Source of the DNA: Magnetococcales bacterium
GTDB taxonomy: Bacteria > Pseudomonadota > Magnetococcia > Magnetococcales > Magnetaquicoccaceae
DNA length: 64,000 nt
Direction: 5' to 3'
Assembly (NCBI GenBank): GCA_011089965.1
Contig: JAANAU010000005.1
Location: forward strand, 1 to 64,000
The translations under genes and the position numbers were made by a program. This document shows, piece by piece, positions 1-64,000 of this stretch (positions within the stretch are counted from its first letter, which is position 1; each line of letters begins with the position of its first letter). The notes under the pieces were generated by a model that worked only from the letters and a program-made list of their open reading frames with translations, made no database searches and was not told the origin of the DNA.

Positions 1-1125
1 GGGGGGTATGGCCGGGTCTATCTCTCCAACACCAATGCCACCACCAATACCGGCGATGGCATGGCCCTGGCTCTGCGGGCCGGGGCACCCCTTGCCGACA
101 TGGAGTTCGTCCAGTTCCACCCCACCGGCCTGCGCACCTCGGGGATCCTGGTCACCGAAGGGGCACGGGGCGAAGGCGGCTATCTGATCAATGCCTTGGG
201 CGAACGGTTCATGAGCCGGTATGCCCCCAACAAACTGGAACTGGCCTCACGGGATGTGGTGTCGCGGGCTGAACAGACCGAAATCATCGAGGGGCGCGGC
301 GTCAATGGCGCGGTCTTTCTCGATCTGCGCCATCTCGGCGCCGACAAGATCCTGGAACGTTTGCCCCAGATCCGCCAACTCTCCATCGACCTGGAAGGGG
401 TGGATGCCATCCATGCCCCGATCCCGGTCCGCCCCACAGCCCACTACTCCATGGGCGGCATCCGTACCGACAAATTCGGGGCATCCCCGGTGACAGGACT
501 CTTTGCCGCTGGCGAAGCGGCCTGCGTTTCGGTCCACGGCGCCAACCGCCTGGGTGGCAACTCATTGCTCGACACCATCGTCTTTGGCAAAATCACCGGC
601 AGGGCATGCGCCCGCTTTGTCCAGGATGAAGGATTCAGAGATTTTTCTCTTCTGGAAGTGGAAGCGGTCAAACAACGCATCCAGGAACTGAAAGCACGTC
701 CCAACCAGGGAGTCCGGCCCATTGCCCTGCACCACCGCATGGCCGAAGCCATGAATGGCTGTTGCGGCGTGTTCCGCACCCCGGAAGGAGTGCGCACCGG
801 GGTCGAAGCGTTGCCGGGACTGCGCGCCGATTATGCCCGCCTTCATCTGGATGACCATTCCGATGATTTCAACATCGATCTGGTGCGCGCCATGGAACTG
901 GGTCATCTGATCGATCTGGCCGAATGCATCCTGCGGGGTGCCCTGGCCCGTGAAGAGTCACGGGGTGCCCACTCCCGGACCGATTTTCCCAACCGGGATG
1001 ATGACCAGTGGCGCAAACACACCCTGAGCCATTGGGACGCTGCCCAAGGCCGGGTGATCCTCTCTTACGAACCGGTACGGACCGTGGGCAAACCGGAATA
1101 TGCCCCCAAAGTCCGCACCTACTGA
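1..1125 (+). CDS. sdhA: Succinate dehydrogenase/fumarate reductase flavoprotein subunit, 3' part
   Basis: The 5' end is cut off by the window: the frame is open from base 1 and ends at TGA 1123-1125, giving 374 residues. This subunit binds FAD and interconverts succinate and fumarate. Visible family signatures are QFHPTG, the GARGEGGYL segment, the substrate-side HYSMGG histidine motif, and GANRLGGNSLLD near the FAD site. The C-terminus has the helical domain and a basic tail ending in RTY, as in SdhA/FrdA. The N-terminal FAD-attachment histidine lies outside the window, so covalent flavinylation cannot be judged. The Fe-S subunit starts 17 bases after the stop and a CCG-domain subunit follows, so the complex is probably the SdhABE (Mfr-like) type rather than SdhABCD. 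Whether it works as a dehydrogenase or a fumarate reductase cannot be told from the sequence. Confidence 0.93.
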   Translation, partial: GGYGRVYLSNTNATTNTGDGMALALRAGAPLADMEFVQFHPTGLRTSGILVTEGARGEGGYLINALGERFMSRYAPNKLELASRDVVSRAEQTEIIEGRGVNGAVFLDLRHLGADKILERLPQIRQLSIDLEGVDAIHAPIPVRPTAHYSMGGIRTDKFGASPVTGLFAAGEAACVSVHGANRLGGNSLLDTIVFGKITGRACARFVQDEGFRDFSLLEVEAVKQRIQELKARPNQGVRPIALHHRMAEAMNGCCGVFRTPEGVRTGVEALPGLRADYARLHLDDHSDDFNIDLVRAMELGHLIDLAECILRGALAREESRGAHSRTDFPNRDDDQWRKHTLSHWDAAQGRVILSYEPVRTVGKPEYAPKVRTY

Positions 1126-1141
1126 TGCCGAGGGACGCACC

Positions 1142-2125
1142 ATGACCACACACCCCTACACCCTGCGCATCCAACGCAACCGCAAAGGGCCGGATGGCCG
1201 ACTCACCACCATGTGGCAGGAGTTCACCGTTCAGGCCACCCCCACCACGACCATCCTGACGCTTCTGGAGGAGATCAAAGGGGAGAAGGATGGCACGCTC
1301 ACCTTCCGGCAGTCGTGCCGCTCTGCCATTTGCGGCTCCTGCGCCATGAAAATCGGCGGACGTACCCGCCTGGCCTGCAAAACCCATATCGGGAGCGTGG
1401 CTCGCCAGGGCGTGGTCGAGATCGCCCCACAAGCCAACCAGCCCGTTCTGAAAGACCTGGCCATCGATATCGGCCCCTTCTTTGCCCGCATCCACCAGAT
1501 CCGTCCATTCCTGGAAGATGGACCGGATACCGATGCCGTGCTGGAAAAATCGGCCTATGACCAGGTCAACCATGTCACCCAGTGCATCTTGTGCGGCAGT
1601 TGTTATTCCGACTGCGTCATGGCCGAGGTCAGCCCGGAGTTCATCGGCCCTGCGGCCCTGGCCAAGGCGTTCCGATTCGTCTCGGACCCGCGCGAAGGCC
1701 AGAAGGTCCGACGCTTAGAGGCCCTCTCCCTGCCCCACATGATGTGGACCTGCGCCCGCTGTGCCATGTGCGTGGAGAGCTGTCCCAAGGATGTCAAACC
1801 CATGGAGGCCATTGTCAAACTGCGCACCCGTGGCATTGCCAAAGGGTTGGACGCCGGACCCGGACCCAAACATGCCCTGGCCTTTCACCAGGACATCCAG
1901 GAGGCAGGCAGCCTGAACGAATTCACCCTGATGATGCGCACCGTGGGTCTGCTCGGTACGCTCGAAGAGTTGGGCACAGCGTTCCATCTCCTGAAAAAAG
2001 GCAAGGTGCCCTCACCCATTCCGCACAAATCCCAAGGTGTGGCCGAGCTGGCCAAAATCTACGAAATCCTCGAAGAGCACCCGTTGGATGTGGAAACCAA
2101 AGCCAAGGAGGTGGTCCCCGAGTGA
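1142..2125 (+). CDS. sdhB: Succinate dehydrogenase/fumarate reductase iron-sulfur subunit
   Basis: 327 residues from the ATG at 1142; an in-frame ATG at 1100 lies inside sdhA and is less likely. The N-terminal ferredoxin-like domain carries CRSAICGSC followed by a fourth Cys in RLACKTH, a [2Fe-2S] site. The C-terminal helical domain has CILCGSCYSDC and CARCAMCVESCPKD. The second of these is a full four-Cys ferredoxin motif, whereas classical SdhB has a three-Cys [3Fe-4S] site there. This matches the E-type (SdhABE) and 8-methylmenaquinol:fumarate reductase subunits, which carry an extra [4Fe-4S] cluster. The protein should relay electrons between the flavoprotein and the downstream CCG subunit. 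It is longer than classical SdhB (about 240-260 residues) because of a C-terminal extension of roughly 80 residues. Confidence 0.9.
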   Translation: MTTHPYTLRIQRNRKGPDGRLTTMWQEFTVQATPTTTILTLLEEIKGEKDGTLTFRQSCRSAICGSCAMKIGGRTRLACKTHIGSVARQGVVEIAPQANQPVLKDLAIDIGPFFARIHQIRPFLEDGPDTDAVLEKSAYDQVNHVTQCILCGSCYSDCVMAEVSPEFIGPAALAKAFRFVSDPREGQKVRRLEALSLPHMMWTCARCAMCVESCPKDVKPMEAIVKLRTRGIAKGLDAGPGPKHALAFHQDIQEAGSLNEFTLMMRTVGLLGTLEELGTAFHLLKKGKVPSPIPHKSQGVAELAKIYEILEEHPLDVETKAKEVVPE

Positions 2126-2157
2126 TCGGGGAACCACCCATCCCATAGGAGAGTCCC

Positions 2158-3042
2158 ATGAAACTCGATTTTGCCTACTATCCCGGATGCGCTGCCAAGC
2201 AGGTGCAAAAAGAGGCGGATCGCGCGGCCCGCGCCGTGGCCCAGACCTTGGGCATCACCCTGCGCGACATGCCGCGCGCCACCTGCTGCGGTGCAGTCAG
2301 CCTGCGTGAAACCAAACCGGCCTTCTCCCTGGCCGTGGCTGCCCGCATCCTCTCCGAGGCCGAAGAGGGCGGACGCCACCTGGTGACGATCTGCAACACC
2401 TGTCTCCAGACCTTGAGCCATGCCAATCACCGCTTCCAGAACGAACCCGATCTGCTGGAAAAGATCAACCATGTGCTTGTCCAGGTGGGGGTGCGCCCCT
2501 ATCAGGCCACCATCCAGGTCTTTCACCTGCTCTGGGTCATCACCGATCAGATCGATCCGCAATTCTTGAAATCCAAAGTCAAAAAATCGCTGAACGGATT
2601 GCGGGTCGCCCCTTTTTACGGGTGTCACAATCTGCGTCCTGCCGAAATCTTCGCAGCCAAGGCCGGAGAAGAGGCCGATCATCTGGACCGGCTGATTCTG
2701 TTGCTTGGGGGGCAACCGGTGGCCTATGACGGACACGATAAATGTTGCGGATTTCACGTCATGCTGTCGGACAAAACCGAAATGCGTGCCATGCTAGCCA
2801 AAAACTGCCTGAACGCCAAAAAGGCGGGTGCCGAGGTGATGATCACCCCCTGCACCTTGTGCGACATGTCCATGGGATCATTCCAGGGACCGGCCGAAAA
2901 GAGCATCGGCCAGCCGATCCAGTTGCCGGAGATGAACTTTGCCCAACTGTTGGCCGTGGCCATGGGCCTGGAGGGAAGCGCCGGATTGAACCGTCTGCAT
3001 GTCTCTCCGCAAGCCACACTGACCGCGCGTGGACTGCTCTGA
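2158..3042 (+). CDS. sdhE: CCG-domain (HdrB-like) subunit of the succinate dehydrogenase/fumarate reductase
   Basis: 294 residues; ATG 2158 lies 32 bases after sdhB with TAGGAG just upstream. The protein has two cysteine-rich CCG modules: YPGC, then CCGA and CNTC in the N-terminal half, and YGCHN, CCGFH and CTLCDM in the C-terminal half. Such modules bind unusual Fe-S clusters in heterodisulfide reductase HdrB. In SdhE/MfrE they replace the SdhC/SdhD membrane anchors as the quinone-side subunit. No transmembrane helices are visible, and no sdhC or sdhD lies on the sequenced side, which supports an E-type complex. The symbol follows the SdhE/MfrE naming for this subunit; it is unrelated to the small flavinylation factor also called SdhE. 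The next gene begins inside this one, so the four genes are probably co-transcribed. Confidence 0.85.
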   Translation: MKLDFAYYPGCAAKQVQKEADRAARAVAQTLGITLRDMPRATCCGAVSLRETKPAFSLAVAARILSEAEEGGRHLVTICNTCLQTLSHANHRFQNEPDLLEKINHVLVQVGVRPYQATIQVFHLLWVITDQIDPQFLKSKVKKSLNGLRVAPFYGCHNLRPAEIFAAKAGEEADHLDRLILLLGGQPVAYDGHDKCCGFHVMLSDKTEMRAMLAKNCLNAKKAGAEVMITPCTLCDMSMGSFQGPAEKSIGQPIQLPEMNFAQLLAVAMGLEGSAGLNRLHVSPQATLTARGLL

Positions 3043-4906
3043 CGGTCGCCCGCATCCGGCCCAGACCGTCACTCCAGAGCAGTTGCAGGAGGGGATCTGT
3101 CTGCTGGTCGATTTTCCGGAACTGGGGACCCCTCTGTTCTTCCGCACTCCGGCACGGGTGATCATTGCCTGGCACCCGTGGGAGGTACGCCCGGCACTCC
3201 GCCTGGCCGAAACCGAGGCCAAGGCAGGCCGCTGGATCGGCGGCTGGCTGGCCTATGAGGCTGCCGCTGCCTTTGCACTCCCGGTCCACGCCCCCATGGC
3301 CGATCTGCCGCTGGCCTGGTTTGCCATCTTTGACGAACCACCCCGCCCGGCTCTGTACGATGATCCCGGACCATGGCCCCGACTGACCGTGGTTCCGGAG
3401 ATCGATTATCCGCGTTTTCAACACGATCTGGAGCAGATTGCCACCTGGATCGCCACTGGCGAGAGCTACCAGGTCAACTACACCCTGTCTGCGGCGCTCC
3501 AGGGAGAACTGAATCCGGCTGCTCTGTTCATGCACCTGCAAACACGCCACCGCTTTCCCAGGGCCATGTGGGTGCATAATGGTCCAGCCTGGTCCATGGC
3601 CTCCTTCTCGCCGGAGCTGTTTTTGGAACGACAAGGCCGCCACCTGACCACAGCTCCGATCAAAGGCACCTCATCCCGCGCTCCAGAGGCAGCCACGGAT
3701 CGACTCCAGATGCATACACTGCAACAGTCGGCCAAAGATCGTGCGGAACACGTCATGATCGTCGATATGGCACGCAACGATCTGGGACAGATCTGCCAAA
3801 CCGGCAGCGTGACCGTGGAACGGTTGGCCGTCTGCCGTTCTTTCTCTTCTGTGCATCATCTGGAAACCCGGGTCCAGGGAGTGGCACGGACCGGAACGAC
3901 TCTGGAGGAGACGCTGGCAGCCCTGTTTCCGGCAGCTTCCATCACCGGTGCCCCGAAAAAGCGCACGATGGAGATGATCCGCCAGTTGGAACAACGCCCA
4001 CGAGGCCTCTATACCGGCATCATGGGGGTACTGAAACCCGGCGGCGACGGCTGGTTCAACGTGGCCATCCGCACTGTGCTGCACACCCCGACCACAGGCC
4101 CGATCATCGGTCTGGGGGGCGGCGTGGTGGCCGACTCGCAACCCAAAGCCGAATGGAACGAAATCGCCGACAAGGCCCGCTTCCTGACCGCCTCACCCAC
4201 CCCACTGGAGTTGATCGAAACCTTCCGGATCGATCCGGAAGGAGAGATTCCCTGGCTGGATCTGCATCTGACCCGCCTGACCCGATCTGCGGCCACACTG
4301 GGCATCCCTCTGGAGCCGGACCGGGTTGCCCACCAGGTACGCACCACGGTCGCTGCCTGGCACACTGCCGGATGGACCCCACTGACCGGACGACTGACCC
4401 TGACCTCCCATGGCACCCTGACCCTGAACCATCGCCCGACTGCCAGTTGGCCTCCGGCACCCAAGGTCCGCCTGGCTGCCTGGCAACCCGACCCGCACGA
4501 TCCATTGTTGCGCCATAAAACCAATCGACGCCTCCATTACGACGCCGAATTGGCACAAGCCTATCAGACCGGTTATGACGAGGTACTCTTCATCAATCGC
4601 GCCGGACAGGTGACCGAAGGGGCCATCAGCAGCCTGCTGGTCCATCTGGATGGCGACTGGGTCGCCCCGCCCGTGACCGACGGACTCTGCCCCAGCATCT
4701 GGCAGACACAAGAGATCAACCGCTTGCAGGCCAAAACCGCCAGCCTGACCCAGAATGACCTCAAGCGCGCCACAGAAATTCGCCTGGGCAATGCGGTACG
4801 CGGGGGCTGTTCCATCAGGCGCATCGACGACGTTACTGGTCAGATGTTCCACATCTCTGATGTTTCATTCGATACAATTTGCAATGCATCGCAAAAAAAA
4901 TCTTGA
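3029..4906 (+). CDS. pabBC: Fused aminodeoxychorismate synthase component I and aminodeoxychorismate lyase
   Basis: 625 residues from a GTG start that overlaps the previous gene by 14 bases. Residues about 1-390 are a chorismate-binding enzyme. The PIKGT motif with its lysine marks it as PabB rather than anthranilate synthase (PIAGT), and SFSPELF, DMARNDLG and the C-terminal GGGVVADS/EW segments complete the site. Residues about 395-610 are a class IV PLP-dependent fold typical of PabC, with HKTNRR containing the likely PLP lysine, DEVLFIN and TEGAISS. Together the two halves convert chorismate to 4-aminobenzoate for folate synthesis. The glutamine amidotransferase PabA must be encoded elsewhere. 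Such PabB-PabC fusions are known in bacteria. Confidence 0.9.
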   Translation: MDCSDGRPHPAQTVTPEQLQEGICLLVDFPELGTPLFFRTPARVIIAWHPWEVRPALRLAETEAKAGRWIGGWLAYEAAAAFALPVHAPMADLPLAWFAIFDEPPRPALYDDPGPWPRLTVVPEIDYPRFQHDLEQIATWIATGESYQVNYTLSAALQGELNPAALFMHLQTRHRFPRAMWVHNGPAWSMASFSPELFLERQGRHLTTAPIKGTSSRAPEAATDRLQMHTLQQSAKDRAEHVMIVDMARNDLGQICQTGSVTVERLAVCRSFSSVHHLETRVQGVARTGTTLEETLAALFPAASITGAPKKRTMEMIRQLEQRPRGLYTGIMGVLKPGGDGWFNVAIRTVLHTPTTGPIIGLGGGVVADSQPKAEWNEIADKARFLTASPTPLELIETFRIDPEGEIPWLDLHLTRLTRSAATLGIPLEPDRVAHQVRTTVAAWHTAGWTPLTGRLTLTSHGTLTLNHRPTASWPPAPKVRLAAWQPDPHDPLLRHKTNRRLHYDAELAQAYQTGYDEVLFINRAGQVTEGAISSLLVHLDGDWVAPPVTDGLCPSIWQTQEINRLQAKTASLTQNDLKRATEIRLGNAVRGGCSIRRIDDVTGQMFHISDVSFDTICNASQKKS

Positions 4907-4937
4907 CAGTTCGTCGTTCAGGAAAAATATTATATAA
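4903..4937 (+). promoter_or_regulatory. Likely sigma-70 promoter of mucR
   Basis: A perfect TTGACA (4903-4908) overlaps the pabBC stop codon. It is followed by an AT-rich stretch with candidate -10 hexamers AATATT (4926-4931, 17-base spacer) or TATTAT (4928-4933, 19-base spacer). About 50 bases of AT-rich leader precede a good AAGGAG ribosome site at 4970-4975. The exact -10 is uncertain. Confidence 0.5.
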
Positions 4938-4982
4938 AAAAAATCGCTTACAAAAACATTTTCCGATACAAGGAGTCCCCAG

Positions 4983-5480
4983 ATGTCGTCTGATTTGCTC
5001 AAACATGCCGCAGAAATCATCGAGGCATATGTATCCAATAATGAGGTCCAGGCCCGTGAATTACCGGGACTGCTCCGGGAAGTGTTCGGGACATTGACCG
5101 ACCTTTCCACGAAAGGAACCCCACCCAAAATCAACGAAACCATTTCTGACCCCGAGACCGAGGAAGATGTCGTTCCGGAATCTTACACCCCAACGGAAAA
5201 AAAGAAGATCGAACCGTTTCTGCCCATTGATGAAGCCGTCACGGATGAAGCGGTTTTTTGTTTGATCTGTGGCAAGTCCTGCAAAGCCTTGAAAGGCCAT
5301 CTGACCCGTTCGCACAAAATCGATTTCGACGAATACCGGGCCATGTTCGATCTGGACAAGAGCTTCCCGATGGTGGCCCCGGCCTACTCGGACAAACGCC
5401 GCTCCCTGGCCATTGCTGCCGGACTGGGGGACAAACTGCGTGACTCGCGCCGCAAAGGAGCCGGCGATACCCAGGGATAA
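4983..5480 (+). CDS. mucR: MucR/Ros family zinc-finger transcriptional regulator
   Basis: 165 residues, ATG 4983 preceded by AAGGAG. The N-terminal 60 residues resemble the MucR oligomerisation region (helical, starting with a lysine-poor segment around HAAEIIEAYVSNNEV). The C-terminal DNA-binding domain contains CLICGKSCKALKGHLTRSH, a C-x2-C-x9-H-x4-H site as in Ros. It continues with the family sequences DEYR and YSDKRRSLA. MucR proteins bind AT-rich DNA and regulate exopolysaccharide, motility and cell-cycle genes in alphaproteobacteria. The linker at residues 38-78 is acidic and longer than usual. The gene has its own promoter and converges on uvrA. Confidence 0.88.
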   Translation: MSSDLLKHAAEIIEAYVSNNEVQARELPGLLREVFGTLTDLSTKGTPPKINETISDPETEEDVVPESYTPTEKKKIEPFLPIDEAVTDEAVFCLICGKSCKALKGHLTRSHKIDFDEYRAMFDLDKSFPMVAPAYSDKRRSLAIAAGLGDKLRDSRRKGAGDTQG

Positions 5481-5545
5481 CGTCTGATTCCACTCTTGAC
5501 CTTCTCCACAGCGCCCGGGAAGCGTCGAAAACCATGCCCCGTTGA

Positions 5546-8410
5546 TCAGGCCGACGGAAGGGACAATACGGAGTGCAGAAAACGCCCGGTCCAGGAACGT
5601 TCCACCCGGGTACACTGCTCCGGCGTCCCTTCCATCACCACCTCCCCCCCCTGGGTGCCTCCCTCTGGTCCCAGATCGATGATCCAATCGGCACTTTTGA
5701 TCACATCCAGATTGTGTTCGATCACCAGGACGGTATTCCCGGCCTCGACCAATTGACCGAGAACTTCCAACAGCTTGCGTATGTCATCAAAATGCAGCCC
5801 TGTGGTGGGTTCGTCCAGGATATACAAGGTGCGACCCGTGGCCCGTTTGGCCAACTCCCGGGCAATCTTCACCCGTTGCGCCTCCCCCCCGGACAAGGTC
5901 GTGGCCGCCTGTCCAAGCCGGACATACCCCATCCCGACCTCTTTGAGCGTCTTCAATCGAGCGTGCAAGGCCGGAATGGCCTGAAACATCACCGCCGCAT
6001 CATCCACGGTCAGATCGAGAATCTGGGCAATGTTTTTGCCCTGATAGCAGATCTCCAGGGTTTCACGATTATAACGACTGCCCCGACATTGATCGCATTG
6101 CACAAAAATATCCGGCAGAAAATGCATCTCGATCTTGATCAACCCATCGCCCGCACAGGCTTCACAGCGCCCCCCCTTGACATTGAAACTGAACCGTCCG
6201 GCCTGATAACCACGCGCACGCGCTTCGGGCACACTGGCCATCAACTCGCGCAACGGGGTGAACAGTCCGGTATAGGTGGCGGGATTGGAACGGGGCGTGC
6301 GTCCGATTGGAGATTGATCGATATGAATCACCTTGTCGAGCCAGGAGAGTCCCTCAATGGCCCGATAATGACCGCCCGGCAGATGACCCTGGCCCAGATG
6401 GGCCATCAGGGCAGGCAGCAGGGTATCCAGAATCAGACTCGACTTGCCCGATCCCGAAACCCCGGTGACACAGACCAACAACCCCAACGGAATGGTGGCC
6501 GAAACCTCCTTGAGATTGTGGGTGGTCACCCCGCTCAACAGGATCCGACGCTCCGGATTGGGACGCCGACGCTGCGCTGGCACCGGAATGGTCAGAATCC
6601 CACCCAGATAACGACCGGTCAACGAGGCCGGATCGGCCATGATCTGCTCGGGTGACCCTTCTGCCACCACCCGTCCCCCCTGCTCCCCGGCTCCCGGCCC
6701 CATATCCACCACATGATCGGCACGCCGGATCGCCTCTTCGTCATGCTCCACCATCACCACGGTGTTGCCCAGATCCCGCAACCGGAACAACGCATCCAGC
6801 AACCGTTGATTGTCCCGTTGATGCAGACCGATACTGGGTTCATCCAGAATATACAACACCCCGGTCAAACCCGAACCGATCTGATTGGCCAGACGAATCC
6901 TCTGTCCCTCCCCGCCCGACAACGTGACCGCTGCACGATCCAGGGTCAAATAGTCCAAACCCAGGGCACGCAAAAAACCGATCCGTTCATGCAACTCCTT
7001 GAGAATCCGTCCGGCAATGGCCTGCTCCATGGCACCCAGCGGCAAATGGGCCAACCGTACCGCCGCCTGATCCAACGACAATGCCGACAACTCGGCAATG
7101 TTCAACCCGTCGATCCGGATGTGCAACGCCTCCTTGCGCAACCGTTGCCCATGACAAAGGGGACACGGGGCTGAGGAACGGTACGGTTGCAGCTCCTCGC
7201 GCACCTCATCGGATTCGGTCTCCAGAAAACGACGTTCCAAATTGCGCATGATCCCCTCCCAGGGACGCGACGTGGTAAACGATCCCCTGGGGCCGCGAAA
7301 ACGAAACAGGATCTTCTCCTGACCTGAACCATGCAACAGAATGGCGCGAATCGACTCCGGGATCTCCTTCCAGGGAAGCCGCATGTCAAACCCGTAATGG
7401 GCGCTCAAGGTCTGAAGCGACTCCCGGGCCATATGCGCCGTCGGCTTGTTCCAGGGGGCAACCGCCCCCTCCTCCAGAGATCGCCCCGGATCCGGCACCA
7501 CCAGCTCCGGATCAAAGAACGGCTTGTTCCCCAATCCGTCACACTCCGGACAGGCCCCATGCGGCCCGTTGAACGAAAACATGCGCGGCTCGATCTCCGG
7601 ATAGGAGATCCCGCAATCCGGACAGGCATGCCGCTCGCTGAAAATCATCTCCCGGTTGGGGTGATCCAGAATCACCACCTTGGCAAGGCCTCCGGTCTGC
7701 TGCTTGATCCCCAAAGCCTCGACCGCACCCAAAGCCGTGGCCAGGGAGTCGGCCAGACGCCCCTCCAGACCCGGCTTGATGATGAGGCGATCCACAATGA
7801 TTTCAATGGTTTTTTTGGTGGATTTGTTCAGGACCGGGAGCTGATCCAGCTCACAGGTCTCCCCATCGATCATGACCCGGGTGAATCCCAGGCGCGCCAT
7901 GGCAGCCAGCTCTTTTTTGTACTCCCCCTTGCGATCCCGGATCACCGGAGCCAACAGCATCAAACGACTCTTTTCCGGCAGGGCCATCAGGATATCCACC
8001 ATCTGGCTGATGCTCTGGCTCTGGATCGGCTGGCCGCAGCCGTGACAATAGGGTTTGCCGATGCGCGCATACAACAGGCGCAAATAGTCATGGATCTCGG
8101 TCACCGTACCCACGGTGGAACGGGGATTCTTGCTGGTGCCCTTCTGCTCGATGGAGATGGAGGGAGAGAGTCCCTCAATGGCATCCACATCCGGTTTGCC
8201 CTGCAAACTGAGAAATTGCCGGGCATAGGCCGACAAAGACTCCACATACCGTCGTTGCCCCTCTGCCGACAGGGTGTCAAAGGCCAACGACGACTTGCCC
8301 GAACCCGACACGCCGGTAATGACCGTCAAACGATGACGCGGCAATGAAAGGGTCAGATTTTTCAGATTGTGTTCGCGGGCACCGCGAATGATGATGTGGG
8401 TATCCGACAT
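5546..8410 (-). CDS. uvrA: Excinuclease ABC subunit A
   Basis: 954 residues from ATG 8410; a TTG 18 bases further upstream is possible but less likely. UvrA is the damage-recognition ATPase of nucleotide excision repair. Two ABC ATPase modules are present: Walker [15 protein letters not shown] near the N-terminus and [14 protein letters not shown] near residue 640, with signature motifs [12 protein letters not shown] and [12 protein letters not shown]. Two zinc sites are visible (CPDC...CPEC near residues 250-280; CEAC...CDQC near 740-765). The insertion domain contains [19 protein letters not shown]. The length is normal. It diverges from the siroheme gene with only 32 bases between the starts, so the two promoters must overlap or lie within the coding ends. 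Confidence 0.97.
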
Positions 8411-8442
8411 CCCGAGCAACCCTGGCAAGAGAGAACCGATGC

Positions 8443-9132
8443 ATGGATCAACATAGCACGCCCCATTATCTGGCGGAACTGGTTTTGGCGGGCAAGGCCG
8501 TCCTGGTGGCAGGAGGCGGGAGGGTGGCCCGCCGCAAGATCGAAGGGTTGATAAACTGTCAGGCTGCCATCACCGTGGTCGCACCTCACCTGGACCCGGT
8601 GGTGTCGCAATGGGTGGAGGCACGCCAGATCACCCACTGGCCGGAACGGTTTTCACCCGCACTGCTGACCCGTCCTCCCCGCCCCTGGCTGGTTTTTGCC
8701 GCCACTGACCAGGCCACCTTGAACCAGGAGATCGCCCGACTCTGCACCCAGGCGGGCGTCTGGTGCAATTCCGCCGATGATCCTGGTGTCAGCGGCCTGC
8801 TGGTTCCTGCCGTGGTGCGCCGTGGGGAGGTGGTGGTGGCCGTGGGGACCGGCGGGGGGAGTCCGGCCTTGTCCCGGGTGATCAAGGAACGGATCGATGC
8901 GTGGCTGGAACCGGGCTGGGCTGGCATTGCCGCTGCCTTCAAGGCGTGGCGCGGACGCGTGGCCCAACAGATTCCGGACAGCACCACACGCCAGAATTTC
9001 TGGCGCCATACTGCCCAGGCCGCTGCCCATCCCGAACAGGGCGCACTCCATACCGATGCCGAAAGCTGGCTGCTCAAGCAGTTATCCGACTACCAGTCCT
9101 GTCCGGATGATTTTTTTGGAAAGGAGCGATAA
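8443..9132 (+). CDS. Precorrin-2 dehydrogenase/sirohydrochlorin ferrochelatase-type protein (CysG N-terminal module)
   Basis: 229 residues. The N-terminal Rossmann motif [15 protein letters not shown] is the NAD-binding site of the CysG/SirC/Met8 family. The sequences [40 protein letters not shown] and SRVIKERID follow family order. The enzyme oxidises precorrin-2 to sirohydrochlorin on the way to siroheme or, in some bacteria, haem. The uroporphyrinogen methyltransferase domain of full CysG is absent, so that activity must come from a separate gene. Start ATG 8443 has only a weak upstream purine run. Confidence 0.87.
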
Positions 9133-9220
9133 TTTTCTCTCAAGCCGCAGAGGCTCTTGTTCGATAAATGGATCAGGAGATTTTTTTCGGTTCATTGGGT
9201 ACACCACGCCAGGGAGGCGG

Positions 9221-10027
9221 ATGATGAAAGTCGAACAAAGCCTCGACGAACGCATGGACGAGATCCTTTCTCGTCTCCAGGGAATTTGGGCCTCTCCCAT
9301 TGCCACAAGTCGCTTTGAATTCGAGTTGAAGCGTCTGGAACGGGAGGTGGAAGAGCAGCGCCGTCACGAGCCGATCCGGGCCTTTTATCTGCTGGGACTG
9401 ATTGCCACCTTGCAGGAAGAGGCCGATAAAATGCAGCGCCATTTCAAGAATGCCCTATGGCACAGCAACCAGGATCCGGATGTCCGGCACGGCTATGGGG
9501 CCTGTCTGGCGCGGATGGGTCATTTTTCCGCAGCGCGGGAGCAATACCGGATCCTGTATGCACAGAGTCCGGACGATCTGAACCTGCTGGCCGAACTGAT
9601 CATGACCACGCTGGCAACCGGACGCATTCAGGAGGGGGTGCGCTGGATGAGTGAGTGGAGTCGGCTCAATCCCCAACGTCCCATGGAAGAGGCGGTATCC
9701 ATTGCCAAAAGCAGCGCGCTTCTGGAGCGGTTCGGGGTCTCGGATGACGACATGGAGCGGTTACAACAGTTGGCCCTCAACATCCTGGAGCGCGGCAAGA
9801 CAACAGTCAAAACGATCAACTATACCGGCATGCCTGCCGATGACCCTTGCTGGATTCAGGCGGATTTGATCATCGAAGAGCCGACCGAAGTGGTGGAGTC
9901 TTTGAATCACCGTCTGGCCGAAGCCCGCAAAAGCGCCACACCACCCCGTCTGGCCGAGCTGATCTTTTTCAATTTCTGCAATGACCACACCATAAGCACA
10001 GAGGTCAAAACATCGTCCAGCGGATGA
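9221..10027 (+). CDS. TPR-repeat protein of unknown function
   Basis: 268 residues from ATG 9221 (second ATG at 9224), preceded by AGGGAGG. It starts with a helical, charged region, then a TPR-like block at about residues 45-140 containing FYLLGLIATLQEEADKMQRHF, HGYGACLARMGHFSAAREQY and LAELIMTTLATGRIQEGVRW. The C-terminal third is less regular. There is no signal peptide or membrane segment, so it is probably a cytoplasmic scaffold or adaptor. I do not recognise a specific family. A family 1 repeat begins 24 bases after the stop. Confidence 0.75.
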   Translation: MMKVEQSLDERMDEILSRLQGIWASPIATSRFEFELKRLEREVEEQRRHEPIRAFYLLGLIATLQEEADKMQRHFKNALWHSNQDPDVRHGYGACLARMGHFSAAREQYRILYAQSPDDLNLLAELIMTTLATGRIQEGVRWMSEWSRLNPQRPMEEAVSIAKSSALLERFGVSDDDMERLQQLALNILERGKTTVKTINYTGMPADDPCWIQADLIIEEPTEVVESLNHRLAEARKSATPPRLAELIFFNFCNDHTISTEVKTSSSG

Positions 10028-10050
10028 TACCGACCCACGACTCTCACCTC

Positions 10051-10336
10051 TGAAAGGCTGTTTGGTGATTGTTACAGGATCAGTAGAGAGTCAATACACC
10101 ATGATCAAGGGTCCAGGGGGGGGTACCCCCCCTGGTGGGGTCCAGGAGGGCAACCCATAGGAATTTAATTTTTTTTAATTTTTTAATTTTTTAATCCTTA
10201 ACAAAAATATTAATAAATTATTTTTTTAAACATTAAAACATTAAAACATTAAAACCCTGGGGGATGAATCCCCCAGACCCCCTCTTTTCTTTCAATAATT
10301 GGATATTCATACTCGGCTCAGGAATCTACAGCCTCT
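10051..10336 (+). repeat. Family 1 TIR-bounded hairpin repeat, copy 1 (between convergent genes)
   Basis: The left tip reads TGAAAGGCTGTTTGGTGATT; the right tip is the inverted, slightly deleted form ending ACAGCCTCTG. Inside are the hairpin around 10117-10133 (CCAGG, G-run, TA, C-run, CCTGG), an AT-rich core at 10161-10255, and the hairpin CTGGGGGATGAATCCCCCAG at about 10257-10276. The right tip forms the last codons and the stop of the downstream (minus-strand) kinase gene. The hairpins followed by T-rich tracts on each strand look like convergent terminators. Confidence 0.8.
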
Positions 10337-12533
10337 GAATCGTGAAATAGAAAACGCTTCCCTGACCCGGCTCAGACTCCACCCAGATGGTGCCGCCATG
10401 GCGTTCGGCAATGCGCTTGCAGATGGCCAGACCAATGCCGGTTCCCGGATGGGTGGCCCGGGTATGCAACCGCTGAAAGATGATGAAAATCCGTTCCCGA
10501 TGGCGTTCGGCAATCCCGATGCCGTTGTCACGCACGGAAAAACGCCAAAACCCCTCGATCTCCTCCACCCCGACATGAATGCGCGGCAACTCTGCACCCC
10601 GAAACTTGATGGCATTGGAAATCAAATTCTGAAACATGCGTACCAGTTGAAACGAATCGGCCCGAATATCCGGCAAACGATCCCGGGTGATGGTTGCCCC
10701 GGACTGGGCAATGGCCGTGGCCAGATTGCGCATGACCTGATCCAGCACCCGTTCACATGAAATCTCCGCCAATGGCCCACCATGGGTCTGCACCCGGGAA
10801 AAACTCAACAACGCCTCGATCAACTCCTGCATATGTTGGGTGCCTTCCACCATGTAATCGATAAACTGCTCGGCCTTGGCATCCAACTGTCCCTGATAAC
10901 GCCTGGCAAGCAATTGCGCAAACCCGCTCACCTGCCGCAACGGCTCTTGCAAATCGTGGGATGCCACATGGGCAAACTGCTGCAGATCCCGATTGGAACG
11001 TTCCAGCTCCAAGGTTCGTTCGGCCACCCGTTTTTCCAAAGAGTCATTGAGCTGACGCAACGCCTCCTCCACCCGCTTGCGTTCGGCAATTTCGACGGTC
11101 AGAGAGTCCATGGCCCAACGCAACGCCTGCTCTGCCTGCTGACGCTCGGTAACATCCCGGAAGATCCCCTGAATCACCCGCTGCTCGCCCAGACGGATCA
11201 CCCCGGCATTGATCTCCACGGGAATCCGCGCTCCCAGACTGTTGATGACACAAACATTGGTGACAAAACCACCTCCGGCCAACACCTGGGCATGGAAAGT
11301 CTCCCGATACCGCTCCCGCTCCTCAGGGGGATGGAGCTGGCTTTGATGCATACCGATGAGTTCTGTCACCGGACGTTGCAACAGGGTGGCAGCCATCCGA
11401 TTGGCATCCAGAATCAGACCGCTTTCGGCATCGGCCACGAGAATGGCATCCCTGGCCGACTCCATGAGCATGCGAAACTTCTCTTCGGAACGGGCCAAAC
11501 GCATGGCAGCATTCCGCGCTTCGGTGACATCACGGGCCAAGAACTGATAACCCACATTGCGCCGGGAACGATCCAGAATGGAGGAGATGCGGACTTCATA
11601 AATTCTCTCGCCCTGTGCCGTCGCATGGCGGGTTTCAAACAGCTCGGCACCGAGTTTGGCCACACGCCCCAACAAGGTATCCACCCGGGCGCGCTGGACG
11701 CCAAAACGATCTGCCACCTCCCAGACCGTATGACCCACCACCTCTTCCATACGTACGCCAAACATCCGCTCGGCTGCCGGATTACAGATGCGTACCACCA
11801 GAATCTCATCCGTGGCCCCGATGGCCAGATCCGTGGCAGTCAACACCAGATTTTCCAACAGTGTGGCCTGTTCCAGAAAGGCACTCTGGGTGTGACGCCG
11901 CGCCAGCTCGGAAACGTGCAGCCGACGTGTCAGCAACCAGGCCAGCCAGATGCCCCCCCCAAAAATGACCAACACCACCCCGCCACCCACCCGAAAAATG
12001 AGCTGCATCTCCTCTTCAGCCCGCTCCTGCAACACACCGGCCTGGTGATGAACCCGCTGCAAAAGAGTCTCGCTGCTGGCACTGACCCGTTGCCAACGCG
12101 GCTCATGCTCCAATCCCATCATCCGGAACGCGGCCTGACCGCCCCGGTCTCGCTGAGCGGTCACGATATCGCGACATAATGCCGACCACCCCACCACGGC
12201 ATCATGCAAAGCACGTACATCAACCGGATCCCCGGGATAACGTTCCTGGATCACCCGCAACTCAACGCGCATCTCTGCCTCCAACCCTTCCAAACGCACG
12301 GCGACCGCATCGACCCCCATCAGCTCGTGCAGCATCTCCATCACATCCAGATGCATCCGGGTGGCCTGATCGCGCAGCCGCATCACAGCATTGGTCACCA
12401 GATAGGGTTGATGGTAGATCTGCCCGGTCAAACCCGAAAGCGTATGCAATCGCTCCAAGGCCGCATACCCCACCAAAACCACCACCGCAAACAAACCCAT
12501 CCCGAATCCGGCCAACCGAGTGTTGATTGTCAT
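10326..12533 (-). CDS. Membrane PAS-domain sensor histidine kinase
   Basis: 735 residues from ATG 12533; the open frame continues upstream into repeat DNA, which I exclude. One transmembrane helix lies near residues 8-27 and a second near 190-215, bracketing a periplasmic helical sensor. Two PAS domains follow (around 250-365 with NPAAERMFG, and 375-490 with LILDANRMAATLL), then a coiled linker. The kinase core carries the H-box VASHDLQEPLRQVSGFAQLL (phospho-accepting His), N-box NLISNAIKF, DNGIGI and GTGIGLAICKRI. It resembles phytochrome-type and other SHDLQEPL kinases. No response regulator is adjacent, so it is an orphan. The last residues, Q-R-L-stop, are encoded by the tip of a family 1 repeat. 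Confidence 0.9.
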   Translation of the reverse strand: MTINTRLAGFGMGLFAVVVLVGYAALERLHTLSGLTGQIYHQPYLVTNAVMRLRDQATRMHLDVMEMLHELMGVDAVAVRLEGLEAEMRVELRVIQERYPGDPVDVRALHDAVVGWSALCRDIVTAQRDRGGQAAFRMMGLEHEPRWQRVSASSETLLQRVHHQAGVLQERAEEEMQLIFRVGGGVVLVIFGGGIWLAWLLTRRLHVSELARRHTQSAFLEQATLLENLVLTATDLAIGATDEILVVRICNPAAERMFGVRMEEVVGHTVWEVADRFGVQRARVDTLLGRVAKLGAELFETRHATAQGERIYEVRISSILDRSRRNVGYQFLARDVTEARNAAMRLARSEEKFRMLMESARDAILVADAESGLILDANRMAATLLQRPVTELIGMHQSQLHPPEERERYRETFHAQVLAGGGFVTNVCVINSLGARIPVEINAGVIRLGEQRVIQGIFRDVTERQQAEQALRWAMDSLTVEIAERKRVEEALRQLNDSLEKRVAERTLELERSNRDLQQFAHVASHDLQEPLRQVSGFAQLLARRYQGQLDAKAEQFIDYMVEGTQHMQELIEALLSFSRVQTHGGPLAEISCERVLDQVMRNLATAIAQSGATITRDRLPDIRADSFQLVRMFQNLISNAIKFRGAELPRIHVGVEEIEGFWRFSVRDNGIGIAERHRERIFIIFQRLHTRATHPGTGIGLAICKRIAERHGGTIWVESEPGQGSVFYFTIQRL

Positions 12534-12546
12534 TGATTTTTCACCA

Positions 12547-12848
12547 TTTAAACCGCACCCATTCCGGGATGCGTCGTTTATGTCAAGGGGGTCCAGGGGC
12601 CAATGGCCCCTGGTGGGATCCAAGGGCAACGCCCTTGGTGGGGTTTGGGGCAACGCCCCAACAAAACCAATGCCACATTCCAAAATGGTTTTGGTTTAAA
12701 CCGCACCCATTTCGGGATGCGTCGTTTATGTCAAGGGGGTCCAGGGGCCAATGGCCCCTGGTGGGATCCAAGGGCAACGCCCTTGGTGAGGTTTGGGGCA
12801 ACGCCCCAACAAAACCAATGCCACATTCCAAAATGGTTTTGGTTTAAA
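12547..12848 (+). repeat. Family 2 repeat: two head-to-tail 148-bp units
   Basis: Units run 12547-12694 and 12695-12842 and share a TTTAAA boundary that recurs at 12843. They are nearly identical. Each begins TTTAAACCGCACCCATT and ends CCAAAATGGTTTTGGTTTAAA, an imperfect inverted pair. Inside are three small palindromes built on CCAGGGGCC.., AAGGGCAACGCCCTT and TGGGGCAACGCCCCA. The unit is not a multiple of three, and reading frames through it are not genuine genes. It sits directly upstream of the minus-strand kinase start at 12533. Confidence 0.85.
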
Positions 12849-12936
12849 ACCCTGGGGGATGAATCCCCAGACCCCCTCTTTTTTTTCAATAATTGGATAT
12901 TCATACTCGGCTCAAGAATCACCAAACAGCCTCTAA
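12847..12936 (+). repeat. Family 1 repeat, right half only (copy 2)
   Basis: Contains the CTGGGGGAT..ATCCCCAG hairpin, the C-rich/T-rich strip, and the right inverted tip GAATCACCAAACAGCCTCTAA. The left half is replaced by the family 2 tandem. Read on the minus strand, the hairpin is followed by GGGTTTTAAA, so it could terminate transcription from the upstream hybrid kinase gene. That gene's TAG stop lies across the tip. Confidence 0.75.
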
Positions 12937-15900
12937 GGGACGGTTGCGGACGCAGGGTGGTCGGCCAACCGTTTCAGCAAATCGAGCAGCGCCTTTTTGG
13001 TGATCGGTTTGGTCAGATAAAGATCACATCCCGCCTCCCGGCTGCGTTGTTGTTCCCCATCCAGGGCATTGGCCGACAGGGCGACAATGGGAACGTGGGG
13101 GCGTCCCGACTCCCGTTCCCACTGACGGATCCGGCGGGTGGCTGTGTAGCCGTCCATGACGGGCATCTGGATGTCCATGATCACCACGTCGAACCGTTCC
13201 TCCTGCACCCGTGTAACCGCCTCCAGGCCATTGCAGACCATCACCAGCCGATGCGGGGCCTGCATGAGATACGCCTCGAACAGAATCCGGTTCTCCTGGA
13301 CATCTTCCGCCAGCAGGATGCGCAGGCCTTTGGCTTCCCTCTGGGCATGCGCATCCTCCGGCGGCGGTGCATCGGGCACGACAACGTTCCCGACCCGCAA
13401 CGGCAAGGTGCAGGTGAACGCACTTCCCAGCCCAGGAACGCTTTCCACCCGAATCCGGCCACCCATCATCTCCACCAGGCGTCGGGAGATGGCCAGACCA
13501 AGACCGCTCCCCCCGTAGCTCCGGGTAATCCCCGCGTCCGCCTGGGTAAATTGCTCGAAAATGTGTTCCAACTGTTCCGGGGGGATCCCGATGCCGGTAT
13601 CGGCCACGGTGAAAAGCAGCGTGCCCGTCTCAGACTGCTCCAGATCCAGACTCACCCTGCCCTGATGGGTGAATTTGATCGCGTTGCCCAACAGGTTGAT
13701 GAGGATCTGACTGATCCGGCCATCGTCACCGATCACGGTTTCCGGCACGGAAGGGGCCACCCGCACTTCCAGGAGCAACCCTTTCTCCTCGGCAGCGATC
13801 TGCATCCATTGCGCCATCTCCTCCACCATCCGACGGGGGGAAAAGGGCTGATCGGTCAGGGAGAGGCATCCGGCATCGATGCGCGAGAAATCCAAAACAT
13901 CGTTGATCACCTTCAACAGCGCCTTGTTTGAATGGTGCAGGGTCTGAACAAAACGGTGTTGCAGGGGCGTCAGCCCGGTTTCCAGCAGCAGTTCCGACAT
14001 GCCCATCACCACATTCAACGGCGTGCGGATTTCGTGGCTGACGTTGGCCAGAAAATCGCCTTTGGCCTGATTGGCCGCCTCGGCCGCCTCCTTGGCCTGG
14101 CGCAACTGGCTGGTCAGCCTGCGATGCTCGGAGGTGTCGTGGTTGACTTGCACGACCGCTGGCGCGCGGGACTCTCCTTCCGGCGTGAGACGCCAATGGC
14201 TGAAGATCGTGACCACCCGCCGATCCCGGGTGTGATGCACCAGATCACCCTGCCAATGTCCGTGGAGAGCCAGGTCGGCCATGATTTCCGGCAGGGGTTT
14301 GGGGAATTCGGTTTGCAACAATTCATAAAAATTCCGACCGACTGCCTCCTCGCTCTGCCAGCCGTAAATCTCCTCCACGCCGATATTCCACATCAGAATG
14401 TGGTGGTCGAGGTCGCAGACCAACAGATGGGCGCGACTGAGCAGCTTGGCCTGATCCTGCAAAAAGAGCATGGTGGCGTGGTCGCGCTCTTCGGCAGCCT
14501 TCATCACCGTCACATCGGTAAAGGTGACAATCACGCCATCCACCTGCCGTTGGGCGGTGCGATACGGCATGGTGCGCATCAGATACCAGTGTCCCTGCTG
14601 ATCCCGCACATCCCGTTCCCGTATCGTGTGATCGGCAAGCATCTGACGAGCATCGACCCATGGATCGATGCCCGTCAGGTTGTGAGCGATATCCGTCATC
14701 GGGCGTCCGACATCGCCGGGGATCAGGCGCATGAGACGGGTGGACGCCGGAGTGAACCGTTTGATGCGCAAACGCAAATCCAGAAACAGAATGGCAGTGT
14801 CGGTGCTGCTGAACAGGTTGGAAAGGTCGTCGTTGGCCAATTCCAGTTCCACCACCTTGGCATCCAGCGTGGCGTTGGCGATGGACAACTCTTCGTTGAG
14901 GGATTGCAACTCCTCTTTCGAGCTTTCCAACTCTTCATTGGCGGATTGCAACTCCTCGTTCATGGCGATGGTCTCTTCATTGAAGGCCATCAACTCTTCA
15001 TTGGAACTGCGCAACTGCTCGATGGTCCGTTGCAGGTCATCCCGGGTGGCCCGCAACTCCTGTTCCAATTGCTGAATCAGGAACGCCTCTCCGGTCAGGT
15101 ACGATGTGCGGGAGATCTCCCCGGGTTCGTGGGCCAGGGTGATCAACAGCAACCGCTCTCCCGACTGCGGGGAGATGGAGGAGATGGGGGAGATGGTCAC
15201 GCGCGTCGCACGTCCGTTCCCGTCCGGATGGGTGCGGGCAGTGGCCAACCGATTCTTCTGGGCCACCCGCACCATGGCAGCCGACAACAGGCCACGGACA
15301 TCGGGTTTGACCATGGCGATGATGTTGTTCTGGGGTTCCCCATGGGGCACCATCAAAAAGGCCCGGGTGTTGCCGCTGACATGGATGGCCTCCCCCTCCA
15401 GGGAGGTCAGCACCATGGCAGGTCCGTGATTCTCCAACACGGTGCGATAGATCCGCTCCATGCCGACACCACCGGTCACCGACGGGGCGACGATCCCGGA
15501 GAGCCGTTGCAAAGGATTGCCCGTCAGCAGGGGAATCTCCTTGCGGTTGGGTGCCTTGCCCTGGTGACGGTAGATGCGCCAAGCCTTGGAAACCGCCTCG
15601 AAGTGCTTGGCCTGCTGTCCCAGGGATTCGGAACTGCCCAGAAAGAGGCAACCATCCTTGTTGAGGACAAAACGGAACACCGAAAGCAGTTTTTTTTGCG
15701 CATCCTGCTCCAGGTAGATGAGCACGTTGCGGCAGACCACCAGATCCATCCGGGAAAAAGGGGGGTCGCTCAACAGGTTATGGGAGGCGAACACGACCGA
15801 CTCCCGCACTTCGCGCTTGATGCGGAAAAACGGCTCCTGCCGGGTGAAGAAGCGTGCCAGACGTTGTGGCTCGATCTCCCGCATCCCCTCCTCACGGTAG

Positions 15901-17045
15901 CATCCGCTGCGCGCATCATCCAGGGCCGCATCGTCCAGATCGGTGGCAAAAATCTGGATGGGATGGCGCAGACCCGCTTTTTCACGGAATTCGTGCAGGA
16001 GCATGGCGATGGAATAGGCCTCCTCGCCAGTGGCGCACCCGGCCACCCAGACCCGTACCGGTTGCAAGGAATCCTTGTCGGAAAACAACCGGGGAACCAC
16101 CTGACGCTCCAGAATCTGATAGGCATCCCGGTCCCGGAAAAAGGCGGTGACACCGACAAGAATATCTTGAATCAGCAAATCCAACTCTTCCGGTTGCCGT
16201 TCGAGCAGCTCCAGATAGCCGGTGATGGTTGGGATGTCCTTGAGATGCATGCGGCGTTCCACCCTGCGCCGCAGGGTGGTTTTCTTGTAACCCTGCAACA
16301 CACTCCCCTTGCGGGTGGCGGCCAGGTTCAGGATGGCCTCCAACTGGAGTTCCCGGTTTTGCGGCGCAATGGAGAGGGGAAGATCGGGCACGGCAGCCGC
16401 CGGATTCCGGCCATGGATCAGCAGATCGATCAATGCAGCGGGGATCTCCTCCGGAGGCACCACCAGATCCGCGCCGGCGATCTCCAAAGCCGCCCCGGGC
16501 ATGCCGTCGAAAGTGGCGCTTCCCGGTTCCTGCACCACCCCGATTCCTCCCTTTTCCCGGATCGCCTTGAGGCCCGCCGCCCCATCCCGTCCAGATCCCG
16601 ACAGGATGATGCCGATGCTGCGCGCACCGTATCGTTCTGCCAGCGAATTCAACATCACATCGATGGGGGAAAAGTGGCGGTGGGAGGCGTCCGGAAGCAC
16701 CAGCCGCACCCCCATGGGCGTGAAGGTGATCAGATGTCCCGGAGGAGTCAGATAGATCTGATCCGGCAATAACCGCTCATGGTTCTGGATGGTCACCACG
16801 GGCATGCGGGTCCAGTGTTCCGCGATTGCCGGCATCAGACTTTTGCGGTCCGGGTCCAGATGCTGCATCACCACAAAGGTCAGGCCGGAAAAGGCGGGAA
16901 TGGCCATGATCAGGCTCTTCAACGCCTCCACACCACCTGCCGAGGCACCGATGCAGCAAATGGGCACCAAGGTCTCTTCGACCGGCTTTGCAGACCCAAG
17001 GAGATCCACCCTCCCGTTCAACCCCTGCGCAATCGATTTGGTCAA
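12933..17045 (-). CDS. CheB-CheR-PAS hybrid histidine kinase with receiver domain
   Basis: 1370 residues if the TTG at 17045 is the start (GGGGGA upstream; no ATG precedes the first domain). Order: CheB methylesterase, about 28-215 (GASAGGVEAL, MQHLDP, GSGRDGAAG supply the Ser-His-Asp triad); CheR methyltransferase, about 225-495 (TAFFRD, VAGCATGEEAYSIA, CRNVLIYL); a PAS; a long coiled coil with repeated NEEL/SSNEEL units near 690-780; two PAS domains; kinase core (SHEIRTPLNVVMGMSELL, NLLGNAIKFT, GSGLGLAISRRL); and a C-terminal receiver (LLAEDVQENR, VVIMDIQMPVMDGY). CheB lacks its usual N-terminal receiver. These fusions probably link methylation-type enzymes to phosphorelay output, but the target is unknown. 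Confidence 0.9.
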   Translation of the reverse strand: MTKSIAQGLNGRVDLLGSAKPVEETLVPICCIGASAGGVEALKSLIMAIPAFSGLTFVVMQHLDPDRKSLMPAIAEHWTRMPVVTIQNHERLLPDQIYLTPPGHLITFTPMGVRLVLPDASHRHFSPIDVMLNSLAERYGARSIGIILSGSGRDGAAGLKAIREKGGIGVVQEPGSATFDGMPGAALEIAGADLVVPPEEIPAALIDLLIHGRNPAAAVPDLPLSIAPQNRELQLEAILNLAATRKGSVLQGYKKTTLRRRVERRMHLKDIPTITGYLELLERQPEELDLLIQDILVGVTAFFRDRDAYQILERQVVPRLFSDKDSLQPVRVWVAGCATGEEAYSIAMLLHEFREKAGLRHPIQIFATDLDDAALDDARSGCYREEGMREIEPQRLARFFTRQEPFFRIKREVRESVVFASHNLLSDPPFSRMDLVVCRNVLIYLEQDAQKKLLSVFRFVLNKDGCLFLGSSESLGQQAKHFEAVSKAWRIYRHQGKAPNRKEIPLLTGNPLQRLSGIVAPSVTGGVGMERIYRTVLENHGPAMVLTSLEGEAIHVSGNTRAFLMVPHGEPQNNIIAMVKPDVRGLLSAAMVRVAQKNRLATARTHPDGNGRATRVTISPISSISPQSGERLLLITLAHEPGEISRTSYLTGEAFLIQQLEQELRATRDDLQRTIEQLRSSNEELMAFNEETIAMNEELQSANEELESSKEELQSLNEELSIANATLDAKVVELELANDDLSNLFSSTDTAILFLDLRLRIKRFTPASTRLMRLIPGDVGRPMTDIAHNLTGIDPWVDARQMLADHTIRERDVRDQQGHWYLMRTMPYRTAQRQVDGVIVTFTDVTVMKAAEERDHATMLFLQDQAKLLSRAHLLVCDLDHHILMWNIGVEEIYGWQSEEAVGRNFYELLQTEFPKPLPEIMADLALHGHWQGDLVHHTRDRRVVTIFSHWRLTPEGESRAPAVVQVNHDTSEHRRLTSQLRQAKEAAEAANQAKGDFLANVSHEIRTPLNVVMGMSELLLETGLTPLQHRFVQTLHHSNKALLKVINDVLDFSRIDAGCLSLTDQPFSPRRMVEEMAQWMQIAAEEKGLLLEVRVAPSVPETVIGDDGRISQILINLLGNAIKFTHQGRVSLDLEQSETGTLLFTVADTGIGIPPEQLEHIFEQFTQADAGITRSYGGSGLGLAISRRLVEMMGGRIRVESVPGLGSAFTCTLPLRVGNVVVPDAPPPEDAHAQREAKGLRILLAEDVQENRILFEAYLMQAPHRLVMVCNGLEAVTRVQEERFDVVIMDIQMPVMDGYTATRRIRQWERESGRPHVPIVALSANALDGEQQRSREAGCDLYLTKPITKKALLDLLKRLADHPASATVP

Positions 17046-17276
17046 CGTCGTGTCCCCCGATTCCCCTGGACATGAAAAGGCCGATTCCGTTAGCGACTTC
17101 CTCCTCCTGGCAGTCTTGACCCACGGCTTGTTGTGCGGGCACCCCTGAATCTATGAAACGAAAAAAGCCGCACGATTAAATGACTTCATTCATTTTACAA
17201 AAACGTGAGACCCTGTTGAACCCATTCTCCGCCTTTGTTACGTTGCAACACAAGGGGGGGGCTGTTCAGGCTTGGT
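17046..17276. other. Intergenic region upstream of the hybrid kinase
   Basis: No convincing gene. The kinase promoter should lie here on the minus strand; an AT-rich patch at about 17155-17205 is the most likely place. There is a run of seven G at 17254-17260. Confidence 0.4.
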
Positions 17277-17591
17277 TTAGGAGCATTCCTTCTTGAGTTT
17301 TATATATACATATATATAAAACCGGATGCGTACCAGGCTGATCACTGCCGCCTCACCGAGATCCAGCCGACCAGCCTTGCCTGAAGGGATACGTCCCTGA
17401 TCAAAGAGTTTGAGAGTCAGCCAGAAACACTCCTCGTCGGAAAAATGATCTGGCAATTCAGCAGACAGAGGCAATCCATCCAAGGGCAGTTCATGTGTTA
17501 TTACGCTCACCACGCCCTCCTTGTCAACCACGATATTACATGCACAACGAAAGTCGCCTCCATTCAGCCACCATTTCTTAACCGTCGACAC
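17277..17591 (-). CDS. Small hypothetical protein
   Basis: 104 residues from a GTG at 17591, with no strong ribosome site. I recognise no family. The N-terminal 85 residues look protein-like (KKWWLNGGDFRCACN, then an acidic mid-region with DHFSDEECFWL). The last 15 residues are tyrosine- and lysine-rich because they are read from an AT-repeat (ATATATAC-like) at 17300-17320, so the original C-terminus may have been lost. No membrane segment or signal peptide is seen. It lies alone between the hybrid kinase and repeat debris. Confidence 0.4.
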   Translation of the reverse strand: MSTVKKWWLNGGDFRCACNIVVDKEGVVSVITHELPLDGLPLSAELPDHFSDEECFWLTLKLFDQGRIPSGKAGRLDLGEAAVISLVRIRFYIYVYIKLKKECS

Positions 17592-17634
17592 TCTAAATCA
17601 AAGTTATTTTTGAATATATAATTTATTTTTTCAT

Positions 17635-17721
17635 GGCGTTGCCGCAAACCCCACCAAGGGCCACAGACCCATGGACCTCTTTAAATATAAACGACGCCTC
17701 CCGTAATGGGTGCGGTTTAAT
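17635..17721 (-). repeat. Degenerate family 2 repeat, inverted
   Basis: Reads on the plus strand as GGCGTTGCCGCAAACCCCAC, AAGGGCC, TAAACGACGCCTCCCG and TAATGGGTGCGGTTTAA, i.e. the reverse complement of the family 2 left part with decay in the middle. The outer TTTAAACC end is at 17713-17721. Confidence 0.65.
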
Positions 17722-17807
17722 TACCAAAAGAAGCGAACGCCGCCACTGGGTCGTTTGGTGGCGGTCACGGGCACTTGGATTTCCCAGTTGAGATGTCCGA
17801 AAACCGC

Positions 17808-18257
17808 TCATTGCCCGCGTTTGATTGTCTGAATCGTCTCTTCCAGAGTTTGCAAGAAACGCGACCTGTCCTTGTTGCCAAAAGGCGGGCCACCCCCCCG
17901 GATCTCTCCGGAATCGCGCAGTTGGGCGTTGAGGTCGCGCATGGCCAGGGCCATGCCGATGCCGTTGTCATCGAAGGGCTTGCCTGTGGGACCGATGACC
18001 CGTGCGCCCTTGGCCAGACAGCGGGCGGCCAGGGGAATATCCGCCGTGATGGCAATATCACCCCGCTCGATGCGCTCCACGATCCAGTCATCGGCCATGT
18101 CCAGACCTCCCGTGACCACCTGGAGTTTCAGCAGGGGATGGGCGGGCAGTCGCATCCATTGATTGCTGACCATGTGAACGGACAGACCATGGCGTTGGGC
18201 AACCCGCATCACCTCGGACTTCACTGGGCAGGCATCGGCATCCACGTAGATCATCAT
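17808..18257 (-). CDS. yaiI: YaiI/YqxD (DUF188) family protein
   Basis: 149 residues from ATG 18257 (a second ATG at 18254 is equally possible). The open frame runs 68 codons further upstream, but the family starts at MIYVDADACPVK, so the shorter form is chosen. Family signatures are DADACPVK with its acidic pair, the MVSNQ segment, GLDMADDWI, ITADIPLAARCL and GKPFDDNGIGMALAMRDL. This is a PIN-like/NYN-like fold of unproven function, probably metal-binding. The length fits the family. Confidence 0.9.
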   Translation of the reverse strand: MMIYVDADACPVKSEVMRVAQRHGLSVHMVSNQWMRLPAHPLLKLQVVTGGLDMADDWIVERIERGDIAITADIPLAARCLAKGARVIGPTGKPFDDNGIGMALAMRDLNAQLRDSGEIRGGGPPFGNKDRSRFLQTLEETIQTIKRGQ

Positions 18258-18489
18258 GCTGGATTCAGCGTTCCTGCTCCTGAACTCACGGCCAAAAGGT
18301 ATGGGCAGGTCTTGGGCATTTTTCCGCACAGGACGCGCTGTATTGCGTTTTTCCTGGCAAGGCAGGCAGTCCAACATCCTGACGGAACAAAGTCGCCCAA
18401 TGAGGTATGTACGCCAATACCGATCAAATCCCCGCGCAGCCAATGCCACCCAGTCAGCCAAGAGTTACCCTGTGAGAGTTGGTCTGCGA

Positions 18490-19427
18490 TCATGACTTTT
18501 CATCCAAATCTCCCACATCCCCCGCCAGTTCCGCTTCAATCTCGGCAATGCTCGGCAAGTTACGCCCCAACATTTCCGGCAAATCACGCAGCAATTGGTA
18601 CTCAGCAACGCCGATGGGCTTCTCAATGCCTGACAGCGCATATTCCGCCACCAACCGGTTTTGTTGTTTGCACAGTAGCAGACCGATGGTGGGTTTGTCA
18701 TCCTCGGCCTTGACCTGAGCATCCACGGCGGCAAGATAAAAATTGAGCTGCCCTGCATGTTCCGGTTTGAAAGCGGGGGCTTTGAGTTCAATGACCACAT
18801 AACGTTTCAATCGCGTGTGGTAGAAGAGCAGGTCGATGAAAAACTCGTCTCCAGCGACTTCCAATCGAAACTGCCTTCCGACGAAGGCAAAACCAGCTCC
18901 CAGTTCCAGCAAGAAACGGGTGATATGGCGGATCAACCCGGACTCGATTTCTCGTTCATGCGCATCATCACCCAGGCCAAGGAAGTCAAACAAGGTATGG
19001 GTCTTTCAGTGTGTCATGAGCCAAGGCTGAATCGGGCGATGGCAAACGCTCCACGAAATTGCTCACCGCCGCTCCCTGCCGCAGGCGTAGCTGGTTCTTG
19101 ATGTTCAGTTCCAGCGTCGTGCGTGACCAGCCATGCTGCACTGCCTGTGCCGCGTACCAATTGCGATCAATTGGGTTGTCCAACTTGGTCAGCAGGATCA
19201 CGACGTGAAACCATGGCAATTGGTCAGCGGGCTGCTGACCAAATTTCCCATCCGGGCAATGCTGGGCAAAAAATCGCATATATTTTAGGTTGCTGGACGA
19301 CCAACCGCGCATGTCCGGGAAGCTGTCTTTCAAATCACGCGCCAGACGATCAATCACCTTCGCGCCCCAACCTTGAGCCTCCTGCCGCAGCAGAATATCT
19401 CGTCCGATACGCCAGTAAACGAAGCCC
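18490..19427 (-). pseudogene. Broken DUF1016 (YhcG-like) PDDEXK nuclease gene
   Basis: Two overlapping frames carry consecutive parts of one protein. About 18994-19427 encodes the N-terminal DUF1016 region (VYWRIGRDIL, VIDRLARDLKDSFPDM, QAVQHGWSRTTLE, TLKDPY). 18490-18993 encodes the PDDEXK nuclease end (FDFLGLG, FFIDLLFYH, YVVIELKA, GQLNFYLAAVD). The join after DPY needs a one-base shift: the sequence reads CTTGTTTGAC where CTGTTTGAC would continue the protein. The true N-terminus is missing, because the frame has no start codon and abuts an unrelated remnant. Intact relatives are about 330-360 residues. Sequencing error could explain the single shift but not the missing start. Confidence 0.8.
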
Positions 19428-19717
19428 GCGTCCTGTCCAGTACGGCGCGTTTACCATCCGCCGACAGGTTGCGCAGTTCCTGTTCCAGCAGGTCGCGCAG
19501 GGCAGCCAGATCATTGTAGCGTTCCATCATGACCATGGCGATGTCGCCGGCTACATTCCTGGCTCCATCAAGCAGGTTGATGTAGGTCTGCCGCTCCAGC
19601 CGTCGGGCAGAGATCTCTCCCGCCACCGTGACCAGTATGCTGGTTAAGAAGTGCAATGATGAACAGCACCAGCATGAGTGTAGCGCTGCGTAATGAGATT
19701 CGGCGCGAAGACAACAA
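19428..19717 (-). pseudogene. Remnant of the N-terminus of a membrane sensor protein
   Basis: On the minus strand a TTG at 19717, preceded by GGGAGG at 19726-19731, opens a frame reading SSRRISLRSATLMLVLFIIA, a basic segment followed by a membrane helix. After a frame change near 19645-19660 it continues as SILVTVAGEISARRLERQ and a helical region through ERYNDLAALRDLLEQEL. That pattern (membrane helix, then periplasmic helices) is typical of sensor kinases or chemoreceptors. It runs directly into DUF1016 sequence near 19427, so the rest of the sensor is lost. The family assignment is an inference from pattern only. Confidence 0.5.
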
Positions 19718-19974
19718 AAAAACGACCTCCCGTTCGTGAAGCGTCAGCAGGATATAAGGTTCAGGTTGGTTTTCATCTTGTGGATAATTTTTAATGTGGA
19801 TTGGATCGTTTTGAACAACTCTTCAACACACCTCGTGTTTCATTGCAGAAATCTGACCGACCCCAGACGGAGGCGATTATCGCCCCAGAACCCCGGAATC
19901 ATGAGGGGTGCTGAATAGTTATATTTTTTCTTACATGACAGCGTATTGGATGGCTATCGAGAGGATTGTAAAGC
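19718..19974. other. Gene-poor stretch upstream of tRNA-Ser
   Basis: No supported gene. A minus-strand open frame (about 19718-19825) runs into the sensor remnant without an ATG, and a 60-codon plus-strand frame at 19736 looks random. Confidence 0.4.
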
Positions 19975-20062
<88 letters not shown>

Positions 20063-20099
20063 GCAAAAATACCGAGGTCATTTTAGCGCAAGGCCTCTG

Positions 20100-20134
20100 A
20101 AGACCGTTGCATTCGACCGCTCTGCCACCCTTCC
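20100..20134 (-). pseudogene. Truncated tRNA-Ser (5' half only)
   Basis: The minus strand shows GGAAGGG TG GCAGAGCGG and TCGAATGCAACGGTCTT, i.e. acceptor 5' strand, D arm, anticodon 5' stem and the start of the anticodon loop of a serine tRNA. It ends at the anticodon. It differs from the intact neighbour at several positions, so it is not a simple copy of it. It lies 37 bases upstream of the intact tRNA in the direction of transcription. Confidence 0.7.
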
Positions 20135-20406
20135 GCAAGTGGGGAGTGTGATGGCGCACTTTAACCGAACCCGACCCTCACAAGCAATCCTTATTGTGCC
20201 AATGACAGACATTCCGCAACGCAAGGGTTGAAGAAATCCTGACTTGCCAGTAACATTCCCTGACATGGGTGCCGGGGTCACATAAAACAAGATGGCTCAG
20301 ATCTTGCATGTTTTACCCGACAATCCAACACCGCGCACCCGCAAACCGGTCGCGGATCGTCAGGACCGACACACGATCCTCACCCAATACCTCAATAGGC
20401 CCTGTC
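20135..20406. other. Intergenic region upstream of the SPOR gene
   Basis: No gene seen. The promoter for the SPOR-ccm cluster probably lies here, but I cannot place a convincing -35/-10 pair. Confidence 0.35.
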
Positions 20407-21339
20407 ATGAAAGCTGCACCCAATCGCGAGCAATTTCTGTTTCTGGTGACCGGCGGCATCATCCTCGTTTTGATCCTGATGGTGGTGATCTTCAACATGG
20501 TGCGCAGCCCCAGCGATCTGATCGTCGAAAAAGAGAATCAACCCGCGCCCAAGGTCAAAGTCAACGACCGCGCCCCGGACAGCCATAAATCCGCCTGGCT
20601 CACCCAGGTGGCCCCGGCCCCGATCTTCAATCCCGACAGCCCGAACAAAGCCGATGGCAAGGTGGAAATCGATGCCAAGGATCTCACCTCTGCCCCCAAT
20701 GGCGCCAAAGAACCCAATCAACCAGCCCCGGGCTGGAGTGCCAAAGATGCCTCCTCTTTGGAATCGGCCCGCCTTGAATCCCGACCCGTCACCACCGACG
20801 CCGGACTGAACCAGGCACGCACCTCATCCGCACCCGGCGGATCCCATGCCGCACCTCCCCCCATGCCGAAAATGGCTGCCGAAATCCTGGGCGCACGCAC
20901 CACCCCGCCGCAACCGGCACCCCAGGAGTCCATGCGCACCGAACATGCCAATGACCCCAAATCCGCATTGGCATCAGCCCCGAAACGCCAGAGCAAAAAC
21001 GACAAAAACCAGCCGGAAGAGTCTGATGAGGCCGAAGAGTCCACCGACTCCGGCAAGCCGCTTGCCAAAAACAGCCCACCCCCGGCCAACGGTTTCTCGG
21101 TCCAGGTCGCCTCCTTCAACGATACCGAACATGCCACGGCCCTGGCCAACAAGCTGTCCAGCATGATGTTCGACGGCAAACGCATGCCCGTCTATCAAAA
21201 CAATCAAACCATCGGCAAAAAAACCGTCTACCGCGTACGCCTTGGCCCCTTCCCAACCCAGGCGCGCGCCCAGCAGGCAGCCAATCTGGCCAATGCCAAA
21301 GTCGGTGTCCGAGGTTCGGTCCTTGGTCCCAATCAGTGA
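20407..21339 (+). CDS. SPOR-domain membrane protein
   Basis: 310 residues from ATG 20407. A single transmembrane helix near residues 11-31 (FLFLVTGGIILVLILMVVIF) puts the rest in the periplasm. Residues 35-230 are proline-, alanine- and charge-rich with no visible fold. The C-terminal 80 residues are a SPOR domain (GFSVQVASFNDTEHATALAN, VYRVRLGPFPTQ, RAQQAANLA), which binds denuded peptidoglycan, usually at division sites. The gene ends 10 bases before ccmA and may be in the same transcript, though no functional link is known. Confidence 0.85.
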   Translation: MKAAPNREQFLFLVTGGIILVLILMVVIFNMVRSPSDLIVEKENQPAPKVKVNDRAPDSHKSAWLTQVAPAPIFNPDSPNKADGKVEIDAKDLTSAPNGAKEPNQPAPGWSAKDASSLESARLESRPVTTDAGLNQARTSSAPGGSHAAPPPMPKMAAEILGARTTPPQPAPQESMRTEHANDPKSALASAPKRQSKNDKNQPEESDEAEESTDSGKPLAKNSPPPANGFSVQVASFNDTEHATALANKLSSMMFDGKRMPVYQNNQTIGKKTVYRVRLGPFPTQARAQQAANLANAKVGVRGSVLGPNQ

Positions 21340-21349
21340 ATCACCAGGC

Positions 21350-22048
21350 ATGACACCCCATCCCCCCTCTTCTGATCCTTCACCCGTGGTGGTTCTGGAG
21401 AATGCCCAACACCGCTATGGTCGTCACCAGGTACTCCAGGGCATTGACCTGACGGTCAGCCCTGGCGAGTGCGCCGTGCTCTACGGGGCCAACGGCTCGG
21501 GCAAATCCACCCTGCTGGCTCTGCTCTCCACCCGTTACACACTGCGCGAAGGACGCTATCTCCTGGATGGCATCGATGTCCGGCAAGAACCCCATGAAGC
21601 GCGCGCCCGACTGCTCTTCATCGGTCATCACACCCATTTGTACGGCCATTTGACCCCGTTGGAAAATTTGCAGTTCTTTACCTCCTTGCGCACCATTCCA
21701 ACCACCGACCAACAGTTGCGCCACGTGATCAACACCGTTGGTCTGAACAAAGCCGTGGACAAACCGGTGCAATGGTTCTCCGCCGGCATGCGCAAACGGC
21801 TGGCACTGGCGCGACTGCTGCTGGCCCACCCCAAACTCCTGCTGCTCGATGAACCCTACTCAGCCCTCGACACCCAGGGCGTGGGCTGGCTGAACGCCAT
21901 GCTCACCACCTTCCTGCACAACGGCGGCTCTTTGATCATGGCCAGTCATGACCCGGAACGGGTCGCTGCCCTGCCCCATCGGCCCTGGCAACTCGCCCGT
22001 GGCCGACTCCACCCCATCTCCAACGCCCAGGAGTCCGAGGCGTGTTGA
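21350..22048 (+). CDS. ccmA: Cytochrome c biogenesis ATP-binding export protein CcmA
   Basis: 232 residues from ATG 21350. It has an ABC ATPase with Walker A GANGSGKST, signature FSAGMRKRLALARL, Walker B LLLLDEPYSALD and switch histidine in MASHDP. It is the ATPase of the CcmABCD complex, which releases holo-CcmE carrying haem in the periplasm. The signature is FSAG rather than the usual LSAG/LSGG. The stop overlaps the ccmB start by seven bases, as expected for a translationally coupled operon. Confidence 0.93.
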   Translation: MTPHPPSSDPSPVVVLENAQHRYGRHQVLQGIDLTVSPGECAVLYGANGSGKSTLLALLSTRYTLREGRYLLDGIDVRQEPHEARARLLFIGHHTHLYGHLTPLENLQFFTSLRTIPTTDQQLRHVINTVGLNKAVDKPVQWFSAGMRKRLALARLLLAHPKLLLLDEPYSALDTQGVGWLNAMLTTFLHNGGSLIMASHDPERVAALPHRPWQLARGRLHPISNAQESEAC

Positions 22049-22710
22049 TCCAGGCCATCTACCGCATTGCCTGGAAAGATGTGGTCGGCGATCTGCGCCG
22101 TCGGGCCACCCTCTCTTCCATGCTCTTTTTTGCCATTTCCGTGCTGGTGGTGTTCCAGGCCGCCTTTGAACCGGATCGCCAGGAGGCGTTGCGCCTGTTG
22201 CCCGGCCTGTTGTGGGCCACGACCCTGTTCACCACCCTGGTGGGATTGGGCCGGGTCTTCCAGGCCGAAGAGGAGGATGGCGCGTTCGAGGGGTTGCTGT
22301 TGGCCTCGGTTCCCCGCGGGGTGATCTTTTTTGGCAAATGGCTCGGAAATCTGCTGTTGACGCTGCTGGTGGAATTGCTGATACTCCCCTTGATCCTGGT
22401 GCTGTTCAATGTCGATGCCTGGAAACATGTGCCAGCCATCCTGGCCATCCTGGCCCTGGGCACCCTGGGCCTGACCGGGTTGGGCACCTTGCTGGCCGCC
22501 ATGACACGGGGTGCCCGCTCCCGCGAAACCCTCCTGGCTCTGCTGCTGCTCCCCTTGACCGCGCCCATGCTGATCGCCGGAGTCCAGGCCATTGCCGGCA
22601 TCCTCCAGGCCGATGGCATCGTGGCCCCATGGATCAAACTGTTGACCATTTTCGATCTAGTCTATCTGGCCCTGGCACCCTGGGCCTTTGGCTGGCTGGT
22701 GGAGGAGTGA
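22042..22710 (+). CDS. ccmB: Cytochrome c biogenesis membrane protein CcmB
   Basis: 222 residues from a GTG start overlapping ccmA. About six transmembrane helices are visible, with the family sequence FQAEEEDGAFEGLLLA after the second helix. The first cytoplasmic stretch (RIAWKDVVGDLRRR) also matches. CcmB is the membrane partner of CcmA. A GGAGGAG sequence at its end (22701-22707) probably serves ccmC. Confidence 0.92.
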   Translation: MLIQAIYRIAWKDVVGDLRRRATLSSMLFFAISVLVVFQAAFEPDRQEALRLLPGLLWATTLFTTLVGLGRVFQAEEEDGAFEGLLLASVPRGVIFFGKWLGNLLLTLLVELLILPLILVLFNVDAWKHVPAILAILALGTLGLTGLGTLLAAMTRGARSRETLLALLLLPLTAPMLIAGVQAIAGILQADGIVAPWIKLLTIFDLVYLALAPWAFGWLVEE

Positions 22711-22721
22711 ACCGGTTCCGC

Positions 22722-23420
22722 ATGAACATCTTGAAAAAAATCCAATTGCCCACTGGCATTCTCACCTGGATCACCCTGATCGCCGGGGTCTGGCTGGTCT
22801 TCAATGTGCCGGACGATTTCCAGCAGGGCGGGGCCGTCAAAATTCTGTACATCCATGTCCCTTCCGCCAAAATGGCTCTGTTGAGCTATCTGGTGGTGAC
22901 CGTTGCCTCGATCCTCCATCTGTGGAAACGCTCAGAAACCGCCGACATCCTGGCCGAAGCCGCCACCTCGGTCGGGGCTGCCTTCACGGCCATGACCCTC
23001 GCCTCCGGATCGATCTGGGGCAAACCGATGTGGGGCACCTGGTGGGCCTGGGATGCCCGCCTGACCTCCATGCTGGTGCTGCTGATCCTCTTCAAAGGAT
23101 TGATGGTGCTGCGCCACTCCCTCGATGACCCGGTGAAAGGGGCACGCGCCACCGCCATCCTGGCCATCATCGGTGCTGTGGATCTGCCGATCATCCACTA
23201 CTCCGTGGTCTGGTGGCGCACCCTGCACCAACCCCCATCCCTGTCTGCCGGCTCCAATGCCGGCATTCACATCGCCGGACCGCTCCTCACCCCATTGCTG
23301 ATTCTGACGGTTGCGTTTATGCTCTTGACACTCTACATGACAACGGTCAAAGCCCGCCAGATCGAGGCCCGCCGTCGTCTGGACGCCCTGGAAACCGCAC
23401 GGATGCATGCCGATGAATGA
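22722..23420 (+). CDS. ccmC: Haem-handling membrane protein CcmC
   Basis: 232 residues from ATG 22722; a GTG at 22707 is an alternative but sits directly on the ribosome site. Six membrane helices and the tryptophan-rich WWAWD motif (GTWWAWDARLTSMLVLLILF) with flanking haem-ligand histidines (YIHVPSAKMA and LPIIHYSVVWW) identify CcmC, which loads haem onto CcmE. The C-terminus overlaps ccmD. Confidence 0.94.
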   Translation: MNILKKIQLPTGILTWITLIAGVWLVFNVPDDFQQGGAVKILYIHVPSAKMALLSYLVVTVASILHLWKRSETADILAEAATSVGAAFTAMTLASGSIWGKPMWGTWWAWDARLTSMLVLLILFKGLMVLRHSLDDPVKGARATAILAIIGAVDLPIIHYSVVWWRTLHQPPSLSAGSNAGIHIAGPLLTPLLILTVAFMLLTLYMTTVKARQIEARRRLDALETARMHADE

Positions 23421-23550
23421 CTATACCCCGTATGTCGCCGCAGTCTATGTTCTGGCCATCGCCATCTTCGGAGGCTACACCTTCCGCTGGCGCGCCTCCT
23501 GGAAAAAACTCCAAAAGCAACTCGACGACCACGAACAGGGAATTCCATGA
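23413..23550 (+). CDS. ccmD: Small membrane protein CcmD
   Basis: 45 residues (MNDYTPYVAAVYVLAIAIFG then a basic tail). It is a single membrane helix with tyrosines near its start, followed by FRWRASWKKLQKQL, typical of CcmD, which bridges CcmC and CcmE. It overlaps ccmC by eight bases and shares ATGA with ccmE. The position between ccmC and ccmE supports the call. Confidence 0.85.
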   Translation: MNDYTPYVAAVYVLAIAIFGGYTFRWRASWKKLQKQLDDHEQGIP

Positions 23551-24002
23551 TCAGTCTGCTCAACAAACGACTCATGCTCATGTTCACCGTGATCATGGTG
23601 GGCGGGGCACTCGTGGCCCTGGTTCTCACCTCCTTCACCGGTGCTCTGGTCTATTTCCACACCCCAACCGAAGCGGTCGCCAAAACCAAAGAGCTGGTGG
23701 CCAAAAAAATCCGCATCGGCGGCATGGTGCAGACCGGATCTTTGGTCCGGGAGTCCGGCACCCTGAAAATCCGCTTTCTGGTCACAGACAGCACCACCCA
23801 CATCCCGGTACGCTACGAAGGGATGCTGCCGGATCTGTTTCGTGAAGGTCAGGGGGTCGTGGTCGAAGGAACCTGGCAATCACCGCAAGAGTTTGTCGCC
23901 ACCACCATCCTGGCCAAACACAGCGAAGATTACGTCCCGGTGGACATGAGCGAACAAGGCATTGCCAAATCCAAAGAGTCTCTCCTGAAATCATTGAAAT
24001 AA
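23547..24002 (+). CDS. ccmE: Haem chaperone CcmE
   Basis: 151 residues. An N-terminal membrane anchor is followed by a periplasmic beta-barrel (IRIGGMVQTGSLVRE, IPVRYEGMLPDLFREGQGVV) and the haem-binding motif LAKHSEDYVP. The His in that motif forms the covalent haem bond in this family and the Tyr is the axial ligand. The start overlaps ccmD (ATGA). Confidence 0.95.
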   Translation: MISLLNKRLMLMFTVIMVGGALVALVLTSFTGALVYFHTPTEAVAKTKELVAKKIRIGGMVQTGSLVRESGTLKIRFLVTDSTTHIPVRYEGMLPDLFREGQGVVVEGTWQSPQEFVATTILAKHSEDYVPVDMSEQGIAKSKESLLKSLK

Positions 24003-24021
24003 CCTGCCAATCGGACCTCAC

Positions 24022-25971
24022 ATGTGGATCGAAATTGCCCATTTTGCCACCCTGATTGCTTTGCTTCTGGCGATTGTGTTGCTGGCAGCCCCGTTGATCG
24101 GAATCCATTGGCAGCGCCTGGTCTGGATCCGTATTGGCCGTCAATCGGCCTTTGCCATCTGCGGACTCCTCACCCTGGCCTCTGCCGGTCTGATCATCTC
24201 CTTTCTGCAACATGACTTCTCGGTCCGGTATGTGGCCGAACACGCCTCGTTGAAGCTGCCGGTCTTCTATCTGGCCACGGCCATGTGGGGAGGACACGAA
24301 GGCTCATTGCTGTTCTGGGCCTGGCTGTTGTCTCTGTTTGTGGCCATTGCGGCCTGGAAACACTGGAACACCCATCCGGTCTCCATGCCCTGGGTGCTGG
24401 CCATTCTCGGTGGACTTCTGCTCGGGTTCCTGCTGCTGGTTCTCTTTCTCTCCAGCCCCTTTGAGCGTCTCATCCCCCCTCCTCCGGATGGCCGCGACCT
24501 CAACCCGTTGTTGCAGGATCCGGGCATGGTCTTCCATCCGCCGTTTCTGTACATGGGCTATGTGGGGTTTGCCATTCCCTATGCCTTTGCCATGGCTGCG
24601 TTGATCACAGCCCAGGGAGACAGCGAATGGATTCTGGCCACCCGGCGCTGGACCCTCTTCTCCTGGGCCATGCTCACCATCGGCATCGTCTTCGGTGCCT
24701 ATTGGGCCTACTATGAGCTGGGATGGGGCGGCTATTGGGCCTGGGATCCGGTGGAAAACGCCTCCTTCATGCCCTGGCTCACCGGATTGGCCTTTCTCCA
24801 TTCGGTCATGGTCCAGGAGCGGCGACAAATGTTCAAAACCTGGAACCTGTTTCTGATCATCACCACCTTTGCACTCTCGCTGCTCGGCACCTTCCTGGTC
24901 CGCTCCGGGGTGCTCTCCTCGGTGCATGCCTTTGCCACGGATCCGGGACGCGGGGTGTATATTCTGGTCTTCATGGCCATTCTGCTCCTCTTCTCGTTTG
25001 GTCTGCTCACCCACAAGGCCGATCTCCTGAAAGAGTCCCCGCAGATGGACAGTGCGTTGTCCAGGGAGTTCTCCTTTCTGGTCAACAATCTGTTTCTGGT
25101 GGCCGGGGCCTGTACCGTACTGCTGGGCACCCTTTATCCTTTGGCGGTCGAAACATTGTCATCTGCCAAAGTTACCGTTGGCGCGCCCTACTACAACAAG
25201 GTGTTCATCCCGATCATGCTTGGCATGCTCGCCTTGATGGGATTGGGACCGATCATCCCCTGGCAGCGCAGCTCTGTCACCCGTTTGCGACAGGAGTTTC
25301 TGCCGGCCCTGCTCATCGGCATCGTGGTGACGATTCTGGCTCCCTGGTTTGGCATCACCCATGGTTCTGGAGCCGTTGCCACCGGATTGATCTTTTTTGT
25401 CGGTGTCACCCATTTTGGCGATCTGATCCGTCAGGCCCGCATCCGCATGGGGCGCGAATCCCTCTCGGCATCCAGGGCAACCTGGCTTCTGGTCACGCGC
25501 AACAAACGGCGTTATGGCGGGCTGATGGTCCATGTCGGCACCTTGATCATGGTGGCCGGTTTTGTCGGTTCCGGACTGTTCCAGGAGGAACGCGACCTCT
25601 TCATGGCCAAAGGGGACTCGATGACCATCGGCTCCTGGAGTCTCACTCTGGAGTCCGTGGACAAAGCCGCCAAACGCAACTGGACCGCAGACGAAGCGGT
25701 GATCCGCGCCGAACGTCCGGGGGCAGAGCCACTGATTCTGCGCCCGCAAAAGCGGGTATACAATGAGCACTCCCAGCCCACCACCGAGGCTGCCATTCAC
25801 AGCAGCTGGCGGGAGGATCTGTATGTCGTATTGGGGGATGGGGTCAAGGAAGGGGTGTGGGCATTTCGCATCTATCGCACACCGTTGGTCTCCTGGATCT
25901 GGGTCGGTTCGACCATCATGGTTCTGGGGGTGTTCTGGGCCATGATGCAGGGACGGCGGATCAAGTCATGA
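24022..25971 (+). CDS. ccmF: Cytochrome c haem lyase subunit CcmF
   Basis: 649 residues with roughly 14-15 transmembrane helices. Key sequences are WGGHEGSLLFWAW, NPLLQDPGMVFHPPFLYMGY, and the WWD-type motif GGYWAWDPVENASFMPWL. A large periplasmic loop lies near the C-terminus. CcmF with CcmH attaches haem to apocytochrome c. The length is normal. It ends in an ATGA overlap with ccmG. Confidence 0.95.
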   Translation: MWIEIAHFATLIALLLAIVLLAAPLIGIHWQRLVWIRIGRQSAFAICGLLTLASAGLIISFLQHDFSVRYVAEHASLKLPVFYLATAMWGGHEGSLLFWAWLLSLFVAIAAWKHWNTHPVSMPWVLAILGGLLLGFLLLVLFLSSPFERLIPPPPDGRDLNPLLQDPGMVFHPPFLYMGYVGFAIPYAFAMAALITAQGDSEWILATRRWTLFSWAMLTIGIVFGAYWAYYELGWGGYWAWDPVENASFMPWLTGLAFLHSVMVQERRQMFKTWNLFLIITTFALSLLGTFLVRSGVLSSVHAFATDPGRGVYILVFMAILLLFSFGLLTHKADLLKESPQMDSALSREFSFLVNNLFLVAGACTVLLGTLYPLAVETLSSAKVTVGAPYYNKVFIPIMLGMLALMGLGPIIPWQRSSVTRLRQEFLPALLIGIVVTILAPWFGITHGSGAVATGLIFFVGVTHFGDLIRQARIRMGRESLSASRATWLLVTRNKRRYGGLMVHVGTLIMVAGFVGSGLFQEERDLFMAKGDSMTIGSWSLTLESVDKAAKRNWTADEAVIRAERPGAEPLILRPQKRVYNEHSQPTTEAAIHSSWREDLYVVLGDGVKEGVWAFRIYRTPLVSWIWVGSTIMVLGVFWAMMQGRRIKS

Positions 25972-26510
25972 ACAATATCTGGAAGCTGGTGTTGCTGGGA
26001 GCGGTGATGGCCATTCTGCTCCTGTTTGCGTTGGGTTTACAGAATGATCCGCGCAACATCCCTTCGCCGCTGGTCAACCGACCGGCCAGCGACTTCACGG
26101 CCCCGGCCTTGCAAGGGGGGGGGATGATCAAGCTGTCTGATTATCGGGGCAAATGGGTTCTGGTCAATTTCTGGGGATCCTGGTGCATCAGTTGTGTGGC
26201 AGAGCATCCCTATCTGATGGAGTTGGCCGCCAAAACCAGAAACCGGACCGATTTTGTCATGTTGGGGGTGGATTTCCGCGATACGCCAGAGGCTGCCCGG
26301 GCCTTTCTGGCTCGTCACGGCAATCCCGGCTATCCGCATGCCCAGGATCCGGAGCAGAAAATCGCCATTGACTGGGGGGTGTATGGCGCTCCGGAGTCGT
26401 ATCTGGTGGATCCGGGCGGAACCATCCGCATGAAGCATACCGGTCCTTTGTTCCCCGGCTGGTTCGAGCAGCGTGCCTTGCCTTTGATTCAGGGAGCCAC
26501 CAAGCCATGA
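25968..26510 (+). CDS. ccmG: Thiol-disulfide oxidoreductase CcmG/DsbE
   Basis: 180 residues. There is an N-terminal signal anchor and a thioredoxin fold with active site GSWCISC and the cis-proline segment YGAPESYLVD. CcmG reduces the CXXCH cysteines of apocytochrome c. CISC differs from the more common CPTC/CVPC centre. ATGA overlaps join it to ccmF and ccmH. Confidence 0.93.
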   Translation: MNNIWKLVLLGAVMAILLLFALGLQNDPRNIPSPLVNRPASDFTAPALQGGGMIKLSDYRGKWVLVNFWGSWCISCVAEHPYLMELAAKTRNRTDFVMLGVDFRDTPEAARAFLARHGNPGYPHAQDPEQKIAIDWGVYGAPESYLVDPGGTIRMKHTGPLFPGWFEQRALPLIQGATKP

Positions 26511-26992
26511 TTCGTGTTTCGACCATCGGTTTGTTGACCCTTTGGATGATGGCTGCCCCTTTGACCCTTGAGGCTGAGGTGCGCGGCGAGGATCCCACCG
26601 AGGCCAAGGTGCGTCAGATCGCCAAGGAGTTGCGGTGTGCCGTCTGTCAGAACCAGTCGGTGTATGAGTCCAACTCGGATCTGGCCAAGGACATGTTGAA
26701 ACTGATCCGTGACAAGGTATCTGCCGGCGAATCGGAACCGCAGATCCGGGATTATTTTTTTCAGCGGTATGGGGATTATATCTATCTGGAGCCGACCACC
26801 GGGGGGATGAACAAGGTGTTGTGGGGTGCTCCGTTCATCGGGTTGGCCATTGGTGCTGTTGCACTGTGGAGTGCCATGCGGAGGTGGCGTGCCAAGGCCA
26901 TGGAAGAGAGTCGCAGCGATTCAACGCGGGTCGAGACCGACCCAAACCTGCAAGCGCGCATTCGCCAGGAGTTGGATCAAGTCAATCTGTAA
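26507..26992 (+). CDS. ccmH: Cytochrome c maturation protein CcmH (CycL type)
   Basis: 161 residues with an N-terminal signal sequence, the redox motif LRCAVCQNQS, and a C-terminal membrane helix (VLWGAPFIGLAIGAVALWSA). It is the short form without the TPR domain. The TPR partner CcmI (CycH) is not encoded next to it: the operon ends here. The stop codon TAA merges into the tip of a family 1 repeat. Confidence 0.93.
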   Translation: MIRVSTIGLLTLWMMAAPLTLEAEVRGEDPTEAKVRQIAKELRCAVCQNQSVYESNSDLAKDMLKLIRDKVSAGESEPQIRDYFFQRYGDYIYLEPTTGGMNKVLWGAPFIGLAIGAVALWSAMRRWRAKAMEESRSDSTRVETDPNLQARIRQELDQVNL

Positions 26993-27210
26993 GAGGCTGT
27001 ATGGTGGTTCCCATATTTCGGCCAAGAGTACCCCCCCCAAGACCAGGGGTCCAGGGGGGTTACCCCCCTGGTGGGGTCCAGGGGTGAAACCCCTGGGACT
27101 TTAATCTTTTAATCTTTTAAACAGAAAATATTAATAATTATTTATTTTTAAAACATTAAAACCCTGGGGGATGAATCCCCCAGACCCCCTCTTTTTTTTC
27201 AATCATTGAA
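26990..27210 (+). repeat. Family 1 repeat, copy 3 (between ccmH and serS)
   Basis: The left tip TAAGAGGCTGTATGGTGGTT overlaps the ccmH stop. Hairpins are CCAGGGGGGTTACCCCCCTGG-like (about 27051-27071; 21 bases) and CCAGGGGTGAAACCCCTGG (about 27078-27096). The AT-rich core at 27097-27155 is followed by CTGGGGGAT..ATCCCCCAG at 27163-27182. The right tip is lost or decayed close to the serS stop. It lies between convergent genes. Confidence 0.8.
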
Positions 27211-27215
27211 CGAGG

Positions 27216-28508
27216 CTACGGTTTCTCCTCCCGGATGCGGATGAACTCCTGACCGCCCATGTAAGGCCGCAACGCATCCGGAATGACCACGCTGCCATCC
27301 GGCTGCCGGAAGTTCTCCAACACCGCCACCAGAGCACGCCCCACCGCAATACCAGAACCGTTCAACGTATGCACCAACTCCACACTCTTGGTGACCGTAC
27401 GCCGCAACCTGGCCTTCATGCGCCGCGCCTGAAAATCCAACGTGTTGGAACACGAAGAGATCTCCCGATAACGCCCTGCCCCGGGCAACCACACCTCCAG
27501 ATCATACGTCTTGGCCGAAGCAAAACCCATATCTCCCGTACACAACACCACGGTCCGATACGGCAACTCCAAACGCTTCAACACCTCTTCCGCATGCCGG
27601 GTCAAACTCTCCAAAGCCTCCATGCTCTCTTCAGGCCGGGTGATCCATACCAACTCCACCTTGTCAAACTGATGCTGCCGAATCAAACCACGGGTGTCCC
27701 GCCCGGCTGCACCCGCCTCACGCCGGAAACAGGCGGTCCAGGCGGTCCACTTCAAAGGCAAACGGGCCTCATCCACAATCTGACCACGTACCAGATTGGT
27801 CAACGGCACTTCGGCAGTGGGAATCAGATAATAGGGATCATCCCGCAAACAAAACAGATCCTCCTCAAACTTGGGCAACTGCCCGGTGCCGAACAGACTC
27901 TCCCGATTGGCCAGAAACGGAGGAAGAATCTCTTCATAACCATGCTCGCGGGTGTGCAGATCCAACATGAAACTGGTCAAGGCACGCACCAGACGCGCAC
28001 CATCCCCCCGAAAAAAGGTGAAACGAGCACCCACCGTCTCCGCAGCCAAGGCAAAATCCAAAATGCCCAACCGCTCACCAATGTCCCAATGGTTCTCACC
28101 CGTCGCCCCACCCGCCACAAACCCGGCAGGCCAGGAACGCACCACCACATTGCCCCCCTCATCCGCCCCCACCGGAACATCCCCGGCTGGCAAATTGGGC
28201 AAACGGGCCAACTCCTGCTGCACCTCCTCTTCCTTGAGACGCAAAGCCGCTTCGCTCTCTTTCAATTGCGGCCCCAAAACCCCCATCTCAGCCAACAAGG
28301 CCGAAACATCCTCACCCTGGGACTTCATCCGCCCCACCAGACGCGCAATCTCGTTGCGCCGCGCCTGCAACCCCTCGGTGCGCGTACGCAACTCACGCTG
28401 CTGGGCCTCCAAGGCATGAAAAGCCGCCAGATCATGACGTCCGCCACGGCTTTGCAACCGCTCCTCGACCCAGACGGGCCGCTCGCGAATCTGTTTCACA
28501 TCCAACAT
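27216..28508 (-). CDS. serS: Seryl-tRNA synthetase
   Basis: 430 residues. The N-terminal coiled-coil arm (about 30-100) binds the long variable arm of tRNA-Ser. The class II core has motif 2 around [21 protein letters not shown] and motif 3 around [18 protein letters not shown]. Length and start (ATG 28508) are normal. It begins three bases after the gyrA stop, so the two genes are co-transcribed on the minus strand. Confidence 0.97.
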
Positions 28509-28511
28509 CGC

Positions 28512-31280
<2,769 letters not shown>

Positions 31281-31456
31281 GACACCAAATAGAGAAACTT
31301 CAATAGACAAACCTGGACAGTTTACCCTTTCACGCCGCTTCCCGCAACGGTGGCCCGGCGTTTCCGAACGATTGACAGGATCATGACCCGTGGCGCAAAA
31401 TGCTACACCCTTGTCAACCTTCCGGCGGCCACACCTGACGTTTCGGGAACGATCCC

Positions 31457-32185
31457 ATGCCCAGCCAGACACAATCCTTGCAGAAACTCTCCGTGGTGGT
31501 CCCCTGTTTCAACGAACGCCACACCTTGCCGCGCATTCTGGAGCGGATTCTCCAGGCCCCGACCTCGGGATTGGCCCTGGAGATCGTGCTGGTCGATGAC
31601 GGCTCCAGCGACGGCTCTCAAGCCATTGCCCGGGAGCTGGCCACCCGACACCCCCAAATCCGCTTTCTGGAACATGCCACCAACCAGGGCAAGGGAGCGG
31701 CCTTGCGTACCGGGTTGCAGGCAGCCACCGGCGATATCGTGCTGATTCAGGATGCCGACCTGGAATATGACCCCCTGGAGTATCCCAAACTGCTGAAACC
31801 GATTGTGGAGGGGAATGCGGATGTGGTGTATGGCTCCCGTTTTCGCGGCGGCGAAGAGGTGCGGGTGCTCTATTTCTGGCACATGATGGGCAACCGGATT
31901 CTGACATTCTGTTCCAACCTGCTGACCAATCTCACCTTGACCGACATGGAGACCTGTTACAAGGTGTTCCGCCGCCCGGTGATCGATCAGATCCGGATTC
32001 AGGAGAACCGGTTCGGGTTCGAGCCGGAGATCACGGCCAAGATCGCCCGCATCCGTCCGCCGATTCGCATCTTTGAAGTGCCCATCAGCTACTATGGCCG
32101 CTCCTACCAGGAGGGCAAGAAGATCCACTGGAAGGATGGGGTGCGCGCCTTGTACTGCATCGTCCGCTACAGTTGGTTTGCCTGA
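31457..32185 (+). CDS. Family 2 glycosyltransferase (dolichyl/polyprenyl-phosphate sugar synthase type)
   Basis: 242 residues. The GT-A fold shows [31 protein letters not shown] and the catalytic-metal motif QDADLEYDP. The [11 protein letters not shown] and [11 protein letters not shown] segments match the GT2 group that transfers a sugar from NDP-sugar to polyprenyl phosphate. No membrane segment is evident. It is immediately followed, with no spacer, by a methyltransferase gene, implying a shared role in glycan or lipid modification. Confidence 0.85.
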
Positions 32186-32932
32186 ATGACCGCGCCTTTG
32201 ACCTCCATCCCGTTTCAGTATTCCGGCGAAGATCTGGAGGTGTTGGCAGCCATGCGCAACTACCGGGCCTGGATGCTCTCCTGGATGCGCCCCTTCATCC
32301 AGGGACGCACCCTGGAGATCGGTGCCGGATGTGGCAGCATCTCCCGGGAGATCCTCCCCTGGGCCGACCAATTGACCCTCCTGGAGCCGGATGCGGCGCT
32401 CTGCACCCGGTTGCATGACCGTTTCGCCCTGGATGCACCACGGGTGGCTGTCATCCAGGATCGGGCTGAAACCCATCTGCACGCCCGGAACTCCGAGGCA
32501 GTGGACTCCATCGTGTTGATCAATGTGCTGGAACACATTCCAGACGATCAACAGCTCTTGCATGACATCTCCCGGGTATTGACCGGCAACGGTCACCTGC
32601 TGCTGTTCGTGCCTGCCCTGCCCATCCTGTATGCCGCCATGGATGCCCATCTGGGCCACTGCCGACGTTATCTGCGCACCCCCCTGATCCAACAGGTCGA
32701 AGCTGCCGGTTTGCAGATCGTCCTGGCCCGTTATTTCGATCTGCCAGGCATCTTCTCCTGGCTGTTGCTGAAAGCCACCCGCAGTGTGGCTTTCAATCCC
32801 GCCATGGTCCGGATCTATGACCGCTGGATCGTGCCCCCGACCCGCTGGCTGGAACAGCGCATCACCCCTCCGGCAGGCAAGAATCTGCTGCTGGTGGCAC
32901 GCAAGTCACAGGCGTCCCCCTGGCCCCCATGA
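32186..32932 (+). CDS. Class I SAM-dependent methyltransferase
   Basis: 248 residues. The SAM-binding motif LEIGAGCGSISREIL, the acidic LLEPDAALC after strand 2, and SIVLINVLEHIPDDQ are typical of the Methyltransf_11/12 group. The substrate is unknown. It abuts the glycosyltransferase stop and is likely the second gene of that operon. Its last 71 bases overlap the 3' end of the oppositely oriented antiporter gene. Confidence 0.83.
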   Translation: MTAPLTSIPFQYSGEDLEVLAAMRNYRAWMLSWMRPFIQGRTLEIGAGCGSISREILPWADQLTLLEPDAALCTRLHDRFALDAPRVAVIQDRAETHLHARNSEAVDSIVLINVLEHIPDDQQLLHDISRVLTGNGHLLLFVPALPILYAAMDAHLGHCRRYLRTPLIQQVEAAGLQIVLARYFDLPGIFSWLLLKATRSVAFNPAMVRIYDRWIVPPTRWLEQRITPPAGKNLLLVARKSQASPWPP

Positions 32933-34121
32933 GCAGACGGCTCCGGCCATCCTGCTCCCCGGAGCGCAACAGGGCGATGCGGGTCATCACCGGTCCGATC
33001 AGCTCAAACACCACCACGCCGGAGATCACCACCGGCATCAGCAGATCGGTCAAATCCGGAAAACGCTGCCCGGCAATGAAGGTCATGCTCATGGCCACTC
33101 CGGCCTGGGGCAGCAGGGCTGCACCCAGCCAACGCCGGGCATGCGGACCAGCCCCGGCCAGCGTGGTCCCGATCCAGGCCCCACCAAGCTCACCCAACAG
33201 ACGACACCCCAGGTAGACCCCGCTGAACCAGCCGATATGTGACAAGGCATCGGGCTTGAGATTGGCTCCGGCCAGCAGAAAAAACAGAATCAAAAACGGC
33301 CACAAAAACCGCTCGATGATCAGAAACGGCTTGCGCGGACGGGAGGCATGATGGACCGTCACCATGCCCATGACCATCACCGCCAGAAAAAACGCGGTTT
33401 GCAACCGGGTGGCCAAGGCGCCACACAGAACCAACAAACCCAACATTCCGGCCAGCAGGGTGTCAGGCCGTTGGATATGATCGCTGAACAGGGCAGCCAT
33501 TCTGCCGAACACCACCCCGATCACCACAGCCCCGCCCAACTCCCACACCACCTCGATCACCCCATGGGGAACCGCCACCGGGTGAAACCAGGCCGCCACC
33601 GACAAGGCCACGGTAAACAGCACAAAAGCCAAAGAGTCGTTGGTGGCGATCACACCCAGCAGGATCCGGGTGAACGGACCTTCGGCACGCAACTCATGCA
33701 CCACATCGGTCGGAGCCACCGGATCCGTGGTCAGACCGATGGTGGCCAACAGGATGGCAGCAGAGACCGGCGCCCCGATCCACAACATGCCCAAAAACAT
33801 CAGACAACTGGAGAAGGTCAACAAGGTCAGAGAGATGGTCAGAACCATACGACCATGATGCTGCCAGAGCTGACGGGTGATCCGTCCGCCCAACAGAAAA
33901 CCCACCATGCACAAGGTGGCCTGGGCCACAACCACCAGCCACCCCTGCTGCCCGGTTGAGACCAGACCGGTCACGGTGGGTCCAAGCAGCATGCCGGTCA
34001 GCAACAACAGGGTCACGCGGGGCAACAAGATCCGCCGCGCCAATGCATCCGCCCCAAAACCGATCAGGAACAGGGCACCGAGCGTCAACAGCACGCTGCT
34101 GTTACCCATCGGCGCCCCCAT
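32862..34121 (-). CDS. Cation/proton antiporter (Na+/H+ exchanger domain)
   Basis: 419 residues from ATG 34121 (GAGGCGGG upstream); ATG 34109 also fits. About 11-13 hydrophobic helices span the protein. The sequence LTTDPVAPTDVVHEL is the conserved Asp-containing helix of monovalent cation:proton antiporters, and ATNDSLAFVLF is the second Asp region. The hydrophilic C-terminal tail is short, with no TrkA domain. The ion is not predictable. The 3' end overlaps the methyltransferase gene tail-to-tail by 71 bases. Confidence 0.85.
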   Translation of the reverse strand: MGAPMGNSSVLLTLGALFLIGFGADALARRILLPRVTLLLLTGMLLGPTVTGLVSTGQQGWLVVVAQATLCMVGFLLGGRITRQLWQHHGRMVLTISLTLLTFSSCLMFLGMLWIGAPVSAAILLATIGLTTDPVAPTDVVHELRAEGPFTRILLGVIATNDSLAFVLFTVALSVAAWFHPVAVPHGVIEVVWELGGAVVIGVVFGRMAALFSDHIQRPDTLLAGMLGLLVLCGALATRLQTAFFLAVMVMGMVTVHHASRPRKPFLIIERFLWPFLILFFLLAGANLKPDALSHIGWFSGVYLGCRLLGELGGAWIGTTLAGAGPHARRWLGAALLPQAGVAMSMTFIAGQRFPDLTDLLMPVVISGVVVFELIGPVMTRIALLRSGEQDGRSRLLMGARGTPVTCVPPAADSCLPEG

Positions 34122-34154
34122 CCCGCCTCACGCGATGCATCCAGACATGACGGA

Positions 34155-39199
<5,045 letters not shown>

Positions 39200-39302
39200 A
39201 CTCATCCAGGCCTTGCTTTCCAACCCGAAATCTGCGATGATTGCGGATTGGATTCGTTTATCGCAACTTCAACCTGCTGCGCCATTTCCCAGGAGAGCAT
39301 AC

Positions 39303-39602
39303 GTGACAAGAAAATTGACTCTGGGTGGGAAAGCCCCACAAATCGGTTACCGGGTCTCCCACTCCCACGTGAGAACCAAACACGCCTGGTTGCCCAACAT
39401 CCAAAAACGTGCTCTGTTCAGCCAGGCCCTGAACCAAAGCTTCAGCATGAGCCTGACCACGGAAACGATCCGCTCCGTGGACAAGGCCGGCGGATTGGAC
39501 AACTTCCTGATTCAAACCGCTACCGAAAGCCTCAACGAACCCATGCGCCGCCTGCAAGCCCGCATCCGCGCCCAGGTCGCATCCAGCCCGAATCCGGCCT
39601 GA
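39303..39602 (+). CDS. rpmB: 50S ribosomal protein L28
   Basis: 99 residues from a GTG start with AGGAGA six bases upstream. TRKLTLGGKAPQIGYRVSHS, HAWLPNIQ and RSVDKAGGLDNFL follow the L28 pattern. The length of about 97-100 residues and the GGLDNFL end are the alphaproteobacterial style. The zinc-binding cysteines found in some L28 proteins are absent. A strong terminator follows. Confidence 0.93.
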   Translation: MTRKLTLGGKAPQIGYRVSHSHVRTKHAWLPNIQKRALFSQALNQSFSMSLTTETIRSVDKAGGLDNFLIQTATESLNEPMRRLQARIRAQVASSPNPA

Positions 39603-39623
39603 TTGCATCCGCCTGATCTTCTG

Positions 39624-39680
39624 AAAGCGGGAACAATCAACACGGTCTGCCCACGGCAACGGTGTTTTGTTCCCGCTTTT
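39624..39680 (+). terminator. Rho-independent terminator of rpmB
   Basis: A 13-bp perfect stem, AAAGCGGGAACAA (39624-39636) with TTGTTCCCGCTTT (39667-39679), flanked by A and T. The 30-base loop contains a smaller CCCACGGC-type structure. Confidence 0.8.
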
Positions 39681-39821
39681 GCATGAATTGCCACAACCAC
39701 ACCGATTTACCGCTTGAACTCCCCCTGCCCCTGCGCTACGATTCAACCTGATTTCAAGTAAAAGTGCGGCAACCTCCCACCGGGATTGCCTGCCACACGA
39801 CATCACTCCCCATCCCTCAGT

Positions 39822-40012
39822 AGCGGTTTGGTGATTCTTAACAGGATCAGTATTAAATTTTTAATTTTTTTAATAAAAATATTAATAGATTTTTTTATAC
39901 ATTGAAACATTCAAACATTAAAATCCTGGGGGATGAATCCCCCAGACCCCCTCTTTTCTTTCAATAATTGGATACTCATAACTCGGCTCAGGAATCACCA
40001 AACAGCCTCTCA
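39822..40012 (+). repeat. Family 1 repeat lacking the left hairpins, copy 4
   Basis: The left tip GCGGTTTGGTGATTCTTAAC leads straight into the AT-rich core. The hairpin CTGGGGGATGAATCCCCCAG is near 39927-39946, then a C-rich strip and the right inverted tip GAATCACCAAACAGCCTCT, ending at 40010 just before the AAGGA ribosome site of the SulP gene. It is the only copy placed directly 5' of a gene. Confidence 0.75.
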
Positions 40013-40024
40013 AGGACACCCGTG

Positions 40025-42241
40025 ATGAAACCTTCCTACTCGATTGCCGGAGACATCTGGGGGGGGGCTGCCGCCATGCTGGTGGCCCTGCCTTCTGCCA
40101 TTGCCTATGGTGTGGTCAGCTTCACCCCTTTGGGAGGGAGCTATCTCGGGGTGGGCGCCATGGCCGGAGTGATCGGAACCGTGGTACTCGGTTTGATCGC
40201 CCCGGCCATTGGTGGCGCTCCCCGCGTCATCACCGCTCCCTGTGCCCCGGCAGCCGCAGTTCTGTCCGCTCTCACCGCAGAACTGCTCGCCCATACTCAA
40301 GGTTCCTCTCCGACAACCCCGGAACAGGTGTTGCTGTTGTTGGCCATTGTGGGACTGCTCTCCGGGATCCTCCAACTGCTCTTTGGTCTGTTGGGCGGAG
40401 GCAAGGTGATCAAGTTCATCCCCTATCCTGTGGTCTCGGGTTATTTGAGCGGAGTTGGAACCTTGATCTTTCTGAGCCAGGTTCCGAAACTGTTCGGTCT
40501 TCCAAAAGGCACACCGGTCATGCAGGGGTTGCTTGATCCCGCCCTGTGGCAGTGGACCGGGATCATTGTGGGAATCGTCACCATCATCGGCATGCTTCAA
40601 GCCCCGCGACTGACCAAAATCATCCCGGCACCGATCATCGGATTATTGGCAGGCATGGCCACCTATTTTCTCATCGGCCTGGGACGACCGGAACTCTATC
40701 AACTGACAGGCAACAAACTGCTCATCGGTGCCATCCAGGTCGATTTTGCCGCCATGCAACAAGGGATGCACGAACGCTGGATCGCTTTGGGCAACATGGG
40801 ATGGCAGGAGTTTGCCGCCATTCTGGTGCCTGCCATCACCTTGTCCGTTTTACTCTCCATTGATACATTGAAAACCTGTGTGGTCGTTGATGCCTTGACC
40901 CGCTCCCGGCATGACTCCAATCGCACTTTGATCGGTCAGGGAGTGGGCAACATCTGTACATCGATTGTCGGCGGCATGCCTGGTGCCGGCACCATGGGTG
41001 CCACGCTGGTCAGCATCAACAGTGGTGGCCAGACCCGGCTCTCCGGGTTCCTGGAGGGGGTTTTCTCCCTGATCGTGTTGCTGCTGTTTGCCAGTCTGAT
41101 CGGGTGGGTGCCCATTGCCGCTCTGGCTGGCATTCTGATGGTCGTGGCTTATCGGATGTTTGACTGGCACAGTTTCACCATGCTCAAACAAAAGGCCACG
41201 ATGTTGGATTTCTTCGTGATCACGGCGGTCGTGGTGGTTGCGGTTGCTTTCAACCTGATTGCCGCAGCCGGTGCCGGCATTGGTTTTGCCGTGATCCTGT
41301 TCTTGCGGGATCAGGTGCGCACCTCTGTGGTGCGGCGGCGGCGTCATGGCGACCGGATTTCGTCCAAGCGGATCCGTCTTCTGGAAGAAAAAGAGATCCT
41401 GGCCACCAATGGGCAGATGACCACCATTGTCGAGTTGCAGGGCAATCTCTTTTTCGGGACCACGGATCAGCTTTTTACCAGTCTGGAAGCGGACATCAAG
41501 AGCTGTCGTTTTCTGATTCTGGACATGCGGCATGTGCAATCCGTTGATTTCACCGGCATCCGCATGTTGACTCAGATCGGCGCCATGTTGCAGGAGCGGG
41601 AAGCGGTTTTGATTTTCAGCGAGTTGCCGATTTCCCTGCCGACCGGGGGGGATCTGGGGAGTTATTTTGAGCAGACCGGTCTGCTCAGTCACAGCGACAA
41701 CATACGACTGTTCCCGGAGCTGGATGCCGCTTTGGAGTGGGTCGAGGATCGTTTGATCGAAGAGCACCGCAAACTCAAGGCAGGCGAGGAACGGATGCTG
41801 AATCTGCCGGACATTCCGCTGGTGCGCGGGTTGCTGGATGAGGAGAGCACGGCCATTCTCATCTCTTTCATGGAAGAACGGAGCCTGATCACAGGAGACA
41901 AGGTGTTCAGTCGGGGGGATGAGGGGGACGAAATCTTTCTCATCCGGCGCGGTCAGGTGCGCATGATATTACCTTTGCAAGGGGGCAAAAGTTTGACCCT
42001 GGCCATTTTTGGTCGTGGTCATTTCTTCGGGGACATGGCCTTTCTGGATCGCGGTCATCGCTCTTCGGATGCCGTGGTGGATGTCCCGACCGATCTGTAT
42101 ATCATCTCGCGCAAGCGGTTCGATGAGTTGGCCAAGAATCACCCGGTTCTGGGATATCATTTCTTCAGTCGGCTGGCACGCGCTCTGTCTCATCGGTTGC
42201 GTTACACCAATGCCGAGTTGTTGGCCTTGAAAGAAATGTAA
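40025..42241 (+). CDS. SulP-family anion transporter with STAS and cyclic-nucleotide-binding domains
   Basis: 738 residues from ATG 40025 with AAGGA upstream; the frame also opens further upstream inside a repeat, which I reject. Residues about 5-430 form the SulP membrane domain (GVVSFTPLGG, APCAPAAAVLSA, PIPYPVVSGYLSG-like segment, GMPGAGTMGATLV). A STAS domain lies at about 480-590 (VVELQGNLFFGT-like strand, LDMRHVQSVDFTGI). A cNMP-binding domain is at about 600-730 (SRGDEGDEIFLIRRGQV, GRGHFFGDMAFLDRGHRSSD). The transported anion (sulfate, bicarbonate or other) cannot be assigned. The cNMP domain implies gating or regulation by a nucleotide, but its phosphate-binding motif is not canonical. 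The TAA stop touches a repeat. Confidence 0.85.
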   Translation: MKPSYSIAGDIWGGAAAMLVALPSAIAYGVVSFTPLGGSYLGVGAMAGVIGTVVLGLIAPAIGGAPRVITAPCAPAAAVLSALTAELLAHTQGSSPTTPEQVLLLLAIVGLLSGILQLLFGLLGGGKVIKFIPYPVVSGYLSGVGTLIFLSQVPKLFGLPKGTPVMQGLLDPALWQWTGIIVGIVTIIGMLQAPRLTKIIPAPIIGLLAGMATYFLIGLGRPELYQLTGNKLLIGAIQVDFAAMQQGMHERWIALGNMGWQEFAAILVPAITLSVLLSIDTLKTCVVVDALTRSRHDSNRTLIGQGVGNICTSIVGGMPGAGTMGATLVSINSGGQTRLSGFLEGVFSLIVLLLFASLIGWVPIAALAGILMVVAYRMFDWHSFTMLKQKATMLDFFVITAVVVVAVAFNLIAAAGAGIGFAVILFLRDQVRTSVVRRRRHGDRISSKRIRLLEEKEILATNGQMTTIVELQGNLFFGTTDQLFTSLEADIKSCRFLILDMRHVQSVDFTGIRMLTQIGAMLQEREAVLIFSELPISLPTGGDLGSYFEQTGLLSHSDNIRLFPELDAALEWVEDRLIEEHRKLKAGEERMLNLPDIPLVRGLLDEESTAILISFMEERSLITGDKVFSRGDEGDEIFLIRRGQVRMILPLQGGKSLTLAIFGRGHFFGDMAFLDRGHRSSDAVVDVPTDLYIISRKRFDELAKNHPVLGYHFFSRLARALSHRLRYTNAELLALKEM

Positions 42242-42536
42242 AAGGCTGTTTGGCAATTCTTGTATGATCAATAGAGAGTCAAAATACACCATCATCCGCA
42301 TCAGGGGTCCAGGGGGGTTACCCCCCTGGTGGGGTCCAGGGGTGAAACCCCTGGGACTTTAATCCTTTCAATCCTTTCAATCCTTTCAATCCTTTAAACA
42401 GAAATATTAATAAATTATTTTTTTTAAACATCAAAAAATCAAAACATTAAAACCCTGGGGGATGAATCCCCCAGACCCCCTCTTTTCTTTCAATCATTGG
42501 ATATGCATACCCGACTCAGGAATCACCACACATTCT
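42239..42536 (+). repeat. Family 1 repeat, full copy 5
   Basis: The left tip TAAAAGGCTGTTTGGCAATTC includes the stop of the SulP gene. Hairpins are CCAGGGGGGTTACCCCCCTGG-like near 42309-42329 and CCAGGGGTGAAACCCCTGG near 42336-42354. Then come three 9-base TTTCAATCC units, the AT-rich core, and CTGGGGGAT..ATCCCCCAG near 42455-42474. The right tip is decayed (GGAATCACCACACATTC). It lies between convergent genes. Confidence 0.8.
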
Positions 42537-42538
42537 AG

Positions 42539-42762
42539 CATCAGGGGTCCAGGGGGGTTACCCCCCTGGTGGGGTCCAGGGGTGAAACCCCTGGGACTTT
42601 AATCCTTTCAATCCTTTAAACAGAAATATTAATAAATTATTTTTTAAACATCAAAAAATCAAAACATTAAAACCCTGGGGGATGAATCCCCCAGACCCCC
42701 TCTTTTCTTTCAATCATTGGATATGCATACCCGACTCAGGAATCACCACACATTCCATCAAC
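42539..42762 (+). repeat. Family 1 repeat, tandem partial copy 6
   Basis: A near-identical direct repeat of 42299-42536, offset by 240 bases and 20 bases shorter, mostly because it has one TTTCAATCC unit instead of three. The left tip is absent, so this is a secondary duplication, not an independent insertion. Confidence 0.8.
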
Positions 42763-42823
42763 AGCGCACCCAACAAACCGTTGCAAACGATGCCTTTGAG
42801 GCAGATGGAAAGATTGCCAAAAC

Positions 42824-42852
42824 TCCATATCCCAAAATGGTTGCGGTTTGAC
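42824..42852 (+). repeat. Family 2 repeat, end fragment
   Basis: CATATCCCAAAATGGTTGCGGTTTGA resembles the family 2 right end (CATTCCAAAATGGTTTTGGTTTAAA) and lies against the 3' end of the TMTC-like gene. Confidence 0.5.
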
Positions 42853-42853
42853 A

Positions 42854-44437
42854 TCACAAACACGCAGATGGCAACTCTTGCTCTCTCCTCAAACTTTGCA
42901 GGACCATGCGCAGATTGTGACACGCCTCCCGGTTGACAGGATTGACGCGGACAGCGATGACATAGGCATTGGCAGCCTCGTGCGGACGACGCAATATCCA
43001 TAAATTGTTGCCAACTCCCACCCAGGCCGAAGAGCGACGCGGATCCAACCCGGTCACCTGCCTGAACAGACTCAAACTTTCAGAAGAATGACCGGCCTGC
43101 CCGAGCAACAGGGCAAGAGGCTCCAGGTACTCTGCACGCTCTTTGCCTGTGGCCCGCTCCACTGCCGCACGATACAGCAAGACTGCCTCATCGGTCTGAC
43201 CGCTCCTGACCCGGTACTGAGCCAAACCTGCATATCCAGCGGCATGTCCGGGATGCCAGGCAATGATCCGACCGTAGACCTGACCATCATCATGCCAACC
43301 CTGATTGGCCAGCAACGTTCCACCCAAAGACAACAGCGCCACCCCTGTCAACCAGATGGCAGATACCCCCCGAAACCAGGGACGATCCAACCACCAGGCC
43401 ACAACCAATACCAGCCCCATCGAAGGGATATACAAAGCACGCAAAGCCAGCATCGACGTGGGATTGAACGATGCTGCCAGCAACGGAGCCAGAGTTGTGA
43501 CAATCCATACCAAACCCAGCAACGGCAAACGCGGCACTGGACGGATCTTCCAAAGGGGATACAACAGCCCAAGCCCAAGCAACCCGGTGCCCAACCATGA
43601 TTCCCAATGATTCAACCCGCTCCCGGGCGTGACCAGATAAAGCGGCTGAGGCCAGGGCCATAACAGATGACGCAGATACTCCACACCAAAACCGACCATC
43701 CGCCACCACGCCGACGGATCGCTCCAGATCAGAGGCAACCCTGTGTCCAGAACCAGCCAACGAACCACAAAATAACCAGCCAAAACCACAAAATAAGGAA
43801 CAGTCGCCCAGACCAGAAATCTTCCCCGCAGCAGACGATCATAAAGCAGCATGAAAAACGGAAAAACCACCAACTCCAAGGTCAACAACCCCGCCAGATA
43901 GGCCAATACAGCCAAAAAACCTGCCCACACTCTCCCGGTACGCACAAACCTCTCATGGAGCAACAAAGCACCCACTGCAAACAACGCTGCCTGGGTATGA
44001 AGAGCACCGGATATCCAGGCCACAGCCTCGGCATGCACCGGATGGAGCGCAAACAAGGCCACAGACCACCCGGCAATCCGCGCATCACCACCAGGCAGCA
44101 GAAGTTGTAGCCACAACAATAACAAAAGGCATACCGCAAGATGTTGAACCACCGACACCAGATGCAACGCCTCTGGACCCTGGCGCCCAAGTCGATACTT
44201 GACCCAGACAGCCACAATATTCAAAGGTCGATAGTTGACCTCCGCTCCCCCGTCCGGAAGATTGCTGAAAGCCCAGATCCCGCGCGTGAAAAAATCCACC
44301 AGCCGGACCGGACGTTCCATGGCAGGATTGTCCACGAAAAAGGCGCGATCATCCAGCACATATTCGCCGTTCAAAGTGTTCAGATTGGCCAATATGGCGC
44401 ATATGGCTACAAGGAGGATCGCTCTGGGCAAGGACAT
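42854..44437 (-). CDS. TMTC-like polytopic membrane protein with C-terminal TPRs
   Basis: 527 residues. The N-terminus has a membrane helix followed by LNTLNGEYVLDDRAFFVDNP, resembling the Asp-rich first loop of GT-C glycosyltransferases and TMTC proteins. About 9-10 helices follow, with WSVALFALHPVHAEAVAWIS as the typical TMTC/DUF1736-region sequence. The last ~130 residues are TPR-like (GQTDEAVLLYRAAVERATG, RPHEAANAYVIAVRVNP). Eukaryotic TMTCs are O-mannosyltransferases; bacterial homologues are uncharacterised, so only a putative lipid-linked-sugar glycosyltransferase role can be offered. It starts 31 bases after apgM and is probably the last gene of the mdh-apgM transcript. Confidence 0.75.
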   Translation of the reverse strand: MSLPRAILLVAICAILANLNTLNGEYVLDDRAFFVDNPAMERPVRLVDFFTRGIWAFSNLPDGGAEVNYRPLNIVAVWVKYRLGRQGPEALHLVSVVQHLAVCLLLLLWLQLLLPGGDARIAGWSVALFALHPVHAEAVAWISGALHTQAALFAVGALLLHERFVRTGRVWAGFLAVLAYLAGLLTLELVVFPFFMLLYDRLLRGRFLVWATVPYFVVLAGYFVVRWLVLDTGLPLIWSDPSAWWRMVGFGVEYLRHLLWPWPQPLYLVTPGSGLNHWESWLGTGLLGLGLLYPLWKIRPVPRLPLLGLVWIVTTLAPLLAASFNPTSMLALRALYIPSMGLVLVVAWWLDRPWFRGVSAIWLTGVALLSLGGTLLANQGWHDDGQVYGRIIAWHPGHAAGYAGLAQYRVRSGQTDEAVLLYRAAVERATGKERAEYLEPLALLLGQAGHSSESLSLFRQVTGLDPRRSSAWVGVGNNLWILRRPHEAANAYVIAVRVNPVNREACHNLRMVLQSLRREQELPSACL

Positions 44438-44468
44438 GGATACGGTTCAGCCACTTTTCTGTCCCTGG

Positions 44469-45665
44469 TCACAAACCATGATGCAGAAAATAAGGCATCA
44501 GCTCCGTACCCGGCGCAAAGGTCAAAGAGGCGGTCTGCAACAGCCGCTCATCGTACGCCGTATTGTGATCCGAAACAATGCCATGACCATACAAGGCAAA
44601 GGGCACCGGACCCGGATCATGCGTCTTGGTGATCAAAGGGGTGGGATGATCCGGCAATGCCAACGCCCGAAACGGCCCGCGCGCAGCCAAAGCCTCCAAG
44701 ACCGGCCCCACCAGACGTGCATCAAAATCAGTAATGGCCTGCAATTTGTAATCAAGACGTCCGGCATGACCCGCCTCGTCCGGCGACTCCACATGCACAA
44801 ACATCAGATCCCGCTGCTCCAACCCCTCCAGACAGGCCCGCGCCTTGCCCTCATAATCGGTATCGATCCAACCCGTGGCACCCGGCACATGCAACACATC
44901 AAACCCAATATGCGCTGCAATCCCCCGCATCAGATCCACTGCCGAAATGATCCCCCCGGTCTTGCCAAACCGCTCCGTGAAACGCGGCAAAGCCGGCTTC
45001 CGCCCATGCCCCCATAACCAGATGGAGTTGGCAGGCCGTTTGCCATTGGCCACCCGCGCCCGATTGACCGGATGATCGGCCAGAAAAGCCCACGAAGCCC
45101 GCATCAAGGCCGCTATCGGCTCGGCATCCGGTCCCTCTGGCATGGCCCCGACAATGGGACGATCCGTGATGTCATGGGGAGGACGGCTGTTGAGCCGCTC
45201 CCCCCCACCCTTCCACACCAACAAATGACGATAACTGACCCCGGGATAAAAACGAAATTCGTCGGTGGCCAGCCGCTCATTGAGAGTCTCGATGATCTGC
45301 GCTGCCTCGGCAGAAGAGATGTGCTCGGCAGAAAAATCCTCCATGACGGAGAAATCACTCCCGAGCGTCACCAGATTGCACCGAAAGGCAATGTCATCCG
45401 GCCCCAGATTCACCCCCATGGCCGCAGCCTCCAAAGGACTGCGCCCGGTATAGCTCTGGGTCACGTCATATCCGAGCACCCCGAGATTGGCCACATCACT
45501 GCCCGGATAAAATCCATCCGGCGTGTTGAGTGTCCACCCACCCACACCCTCACGGACCATGCGATCCAGATTGGTGGTGCGCGCAGCCATCAAAGGGGTC
45601 CGGCCATCCAGGGCATCCACAGGACGATCACTCATCCCGTCTCCCAAGAAGATGACGTATTTCAT
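44469..45665 (-). CDS. apgM: Archaeal-type 2,3-bisphosphoglycerate-independent phosphoglycerate mutase
   Basis: 398 residues from ATG 45665 with GGGAG upstream; the longer frame is rejected because the protein begins MKYVIFLGDGMSDRP, as in ApgM. Metal-binding and catalytic sequences include DGMSDR, PGSDVANLGVLGYD with the likely phospho-Ser, and the late HVESPDEAGHAG and LPDHPTPL segments. It interconverts 3- and 2-phosphoglycerate in glycolysis. It lies 25 bases downstream of mdh. Confidence 0.9.
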   Translation of the reverse strand: MKYVIFLGDGMSDRPVDALDGRTPLMAARTTNLDRMVREGVGGWTLNTPDGFYPGSDVANLGVLGYDVTQSYTGRSPLEAAAMGVNLGPDDIAFRCNLVTLGSDFSVMEDFSAEHISSAEAAQIIETLNERLATDEFRFYPGVSYRHLLVWKGGGERLNSRPPHDITDRPIVGAMPEGPDAEPIAALMRASWAFLADHPVNRARVANGKRPANSIWLWGHGRKPALPRFTERFGKTGGIISAVDLMRGIAAHIGFDVLHVPGATGWIDTDYEGKARACLEGLEQRDLMFVHVESPDEAGHAGRLDYKLQAITDFDARLVGPVLEALAARGPFRALALPDHPTPLITKTHDPGPVPFALYGHGIVSDHNTAYDERLLQTASLTFAPGTELMPYFLHHGL

Positions 45666-45690
45666 GTGAGACTCCCGATTCCGTCCGTGA

Positions 45691-46665
45691 TTACAAGAGA
45701 TCCTTGACCACTTCTCGCTCCTGGCGCAACTCATCCAGAACCTTGTTGAACTTGACCTGCCCCCAATCCGACAAGGTCAACCCCTCCACGATCTCCCAGC
45801 CATCCCCCTTGACCCGCAAAGGATAACCAAAGATCAGTCCCGGATCCACCCCATACTCGCCGGTGGAAAGGACCGCCGCCACAAACCAATCCCCCTCCGG
45901 GGTGGGTTGACGCAACGACAGCAGATGATCCAAAGCAGCAATGGCACCAGAGGCGGCACTGGAAGAACCGCGCGCCTTGATGACCACAGCCCCGCGCGTC
46001 TGCACATCCGGAACAAAGGTCTCTTGCAACCAGTTCTGATCGGTGATCACATTGGTCAAAGGTTGACCATGGATCCGGGCATTTTCAAAATCCGGATACT
46101 GATTGTTGGAGTGGTTGCCCCAAATCGCCAGATTGGTGACCGCTGTCACCGGCACACCGGCCTTTTTGGCCAACATGGTCTTGGCACGGTTGTAGTCCAA
46201 ACGCATCATGGCAGAGAAACGATCCTTGGGCACATCGCTGTTGCTCATGGCAATCAGACAGTTGGTATTGCACGGATTGCCCACCACCACCACACGCACG
46301 TCCGCAGCAGCCCGATTGAGGGCCTGGCCCTGTCCCACGAAAATCGGCCCGTTCACCCGGATCAGATCCGCCCGTTCCATACCCGGCCCGCGCGGACGGG
46401 AACCGATCAACAAGGCCGCATTGACCCCGTCAAACGCCTGGTTCGCCTGATCGGTCATCTCCACACCCACCAAAGTCGGAAAGGCGCAGTCGTCCAACTC
46501 CATCACCACCGATTCCAACACCTTCATCGCAGGCGGAATCTCCAACAGACTCAAATGGACCGGTCGATCCGGACCAAACACAGCGCCAGAGGCCAAACGA
46601 AAAATTGCACTGTAGGCAATTTGACCAGCGGCACCGGTCACCGCCACACGAATCGGTTCTGCCAT
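45691..46665 (-). CDS. mdh: Malate dehydrogenase (cytosolic MDH1-like type)
   Basis: 324 residues. The NAD site [19 protein letters not shown], the substrate arginine loop [19 protein letters not shown] and the catalytic His in [13 protein letters not shown] mark the MDH1-like group rather than the LDH-like MDH. It converts malate and oxaloacetate with NAD. It is the first gene of a minus-strand group with apgM and the TMTC-like gene. GAGGAG lies just upstream of the start. Confidence 0.95.
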
Positions 46666-46801
46666 ATTGTCATCTCCTCTGGGTGTCGATGGTTAAGAAA
46701 GGGGAATCATTTTTTCTTGCTGCTCTATAAAATGACTCAAGGACCGATGGGTTGCAACCGTTGCCAAACAGCCCGGACGAAATATCAACGCCTCGCCCCT
46801 T

Positions 46802-47989
46802 TCACGCCTGCTCCAAAGCCTGATCCAGATCGGCCAACAGATCCTTGACCTCTTCCAACCCGATGGAGAAACGGACCAGACCCTCGGTAATGCCGGCAGC
46901 ACTCCGTTCGGCGTCGGTCAGCTTGGCATGGGTGGTGGTGGCCGGATGGGTCACCAGCGTGCGGGCATCCCCCAGGTTGGCGGTCATGATGGCCAGCTTC
47001 AACCCGTTCATGAACCGGAAGGCCCGGGCGCGACTGCCCAGATCCAGACAGACAATCGCGCCAAAACGCCGCATCTGTCGCGCAGCCAACTCCTGCTGGG
47101 GATGGGAAGCCAGGCCAGGATAGAGCACCCCGCCGGTCACTGCCGGATGAGCCGCCAGATGGGCGGCCACATGCGCGGCATTGTCGCAATGACGCTCCAT
47201 GCGCAATGACAAAGTCTCCAATCCCTTGAACAAAACCCAGGCATTGAACGGCGACAACGACGCCCCGGTATTGCGCAACATCGGATAGACGTGATCCATC
47301 AACAACGCACGCGGCCCGGCAATCACCCCGCCCAACACCCGCCCCTGACCATCGATGTACTTGGTGGCCGAATGGACCACCAGATCGGCACCCAACTCCA
47401 AAGGGCGTTGCAGACACGGGGTGCAGAGCACATTATCCACGGCCAGCAAAACCCCTCTGGCGCGCGCCAAACCGGCCAAGGCCGCCAGATCCACCATCTC
47501 CAGGGTCGGATTGGCCGGGGTTTCCAGAAAAAACAGCCGTGTCGCCGGTGTGATCGCCTCTTCCCAGCCGTTCAGATCAGAGAGTGTCACCCGGGTCACG
47601 CCGATACCCATGCGTTTGAGCAGGGTGTTGGCGATGTTGGTGGTGGAGCCGAAAACCGAACGGCTGATCACCACATGATCCCCGGCAGAGAGCAGCGACA
47701 AGAACAGCATGGTGATGGCCGCCATGCCCGAGGCTGTGGCAATGGCGTGTTCGGCCTGCTCCAAAGCGGCCATGCGCTCTTCAAAGAGTGCCACGGTCGG
47801 GTTGGTGAAGCGGCTGTAAAGGTTGCCCTCCTCTTCACCGGCAAAGACCGCGCGCGCCTGTTCGGCAGAATCAAACCGAAAACTCGATGTCAGATAGACC
47901 GGCGGACTGTTCTCCCGTTCCAAAGAGGTGGCGCGCCCCATATGCAGAGCGCGTGTTGCCAGACCATATGCGCTGAAATCCTGTTCCAT
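46802..47989 (-). CDS. metZ: O-succinylhomoserine sulfhydrylase
   Basis: 395 residues from ATG 47989 with the strong ribosome site AGGAGGGGAGAG; the longer frame is not needed. This is a Cys/Met-metabolism PLP enzyme: YSRFTNPTV, ATASGMAA, VDNVLCTP and the PLP lysine in VHSATKYIDGQGRVLGG. GLATRALHMG at the start and the overall pattern fit MetZ, which makes homocysteine directly from O-succinylhomoserine and sulfide. A cystathionine gamma-synthase or O-acetyl enzyme is possible but less likely. Confidence 0.87.
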   Translation of the reverse strand: MEQDFSAYGLATRALHMGRATSLERENSPPVYLTSSFRFDSAEQARAVFAGEEEGNLYSRFTNPTVALFEERMAALEQAEHAIATASGMAAITMLFLSLLSAGDHVVISRSVFGSTTNIANTLLKRMGIGVTRVTLSDLNGWEEAITPATRLFFLETPANPTLEMVDLAALAGLARARGVLLAVDNVLCTPCLQRPLELGADLVVHSATKYIDGQGRVLGGVIAGPRALLMDHVYPMLRNTGASLSPFNAWVLFKGLETLSLRMERHCDNAAHVAAHLAAHPAVTGGVLYPGLASHPQQELAARQMRRFGAIVCLDLGSRARAFRFMNGLKLAIMTANLGDARTLVTHPATTTHAKLTDAERSAAGITEGLVRFSIGLEEVKDLLADLDQALEQA

Positions 47990-48185
47990 CCGCTCTCCCC
48001 TCCTGCCAAAGGCTTGCCCGCCACACCCGACGCCAATCGTGAGCCAAAAAAGGATTGTATGCCCCAAAGAGCCGGGAACAAAAGGGGATGCCTATCGATT
48101 CAGACCGTGACAGCACCACCAAAGGTTCCCGACATTCGTTAAAAAAGGATGTTCATTTGCAATGGATCCCGTGCAAAAAATCCTC

Positions 48186-48191
48186 TATACT
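48186..48191 (+). promoter_or_regulatory. Possible -10 box of the DHH gene
   Basis: TATACT in an otherwise GC-rich spacer, 48 bases before the ATG at 48239. No good -35 is seen at 16-18 bases, so this is tentative. Confidence 0.3.
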
Positions 48192-48238
48192 GGATGGCAA
48201 CAATGAGGAATCACCCTCCGGGTTCTGGGAGCCGTTTC

Positions 48239-49177
48239 ATGTCGCAACCGCAAAAATACCGTCTCGTCACCCGCAGCGATTTCGATGGACTGGTCAGTGC
48301 CATGCTGCTGCGTGATCTGGACATCATCGATGAAATCCTGTTCGTCCAACCCAAGGACATGCAGGATGGCCGGATTCCGATCACGGAACGGGATATCATC
48401 ACCAATCTGCCCTATGTGGATGGTGCCCATCTGGTATTGGATCACCATGCCAGCGAAGTGGAACGGGCCGGAGAATCCTTGCGACAGAACCATATCATCC
48501 ATCCGGAAGCGGCATCGGCTGCGCGTGTGGTGTACAACCACTTTGGCGGCAAATCCGCCTTTCCCCACGTGCGCGATGACATCCTGGATGCCGTGGACAA
48601 AGCCGACTCCGGACAACTCGACGAAGATGACGTGCTCTATCCCAAAGGGTGGATGCTTCTGAACTTCATCATGGATCCGCGTACGGGCCTTGGACGTTTC
48701 AAGGAGTTTCGCGTTTCCAACTACCAACTGATGATGGATCTGATCGAATATTGCCGCCGCCACTCGGTGGAGGAGGTGTTGGCCTTGCCGGATGTCCAGG
48801 AACGGGTCGAATTCTATTTCGAGCAGGAGGAGTTGTTCAAGACCCAGATCCAAACCCGTACCAAAATCCACAACAATCTGGCTGTCCTCGATCTGCGTCA
48901 CGATGACATCATCTATCCAGGCAGCCGTTTCATGATCTACGCGCTCTACCCCCAATGCAACATCTCTTTGCACGTATTGTGGGGACCAACGCGCAAGACC
49001 ACGGTCTATGCCCTGGGCAAATCGATCTTCAACCGCACCTCCAAAACCCACATCGGCTCGTTATGCCTGCAATTCGGGGGGGGAGGACACGCAGCGGCAG
49101 GCACCTGTCAGGTTCCAACCTCCAAGGCCATCGAGATCCGCAAGGCCATCGAAGCCAGAATTCTGGCCGATGGATGA
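48239..49177 (+). CDS. DHH-family phosphoesterase (exopolyphosphatase-like)
   Basis: 312 residues from ATG 48239 with GGGAG eight bases upstream. Metal-binding motifs: VTRSDFDGLVSAML (a DFDG variant of the usual DxDG), LDHHASE (the DHH motif), DKADSGQ, and the C-terminal DHHA1-type FGGGGHAAAGTC. The natural substrate (oligonucleotide, cyclic dinucleotide or polyphosphate) is not predictable. It is close in length to the RecJ-like/NrnA group. A lipoprotein gene follows after 10 bases. Confidence 0.82.
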   Translation: MSQPQKYRLVTRSDFDGLVSAMLLRDLDIIDEILFVQPKDMQDGRIPITERDIITNLPYVDGAHLVLDHHASEVERAGESLRQNHIIHPEAASAARVVYNHFGGKSAFPHVRDDILDAVDKADSGQLDEDDVLYPKGWMLLNFIMDPRTGLGRFKEFRVSNYQLMMDLIEYCRRHSVEEVLALPDVQERVEFYFEQEELFKTQIQTRTKIHNNLAVLDLRHDDIIYPGSRFMIYALYPQCNISLHVLWGPTRKTTVYALGKSIFNRTSKTHIGSLCLQFGGGGHAAAGTCQVPTSKAIEIRKAIEARILADG

Positions 49178-49187
49178 TGGCATTCCC

Positions 49188-49589
49188 ATGACCAAACACC
49201 CCTTTCTGATCGTTCCGCTCCTGGGCAGCCTGCTGCTGACCGCCTGCGCCATGGATGCCACCACGCCTGACAGCTCCCTCAAGGAGAACCAGGAGTCCAA
49301 ACCCGCCCCTCGTGAAGCCAAAGGGACAGCCAGCACGATCACCCATCCCAAACCGCCACCACCCCCACCCGGCCACCCCTCCTCGGACAAACCGGAGAAG
49401 CTGATCGGCTCCACCGGACAGGAGTTGATCCGCAAATTTGGTCCGCCCAACCTGACCATGGATCTGACCATGCCCAACCGGGTGCATGCCGAGGGTTATC
49501 TGTACTATCCCAAAGAGGGCAAAGGGTGCATCCACACCTTCATTGTCCTGCAAGAGAACAACAAGGTGATGGATTACTCCTGCCGTTGA
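49188..49589 (+). CDS. Small lipoprotein with SmpA/OmlA-like C-terminal region
   Basis: 133 residues from ATG 49188; ATG 49170 is an alternative. A signal peptide ends in LLLTAC, so Cys20 is the lipidated residue. A low-complexity linker with six prolines in a row follows, then a compact domain (GSTGQELIRKFGPP, HAEGYLYYPKEGKGCIHTFIVL). The GxTxxxLxxxFGxP pattern resembles the BamE/SmpA fold seen in outer-membrane lipoproteins. Function unknown. The last 16 bases overlap the 3' end of the opposing protease gene. Confidence 0.75.
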   Translation: MTKHPFLIVPLLGSLLLTACAMDATTPDSSLKENQESKPAPREAKGTASTITHPKPPPPPPGHPSSDKPEKLIGSTGQELIRKFGPPNLTMDLTMPNRVHAEGYLYYPKEGKGCIHTFIVLQENNKVMDYSCR

Positions 49590-50434
49590 GCGGGCATGGC
49601 CTCGCCTCCGGACGGACACGGAGGGGCTGTCAGAAACGAGGTGCCATCCGGACGCCAGCACTGACGCAACACTTTGCCCCCTCCGCTGGTTGTGGTTGCC
49701 GCAGTGGCAGGAGCAGCCGGAGGCGGCTCCAGGAGTTTTTGACGCCGGACAGGTGGAGCGGCCGAGTCGGACGGTGTGTTTTTTTTCACCTTTTCCGTAC
49801 GCATCTCCGGAGGAGGCATCCTGCTCCCATCCTGCCCCATGGATTGTTCCTGGTTGCGCCGCACAACCGGGATCAACAGTTGCCGCTTGGCCAGGTCCAC
49901 ACGCCAGGCACCAAGCTGCTCCAAGGCCGATGTCCCCAGCAAAGGGGTCGCCTTGGCCGGGGTGACGGCCACCGTGACATTCCGGAGCACCCGGGAGCCG
50001 ATGCGCAAGGAATCCAGGCGCGCCACGGGATGTTGAGCACTGGAGCCATCGGCCAGGGTGGCCTTCGCTGTACCAAGCCAATCCTCGGCACGCAACGCCC
50101 CCTGAATGGTGAGTTTGTCAATCAGATCACTGGGCACCGTCACCAGGTTGGCTCCGGTATCGATCAGAAAATCCACGGTCATGCGCTGATTGATCATGGC
50201 CGGGATCCAATACTGCCCACGAGCACCTTTGGACAGCAGCGGAATCACCTCATCGACAGGGGGGGGATCGCGATCCCGTTCGCCAGGGGCGCAGGTCAAG
50301 CTGCGCACGACCGTACGGCCATCAGGCGTCACGCAGGTGCGCACCTCGGAGGCATCCGCCGACCCGGCTCCTGCTGCTGCCAGCAACCCGCTCCACACCG
50401 CACAGCGTGCCAACCACAACCGCCGCGCAGACAT
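49574..50434 (-). CDS. Secreted retropepsin-like aspartic protease
   Basis: 286 residues. An N-terminal signal peptide of about 28 residues is followed by a short segment with two cysteines (RTCVTPDGRTVVRSLTCAPG). The retropepsin fold has its catalytic motif FLIDTGANLVTVP and the flap/hydrophobic sequences LGTSALEQLGAWRVD (clan AA, DUF/gag-asp type). A proline-rich linker leads to a second, similar cysteine segment (QCWRPDGTSFLTAPPCPSG). The two end segments resemble DUF4124-type repeats. It should dimerise to be active, in the periplasm. It shares ATGA with the upstream phosphatase gene. Confidence 0.75.
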   Translation of the reverse strand: MSARRLWLARCAVWSGLLAAAGAGSADASEVRTCVTPDGRTVVRSLTCAPGERDRDPPPVDEVIPLLSKGARGQYWIPAMINQRMTVDFLIDTGANLVTVPSDLIDKLTIQGALRAEDWLGTAKATLADGSSAQHPVARLDSLRIGSRVLRNVTVAVTPAKATPLLGTSALEQLGAWRVDLAKRQLLIPVVRRNQEQSMGQDGSRMPPPEMRTEKVKKNTPSDSAAPPVRRQKLLEPPPAAPATAATTTSGGGKVLRQCWRPDGTSFLTAPPCPSGGEAMPAQRQE

Positions 50435-51102
50435 CAGATCCCCACCACTGGCAACAGATCCGGCAACTGCTCCAACCAGTAATCCGGATGTGCCCGGGCC
50501 AGACGGATGCGATCATGACAACCATACGTCACGGCTGCACTGCGTACCCCGGCATGACGGGCCATGATCAGATCATAATCGGTATCCCCCACCATCAAGG
50601 TACGATCCGGGGCGCACAGGGTTGCAGCCAGGATCTGCTCGATCATGGCGGGATGGGGTTTGCTCGGGGCCTGGTCCGAGGTCATCAACACGGCAAACAA
50701 CCCCTCCAGACGCTGCTCCCGCAAGGTCCGCTCCAACCCGCGCAAGGACTTGCCGGTCGCCACGGCCATGGTGACGCCCTGATCGCGCAACTGCTCCAAC
50801 GTGACGCGCACCCCTGGGAACAAAGGAGTCGTCAACTCACCCCCATCGGCCAGGTGTTGATAATGGCGTTTGTACGCCCCCACGGCCTGATCGAGCAGAG
50901 CGGGAGAACCCTCCGGCAACAAAACGGCCATGGCCTGATGCAAGGACAAACCCACCACAGCCGCGATCTGCTCCCGTGACACCTCCGGCGCCCCATCCAT
51001 TTCGGCCAGCGCCAGTCGGGCCGCATGAACAATCCCATCCAGACTGTCCACCAGCGTGCCATCGCAATCGAAAACGACCAAATCAAAAGCCAATCCGGGC
51101 AT
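50434..51102 (-). CDS. HAD-superfamily phosphatase (phosphoglycolate phosphatase-like)
   Basis: 222 residues from ATG 51102 with GGAGG upstream. HAD motifs: FDCDGTLVDS (nucleophile Asp), VATGKS (motif II), KPHPAMIE (motif III Lys), VGDTDYD (motif IV). A helical cap lies at about 16-85. The substrate is not certain: Gph, PpaX and beta-phosphoglucomutase share this pattern. It is translationally coupled to the protease downstream. Confidence 0.85.
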   Translation of the reverse strand: MPGLAFDLVVFDCDGTLVDSLDGIVHAARLALAEMDGAPEVSREQIAAVVGLSLHQAMAVLLPEGSPALLDQAVGAYKRHYQHLADGGELTTPLFPGVRVTLEQLRDQGVTMAVATGKSLRGLERTLREQRLEGLFAVLMTSDQAPSKPHPAMIEQILAATLCAPDRTLMVGDTDYDLIMARHAGVRSAAVTYGCHDRIRLARAHPDYWLEQLPDLLPVVGI

Positions 51103-51295
51103 CCCATACCTCCAGGGGTTGATATCCTGTATGAACGGTCAGAACCATACCGCATCCATCAAGGGTGCGGTATTTGCACCAAAGAGTCCAGGGGCCTGTA
51201 GTCTATGGCCAATGATGGGTGTCCAGACGATAGAGCCTGTGGTGTTTGTCAGCGTATCCTCTGTGCCAATGATAAGCGAGACACTGACCCCACAA
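51103..51295. other. Intergenic region downstream of repeats, upstream of the HAD gene
   Basis: No gene seen; an 80-codon plus-strand frame here looks random. It should carry the promoter for the HAD-protease pair on the minus strand. Confidence 0.35.
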
Positions 51296-51602
51296 TAAAT
51301 TAAACCAAAATCATTTTAAAATGCGTCATTTGCTTTGTCAGACGTTACCCCAAAACCCACCAAGGGCCATATTATCCAATTATTGAAAAAAAGAGGGGGT
51401 CTGGGGGATTCATCCCCCAGGGTTTTAATGTTTTAATGTTTTAATTCTTAAAAAATAAATTATTAATATTTTTGTTTACAACACTAAAAAAATTTAAAGG
51501 ACTAAAGTCCCAGGGATACCCCCCTGGACCCCTGATCATGGTGCATTGACTCTCTGCTGATCTAAGAATCACCAAACAGCCTCTCATGGGTGCGGTTTAA
51601 AT
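51296..51602 (-). repeat. Family 1 repeat (51375-51584, inverted) nested inside a family 2 repeat
   Basis: Outer parts are family 2: 51296-51374 reads TTAAACCAAAATCATTTT through AACCCACCAAGGGCC, and 51585-51602 reads CATGGGTGCGGTTTAAA. Between them is an inverted family 1 copy with CTGGGGGATTCATCCCCCAG at 51401-51420, the AT-rich core, a decayed left hairpin near 51512-51535, and the tip AAGAATCACCAAACAGCCTCT ending at 51584. Read on the minus strand it lies after the hybrid kinase stop (51615). Confidence 0.75.
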
Positions 51603-51614
51603 GTCGTTTGACAG

Positions 51615-54600
51615 CTATCGAATCAGCAATAAAACCTGTTCAATCTGCTGTCCCAACCGGACAACAAATGCACGACTCTCATCCCAGTCTGCCATCTCCA
51701 CCCGGCCCTTGAATTTGATGGCCTGTATGGCAATCTGGTTCGCACCAATATCGTTCGAGATTTTTCTCAACACCTCCACCATCTGAATGGCCTGAGCAGT
51801 ATTCTTTTGGGCCATGGCTGCTTGTAACGATTCAAAAATTTGCGGCGCTTCGTTCATGAAAACATTTTTTGCATGAGCCAATGTCTCGGCATCGACCTGC
51901 ACATCTTTCAGAACCACAGCGTTCTCGCCACGCTTTCTGGGTTTGGTAAATGGTTCGATGATCTGGAGCAACTCAACCGGGCGATACGGTTTACGCAAAA
52001 AGCCGTTCATGCCGATTGCCAAACATCGCTGCTCTTCACTCTTCAGCGCATTGGCGGTCACGGCAATCACAGGAATCTCCGGATTGACCGTTGCCGAAGA
52101 GATGGATTGCCGTATTCGTTCGGTGGCTTCAAAGCCATTCATGACCGGCATTTGCAGATCCATCAACACCACATCAAAGGCATACTGCTGCTGTTCAAGC
52201 AGCAGTATCGCCTCCCCTCCGTGATTGGCAATGGTGACAATATGACCTGCCTGCCTTAAAATGCTGGATGCAAGTTGTTGATTGGAGATCAGATCTTCCA
52301 CCAGCAAAATGCGCATCGGCATGATATCCGTGCGACGTTTGATGGCACGATTGTGTGGTGCGCTGTCGCTGGCAATCGGCACCCGCCCAAGAATTTGATT
52401 GAGGCATTTTAACAGCTGGAAACGCCGCACCGGCTTTTTCAACGAAAGGGCACCCTGCAACCAACCATGACGCTCAACGGCATGCATCCCCATGTTGGTT
52501 GGCAGCAACACCACGATGCCACGATAACCCGCATGACCTTCCATCCGTTCGGCCTGAGGCCATTCCTGCCGCAACAACACCTCATCCAACAAGAGTGCAT
52601 CAAAAGGCTGTCCAACCTCACGGGCCTGGTCAAGCCGCGTCAACACTTCATCCGGATCCCCCACCACCTCAAACCCGGCCCCAAAACCAGCCACCATGTC
52701 GCACAGATTCTCTCGACCCATGACTGCACCACCGCCAATCAATACCCGCACATCCGCAAGCAGTCGTGCCGGAGGGCCATTCTTCTCCGCACGTTCATTT
52801 CGGATCATATGGTCAGGAATATCTTTCTGGACCCTCTCACCAATTCCCAGACGAACCGTAAAATGAAAAACACTGCCCTGACCGACACAACTCTCAACCC
52901 ACAGTTTGCCGTTCATCATCTGCACCAGATGCCTGCAAATGCTCAAACCAAGGCCGGTGCCACCATATTGACGCGATGTGGAATCATCAACCTGACTGAA
53001 ACTGTCGAATATCATGTCCAGCTTGTCAGCCGGAATCCCGATACCGCTGTCCATGACTGAGACATGCAAGACAATCGACTGTTGATCTGTTGGAGCCGAT
53101 TCGGTCTGCTCTATACGCACAGCCACAAAACCCGTATGGGTGAATTTGATGGCATTGTTGATCAAGTTGATCAGGATTTGTTTCAGACGCAACGGATCGC
53201 CGATCAAAGTCTCAGGCAAATCCCACGCAATATGACAAAACAGATCCAATCCCTTTTGATGGGCCTTGATGGACAGGGTCGTACAGGCATCTTCCATCCG
53301 GCCACACAGATCGAAAGGAATCTGCTCCAGAGTCAAATGACCGGCTTCGATCTTGGAAACATCCAGAATATCATTGATAAGATCCAACAAAGACAAAGCC
53401 GCATTGGAAACGATCTGTAAATTGCTTTGTTCTTCCTCGCGTGACAAGGAACCGGACAGAATCAGATCGGTCATTCCAATGATGGCATTCATGGGACTGC
53501 GAATCTCATGGCTCATATTGGCCAGAAAGGCACTCTTGGTCCGATTGGCTGCTTCGGCTGTCAACTGTTTCTGTTCCATCTGGAACGCTGCCAACCGCTG
53601 CTTCAGAATTTCTGCGGCATTGCGCCTGAGGGTTACTTGCGCCCGAATGCGTGCCATCAACTCTTCGCGCTGAAACGGTTTGATCACATAATCCACGGCC
53701 CCCAGACGCAAGGCACTGGAAATGGCGGAAGTTTGATCCCTGGCAGAAAGCACGATGACTGGCGGAGGTTGGGGATCGATCCTGGTTTGCAAATCGGCCA
53801 GGACATCATATCCGGAAATTTCCGGCATCATCAGATCCAACAACACCAGATCAACCCCCCCCTTCTGAAGCAGCTCCAGACATTGTTGTCCGTTTTCCAG
53901 CTCAATGATCTGACAGAAGTGGGAGAGATTGGCCCGGATCACCTCCCGGTTGATGGCATCGTCATCCACCACCAGAATGACGGCCTCCAGTTGGCTCTCC
54001 TTCTCCTGGCCGACAATTTCCGACAAAAGCGGCACAGGCGCTGAGGTCGACTCTGGCAAAGAGGGTGACACGGGCACAACGGCTGGCACAACCGGCAGCA
54101 TCTCCCGTCGTTGCCAGAATGCCTCCAGCATCTCCTGGGTGACATCCTCTTGCAAGGGCAGCAGCACCGTAAACACCGTACCCACCCCAGGCGTACTGGT
54201 CAGGCGAATGATTCCACCCAAGGATGAAACGTATTGTTTCACAATGGCCAATCCCAGTCCTGCACCTTCATGGGTACGATTCTGGGAAGCAAAGCCCTGC
54301 TGAAAGCGATCAAAAACCTTTTCATGAAATGCCGGGTCAATGCCGACGCCGCTATCCTCCACCGCAATCCCCACGGCAAAGCCATCCAGTGCAACCATCC
54401 GCACATGCACCCCTCCTGCATGGGTGAACTTGACAGCATTTCCGATCAGATTCATGAAAACCATATCCAGGGCAGTGGGGTCTGCAAGGATTGTCAGACC
54501 GTCATCCCCATGAAACTGAAGAGCAATCCCTTTGGTTTGGACGGTATGTTCAAAACGGGCCAACAATTGATCAAAAAAATCTTTCAAAATGACCGGGATC

Positions 54601-56003
54601 TGCCTGCTCTTTCCCTGTTCCTGTTTTTGTGCAGCGAAATTCAAAATCTGTCTGGCCAACTGCAACAGACGTTCGGCTGAAACGATCATTTGGGATAAAG
54701 GTTTCTGGAAAGCCTCAGGAAAAAGACCGTAAGCCCCATCCCCCAACGCTCGTCCCAGACCCAGAATCCCATTAAGAGGAGTGGTGAACTCATGGGTGAT
54801 ATTGGCCAGAAAGTCATCCTTCATCCGGTCAAGTTCCATCAGTTTCTGGTTCTGGCGCTGTATTTCATAATATGAGTTATTAAGATCCTCTACCATGGTA
54901 TTGAAATTCTGGGCCAGTGATGCGAGTTCCTGCATGCGCCCCAGATCGATCCGCGTCTCCAGAGCACCAGTCCCCACCTCCTGGGCTGCACGGGTGAGAT
55001 GCAGGATGGGATCCAGCAGAATCCGCTTGACCGAGACATAGATCAACATCACGACCAACAGAATGCTGACCAGGGTAATTCCGGCCACCATCCAGCCCAA
55101 AGGACGGGCTGTATTGTCATACTCCTCCTCCCACAACAGGGCCATGAGGTACAGAGACTCCCCCAGAGCGATCCCTTTCAGCAAGGCGGGCTTGGCCAAT
55201 TGATTGGTACTGGTCAGCCTCTCCTGGTTATCGGAATGGATCGCCTGGTTGATCAGGGAGATCGGCAACGAATCGGAGAGATTGGCCCAAGAGGGCGAAA
55301 AAATAACCTTTCCCTGATGATCGGTGACAAAAAGAAACCCGCTTTTTCCAATTCGGGTCATTTCAATATCTTCAGTAATGAATGTCGGTCTTACTGTCAT
55401 TGCAAAAAAACCACGAAACGTCTCCGGTTGGGTCGGATCCTGACTCACGTCGCGCGAAAAAATCTTCTTGGCTGCCAGAAAAGCCCACTCACCGTTGTTC
55501 GGATTGAAGAACGGTTCCAGAAACACCCCTTTCGGATGATTGAGGAGGCATTCAAAACAGGGGGCTTTCCATGAACGGGTCAAGGGAGTGGCACGATTCC
55601 CCTGGATGAAACGGGCATTCTCCCGACCATCTGGCGTCAGAACACGGATTTCGTAATAATTCGGATAGGACGCAGCATAACTGGCAAACAAATTCATCAA
55701 GGGAAGATGCAGTATTCCGTAGCGGTTCTCCTCATCTTCGCTGCTGAAATAATCAGCAAGCAACTGCCCCCCTGAAAAGAGATCGGTATTGGCCTTGATA
55801 CTGGCAAACTGAGCGCCGATGTCCCCCTGGGTAAGGCGCAAAAGATTGTTCACCTCACCGATGGCCTGCCTGGTGGCGGTTTGGGACAGATAATCACGCG
55901 CGAGCCAACCCACGAGCATGAGAGGGACAGTGACCAGGGGCAGCAGCACCAACAGCAACCAGGTCCGCAGTTTGATCCCCTGTGCGCGTGTTTGCTTGGA
56001 CAT
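51615..56003 (-). CDS. Dual-kinase hybrid sensor with three receiver-like domains and a degenerate Hpt
   Basis: 1462 residues from ATG 56003 (five bases after the upstream stop); ATG 56027 would overlap. Order: membrane helix 14-35; periplasmic Cache-like sensor to about 310; second helix near 315-335; HAMP; kinase core 1 (ITHEFTTPLNGILGLG, NLIGNAVKFT, GAGLGLAIVKQY); receiver 1 (VVDDDAINREV, LVLLDLMMPEISGYD); kinase core 2 (SHEIRSPMNAIIGMTDLI, NLINNAIKFT, GTGLGLSICRHL); a degenerate receiver lacking the N-terminal acidic pair (VLIGGGAV); receiver 3 (LLVEDLISN, VVLMDLQMPVMNGFEA); and an Hpt-like helical end where the phospho-His position is Glu (MVEVLRKISNDIGA). It is paired with a periplasmic binding protein gene. 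Confidence 0.9.
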   Translation of the reverse strand: MSKQTRAQGIKLRTWLLLVLLPLVTVPLMLVGWLARDYLSQTATRQAIGEVNNLLRLTQGDIGAQFASIKANTDLFSGGQLLADYFSSEDEENRYGILHLPLMNLFASYAASYPNYYEIRVLTPDGRENARFIQGNRATPLTRSWKAPCFECLLNHPKGVFLEPFFNPNNGEWAFLAAKKIFSRDVSQDPTQPETFRGFFAMTVRPTFITEDIEMTRIGKSGFLFVTDHQGKVIFSPSWANLSDSLPISLINQAIHSDNQERLTSTNQLAKPALLKGIALGESLYLMALLWEEEYDNTARPLGWMVAGITLVSILLVVMLIYVSVKRILLDPILHLTRAAQEVGTGALETRIDLGRMQELASLAQNFNTMVEDLNNSYYEIQRQNQKLMELDRMKDDFLANITHEFTTPLNGILGLGRALGDGAYGLFPEAFQKPLSQMIVSAERLLQLARQILNFAAQKQEQGKSRQIPVILKDFFDQLLARFEHTVQTKGIALQFHGDDGLTILADPTALDMVFMNLIGNAVKFTHAGGVHVRMVALDGFAVGIAVEDSGVGIDPAFHEKVFDRFQQGFASQNRTHEGAGLGLAIVKQYVSSLGGIIRLTSTPGVGTVFTVLLPLQEDVTQEMLEAFWQRREMLPVVPAVVPVSPSLPESTSAPVPLLSEIVGQEKESQLEAVILVVDDDAINREVIRANLSHFCQIIELENGQQCLELLQKGGVDLVLLDLMMPEISGYDVLADLQTRIDPQPPPVIVLSARDQTSAISSALRLGAVDYVIKPFQREELMARIRAQVTLRRNAAEILKQRLAAFQMEQKQLTAEAANRTKSAFLANMSHEIRSPMNAIIGMTDLILSGSLSREEEQSNLQIVSNAALSLLDLINDILDVSKIEAGHLTLEQIPFDLCGRMEDACTTLSIKAHQKGLDLFCHIAWDLPETLIGDPLRLKQILINLINNAIKFTHTGFVAVRIEQTESAPTDQQSIVLHVSVMDSGIGIPADKLDMIFDSFSQVDDSTSRQYGGTGLGLSICRHLVQMMNGKLWVESCVGQGSVFHFTVRLGIGERVQKDIPDHMIRNERAEKNGPPARLLADVRVLIGGGAVMGRENLCDMVAGFGAGFEVVGDPDEVLTRLDQAREVGQPFDALLLDEVLLRQEWPQAERMEGHAGYRGIVVLLPTNMGMHAVERHGWLQGALSLKKPVRRFQLLKCLNQILGRVPIASDSAPHNRAIKRRTDIMPMRILLVEDLISNQQLASSILRQAGHIVTIANHGGEAILLLEQQQYAFDVVLMDLQMPVMNGFEATERIRQSISSATVNPEIPVIAVTANALKSEEQRCLAIGMNGFLRKPYRPVELLQIIEPFTKPRKRGENAVVLKDVQVDAETLAHAKNVFMNEAPQIFESLQAAMAQKNTAQAIQMVEVLRKISNDIGANQIAIQAIKFKGRVEMADWDESRAFVVRLGQQIEQVLLLIR

Positions 56004-56007
56004 GACG

Positions 56008-57075
56008 TTATTGGGGAATCGATTCATTGAGCAAACCGCGCAAAATCTCCTTGAAACGCCGATCAATCTGCGGGGGCGGCTTGATGAGGAATTCCGACCG
56101 CTTCAGTATGGCATCCGGAGGATAGATTACGGGATTGTTTTTGTGTTCTGGTTTCAATAAAAGCTCTGCTGCCTGATTCACGGTGGCATAATGAAGATGA
56201 TGGGCCAATTGGGCCGCGTTGTCGGGTTCGTGCAGAAAGTCGATAAACGCATAGGCCATGGCCTTGCGCGGTGAACTTTCCAAAACCACCAGGCAATCCA
56301 CCCAGAGCATGGTCCCCTCTTCGGGCACCACGTAATCGATTCTGGGTTCGAGTTCCTTGAGCGAAATGGCATCCCCATTATAGAGCATGGCCATCCATAC
56401 TTCTCCTGTCACCAAGCCCGATGTTTTATCCAAAGAGGGATAGCCATAGGCTCTGACAAAGGGCTTCTGCGCCATCAACAGCTTTTCTGCCTGTTCAATG
56501 GCGGCCTCCTCATAATGATTCCAGGTGTGTCCCTGAATTTTCATGGCCACCCCCATCAAATCCCGTGACTCTTTTTCCATGACGATCCGTTGGCGTAATT
56601 TTTCTGCGGGCTGCAACAGTTGCTGCCATTTGGTGATGTTGTCCGCCACCAGATCCGTACGATACCCGATGCCAAGAGTGCCCCAGAATATGGGTACTGC
56701 AAATTTTTCAAGATCAGGATAAGCTGTGATCCAGCGTGGCGCAATGTGTTTCGTGTTGGGCAGGAGCCTGGTGTCCAGCCTGGCCAACCATTTGCGATTC
56801 ACATAGCTTTGCACCCGTTCCCCACTGACCACGAAAAGATCAAATCCCTTGCCCCCGGTGCGGGTAAGCAATTCATCCCGGGTTTCGTCGGTCTCGAAGT
56901 TGACCTCCCTGACATGAATTCCGGTTTTCTTCTCAAACTGTTGCAACAACTCCGGATCCATATATTCTGACCAGTTGAGCAGAACAATTTCTTTTTTTTT
57001 GTTCGCCTCAGCCATACCAAAAAGCGAATAAAACAGACAACAAACAAGCATGGCAACAAAAAGATGATGACGCAT
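56008..57075 (-). CDS. Periplasmic polyamine-type substrate-binding protein (PotD/PotF-like)
   Basis: 355 residues from ATG 57075 with AGGGGGGG upstream; the longer frame is unsupported. A signal peptide of about 24 residues ends near MAEA. The mature start IVLLNWSEYMDPELLQQFEKK, the VNFETDETRDELL and GFDLFVVSG segments, FWGTLGIGYRTD, and EGTMLWVDCLVVLESSPRK follow the spermidine/putrescine-binding family. No permease or ATPase genes are adjacent. The hybrid sensor kinase begins five bases after the stop, so the protein probably delivers ligand to that sensor rather than to a transporter (inference from context). Confidence 0.85.
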   Translation of the reverse strand: MRHHLFVAMLVCCLFYSLFGMAEANKKKEIVLLNWSEYMDPELLQQFEKKTGIHVREVNFETDETRDELLTRTGGKGFDLFVVSGERVQSYVNRKWLARLDTRLLPNTKHIAPRWITAYPDLEKFAVPIFWGTLGIGYRTDLVADNITKWQQLLQPAEKLRQRIVMEKESRDLMGVAMKIQGHTWNHYEEAAIEQAEKLLMAQKPFVRAYGYPSLDKTSGLVTGEVWMAMLYNGDAISLKELEPRIDYVVPEEGTMLWVDCLVVLESSPRKAMAYAFIDFLHEPDNAAQLAHHLHYATVNQAAELLLKPEHKNNPVIYPPDAILKRSEFLIKPPPQIDRRFKEILRGLLNESIPQ

Positions 57076-57373
57076 ATCCCCCCCCTTTTTTTTGATTTTG
57101 TGTCCCATCAGCGACTGTCTGGTGATTCCCTCATGGTACCATTCAGCCAAGCGGTCCGAGAACGCTACCGCAAAATTTGGGCGGATGCCGAAACCGAATG
57201 CCCACCACCCGATGAAAACAACCGAAACGTCCAAGACGCTCCAACAACTCTTGGACCTCCGAAAAGGCGAACAGGGAGAAGACAGGCAAGACAATATCCC
57301 GCATCGATGCGGATGCAAGCACCTTGCGCAACTCATCCACCATCCGGTCACTGCCACTGTTTCTGAATCCGCC
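57076..57373. other. Intergenic region between the binding protein and MDR gene
   Basis: A 298-base spacer. A 66-codon minus-strand frame (57143-57343) reads MVDELRKVLASASMRDIVLP, then a helical stretch, but it has no ribosome site and no recognisable family. It could be a gene remnant. The promoter for the binding-protein gene should be here. Confidence 0.35.
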
Positions 57374-58411
57374 TCATGGCAACGCACTGCTGGCGCATGG
57401 TTCAATCAAGATCTTCAACGTGCCCGGTACAGCCGCATGCTGCAACGCTTCCAACGCCTGCTCCAAGGGATAGACCGCCTGGATCAATGGCTCCACATCC
57501 ACCAGACGCCGCTCCAACAGCCGCAAGGCAGCGGCAAAAGGACCGCACCGGGAACCGGTCAGCGTGATCTCATCCACCACCAGAGCGGCCAGATCCACGG
57601 CAACCGGAGAGAGATACGCACTTTTCAGAACAATCGATCCCCGTGGACGCACCAGACGCCGCGCCAGATGCCACCCCTCCGGAGTACCGGAACACTCCAC
57701 CACCAGATCCGCCCATCCCCACTCCGTCAATCCGGAAGCGCGCTCAACCAAAATGTTTCTTGCCTCCAGAAACGGCCTGGGACGAGCCTCACGCACCACG
57801 ACCGTCAAGACACACCCGGTCAAGGCCAACACCTGGGCCACCAGCAGACCGAGCTTGCCAGCCCCGAGCACCACCACCCGATCCGTCGGCCTGACATGAC
57901 GCTGTTGCACCACCTCCAGTGCCGCAGCCAACGGTTCGACAAACACCGCCACCCGATCCGCCATGGTCACCGGCACCCGATGCAGATTGGCCACCGGCAC
58001 AACCACCCACTCGGCAAACACCCCGTCCCGCTGACGAATACCCAACACCCGGCGTTGCCCGCAATGACCCGGACCGGTCTGTTGGCACCCGGCACACACC
58101 CCGCAACCCACCGTGATCTCTGCAACCACCCGGCACCCCACCCAGTCGGGCGCGCTGTCCGCCTGTTCCACCAGTCCGACAAATTCATGCCCCAACACCC
58201 CAACACCATCGGCATACCCTTGCAACATGGCCAGATCCGTGGCACACACCCCGGCCAGCAACACCCGCACCAACGCCTCACCGGGTCCGGGAACAGGCCG
58301 CAGCCAATCCGATTCCAACCGGAGTTGACCCAACGCACGCACGACAGCCCGCATCCGGGCTGTCGTTCCGCACCGCTCCTTTGAATCCGCATGGGGTTCC
58401 CGAACGCTCAT
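57374..58411 (-). CDS. Zinc-type medium-chain alcohol dehydrogenase (MDR)
   Basis: 345 residues from ATG 58411; ATG 58354 (MRAVVRALGQL) is an alternative that matches the usual MDR start. The N-terminal catalytic domain has GVCATDLAM, GHEFVGLV and the structural-zinc cysteine cluster CGVCAGCQQTGPGHC. The NAD(P)-binding domain has VVVLGAGKLGLLVAQVLAL. Catalytic zinc ligands (C, H-E, E) are present. The substrate is unknown; it is a sorbitol/threonine dehydrogenase-like member. It is transcribed toward the binding-protein gene, away from sco1. Confidence 0.85.
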   Translation of the reverse strand: MSVREPHADSKERCGTTARMRAVVRALGQLRLESDWLRPVPGPGEALVRVLLAGVCATDLAMLQGYADGVGVLGHEFVGLVEQADSAPDWVGCRVVAEITVGCGVCAGCQQTGPGHCGQRRVLGIRQRDGVFAEWVVVPVANLHRVPVTMADRVAVFVEPLAAALEVVQQRHVRPTDRVVVLGAGKLGLLVAQVLALTGCVLTVVVREARPRPFLEARNILVERASGLTEWGWADLVVECSGTPEGWHLARRLVRPRGSIVLKSAYLSPVAVDLAALVVDEITLTGSRCGPFAAALRLLERRLVDVEPLIQAVYPLEQALEALQHAAVPGTLKILIEPCASSALP

Positions 58412-58537
58412 GTCAAAACATCTGCAACAAAGGGGTGACTAATGATGGAAAATGAGGCTAGAATGGATGGATGGTATTGACAAGGAAGAATATTGACCCT
58501 GAAAACCGCTTTCAACCACCCAATATGAGCAGACCTT

Positions 58538-59224
58538 ATGATCTCCTCGTTGACCCAGATCTCCCGACGTCAGGCCATCATGGGCGTGTTGATCAGCACC
58601 GGCCTCGGACTGATCGGATTGCGCATTTACAGCGGTCTCACCGGCCTGCCGCCTGATCCCACCCTGAACATGGACAAAGAGCTGGTAGGGGTCATGCTGC
58701 CTTCGCCCCGTGAGCTGCAACCCTTCACGCTCACGGACCACAACATGCAGCCATTCACCCCAAAACGGTTGCAAGGCAAATGGACCATCGCCTTCTTTGG
58801 CTACACCCATTGTCCGGATGTCTGCCCGGTCTCGATGGGACTGCTGGCCGAGGCATTCTCCATCCTGGAAAAACGTCCCAAAGCCATCCAGGGGGTCCAG
58901 GGGGTGTTCATCACCGTGGACACGGAACGGGACACCCCGGAACTCCTGAAAGCCTATGTCCCCTATTTTCACCCGGATTTTCTCGGGGTCACCGGCACCC
59001 AGGATGCGATCCACGCCTTTGCCAAACAGGTGGGAGCCTACTATGCACTGCCCCCGAAGTCCGACAACAAGGATGAATCGCAACTGATCAGCCACTCCTC
59101 GGTCTTCTTCCTGTTTGACCCCCAAGGTCGCTTTACCGCCCTGTTTCAACCGCAACTGCATCAACCTGCCATTATGGCAGAATTGTTCATCAAAATCCGC
59201 CAACATTATGGAGAATCCATATGA
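58538..59224 (+). CDS. Sco1/SenC copper chaperone
   Basis: 228 residues. An N-terminal membrane anchor follows a twin-basic segment (ISRRQAIMGVLI). A thioredoxin-like fold has the copper motif YTHCPDVCPVSM and the third ligand His in LISHSSVFFLFDPQGR. Sco proteins deliver copper to the CuA site of cytochrome c oxidase or act as a thiol reductase. It overlaps the next gene by four bases (ATGA). Confidence 0.92.
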   Translation: MISSLTQISRRQAIMGVLISTGLGLIGLRIYSGLTGLPPDPTLNMDKELVGVMLPSPRELQPFTLTDHNMQPFTPKRLQGKWTIAFFGYTHCPDVCPVSMGLLAEAFSILEKRPKAIQGVQGVFITVDTERDTPELLKAYVPYFHPDFLGVTGTQDAIHAFAKQVGAYYALPPKSDNKDESQLISHSSVFFLFDPQGRFTALFQPQLHQPAIMAELFIKIRQHYGESI

Positions 59225-59694
59225 AAAAATGGTCTGCCCTGTTCCTGGTGGGCGCAACCCTGCTGGCCACCCCGGCGACGGCTGAAAACAGCATCCATGT
59301 CACCGATGCCTGGATCCGGGCCGCCCCACCCGTGGCCCAGATGCAAGCCGGTTATCTGACCATCCAAAACCATGGCAAAAGCGAACAAAGCCTGATTGGA
59401 GCAACCTGCGCCTCTTTTGCCAAGGTGGAAATCCACGAAACCGTCCAGCACGATGGCCAAAGCCATATGCTGCCCAAGGCCAGCATACCCCTCCCGCCCG
59501 GTGCCAAGGTATCCTTCACCCCCACCGGCCTGCACCTGATGCTCATCAATCCGCAAACCACCTTGAAACCCATGGACAAGGTCGCCATCACCCTGAAATT
59601 CGCCGACGGCACCGAACTGCCGGTGACTGCTGAGGTACGGGCCGCAACCGGAGAAAAATCCAAAGGAGAAGCAGGCGGTCACTCCCATCACTGA
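59221..59694 (+). CDS. Periplasmic copper chaperone PCu(A)C
   Basis: 157 residues with a signal peptide ending near TPATA. The family motif is complete: VEIHETVQHDGQSHM then GLHLMLIN (His and Met copper ligands). The C-terminus has a HSHH tail. It passes copper to Sco1 or to CuA, and the ATGA overlap with sco1 supports cooperation. No oxidase structural genes lie in this window. Confidence 0.9.
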   Translation: MKKWSALFLVGATLLATPATAENSIHVTDAWIRAAPPVAQMQAGYLTIQNHGKSEQSLIGATCASFAKVEIHETVQHDGQSHMLPKASIPLPPGAKVSFTPTGLHLMLINPQTTLKPMDKVAITLKFADGTELPVTAEVRAATGEKSKGEAGGHSHH

Positions 59695-59750
59695 ACCGGT
59701 TGGCACCAATAACACTCTCCAGGTATTCTTTATTACAGGATCAGACCGGC

Positions 59751-62700
59751 ATGTCTGCATACCCGCAACGTTCGCATCCCCTCCTCTCCTGGTGGTCTTT
59801 CCCGACTGTGATGCTGGCGCTCCTTGGCTGGCTCTTTCTGATGCCTGGGCCGCTCTTTGCAGAAGAGGAGGCACCCGTCGATGATGGGGGCAGCATGCCC
59901 GAAATGTTGCAAGGAGTCGGAGGACAGGAAGCGGAAATCCTGAAACAGCTCAGTCCCCTCAGCCCATTGAAAGGTCCTCCGGGTGGCAATCTCGACCAGA
60001 TGCGCCAGCGTGACAGCAAAAAACAGTCCGGTCAAACCCTCCCCCCCCGTTCCTCAGGCGTTTCGCTGCTGGAGGCCGACTTTTCCCTGCGCGCCAAATC
60101 CTCACTGATCCAATTCGGCTACAACATGTTCCGTCAGGCGAAAGAGCGCACCGCACCTGTGGTGGGATCGGCCCCGGACTCCTATATCCTGGGCGTTGGC
60201 GATGAACTGTTGATCTCCTTCCGGGGACGCAGCGAAAAAAACACCGTCGCCAAGATCGACCTGGAAGGACGGGTGCTGATCCCCACCCTGCCCGAACCCC
60301 TGATTGCCCAGGGGCGCTCCTTTGGCGAATTCCGAGAAGAGGTGCGCGAAAAAATCCGCACCACCCAGGTTGGAACCGAGGTGTTCGTCTCCATCGGTGC
60401 CTTTCGCTTTTTCTCGGTCTATGTAATGGGCGAGGTGACCCAGCCCGGCATGCATCGGGTCACCGGATTGTCCACCCTGCTCGATGCGTTAAGCACAGCA
60501 GGCGGAGTCCGCAAAACCGGCTCGTTGCGCACCATCCAGCTCCATCGCCAGGGTCAGGTCCAAACCATCGATCTCTACTCTTTGCTCGGCAAAGAGGGGA
60601 GCGGTCAGGATCCGACCCTGGCTGTTGGAGATCGGATCGTGGTGCCGCCGATTGGTTCCGTGGTCGGCATCTCCGGTCTGGTCAAACGCCCCGGCATCTA
60701 TGAACTGCCCCCGGAACAAACCAATCTTCCCCTGAACACTCTGCTGGAGTTGGCAGGTGGACCGGTCTCACCCACCGGCAACCGCTTCTCCTTGTTGAAA
60801 TCCGATGCCCGGGATCGGGAAACCCTGACCGAAATCAATACCGCCAAACAAGCCACCATCAGCAACGGCAACATCGTCCTGGTGGAAGCCAAACTCGGTC
60901 CCAACCTGATGGGCGAGGTGGCATTGGAGGGTCATGTCAGCCGTCCCCACACCCGCTCCCTGGCCTCCACACCCACGGTACGCAGCCTGCTGGCCGATCA
61001 CGAACTGCTGCTGCCCGACCCCTATCTGCCCCACGGCGTGATCTATCGCACGGATCCCAAAACCCGCACCCGTCGTTTCATTCCCATTGACCTGGGATTG
61101 ATCGTTGCCCGGACCGAGCTGGATCAGCCGCTGATGAACCACGATATTCTCATCGTCTTGAGCCTGGAGGATATCCGGTTTCTTTCGTCCGAACGCCTGA
61201 TCTCGGTCTTAAGAAAAGAACCCGCCAAGAATCCATGTCTGGCCCTGACCCGGTTGGAAGCCACGGTCGCATCCTCAGATCCCACCCGTTTTTCCAACCT
61301 TTTTCAATTCAAAGAGACAGGAGTCACCGCCTCCAAAGGGACACCCGATGCTCAATTGCCCCCGCCCGAATCCTCAGACGCCTTGCGCCTGACCACGGCG
61401 ACACAACTTCAAGATTCCACACGCCTGAAAGCAGCCATTCCGGTTGCGGCACCCACGGGCACGGAACCGCCTTCACCTCCATGTCCGGCGATTTACAACA
61501 AATTTCCCGACCTGCTGCCAGTCCTGCTTGACAACTCTATTATTATCGAAGACAATGAAAAAAATCCAATTTTGTTTCCCATCCTGCCAGGAGCACGCAT
61601 GACGGACATCGTGGCCGTGGGCCAGGGCCTGGTAGGTACAGGGAAATTCGACAAAAATCTCTCCTTGAAATTCCAAATTGATCGTCGGCGCGGTGCCCGT
61701 GACAACACGCGTCGCATCATTGAAGTGCCGGTACAGGATTATACCACCTATGCCTTGCAACCCGGCGATGTATTAAACTTCAAGATCGGTCAGGTGCGCA
61801 TGATCGGCCATGTGACCCGGGAACAGCAACGCACGCTGCAATCGGTCCCCACGGTGCGGCACTTCCTGTTGGACAAGGATGTGATCAAATCGGATCCCTA
61901 TCTGCTGTTCGGAATGCTGCGTCGGGTTGATCCAACAACCCGCAACCAGACCTTGGCCGCAGTCAATCTCGATGCCATCCTGCACGATATTCCAGGCAGT
62001 GACGTGACACTCATGGACAAGGATGAGTTGGTCATCCTGTCGGCCCAGGACATCCGCTTTCTGGCCAACCCGTTGGTGCAAGGGGTATTGTTGGGCAAGA
62101 ATCCCCGCCAGGAGTGCCAGGCCCTGCGTCATCTGTCGGACCTGATGTCCTCATCCGACGCCTTCCGCTTCTCCAGCGCCATCAATCTCTCTTTAAGCGA
62201 ATTTGAACACGACAAAAGCTCGGCCAAAAAGGCGGCCGATAAAAACACCACCATGCTGGTGACCGAAGGGCCGACCTCACGCAAAAACGAATGCCCGCCC
62301 ATTTTTGAACGCTACCCGGAACTGCTCCCCTATGCCTTGGAGAATGCCACCATTCTCACCGGGGAAGTGCGCACCCCGGGCGTGTTTCCGATATTGCCTG
62401 GAACCCGGCTGGCATCGCTGGTGCAGAGCGGCGGAGGGGTCACCAAACGGGCAGACATGCGGCATGTGGAACTCTCCCGTTCACACCTCAACACCAGTCA
62501 GGGTGCATCCACCTCCCGTTCCGTCATGGATTTCACCAAGAGTGCCTTGGAAGAGTTTGAGCTTACCCCTGGAGATGTGTTGCGCTTCAATCCGATCTTT
62601 TCGGATCGGGAGATCGGTTATGTCCGTCTGGAAGGGGAGTTCATCCGCTCCGGACTCTACGACATCCGACGCAACGACAAGCTGTCCGACATCATGAGCC

Positions 62701-63359
62701 GTGCCGGCGGCATCACCGAACATGCCTACCCGTTTGGCGCGATCTTCACCCGCACCTCCATTCAACGCACCCAGAAGGAAAACTTTGAACGGGTGGCGCG
62801 GGAACTGGAGATGGGTCTGGCCGGTCTGGTCAACTCGACCAGCAAAGAGAAAGGCGATACCAACACCATCCTGGAAAATGCCAAAGGGATCATCACCTCC
62901 CTGCGGGCCGTGCAACCGCTGGGACGCATGGTGGTTCAGGCCGATCCCGCACTTCTCAAGACACAACCCGAACTGGACATCTATCTGGAGGCCGGGGATC
63001 GGCTGTTCATGCCCAAACGCCCCAGCGAAATCACCGTGACCGGTGCCATACTCAACCCCGGATCATTTTTGTTTGTTGCCAACCACTCACCCATGGATTA
63101 TGTCAAATGGGCCGGCGGCTTCAAGGATAACGCCAACAAGGGGGACACCTTTGTCGTGCTGCCCGACGGCAAAGCCCAGGCCATGTGGAGCCTGGCCAAC
63201 TGGTGGGATCAAGAGTCGGCTGCACTGGTGCCGGGCAGCACGATTGTGGTCCCTCTGGATCCCAAACCGTTCGAGATCATGGGACCCATCAAGGACGTGA
63301 CGCAGATTTTGAGTCAATGGGCGATCACCATTGCCTCGCTGTCCGTGTTGAGCAAATAA
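59751..63359 (+). CDS. Giant SLBB-domain polysaccharide export protein
   Basis: 1202 residues from ATG 59751 (AGGA upstream). A signal-like hydrophobic segment at about 20-40 precedes a linker. The polysaccharide-export domain (about 145-240: PDSYILGVGDELLISF, DLEGRVLIP) is followed by SLBB domains (VYVMGEVTQPGMHRVTGLST, GISGLVKRPGIYELP). Two further modules then repeat the series SLBB-like strand (EGHVSRPHTRSL; IGHVTREQQRTL), PDPYL/SDPYL, DLG/DAI, LSLEDIRFLS/LSAQDIRFLA, and a CP-x-I-[FY] segment (CPAIYNKFPDLLP; CPPIFERYPELLP). C-terminal SLBBs include VTGAILNPGSFLF. Typical Wza is about 380 residues, so this is about three times longer. It is likely an outer-membrane/periplasmic export scaffold for a capsular or exopolysaccharide. 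Partner genes are not in the window. Confidence 0.85.
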   Translation: MSAYPQRSHPLLSWWSFPTVMLALLGWLFLMPGPLFAEEEAPVDDGGSMPEMLQGVGGQEAEILKQLSPLSPLKGPPGGNLDQMRQRDSKKQSGQTLPPRSSGVSLLEADFSLRAKSSLIQFGYNMFRQAKERTAPVVGSAPDSYILGVGDELLISFRGRSEKNTVAKIDLEGRVLIPTLPEPLIAQGRSFGEFREEVREKIRTTQVGTEVFVSIGAFRFFSVYVMGEVTQPGMHRVTGLSTLLDALSTAGGVRKTGSLRTIQLHRQGQVQTIDLYSLLGKEGSGQDPTLAVGDRIVVPPIGSVVGISGLVKRPGIYELPPEQTNLPLNTLLELAGGPVSPTGNRFSLLKSDARDRETLTEINTAKQATISNGNIVLVEAKLGPNLMGEVALEGHVSRPHTRSLASTPTVRSLLADHELLLPDPYLPHGVIYRTDPKTRTRRFIPIDLGLIVARTELDQPLMNHDILIVLSLEDIRFLSSERLISVLRKEPAKNPCLALTRLEATVASSDPTRFSNLFQFKETGVTASKGTPDAQLPPPESSDALRLTTATQLQDSTRLKAAIPVAAPTGTEPPSPPCPAIYNKFPDLLPVLLDNSIIIEDNEKNPILFPILPGARMTDIVAVGQGLVGTGKFDKNLSLKFQIDRRRGARDNTRRIIEVPVQDYTTYALQPGDVLNFKIGQVRMIGHVTREQQRTLQSVPTVRHFLLDKDVIKSDPYLLFGMLRRVDPTTRNQTLAAVNLDAILHDIPGSDVTLMDKDELVILSAQDIRFLANPLVQGVLLGKNPRQECQALRHLSDLMSSSDAFRFSSAINLSLSEFEHDKSSAKKAADKNTTMLVTEGPTSRKNECPPIFERYPELLPYALENATILTGEVRTPGVFPILPGTRLASLVQSGGGVTKRADMRHVELSRSHLNTSQGASTSRSVMDFTKSALEEFELTPGDVLRFNPIFSDREIGYVRLEGEFIRSGLYDIRRNDKLSDIMSRAGGITEHAYPFGAIFTRTSIQRTQKENFERVARELEMGLAGLVNSTSKEKGDTNTILENAKGIITSLRAVQPLGRMVVQADPALLKTQPELDIYLEAGDRLFMPKRPSEITVTGAILNPGSFLFVANHSPMDYVKWAGGFKDNANKGDTFVVLPDGKAQAMWSLANWWDQESAALVPGSTIVVPLDPKPFEIMGPIKDVTQILSQWAITIASLSVLSK

Positions 63360-63379
63360 CCGTTGATGCGCGGCACGGA

Positions 63380-63817
63380 TCACGCGGTGCGCGACGGCAA
63401 GGAGTTGGCCAACCGGCGATGCTCGACCATCAGACAGCGATCCTGGATGGCCAACAGGCCGCCCTGTCTGGCAATGGCCATGGAGTCGTCGTTGAGGATG
63501 CCGCTTTGCAACCAGAGACAATCCGCGCCAATGCGCACCGACTCCTCGGCCAGAGGCGGGGTCTCTTCCGCGCGTCGGAACAGATCCACGATGTCCACAT
63601 GAATCTCGCGCGGGATCTCCTCCAGAGAGGGGTAACAACGCTCTCCCAGAATCTCTTCGCCCATGGGCCGCACCGGAATGATGCGATATCCGGCCTGTTG
63701 CATGTACTCGGCCACCCGGTAAGATGCCCGATCCGGCTTGGGGGAGAGTCCCACCACGGCAATCACGCGCGCCCGGGTGAGCAGGGCGATCAACTCTTGA
63801 TCCGCAATGTCAGACAT
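63380..63817 (-). CDS. CoA-binding domain protein (YccU-like)
   Basis: 145 residues from ATG 63817 with AAGGAAGAA upstream. The Rossmann-type motif VIAVVGLSPKPDRASYRVAEYM, then VRPMGEEILGERCYPSLEEIP and VDIVDLFRRAEETPPLAEE, are the typical CoA_binding_2 sequence. Function is unknown; small stand-alone proteins of this kind bind CoA or NAD-like nucleotides. It converges on the SLBB gene with 20 bases between stops. Confidence 0.85.
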   Translation of the reverse strand: MSDIADQELIALLTRARVIAVVGLSPKPDRASYRVAEYMQQAGYRIIPVRPMGEEILGERCYPSLEEIPREIHVDIVDLFRRAEETPPLAEESVRIGADCLWLQSGILNDDSMAIARQGGLLAIQDRCLMVEHRRLANSLPSRTA

Positions 63818-63853
63818 GTCTGGTTCTTCCTTGTTGTGAGGGGTGATGAGAGA

Positions 63854-64000
63854 TCAATGACACGAGTCGCGACCCGTTTCGGGTGCGGCCATGGCCCAAA
63901 AGATCCGGTCCTCCCCAGCCGGAGTATGGACCAGTTTGAAACGGCAGGAGAGACAGACGCTGCTGCCGGAACCGGTACGCAAAGGCAGATTGATCTGGTT
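63854..64000 (-). CDS. C-terminal fragment of an unknown protein (cut by window end)
   Basis: The frame is open from the right window edge to the TGA at 63854 and gives 48 residues, including RTGSGSSVCLSCRFKLVH, TPAGEDRIFWAMAAPETG and a RDSCH end. The strand pattern could be the end of a PAS fold, but this is only a guess. It is on the same strand as the CoA-binding gene downstream. Confidence 0.45.
   Translation of the reverse strand, partial: NQINLPLRTGSGSSVCLSCRFKLVHTPAGEDRIFWAMAAPETGRDSCH

Follow-up and report, generated by a model that had tools for sequence, protein, structure and literature searches.

A PotD/NspS-like binding protein encoded beside a tandem hybrid histidine kinase in Magnetococcales: a probable two-gene sensory unit with phosphorelay output

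The two genes described here lie on the minus strand of the window, by which we mean the whole 64,000-nucleotide stretch of a Magnetococcales contig (JAANAU010000005.1, here C2) that was analyzed. The upstream gene encodes a PotD/NspS-like periplasmic binding protein of 355 amino acids (P0002, 56008..57075, read from 57075 to 56008), and the downstream gene encodes a tandem hybrid sensor kinase of 1462 amino acids counted from the ATG at 56003 (P0001, 51615..56003). The original prediction had placed the two genes four bases apart, and the coordinates of the open reading frames agree, with bases 56004-56007 between them; two alternative in-frame starts of the sensor gene, TTG at 56066 and ATG at 56027, would make the genes overlap. 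A four-base gap alone is no evidence of partnership. Related pairs are also tight, with a possible receptor start at most 30 bases from the binding-protein stop in 61 of the 70 measurable cases, a count that favors small values because the first in-frame start codon from at most 30 bases ahead of the stop was picked. Judged by eye, the flanking open reading frames encode a HAD-type phosphatase (50434-51102) and an alcohol-dehydrogenase-type protein (57374-58411). Further along the window, we noted by eye an SCO1-like and a copper-chaperone-like gene (58538-59694) and a polysaccharide-export-like protein of 1219 residues (59700-63359). As had also been predicted, no ABC permease or ATPase gene adjoins the pair, and none of the eight BPD_transp_1 matches of the genome is located on C2.

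The binding protein contains an SBP_bac_8 domain (Pfam, E 4.4e-30), preceded by a probable signal peptide at residues 1-25 (57001..57075, minus strand), recognized by eye from the hydrophobic start. Its closest relatives in the PDB by sequence search are of the PotD and PotF types. The structural matches of the predicted model (pLDDT 93.2) at ranks 1-30 are all of PotD, PotF, SpuD or SpuE type, and binders of GABA, agropinic acid and oligosaccharides are also among the matches. The NCBIfam PotD model scored 147 bits, below its cut-off of 582, and the protein is thus not a standard PotD. With NspS from Sinorhizobium meliloti, it shares 31% identity (E 1e-57); the NspS sequence used was that of strain Ak57, the gene of which adjoins a gene for an EAL-domain protein. 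According to PMC9993111, eight norspermidine contacts were predicted in NspS from Vibrio cholerae, and all of them are kept in S. meliloti. Seven of these eight positions match in our binding protein (W35, D63, F130, Y232, D235, W258 and D260) when mapped via the S. meliloti rather than the V. cholerae sequence, with the second position uncertain by one residue and acidic either way. At the eighth position, S84 is found where NspS has a contact aspartate.

Three further residues mark the sensor-type proteins. Among the 95 sensor-associated rows besides NspS, R66 is present in 93, and R139 and W96 are present in all 95; NspS from S. meliloti has both arginines and lacks W96. R66 and W96 are absent from all nine transport proteins compared, and R139 occurs in a single one of them. 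Where PotD has the pocket residue W229, each of the 96 sensor-type rows has Tyr or Phe. The homology and the pocket residues together suggest a polyamine-like ligand. It is possible, though we find it doubtful, that the two proteins form a sensor for another cation, an amino acid or an osmolyte that fits the PotD-type fold. The GABA, agropinic acid and oligosaccharide binders among the structural matches, the differences from PotD at W229 and from NspS at S84, and the best match in the genome for nspC, the norspermidine synthesis gene, which at E 9e-5 stayed below the cut-off, would be compatible with such a ligand; the first thirty structural ranks and the seven matching NspS contact positions speak against it. 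The nspC result is uninformative as a clue to the ligand, as one of the 48 genomes of the order has a match over the cut-off. For Spermine_synth, we found three partial matches in the genome, two of them over the cut-off.

The sensor was predicted to be a dual-kinase protein with a large periplasmic domain between two membrane helices, and both features were borne out. Hydropathy placed the membrane helices at about residues 14-34 and 303-330, enclosing about 265 residues, and the Pfam domains identified were dCache_1, HAMP, HisKA with HATPase (present twice) and two receivers, with no match to GGDEF or EAL. The periplasmic sensor domain (residues 37-300, 55104..55895, minus strand, as are all features of the sensor) matched dCache_1 at 58.1 bits against a cut-off of 45. 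The AlphaFold model of residues 1-340 has a mean pLDDT of 89.6, and its matches to crystal structures of dCache domains reach a Z of 18.3, so the periplasmic part is a confidently predicted dCache fold. The HAMP domain (residues 327-375, 54879..55025; E 4.5e-9) is followed by the first histidine kinase (about residues 395-620, 54144..54821) with H404, receiver 1 (residues 676-787, 53643..53978) with D723, the second histidine kinase (about residues 823-1052, 52848..53537) with H832, and the last receiver (about residues 1230-1345, 51969..52316) with D1282. Both kinases have their N and G boxes, and the protein thus has the histidines, boxes and receiver aspartates that define a hybrid histidine kinase. 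The BarA, TorS and LuxQ models of NCBIfam match the kinase part, all below their cut-offs.

A C-terminal Hpt domain is optional in hybrid histidine kinases. Pfam found no Hpt match in the sensor, and a profile built on seven Hpt domains of related proteins detected a degenerate Hpt-like stretch at residues 1372-1428 (51720..51890) with E 0.0033 (Z set to 10,000). In this stretch, E1410 occupies the position of the phospho-acceptor histidine of the relatives, and we rejected a functional C-terminal Hpt in the sensor. A separate phosphotransfer partner is therefore expected.

The dCache domain might instead bind a small ligand of its own, with the binding protein modulating the response or adding a second input, which we regard as unlikely. 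Its structural neighbors include receptors for amino acids, choline, uric acid and uracil, and an acidic stretch and an NPDN motif are kept in most of the 47 aligned receptors, both of which would fit direct binding. In the window receptor, the corresponding residues 139-169 (55497-55589) are altered, with T, R and S in place of glutamates and N169 in place of an aspartate that is present in 43 of the 47 aligned rows. This apparent loss argues against direct binding, as far as it can be judged from the sequence. The closest relative of the window receptor (L066, the same stretch as L035) retains NPDN.

The partnership of the two genes can be judged from their distribution. Within the order, 22 of 48 genomes contain the binding protein (E <=1e-20), and the same 22 contain the periplasmic region of the receptor (E <=1e-15). 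These genomes hold 33 receptor regions, 28 of which adjoin a binding-protein gene, two of the 28 being fragments at contig edges. Two of the remaining five have no binding protein in the approximately 10 kb fetched around them (G032 on C40 and G027 on C122), one lies 8 kb from its binding protein, and two are at contig edges without one. The two receptors of the order without a neighboring binding protein count in favor of direct ligand binding by dCache. Two second-branch receptors that lack a neighboring binding protein (L171 and L172) have next to them a divergent gene encoding receivers and a kinase.

The wider scan of named genomes took the best 80 of 215 relatives; 15 of the 80 duplicated stretches that were in the set before and were dropped, after which the whole set comprised 94 distinct binding proteins besides that of the window. 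Of these 94, 88 adjoin a receptor that shares the periplasmic dCache region of the window receptor, in one case (L042) in a divergent arrangement. Four of the six without a visible receptor stop at a contig edge, and the other two have none adjoining: in L040 (genome G042), the binding protein is 8 kb from the receptor, and in L039 (genome G043), the receptor is on another contig. In a tree of 102 rows, the window protein, NspS and the 94 homologues (96 rows) were separated from six ABC-transport rows with support 100/99, the transport side being thinly sampled since its six rows were picked from the better plasmid hits. A search of plasmids with the periplasmic part of a Neptunomonas receptor yielded no match at E 1e-5. 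The original prediction of a binding-protein-dependent sensor, for which conservation of the pair across genomes had been proposed as a check, is thus well supported by the conserved pairing and co-occurrence, together with the co-divergence described below.

Several loci deserve a separate mention. In Halomonas (L086, L092) and Marinobacter (L100, L101, L109), two to three tandem binding-protein genes precede the receptor, or in L101 the contig end, as if several ligands served one receptor. Pairs in records titled Halobacteria archaeon (L102) and Klebsiella pneumoniae (L124) were placed among gammaproteobacterial ones on the tree, and these records are probably mislabelled metagenome bins. 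The genome of the window itself has a second, paralogous pair (L051, C20:98000-115000), where genes for a binding protein, a dCache-HAMP-kinase, a FIST protein, a hybrid kinase with PAS and Hpt domains, and a receiver-HD-GYP protein follow one another in a row. The kinase, receiver and HD-GYP matches of this locus recur in the same order in several related loci.

The binding protein could also be a stray transport component that works with an unlinked ABC transporter, the kinase being independent and its adjacency a matter of chance or shared expression. According to the abstract of PMC11113362, AgtS and AruS of Pseudomonas aeruginosa, the products of adjacent sbp and kinase genes, did not interact, which is a precedent for such adjacency, and the eight ABC permease matches elsewhere in the genome could supply the transporter. 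Contig C13 carries an ABC set, the ATPase of which reached 288 bits with the PotA model, where the cut-off is 355.6; no PotA in the genome exceeded this cut-off. The C13 set, however, has a binding protein of its own, another SBP_bac_8 protein encoded with the permease and ATPase. The identical distribution of binding protein and receptor over the 48 genomes, the 88 pairs among 94 homologues and the branch apart from the six transport proteins also oppose this explanation, which we hold to be very improbable.

Gene content around the homologues bears on the same question. Orthologues sitting with pot-type transporter genes and not with a kinase had been named as the observation that would speak against the predicted sensor; this layout was found in none of the 94 homologues examined. 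In one locus (L119, 2300-5640), genes for a permease and an ATPase of the Pot type lie upstream of the binding-protein gene, with the receptor still present. No Pot-type genes were found in the 17 kb surrounding the binding proteins of L039 and L040; the contig of L039 has two permease matches at a distance of about 10 kb. When 127 loci were searched by tblastn with 12 Pot-type permeases and two ATPases, L119 was the one sensor locus with a Pot-type permease, and each of the eight transport loci had one as well. Four of these eight had supplied query permeases, unlike L147, L151, L153 and L156. In seven sensor-side loci (L076, L096, L113, L126, L137, L143 and L175), the search matched an ATPase but no Pot-type permease; the ATPase match of L076 is some 300 bases away from its binding protein. 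Among eight plasmid matches that were opened, seven had permease and ATPase genes (six by annotation and L147 by similarity), and the eighth was an NspS-MbaA pair. Counted by annotation alone, all seven transport-type loci had permease and ATPase genes, a further point against a stray transport component. The potF locus of Klebsiella and the pot operons of E. coli have both. We rejected a transport role of the pair, considering the absence of a permease from the contig, of a PotA over the cut-off from the genome, and of Pot-type permeases from all scanned sensor loci except one.

The conserved input is followed by different outputs. Among 88 receptors, with output classes set by similarity to Pfam-checked examples, 47 end in GGDEF-EAL, two in GGDEF alone, 32 in a kinase and four in a SpoIIE-type phosphatase, and in three the output lies beyond the contig. 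On the best binding-protein tree, many inner branches of which are weak, parsimony requires at least eight switches of output, and the phosphatase form is nested within the Magnetococcales kinase branch. Comparison of the window with its nearest relative, L035, gave 69% identity for the binding protein, 61% for the periplasmic region, 60% for the second membrane helix and HAMP, and 33% for the first kinase. The L035 kinase is nearer to the second kinase of the window (45% identity), so that replacement of the output and loss of the first kinase both fit. Under either scenario, the break between the two receptors is located directly after HAMP. G042 and G043 have a tandem kinase layout like that of the window, with 50-52% identity in the first kinase.

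We compared the divergence of the binding protein with that of the two halves of the receptor. Over 33 kinase pairs, distances in the binding protein correlated with those in the periplasmic domain at 0.913 and with those in the kinase at 0.533; over 49 GGDEF pairs, the values were 0.850 for the periplasmic domain and 0.786 for the output, a small contrast. The observed correlations, which include shared ancestry, were reached in none of 2000 permutations. The co-divergence of binding protein and periplasmic domain points to contact between them, which also argues against a dCache domain that senses a ligand by itself.

The pair resembles the NspS-MbaA systems of V. cholerae and S. meliloti in having a PotD-like gene beside a receptor with two helices around a periplasmic domain, followed by HAMP, and the genes of those systems overlap or lie a few bases apart, comparable to the four bases in the window. 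MbaA, however, has GGDEF-EAL as its output, whereas in the window receptor this place is taken by two histidine kinases and receivers. The periplasmic region of S. meliloti MbaA matched our receptor profile weakly, in two short stretches with E 4.6e-4 (Z 10,000), while the periplasmic region of the window receptor is strongly homologous to those of GGDEF-EAL receptors, none of which, to our knowledge, has been characterized. Since the GGDEF-EAL output is absent, we class the pair as working like NspS-MbaA and not as a member of that system. With PotABCD and PotFGHI, the binding protein shares the fold and much of the ligand pocket, whereas the pair has no adjoining permease or ATPase. In LuxP-LuxQ and TorT-TorS, a periplasmic binding protein controls a hybrid kinase, and the families of binding protein and sensor domain differ from those of the window pair. 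The dCache_1AM amine receptors, as presented in PMC10104139, have the dCache fold and kinase, GGDEF-EAL or SpoIIE outputs; there, the domain itself binds the amine, whereas the window has a separate binding protein.

We conclude that the two genes probably form a sensory unit with an NspS/MbaA-like input module and a phosphorelay output, and we assign this reading a probability of roughly 0.7. The pair is real and probably functional. The data show the gene pair with its domains, its conservation and co-occurrence across genomes, and the range of outputs that follow one input; we infer the ligand, the docking, the direction of the response and the target genes. The binding protein would be exported and would close on a small cation, a polyamine being the likeliest ligand. 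By analogy with NspS-MbaA, the loaded protein would then dock on the dCache domain of the receptor encoded next to it, and the docking signal would be relayed by the second membrane helix and HAMP to the two histidine kinases. These may feed a phosphorelay via the receivers of the receptor, and, as its Hpt-like end has no histidine, the relay probably needs a separate Hpt or response regulator encoded at another place in the genome. The input half would thus be of the NspS-MbaA kind, where it serves c-di-GMP turnover, with a kinase relay behind HAMP in the present case. For V. cholerae, the proposed mechanism is that NspS loaded with norspermidine binds MbaA and that this switches the enzyme activities of MbaA (PMC8079147). 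The weak relation to S. meliloti MbaA and the interaction tests between sbp and kinase that failed elsewhere make this mechanism less certain.

A broader proposal, to which we give even odds, is that the binding protein and dCache-HAMP constitute a polyamine-responsive, portable input cassette that has repeatedly been joined to c-di-GMP enzymes, hybrid kinase phosphorelays and PP2C-type phosphatases. The genome of the window would then use one such cassette to drive the tandem kinase and a second to drive the row of genes ending in the receiver-HD-GYP protein.

Polyamine sensing by a hybrid kinase of this size had been called notable in the original prediction. Because the input half resembles NspS-MbaA, polyamine sensing by such a pair is already known and not new in itself; the unusual part is the kinase output. 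The open literature that we searched describes no kinase-output version of NspS-MbaA, and the publications found there for Magnetococcales with polyamines contained nothing on such systems by title and abstract. The window sensor looks like a rewired form of a known kind of sensor. Polyamine sensing via a periplasmic protein and an adjacent receptor has been worked out for NspS-MbaA and c-di-GMP. If our reading is true, the same kind of input would govern phosphorelays as well as phosphatases, for the most part in bacteria represented by metagenome-assembled genomes, and the naturally diverse parts that follow HAMP would offer ready-made chimeras for studying transmembrane signalling by a docked binding protein.
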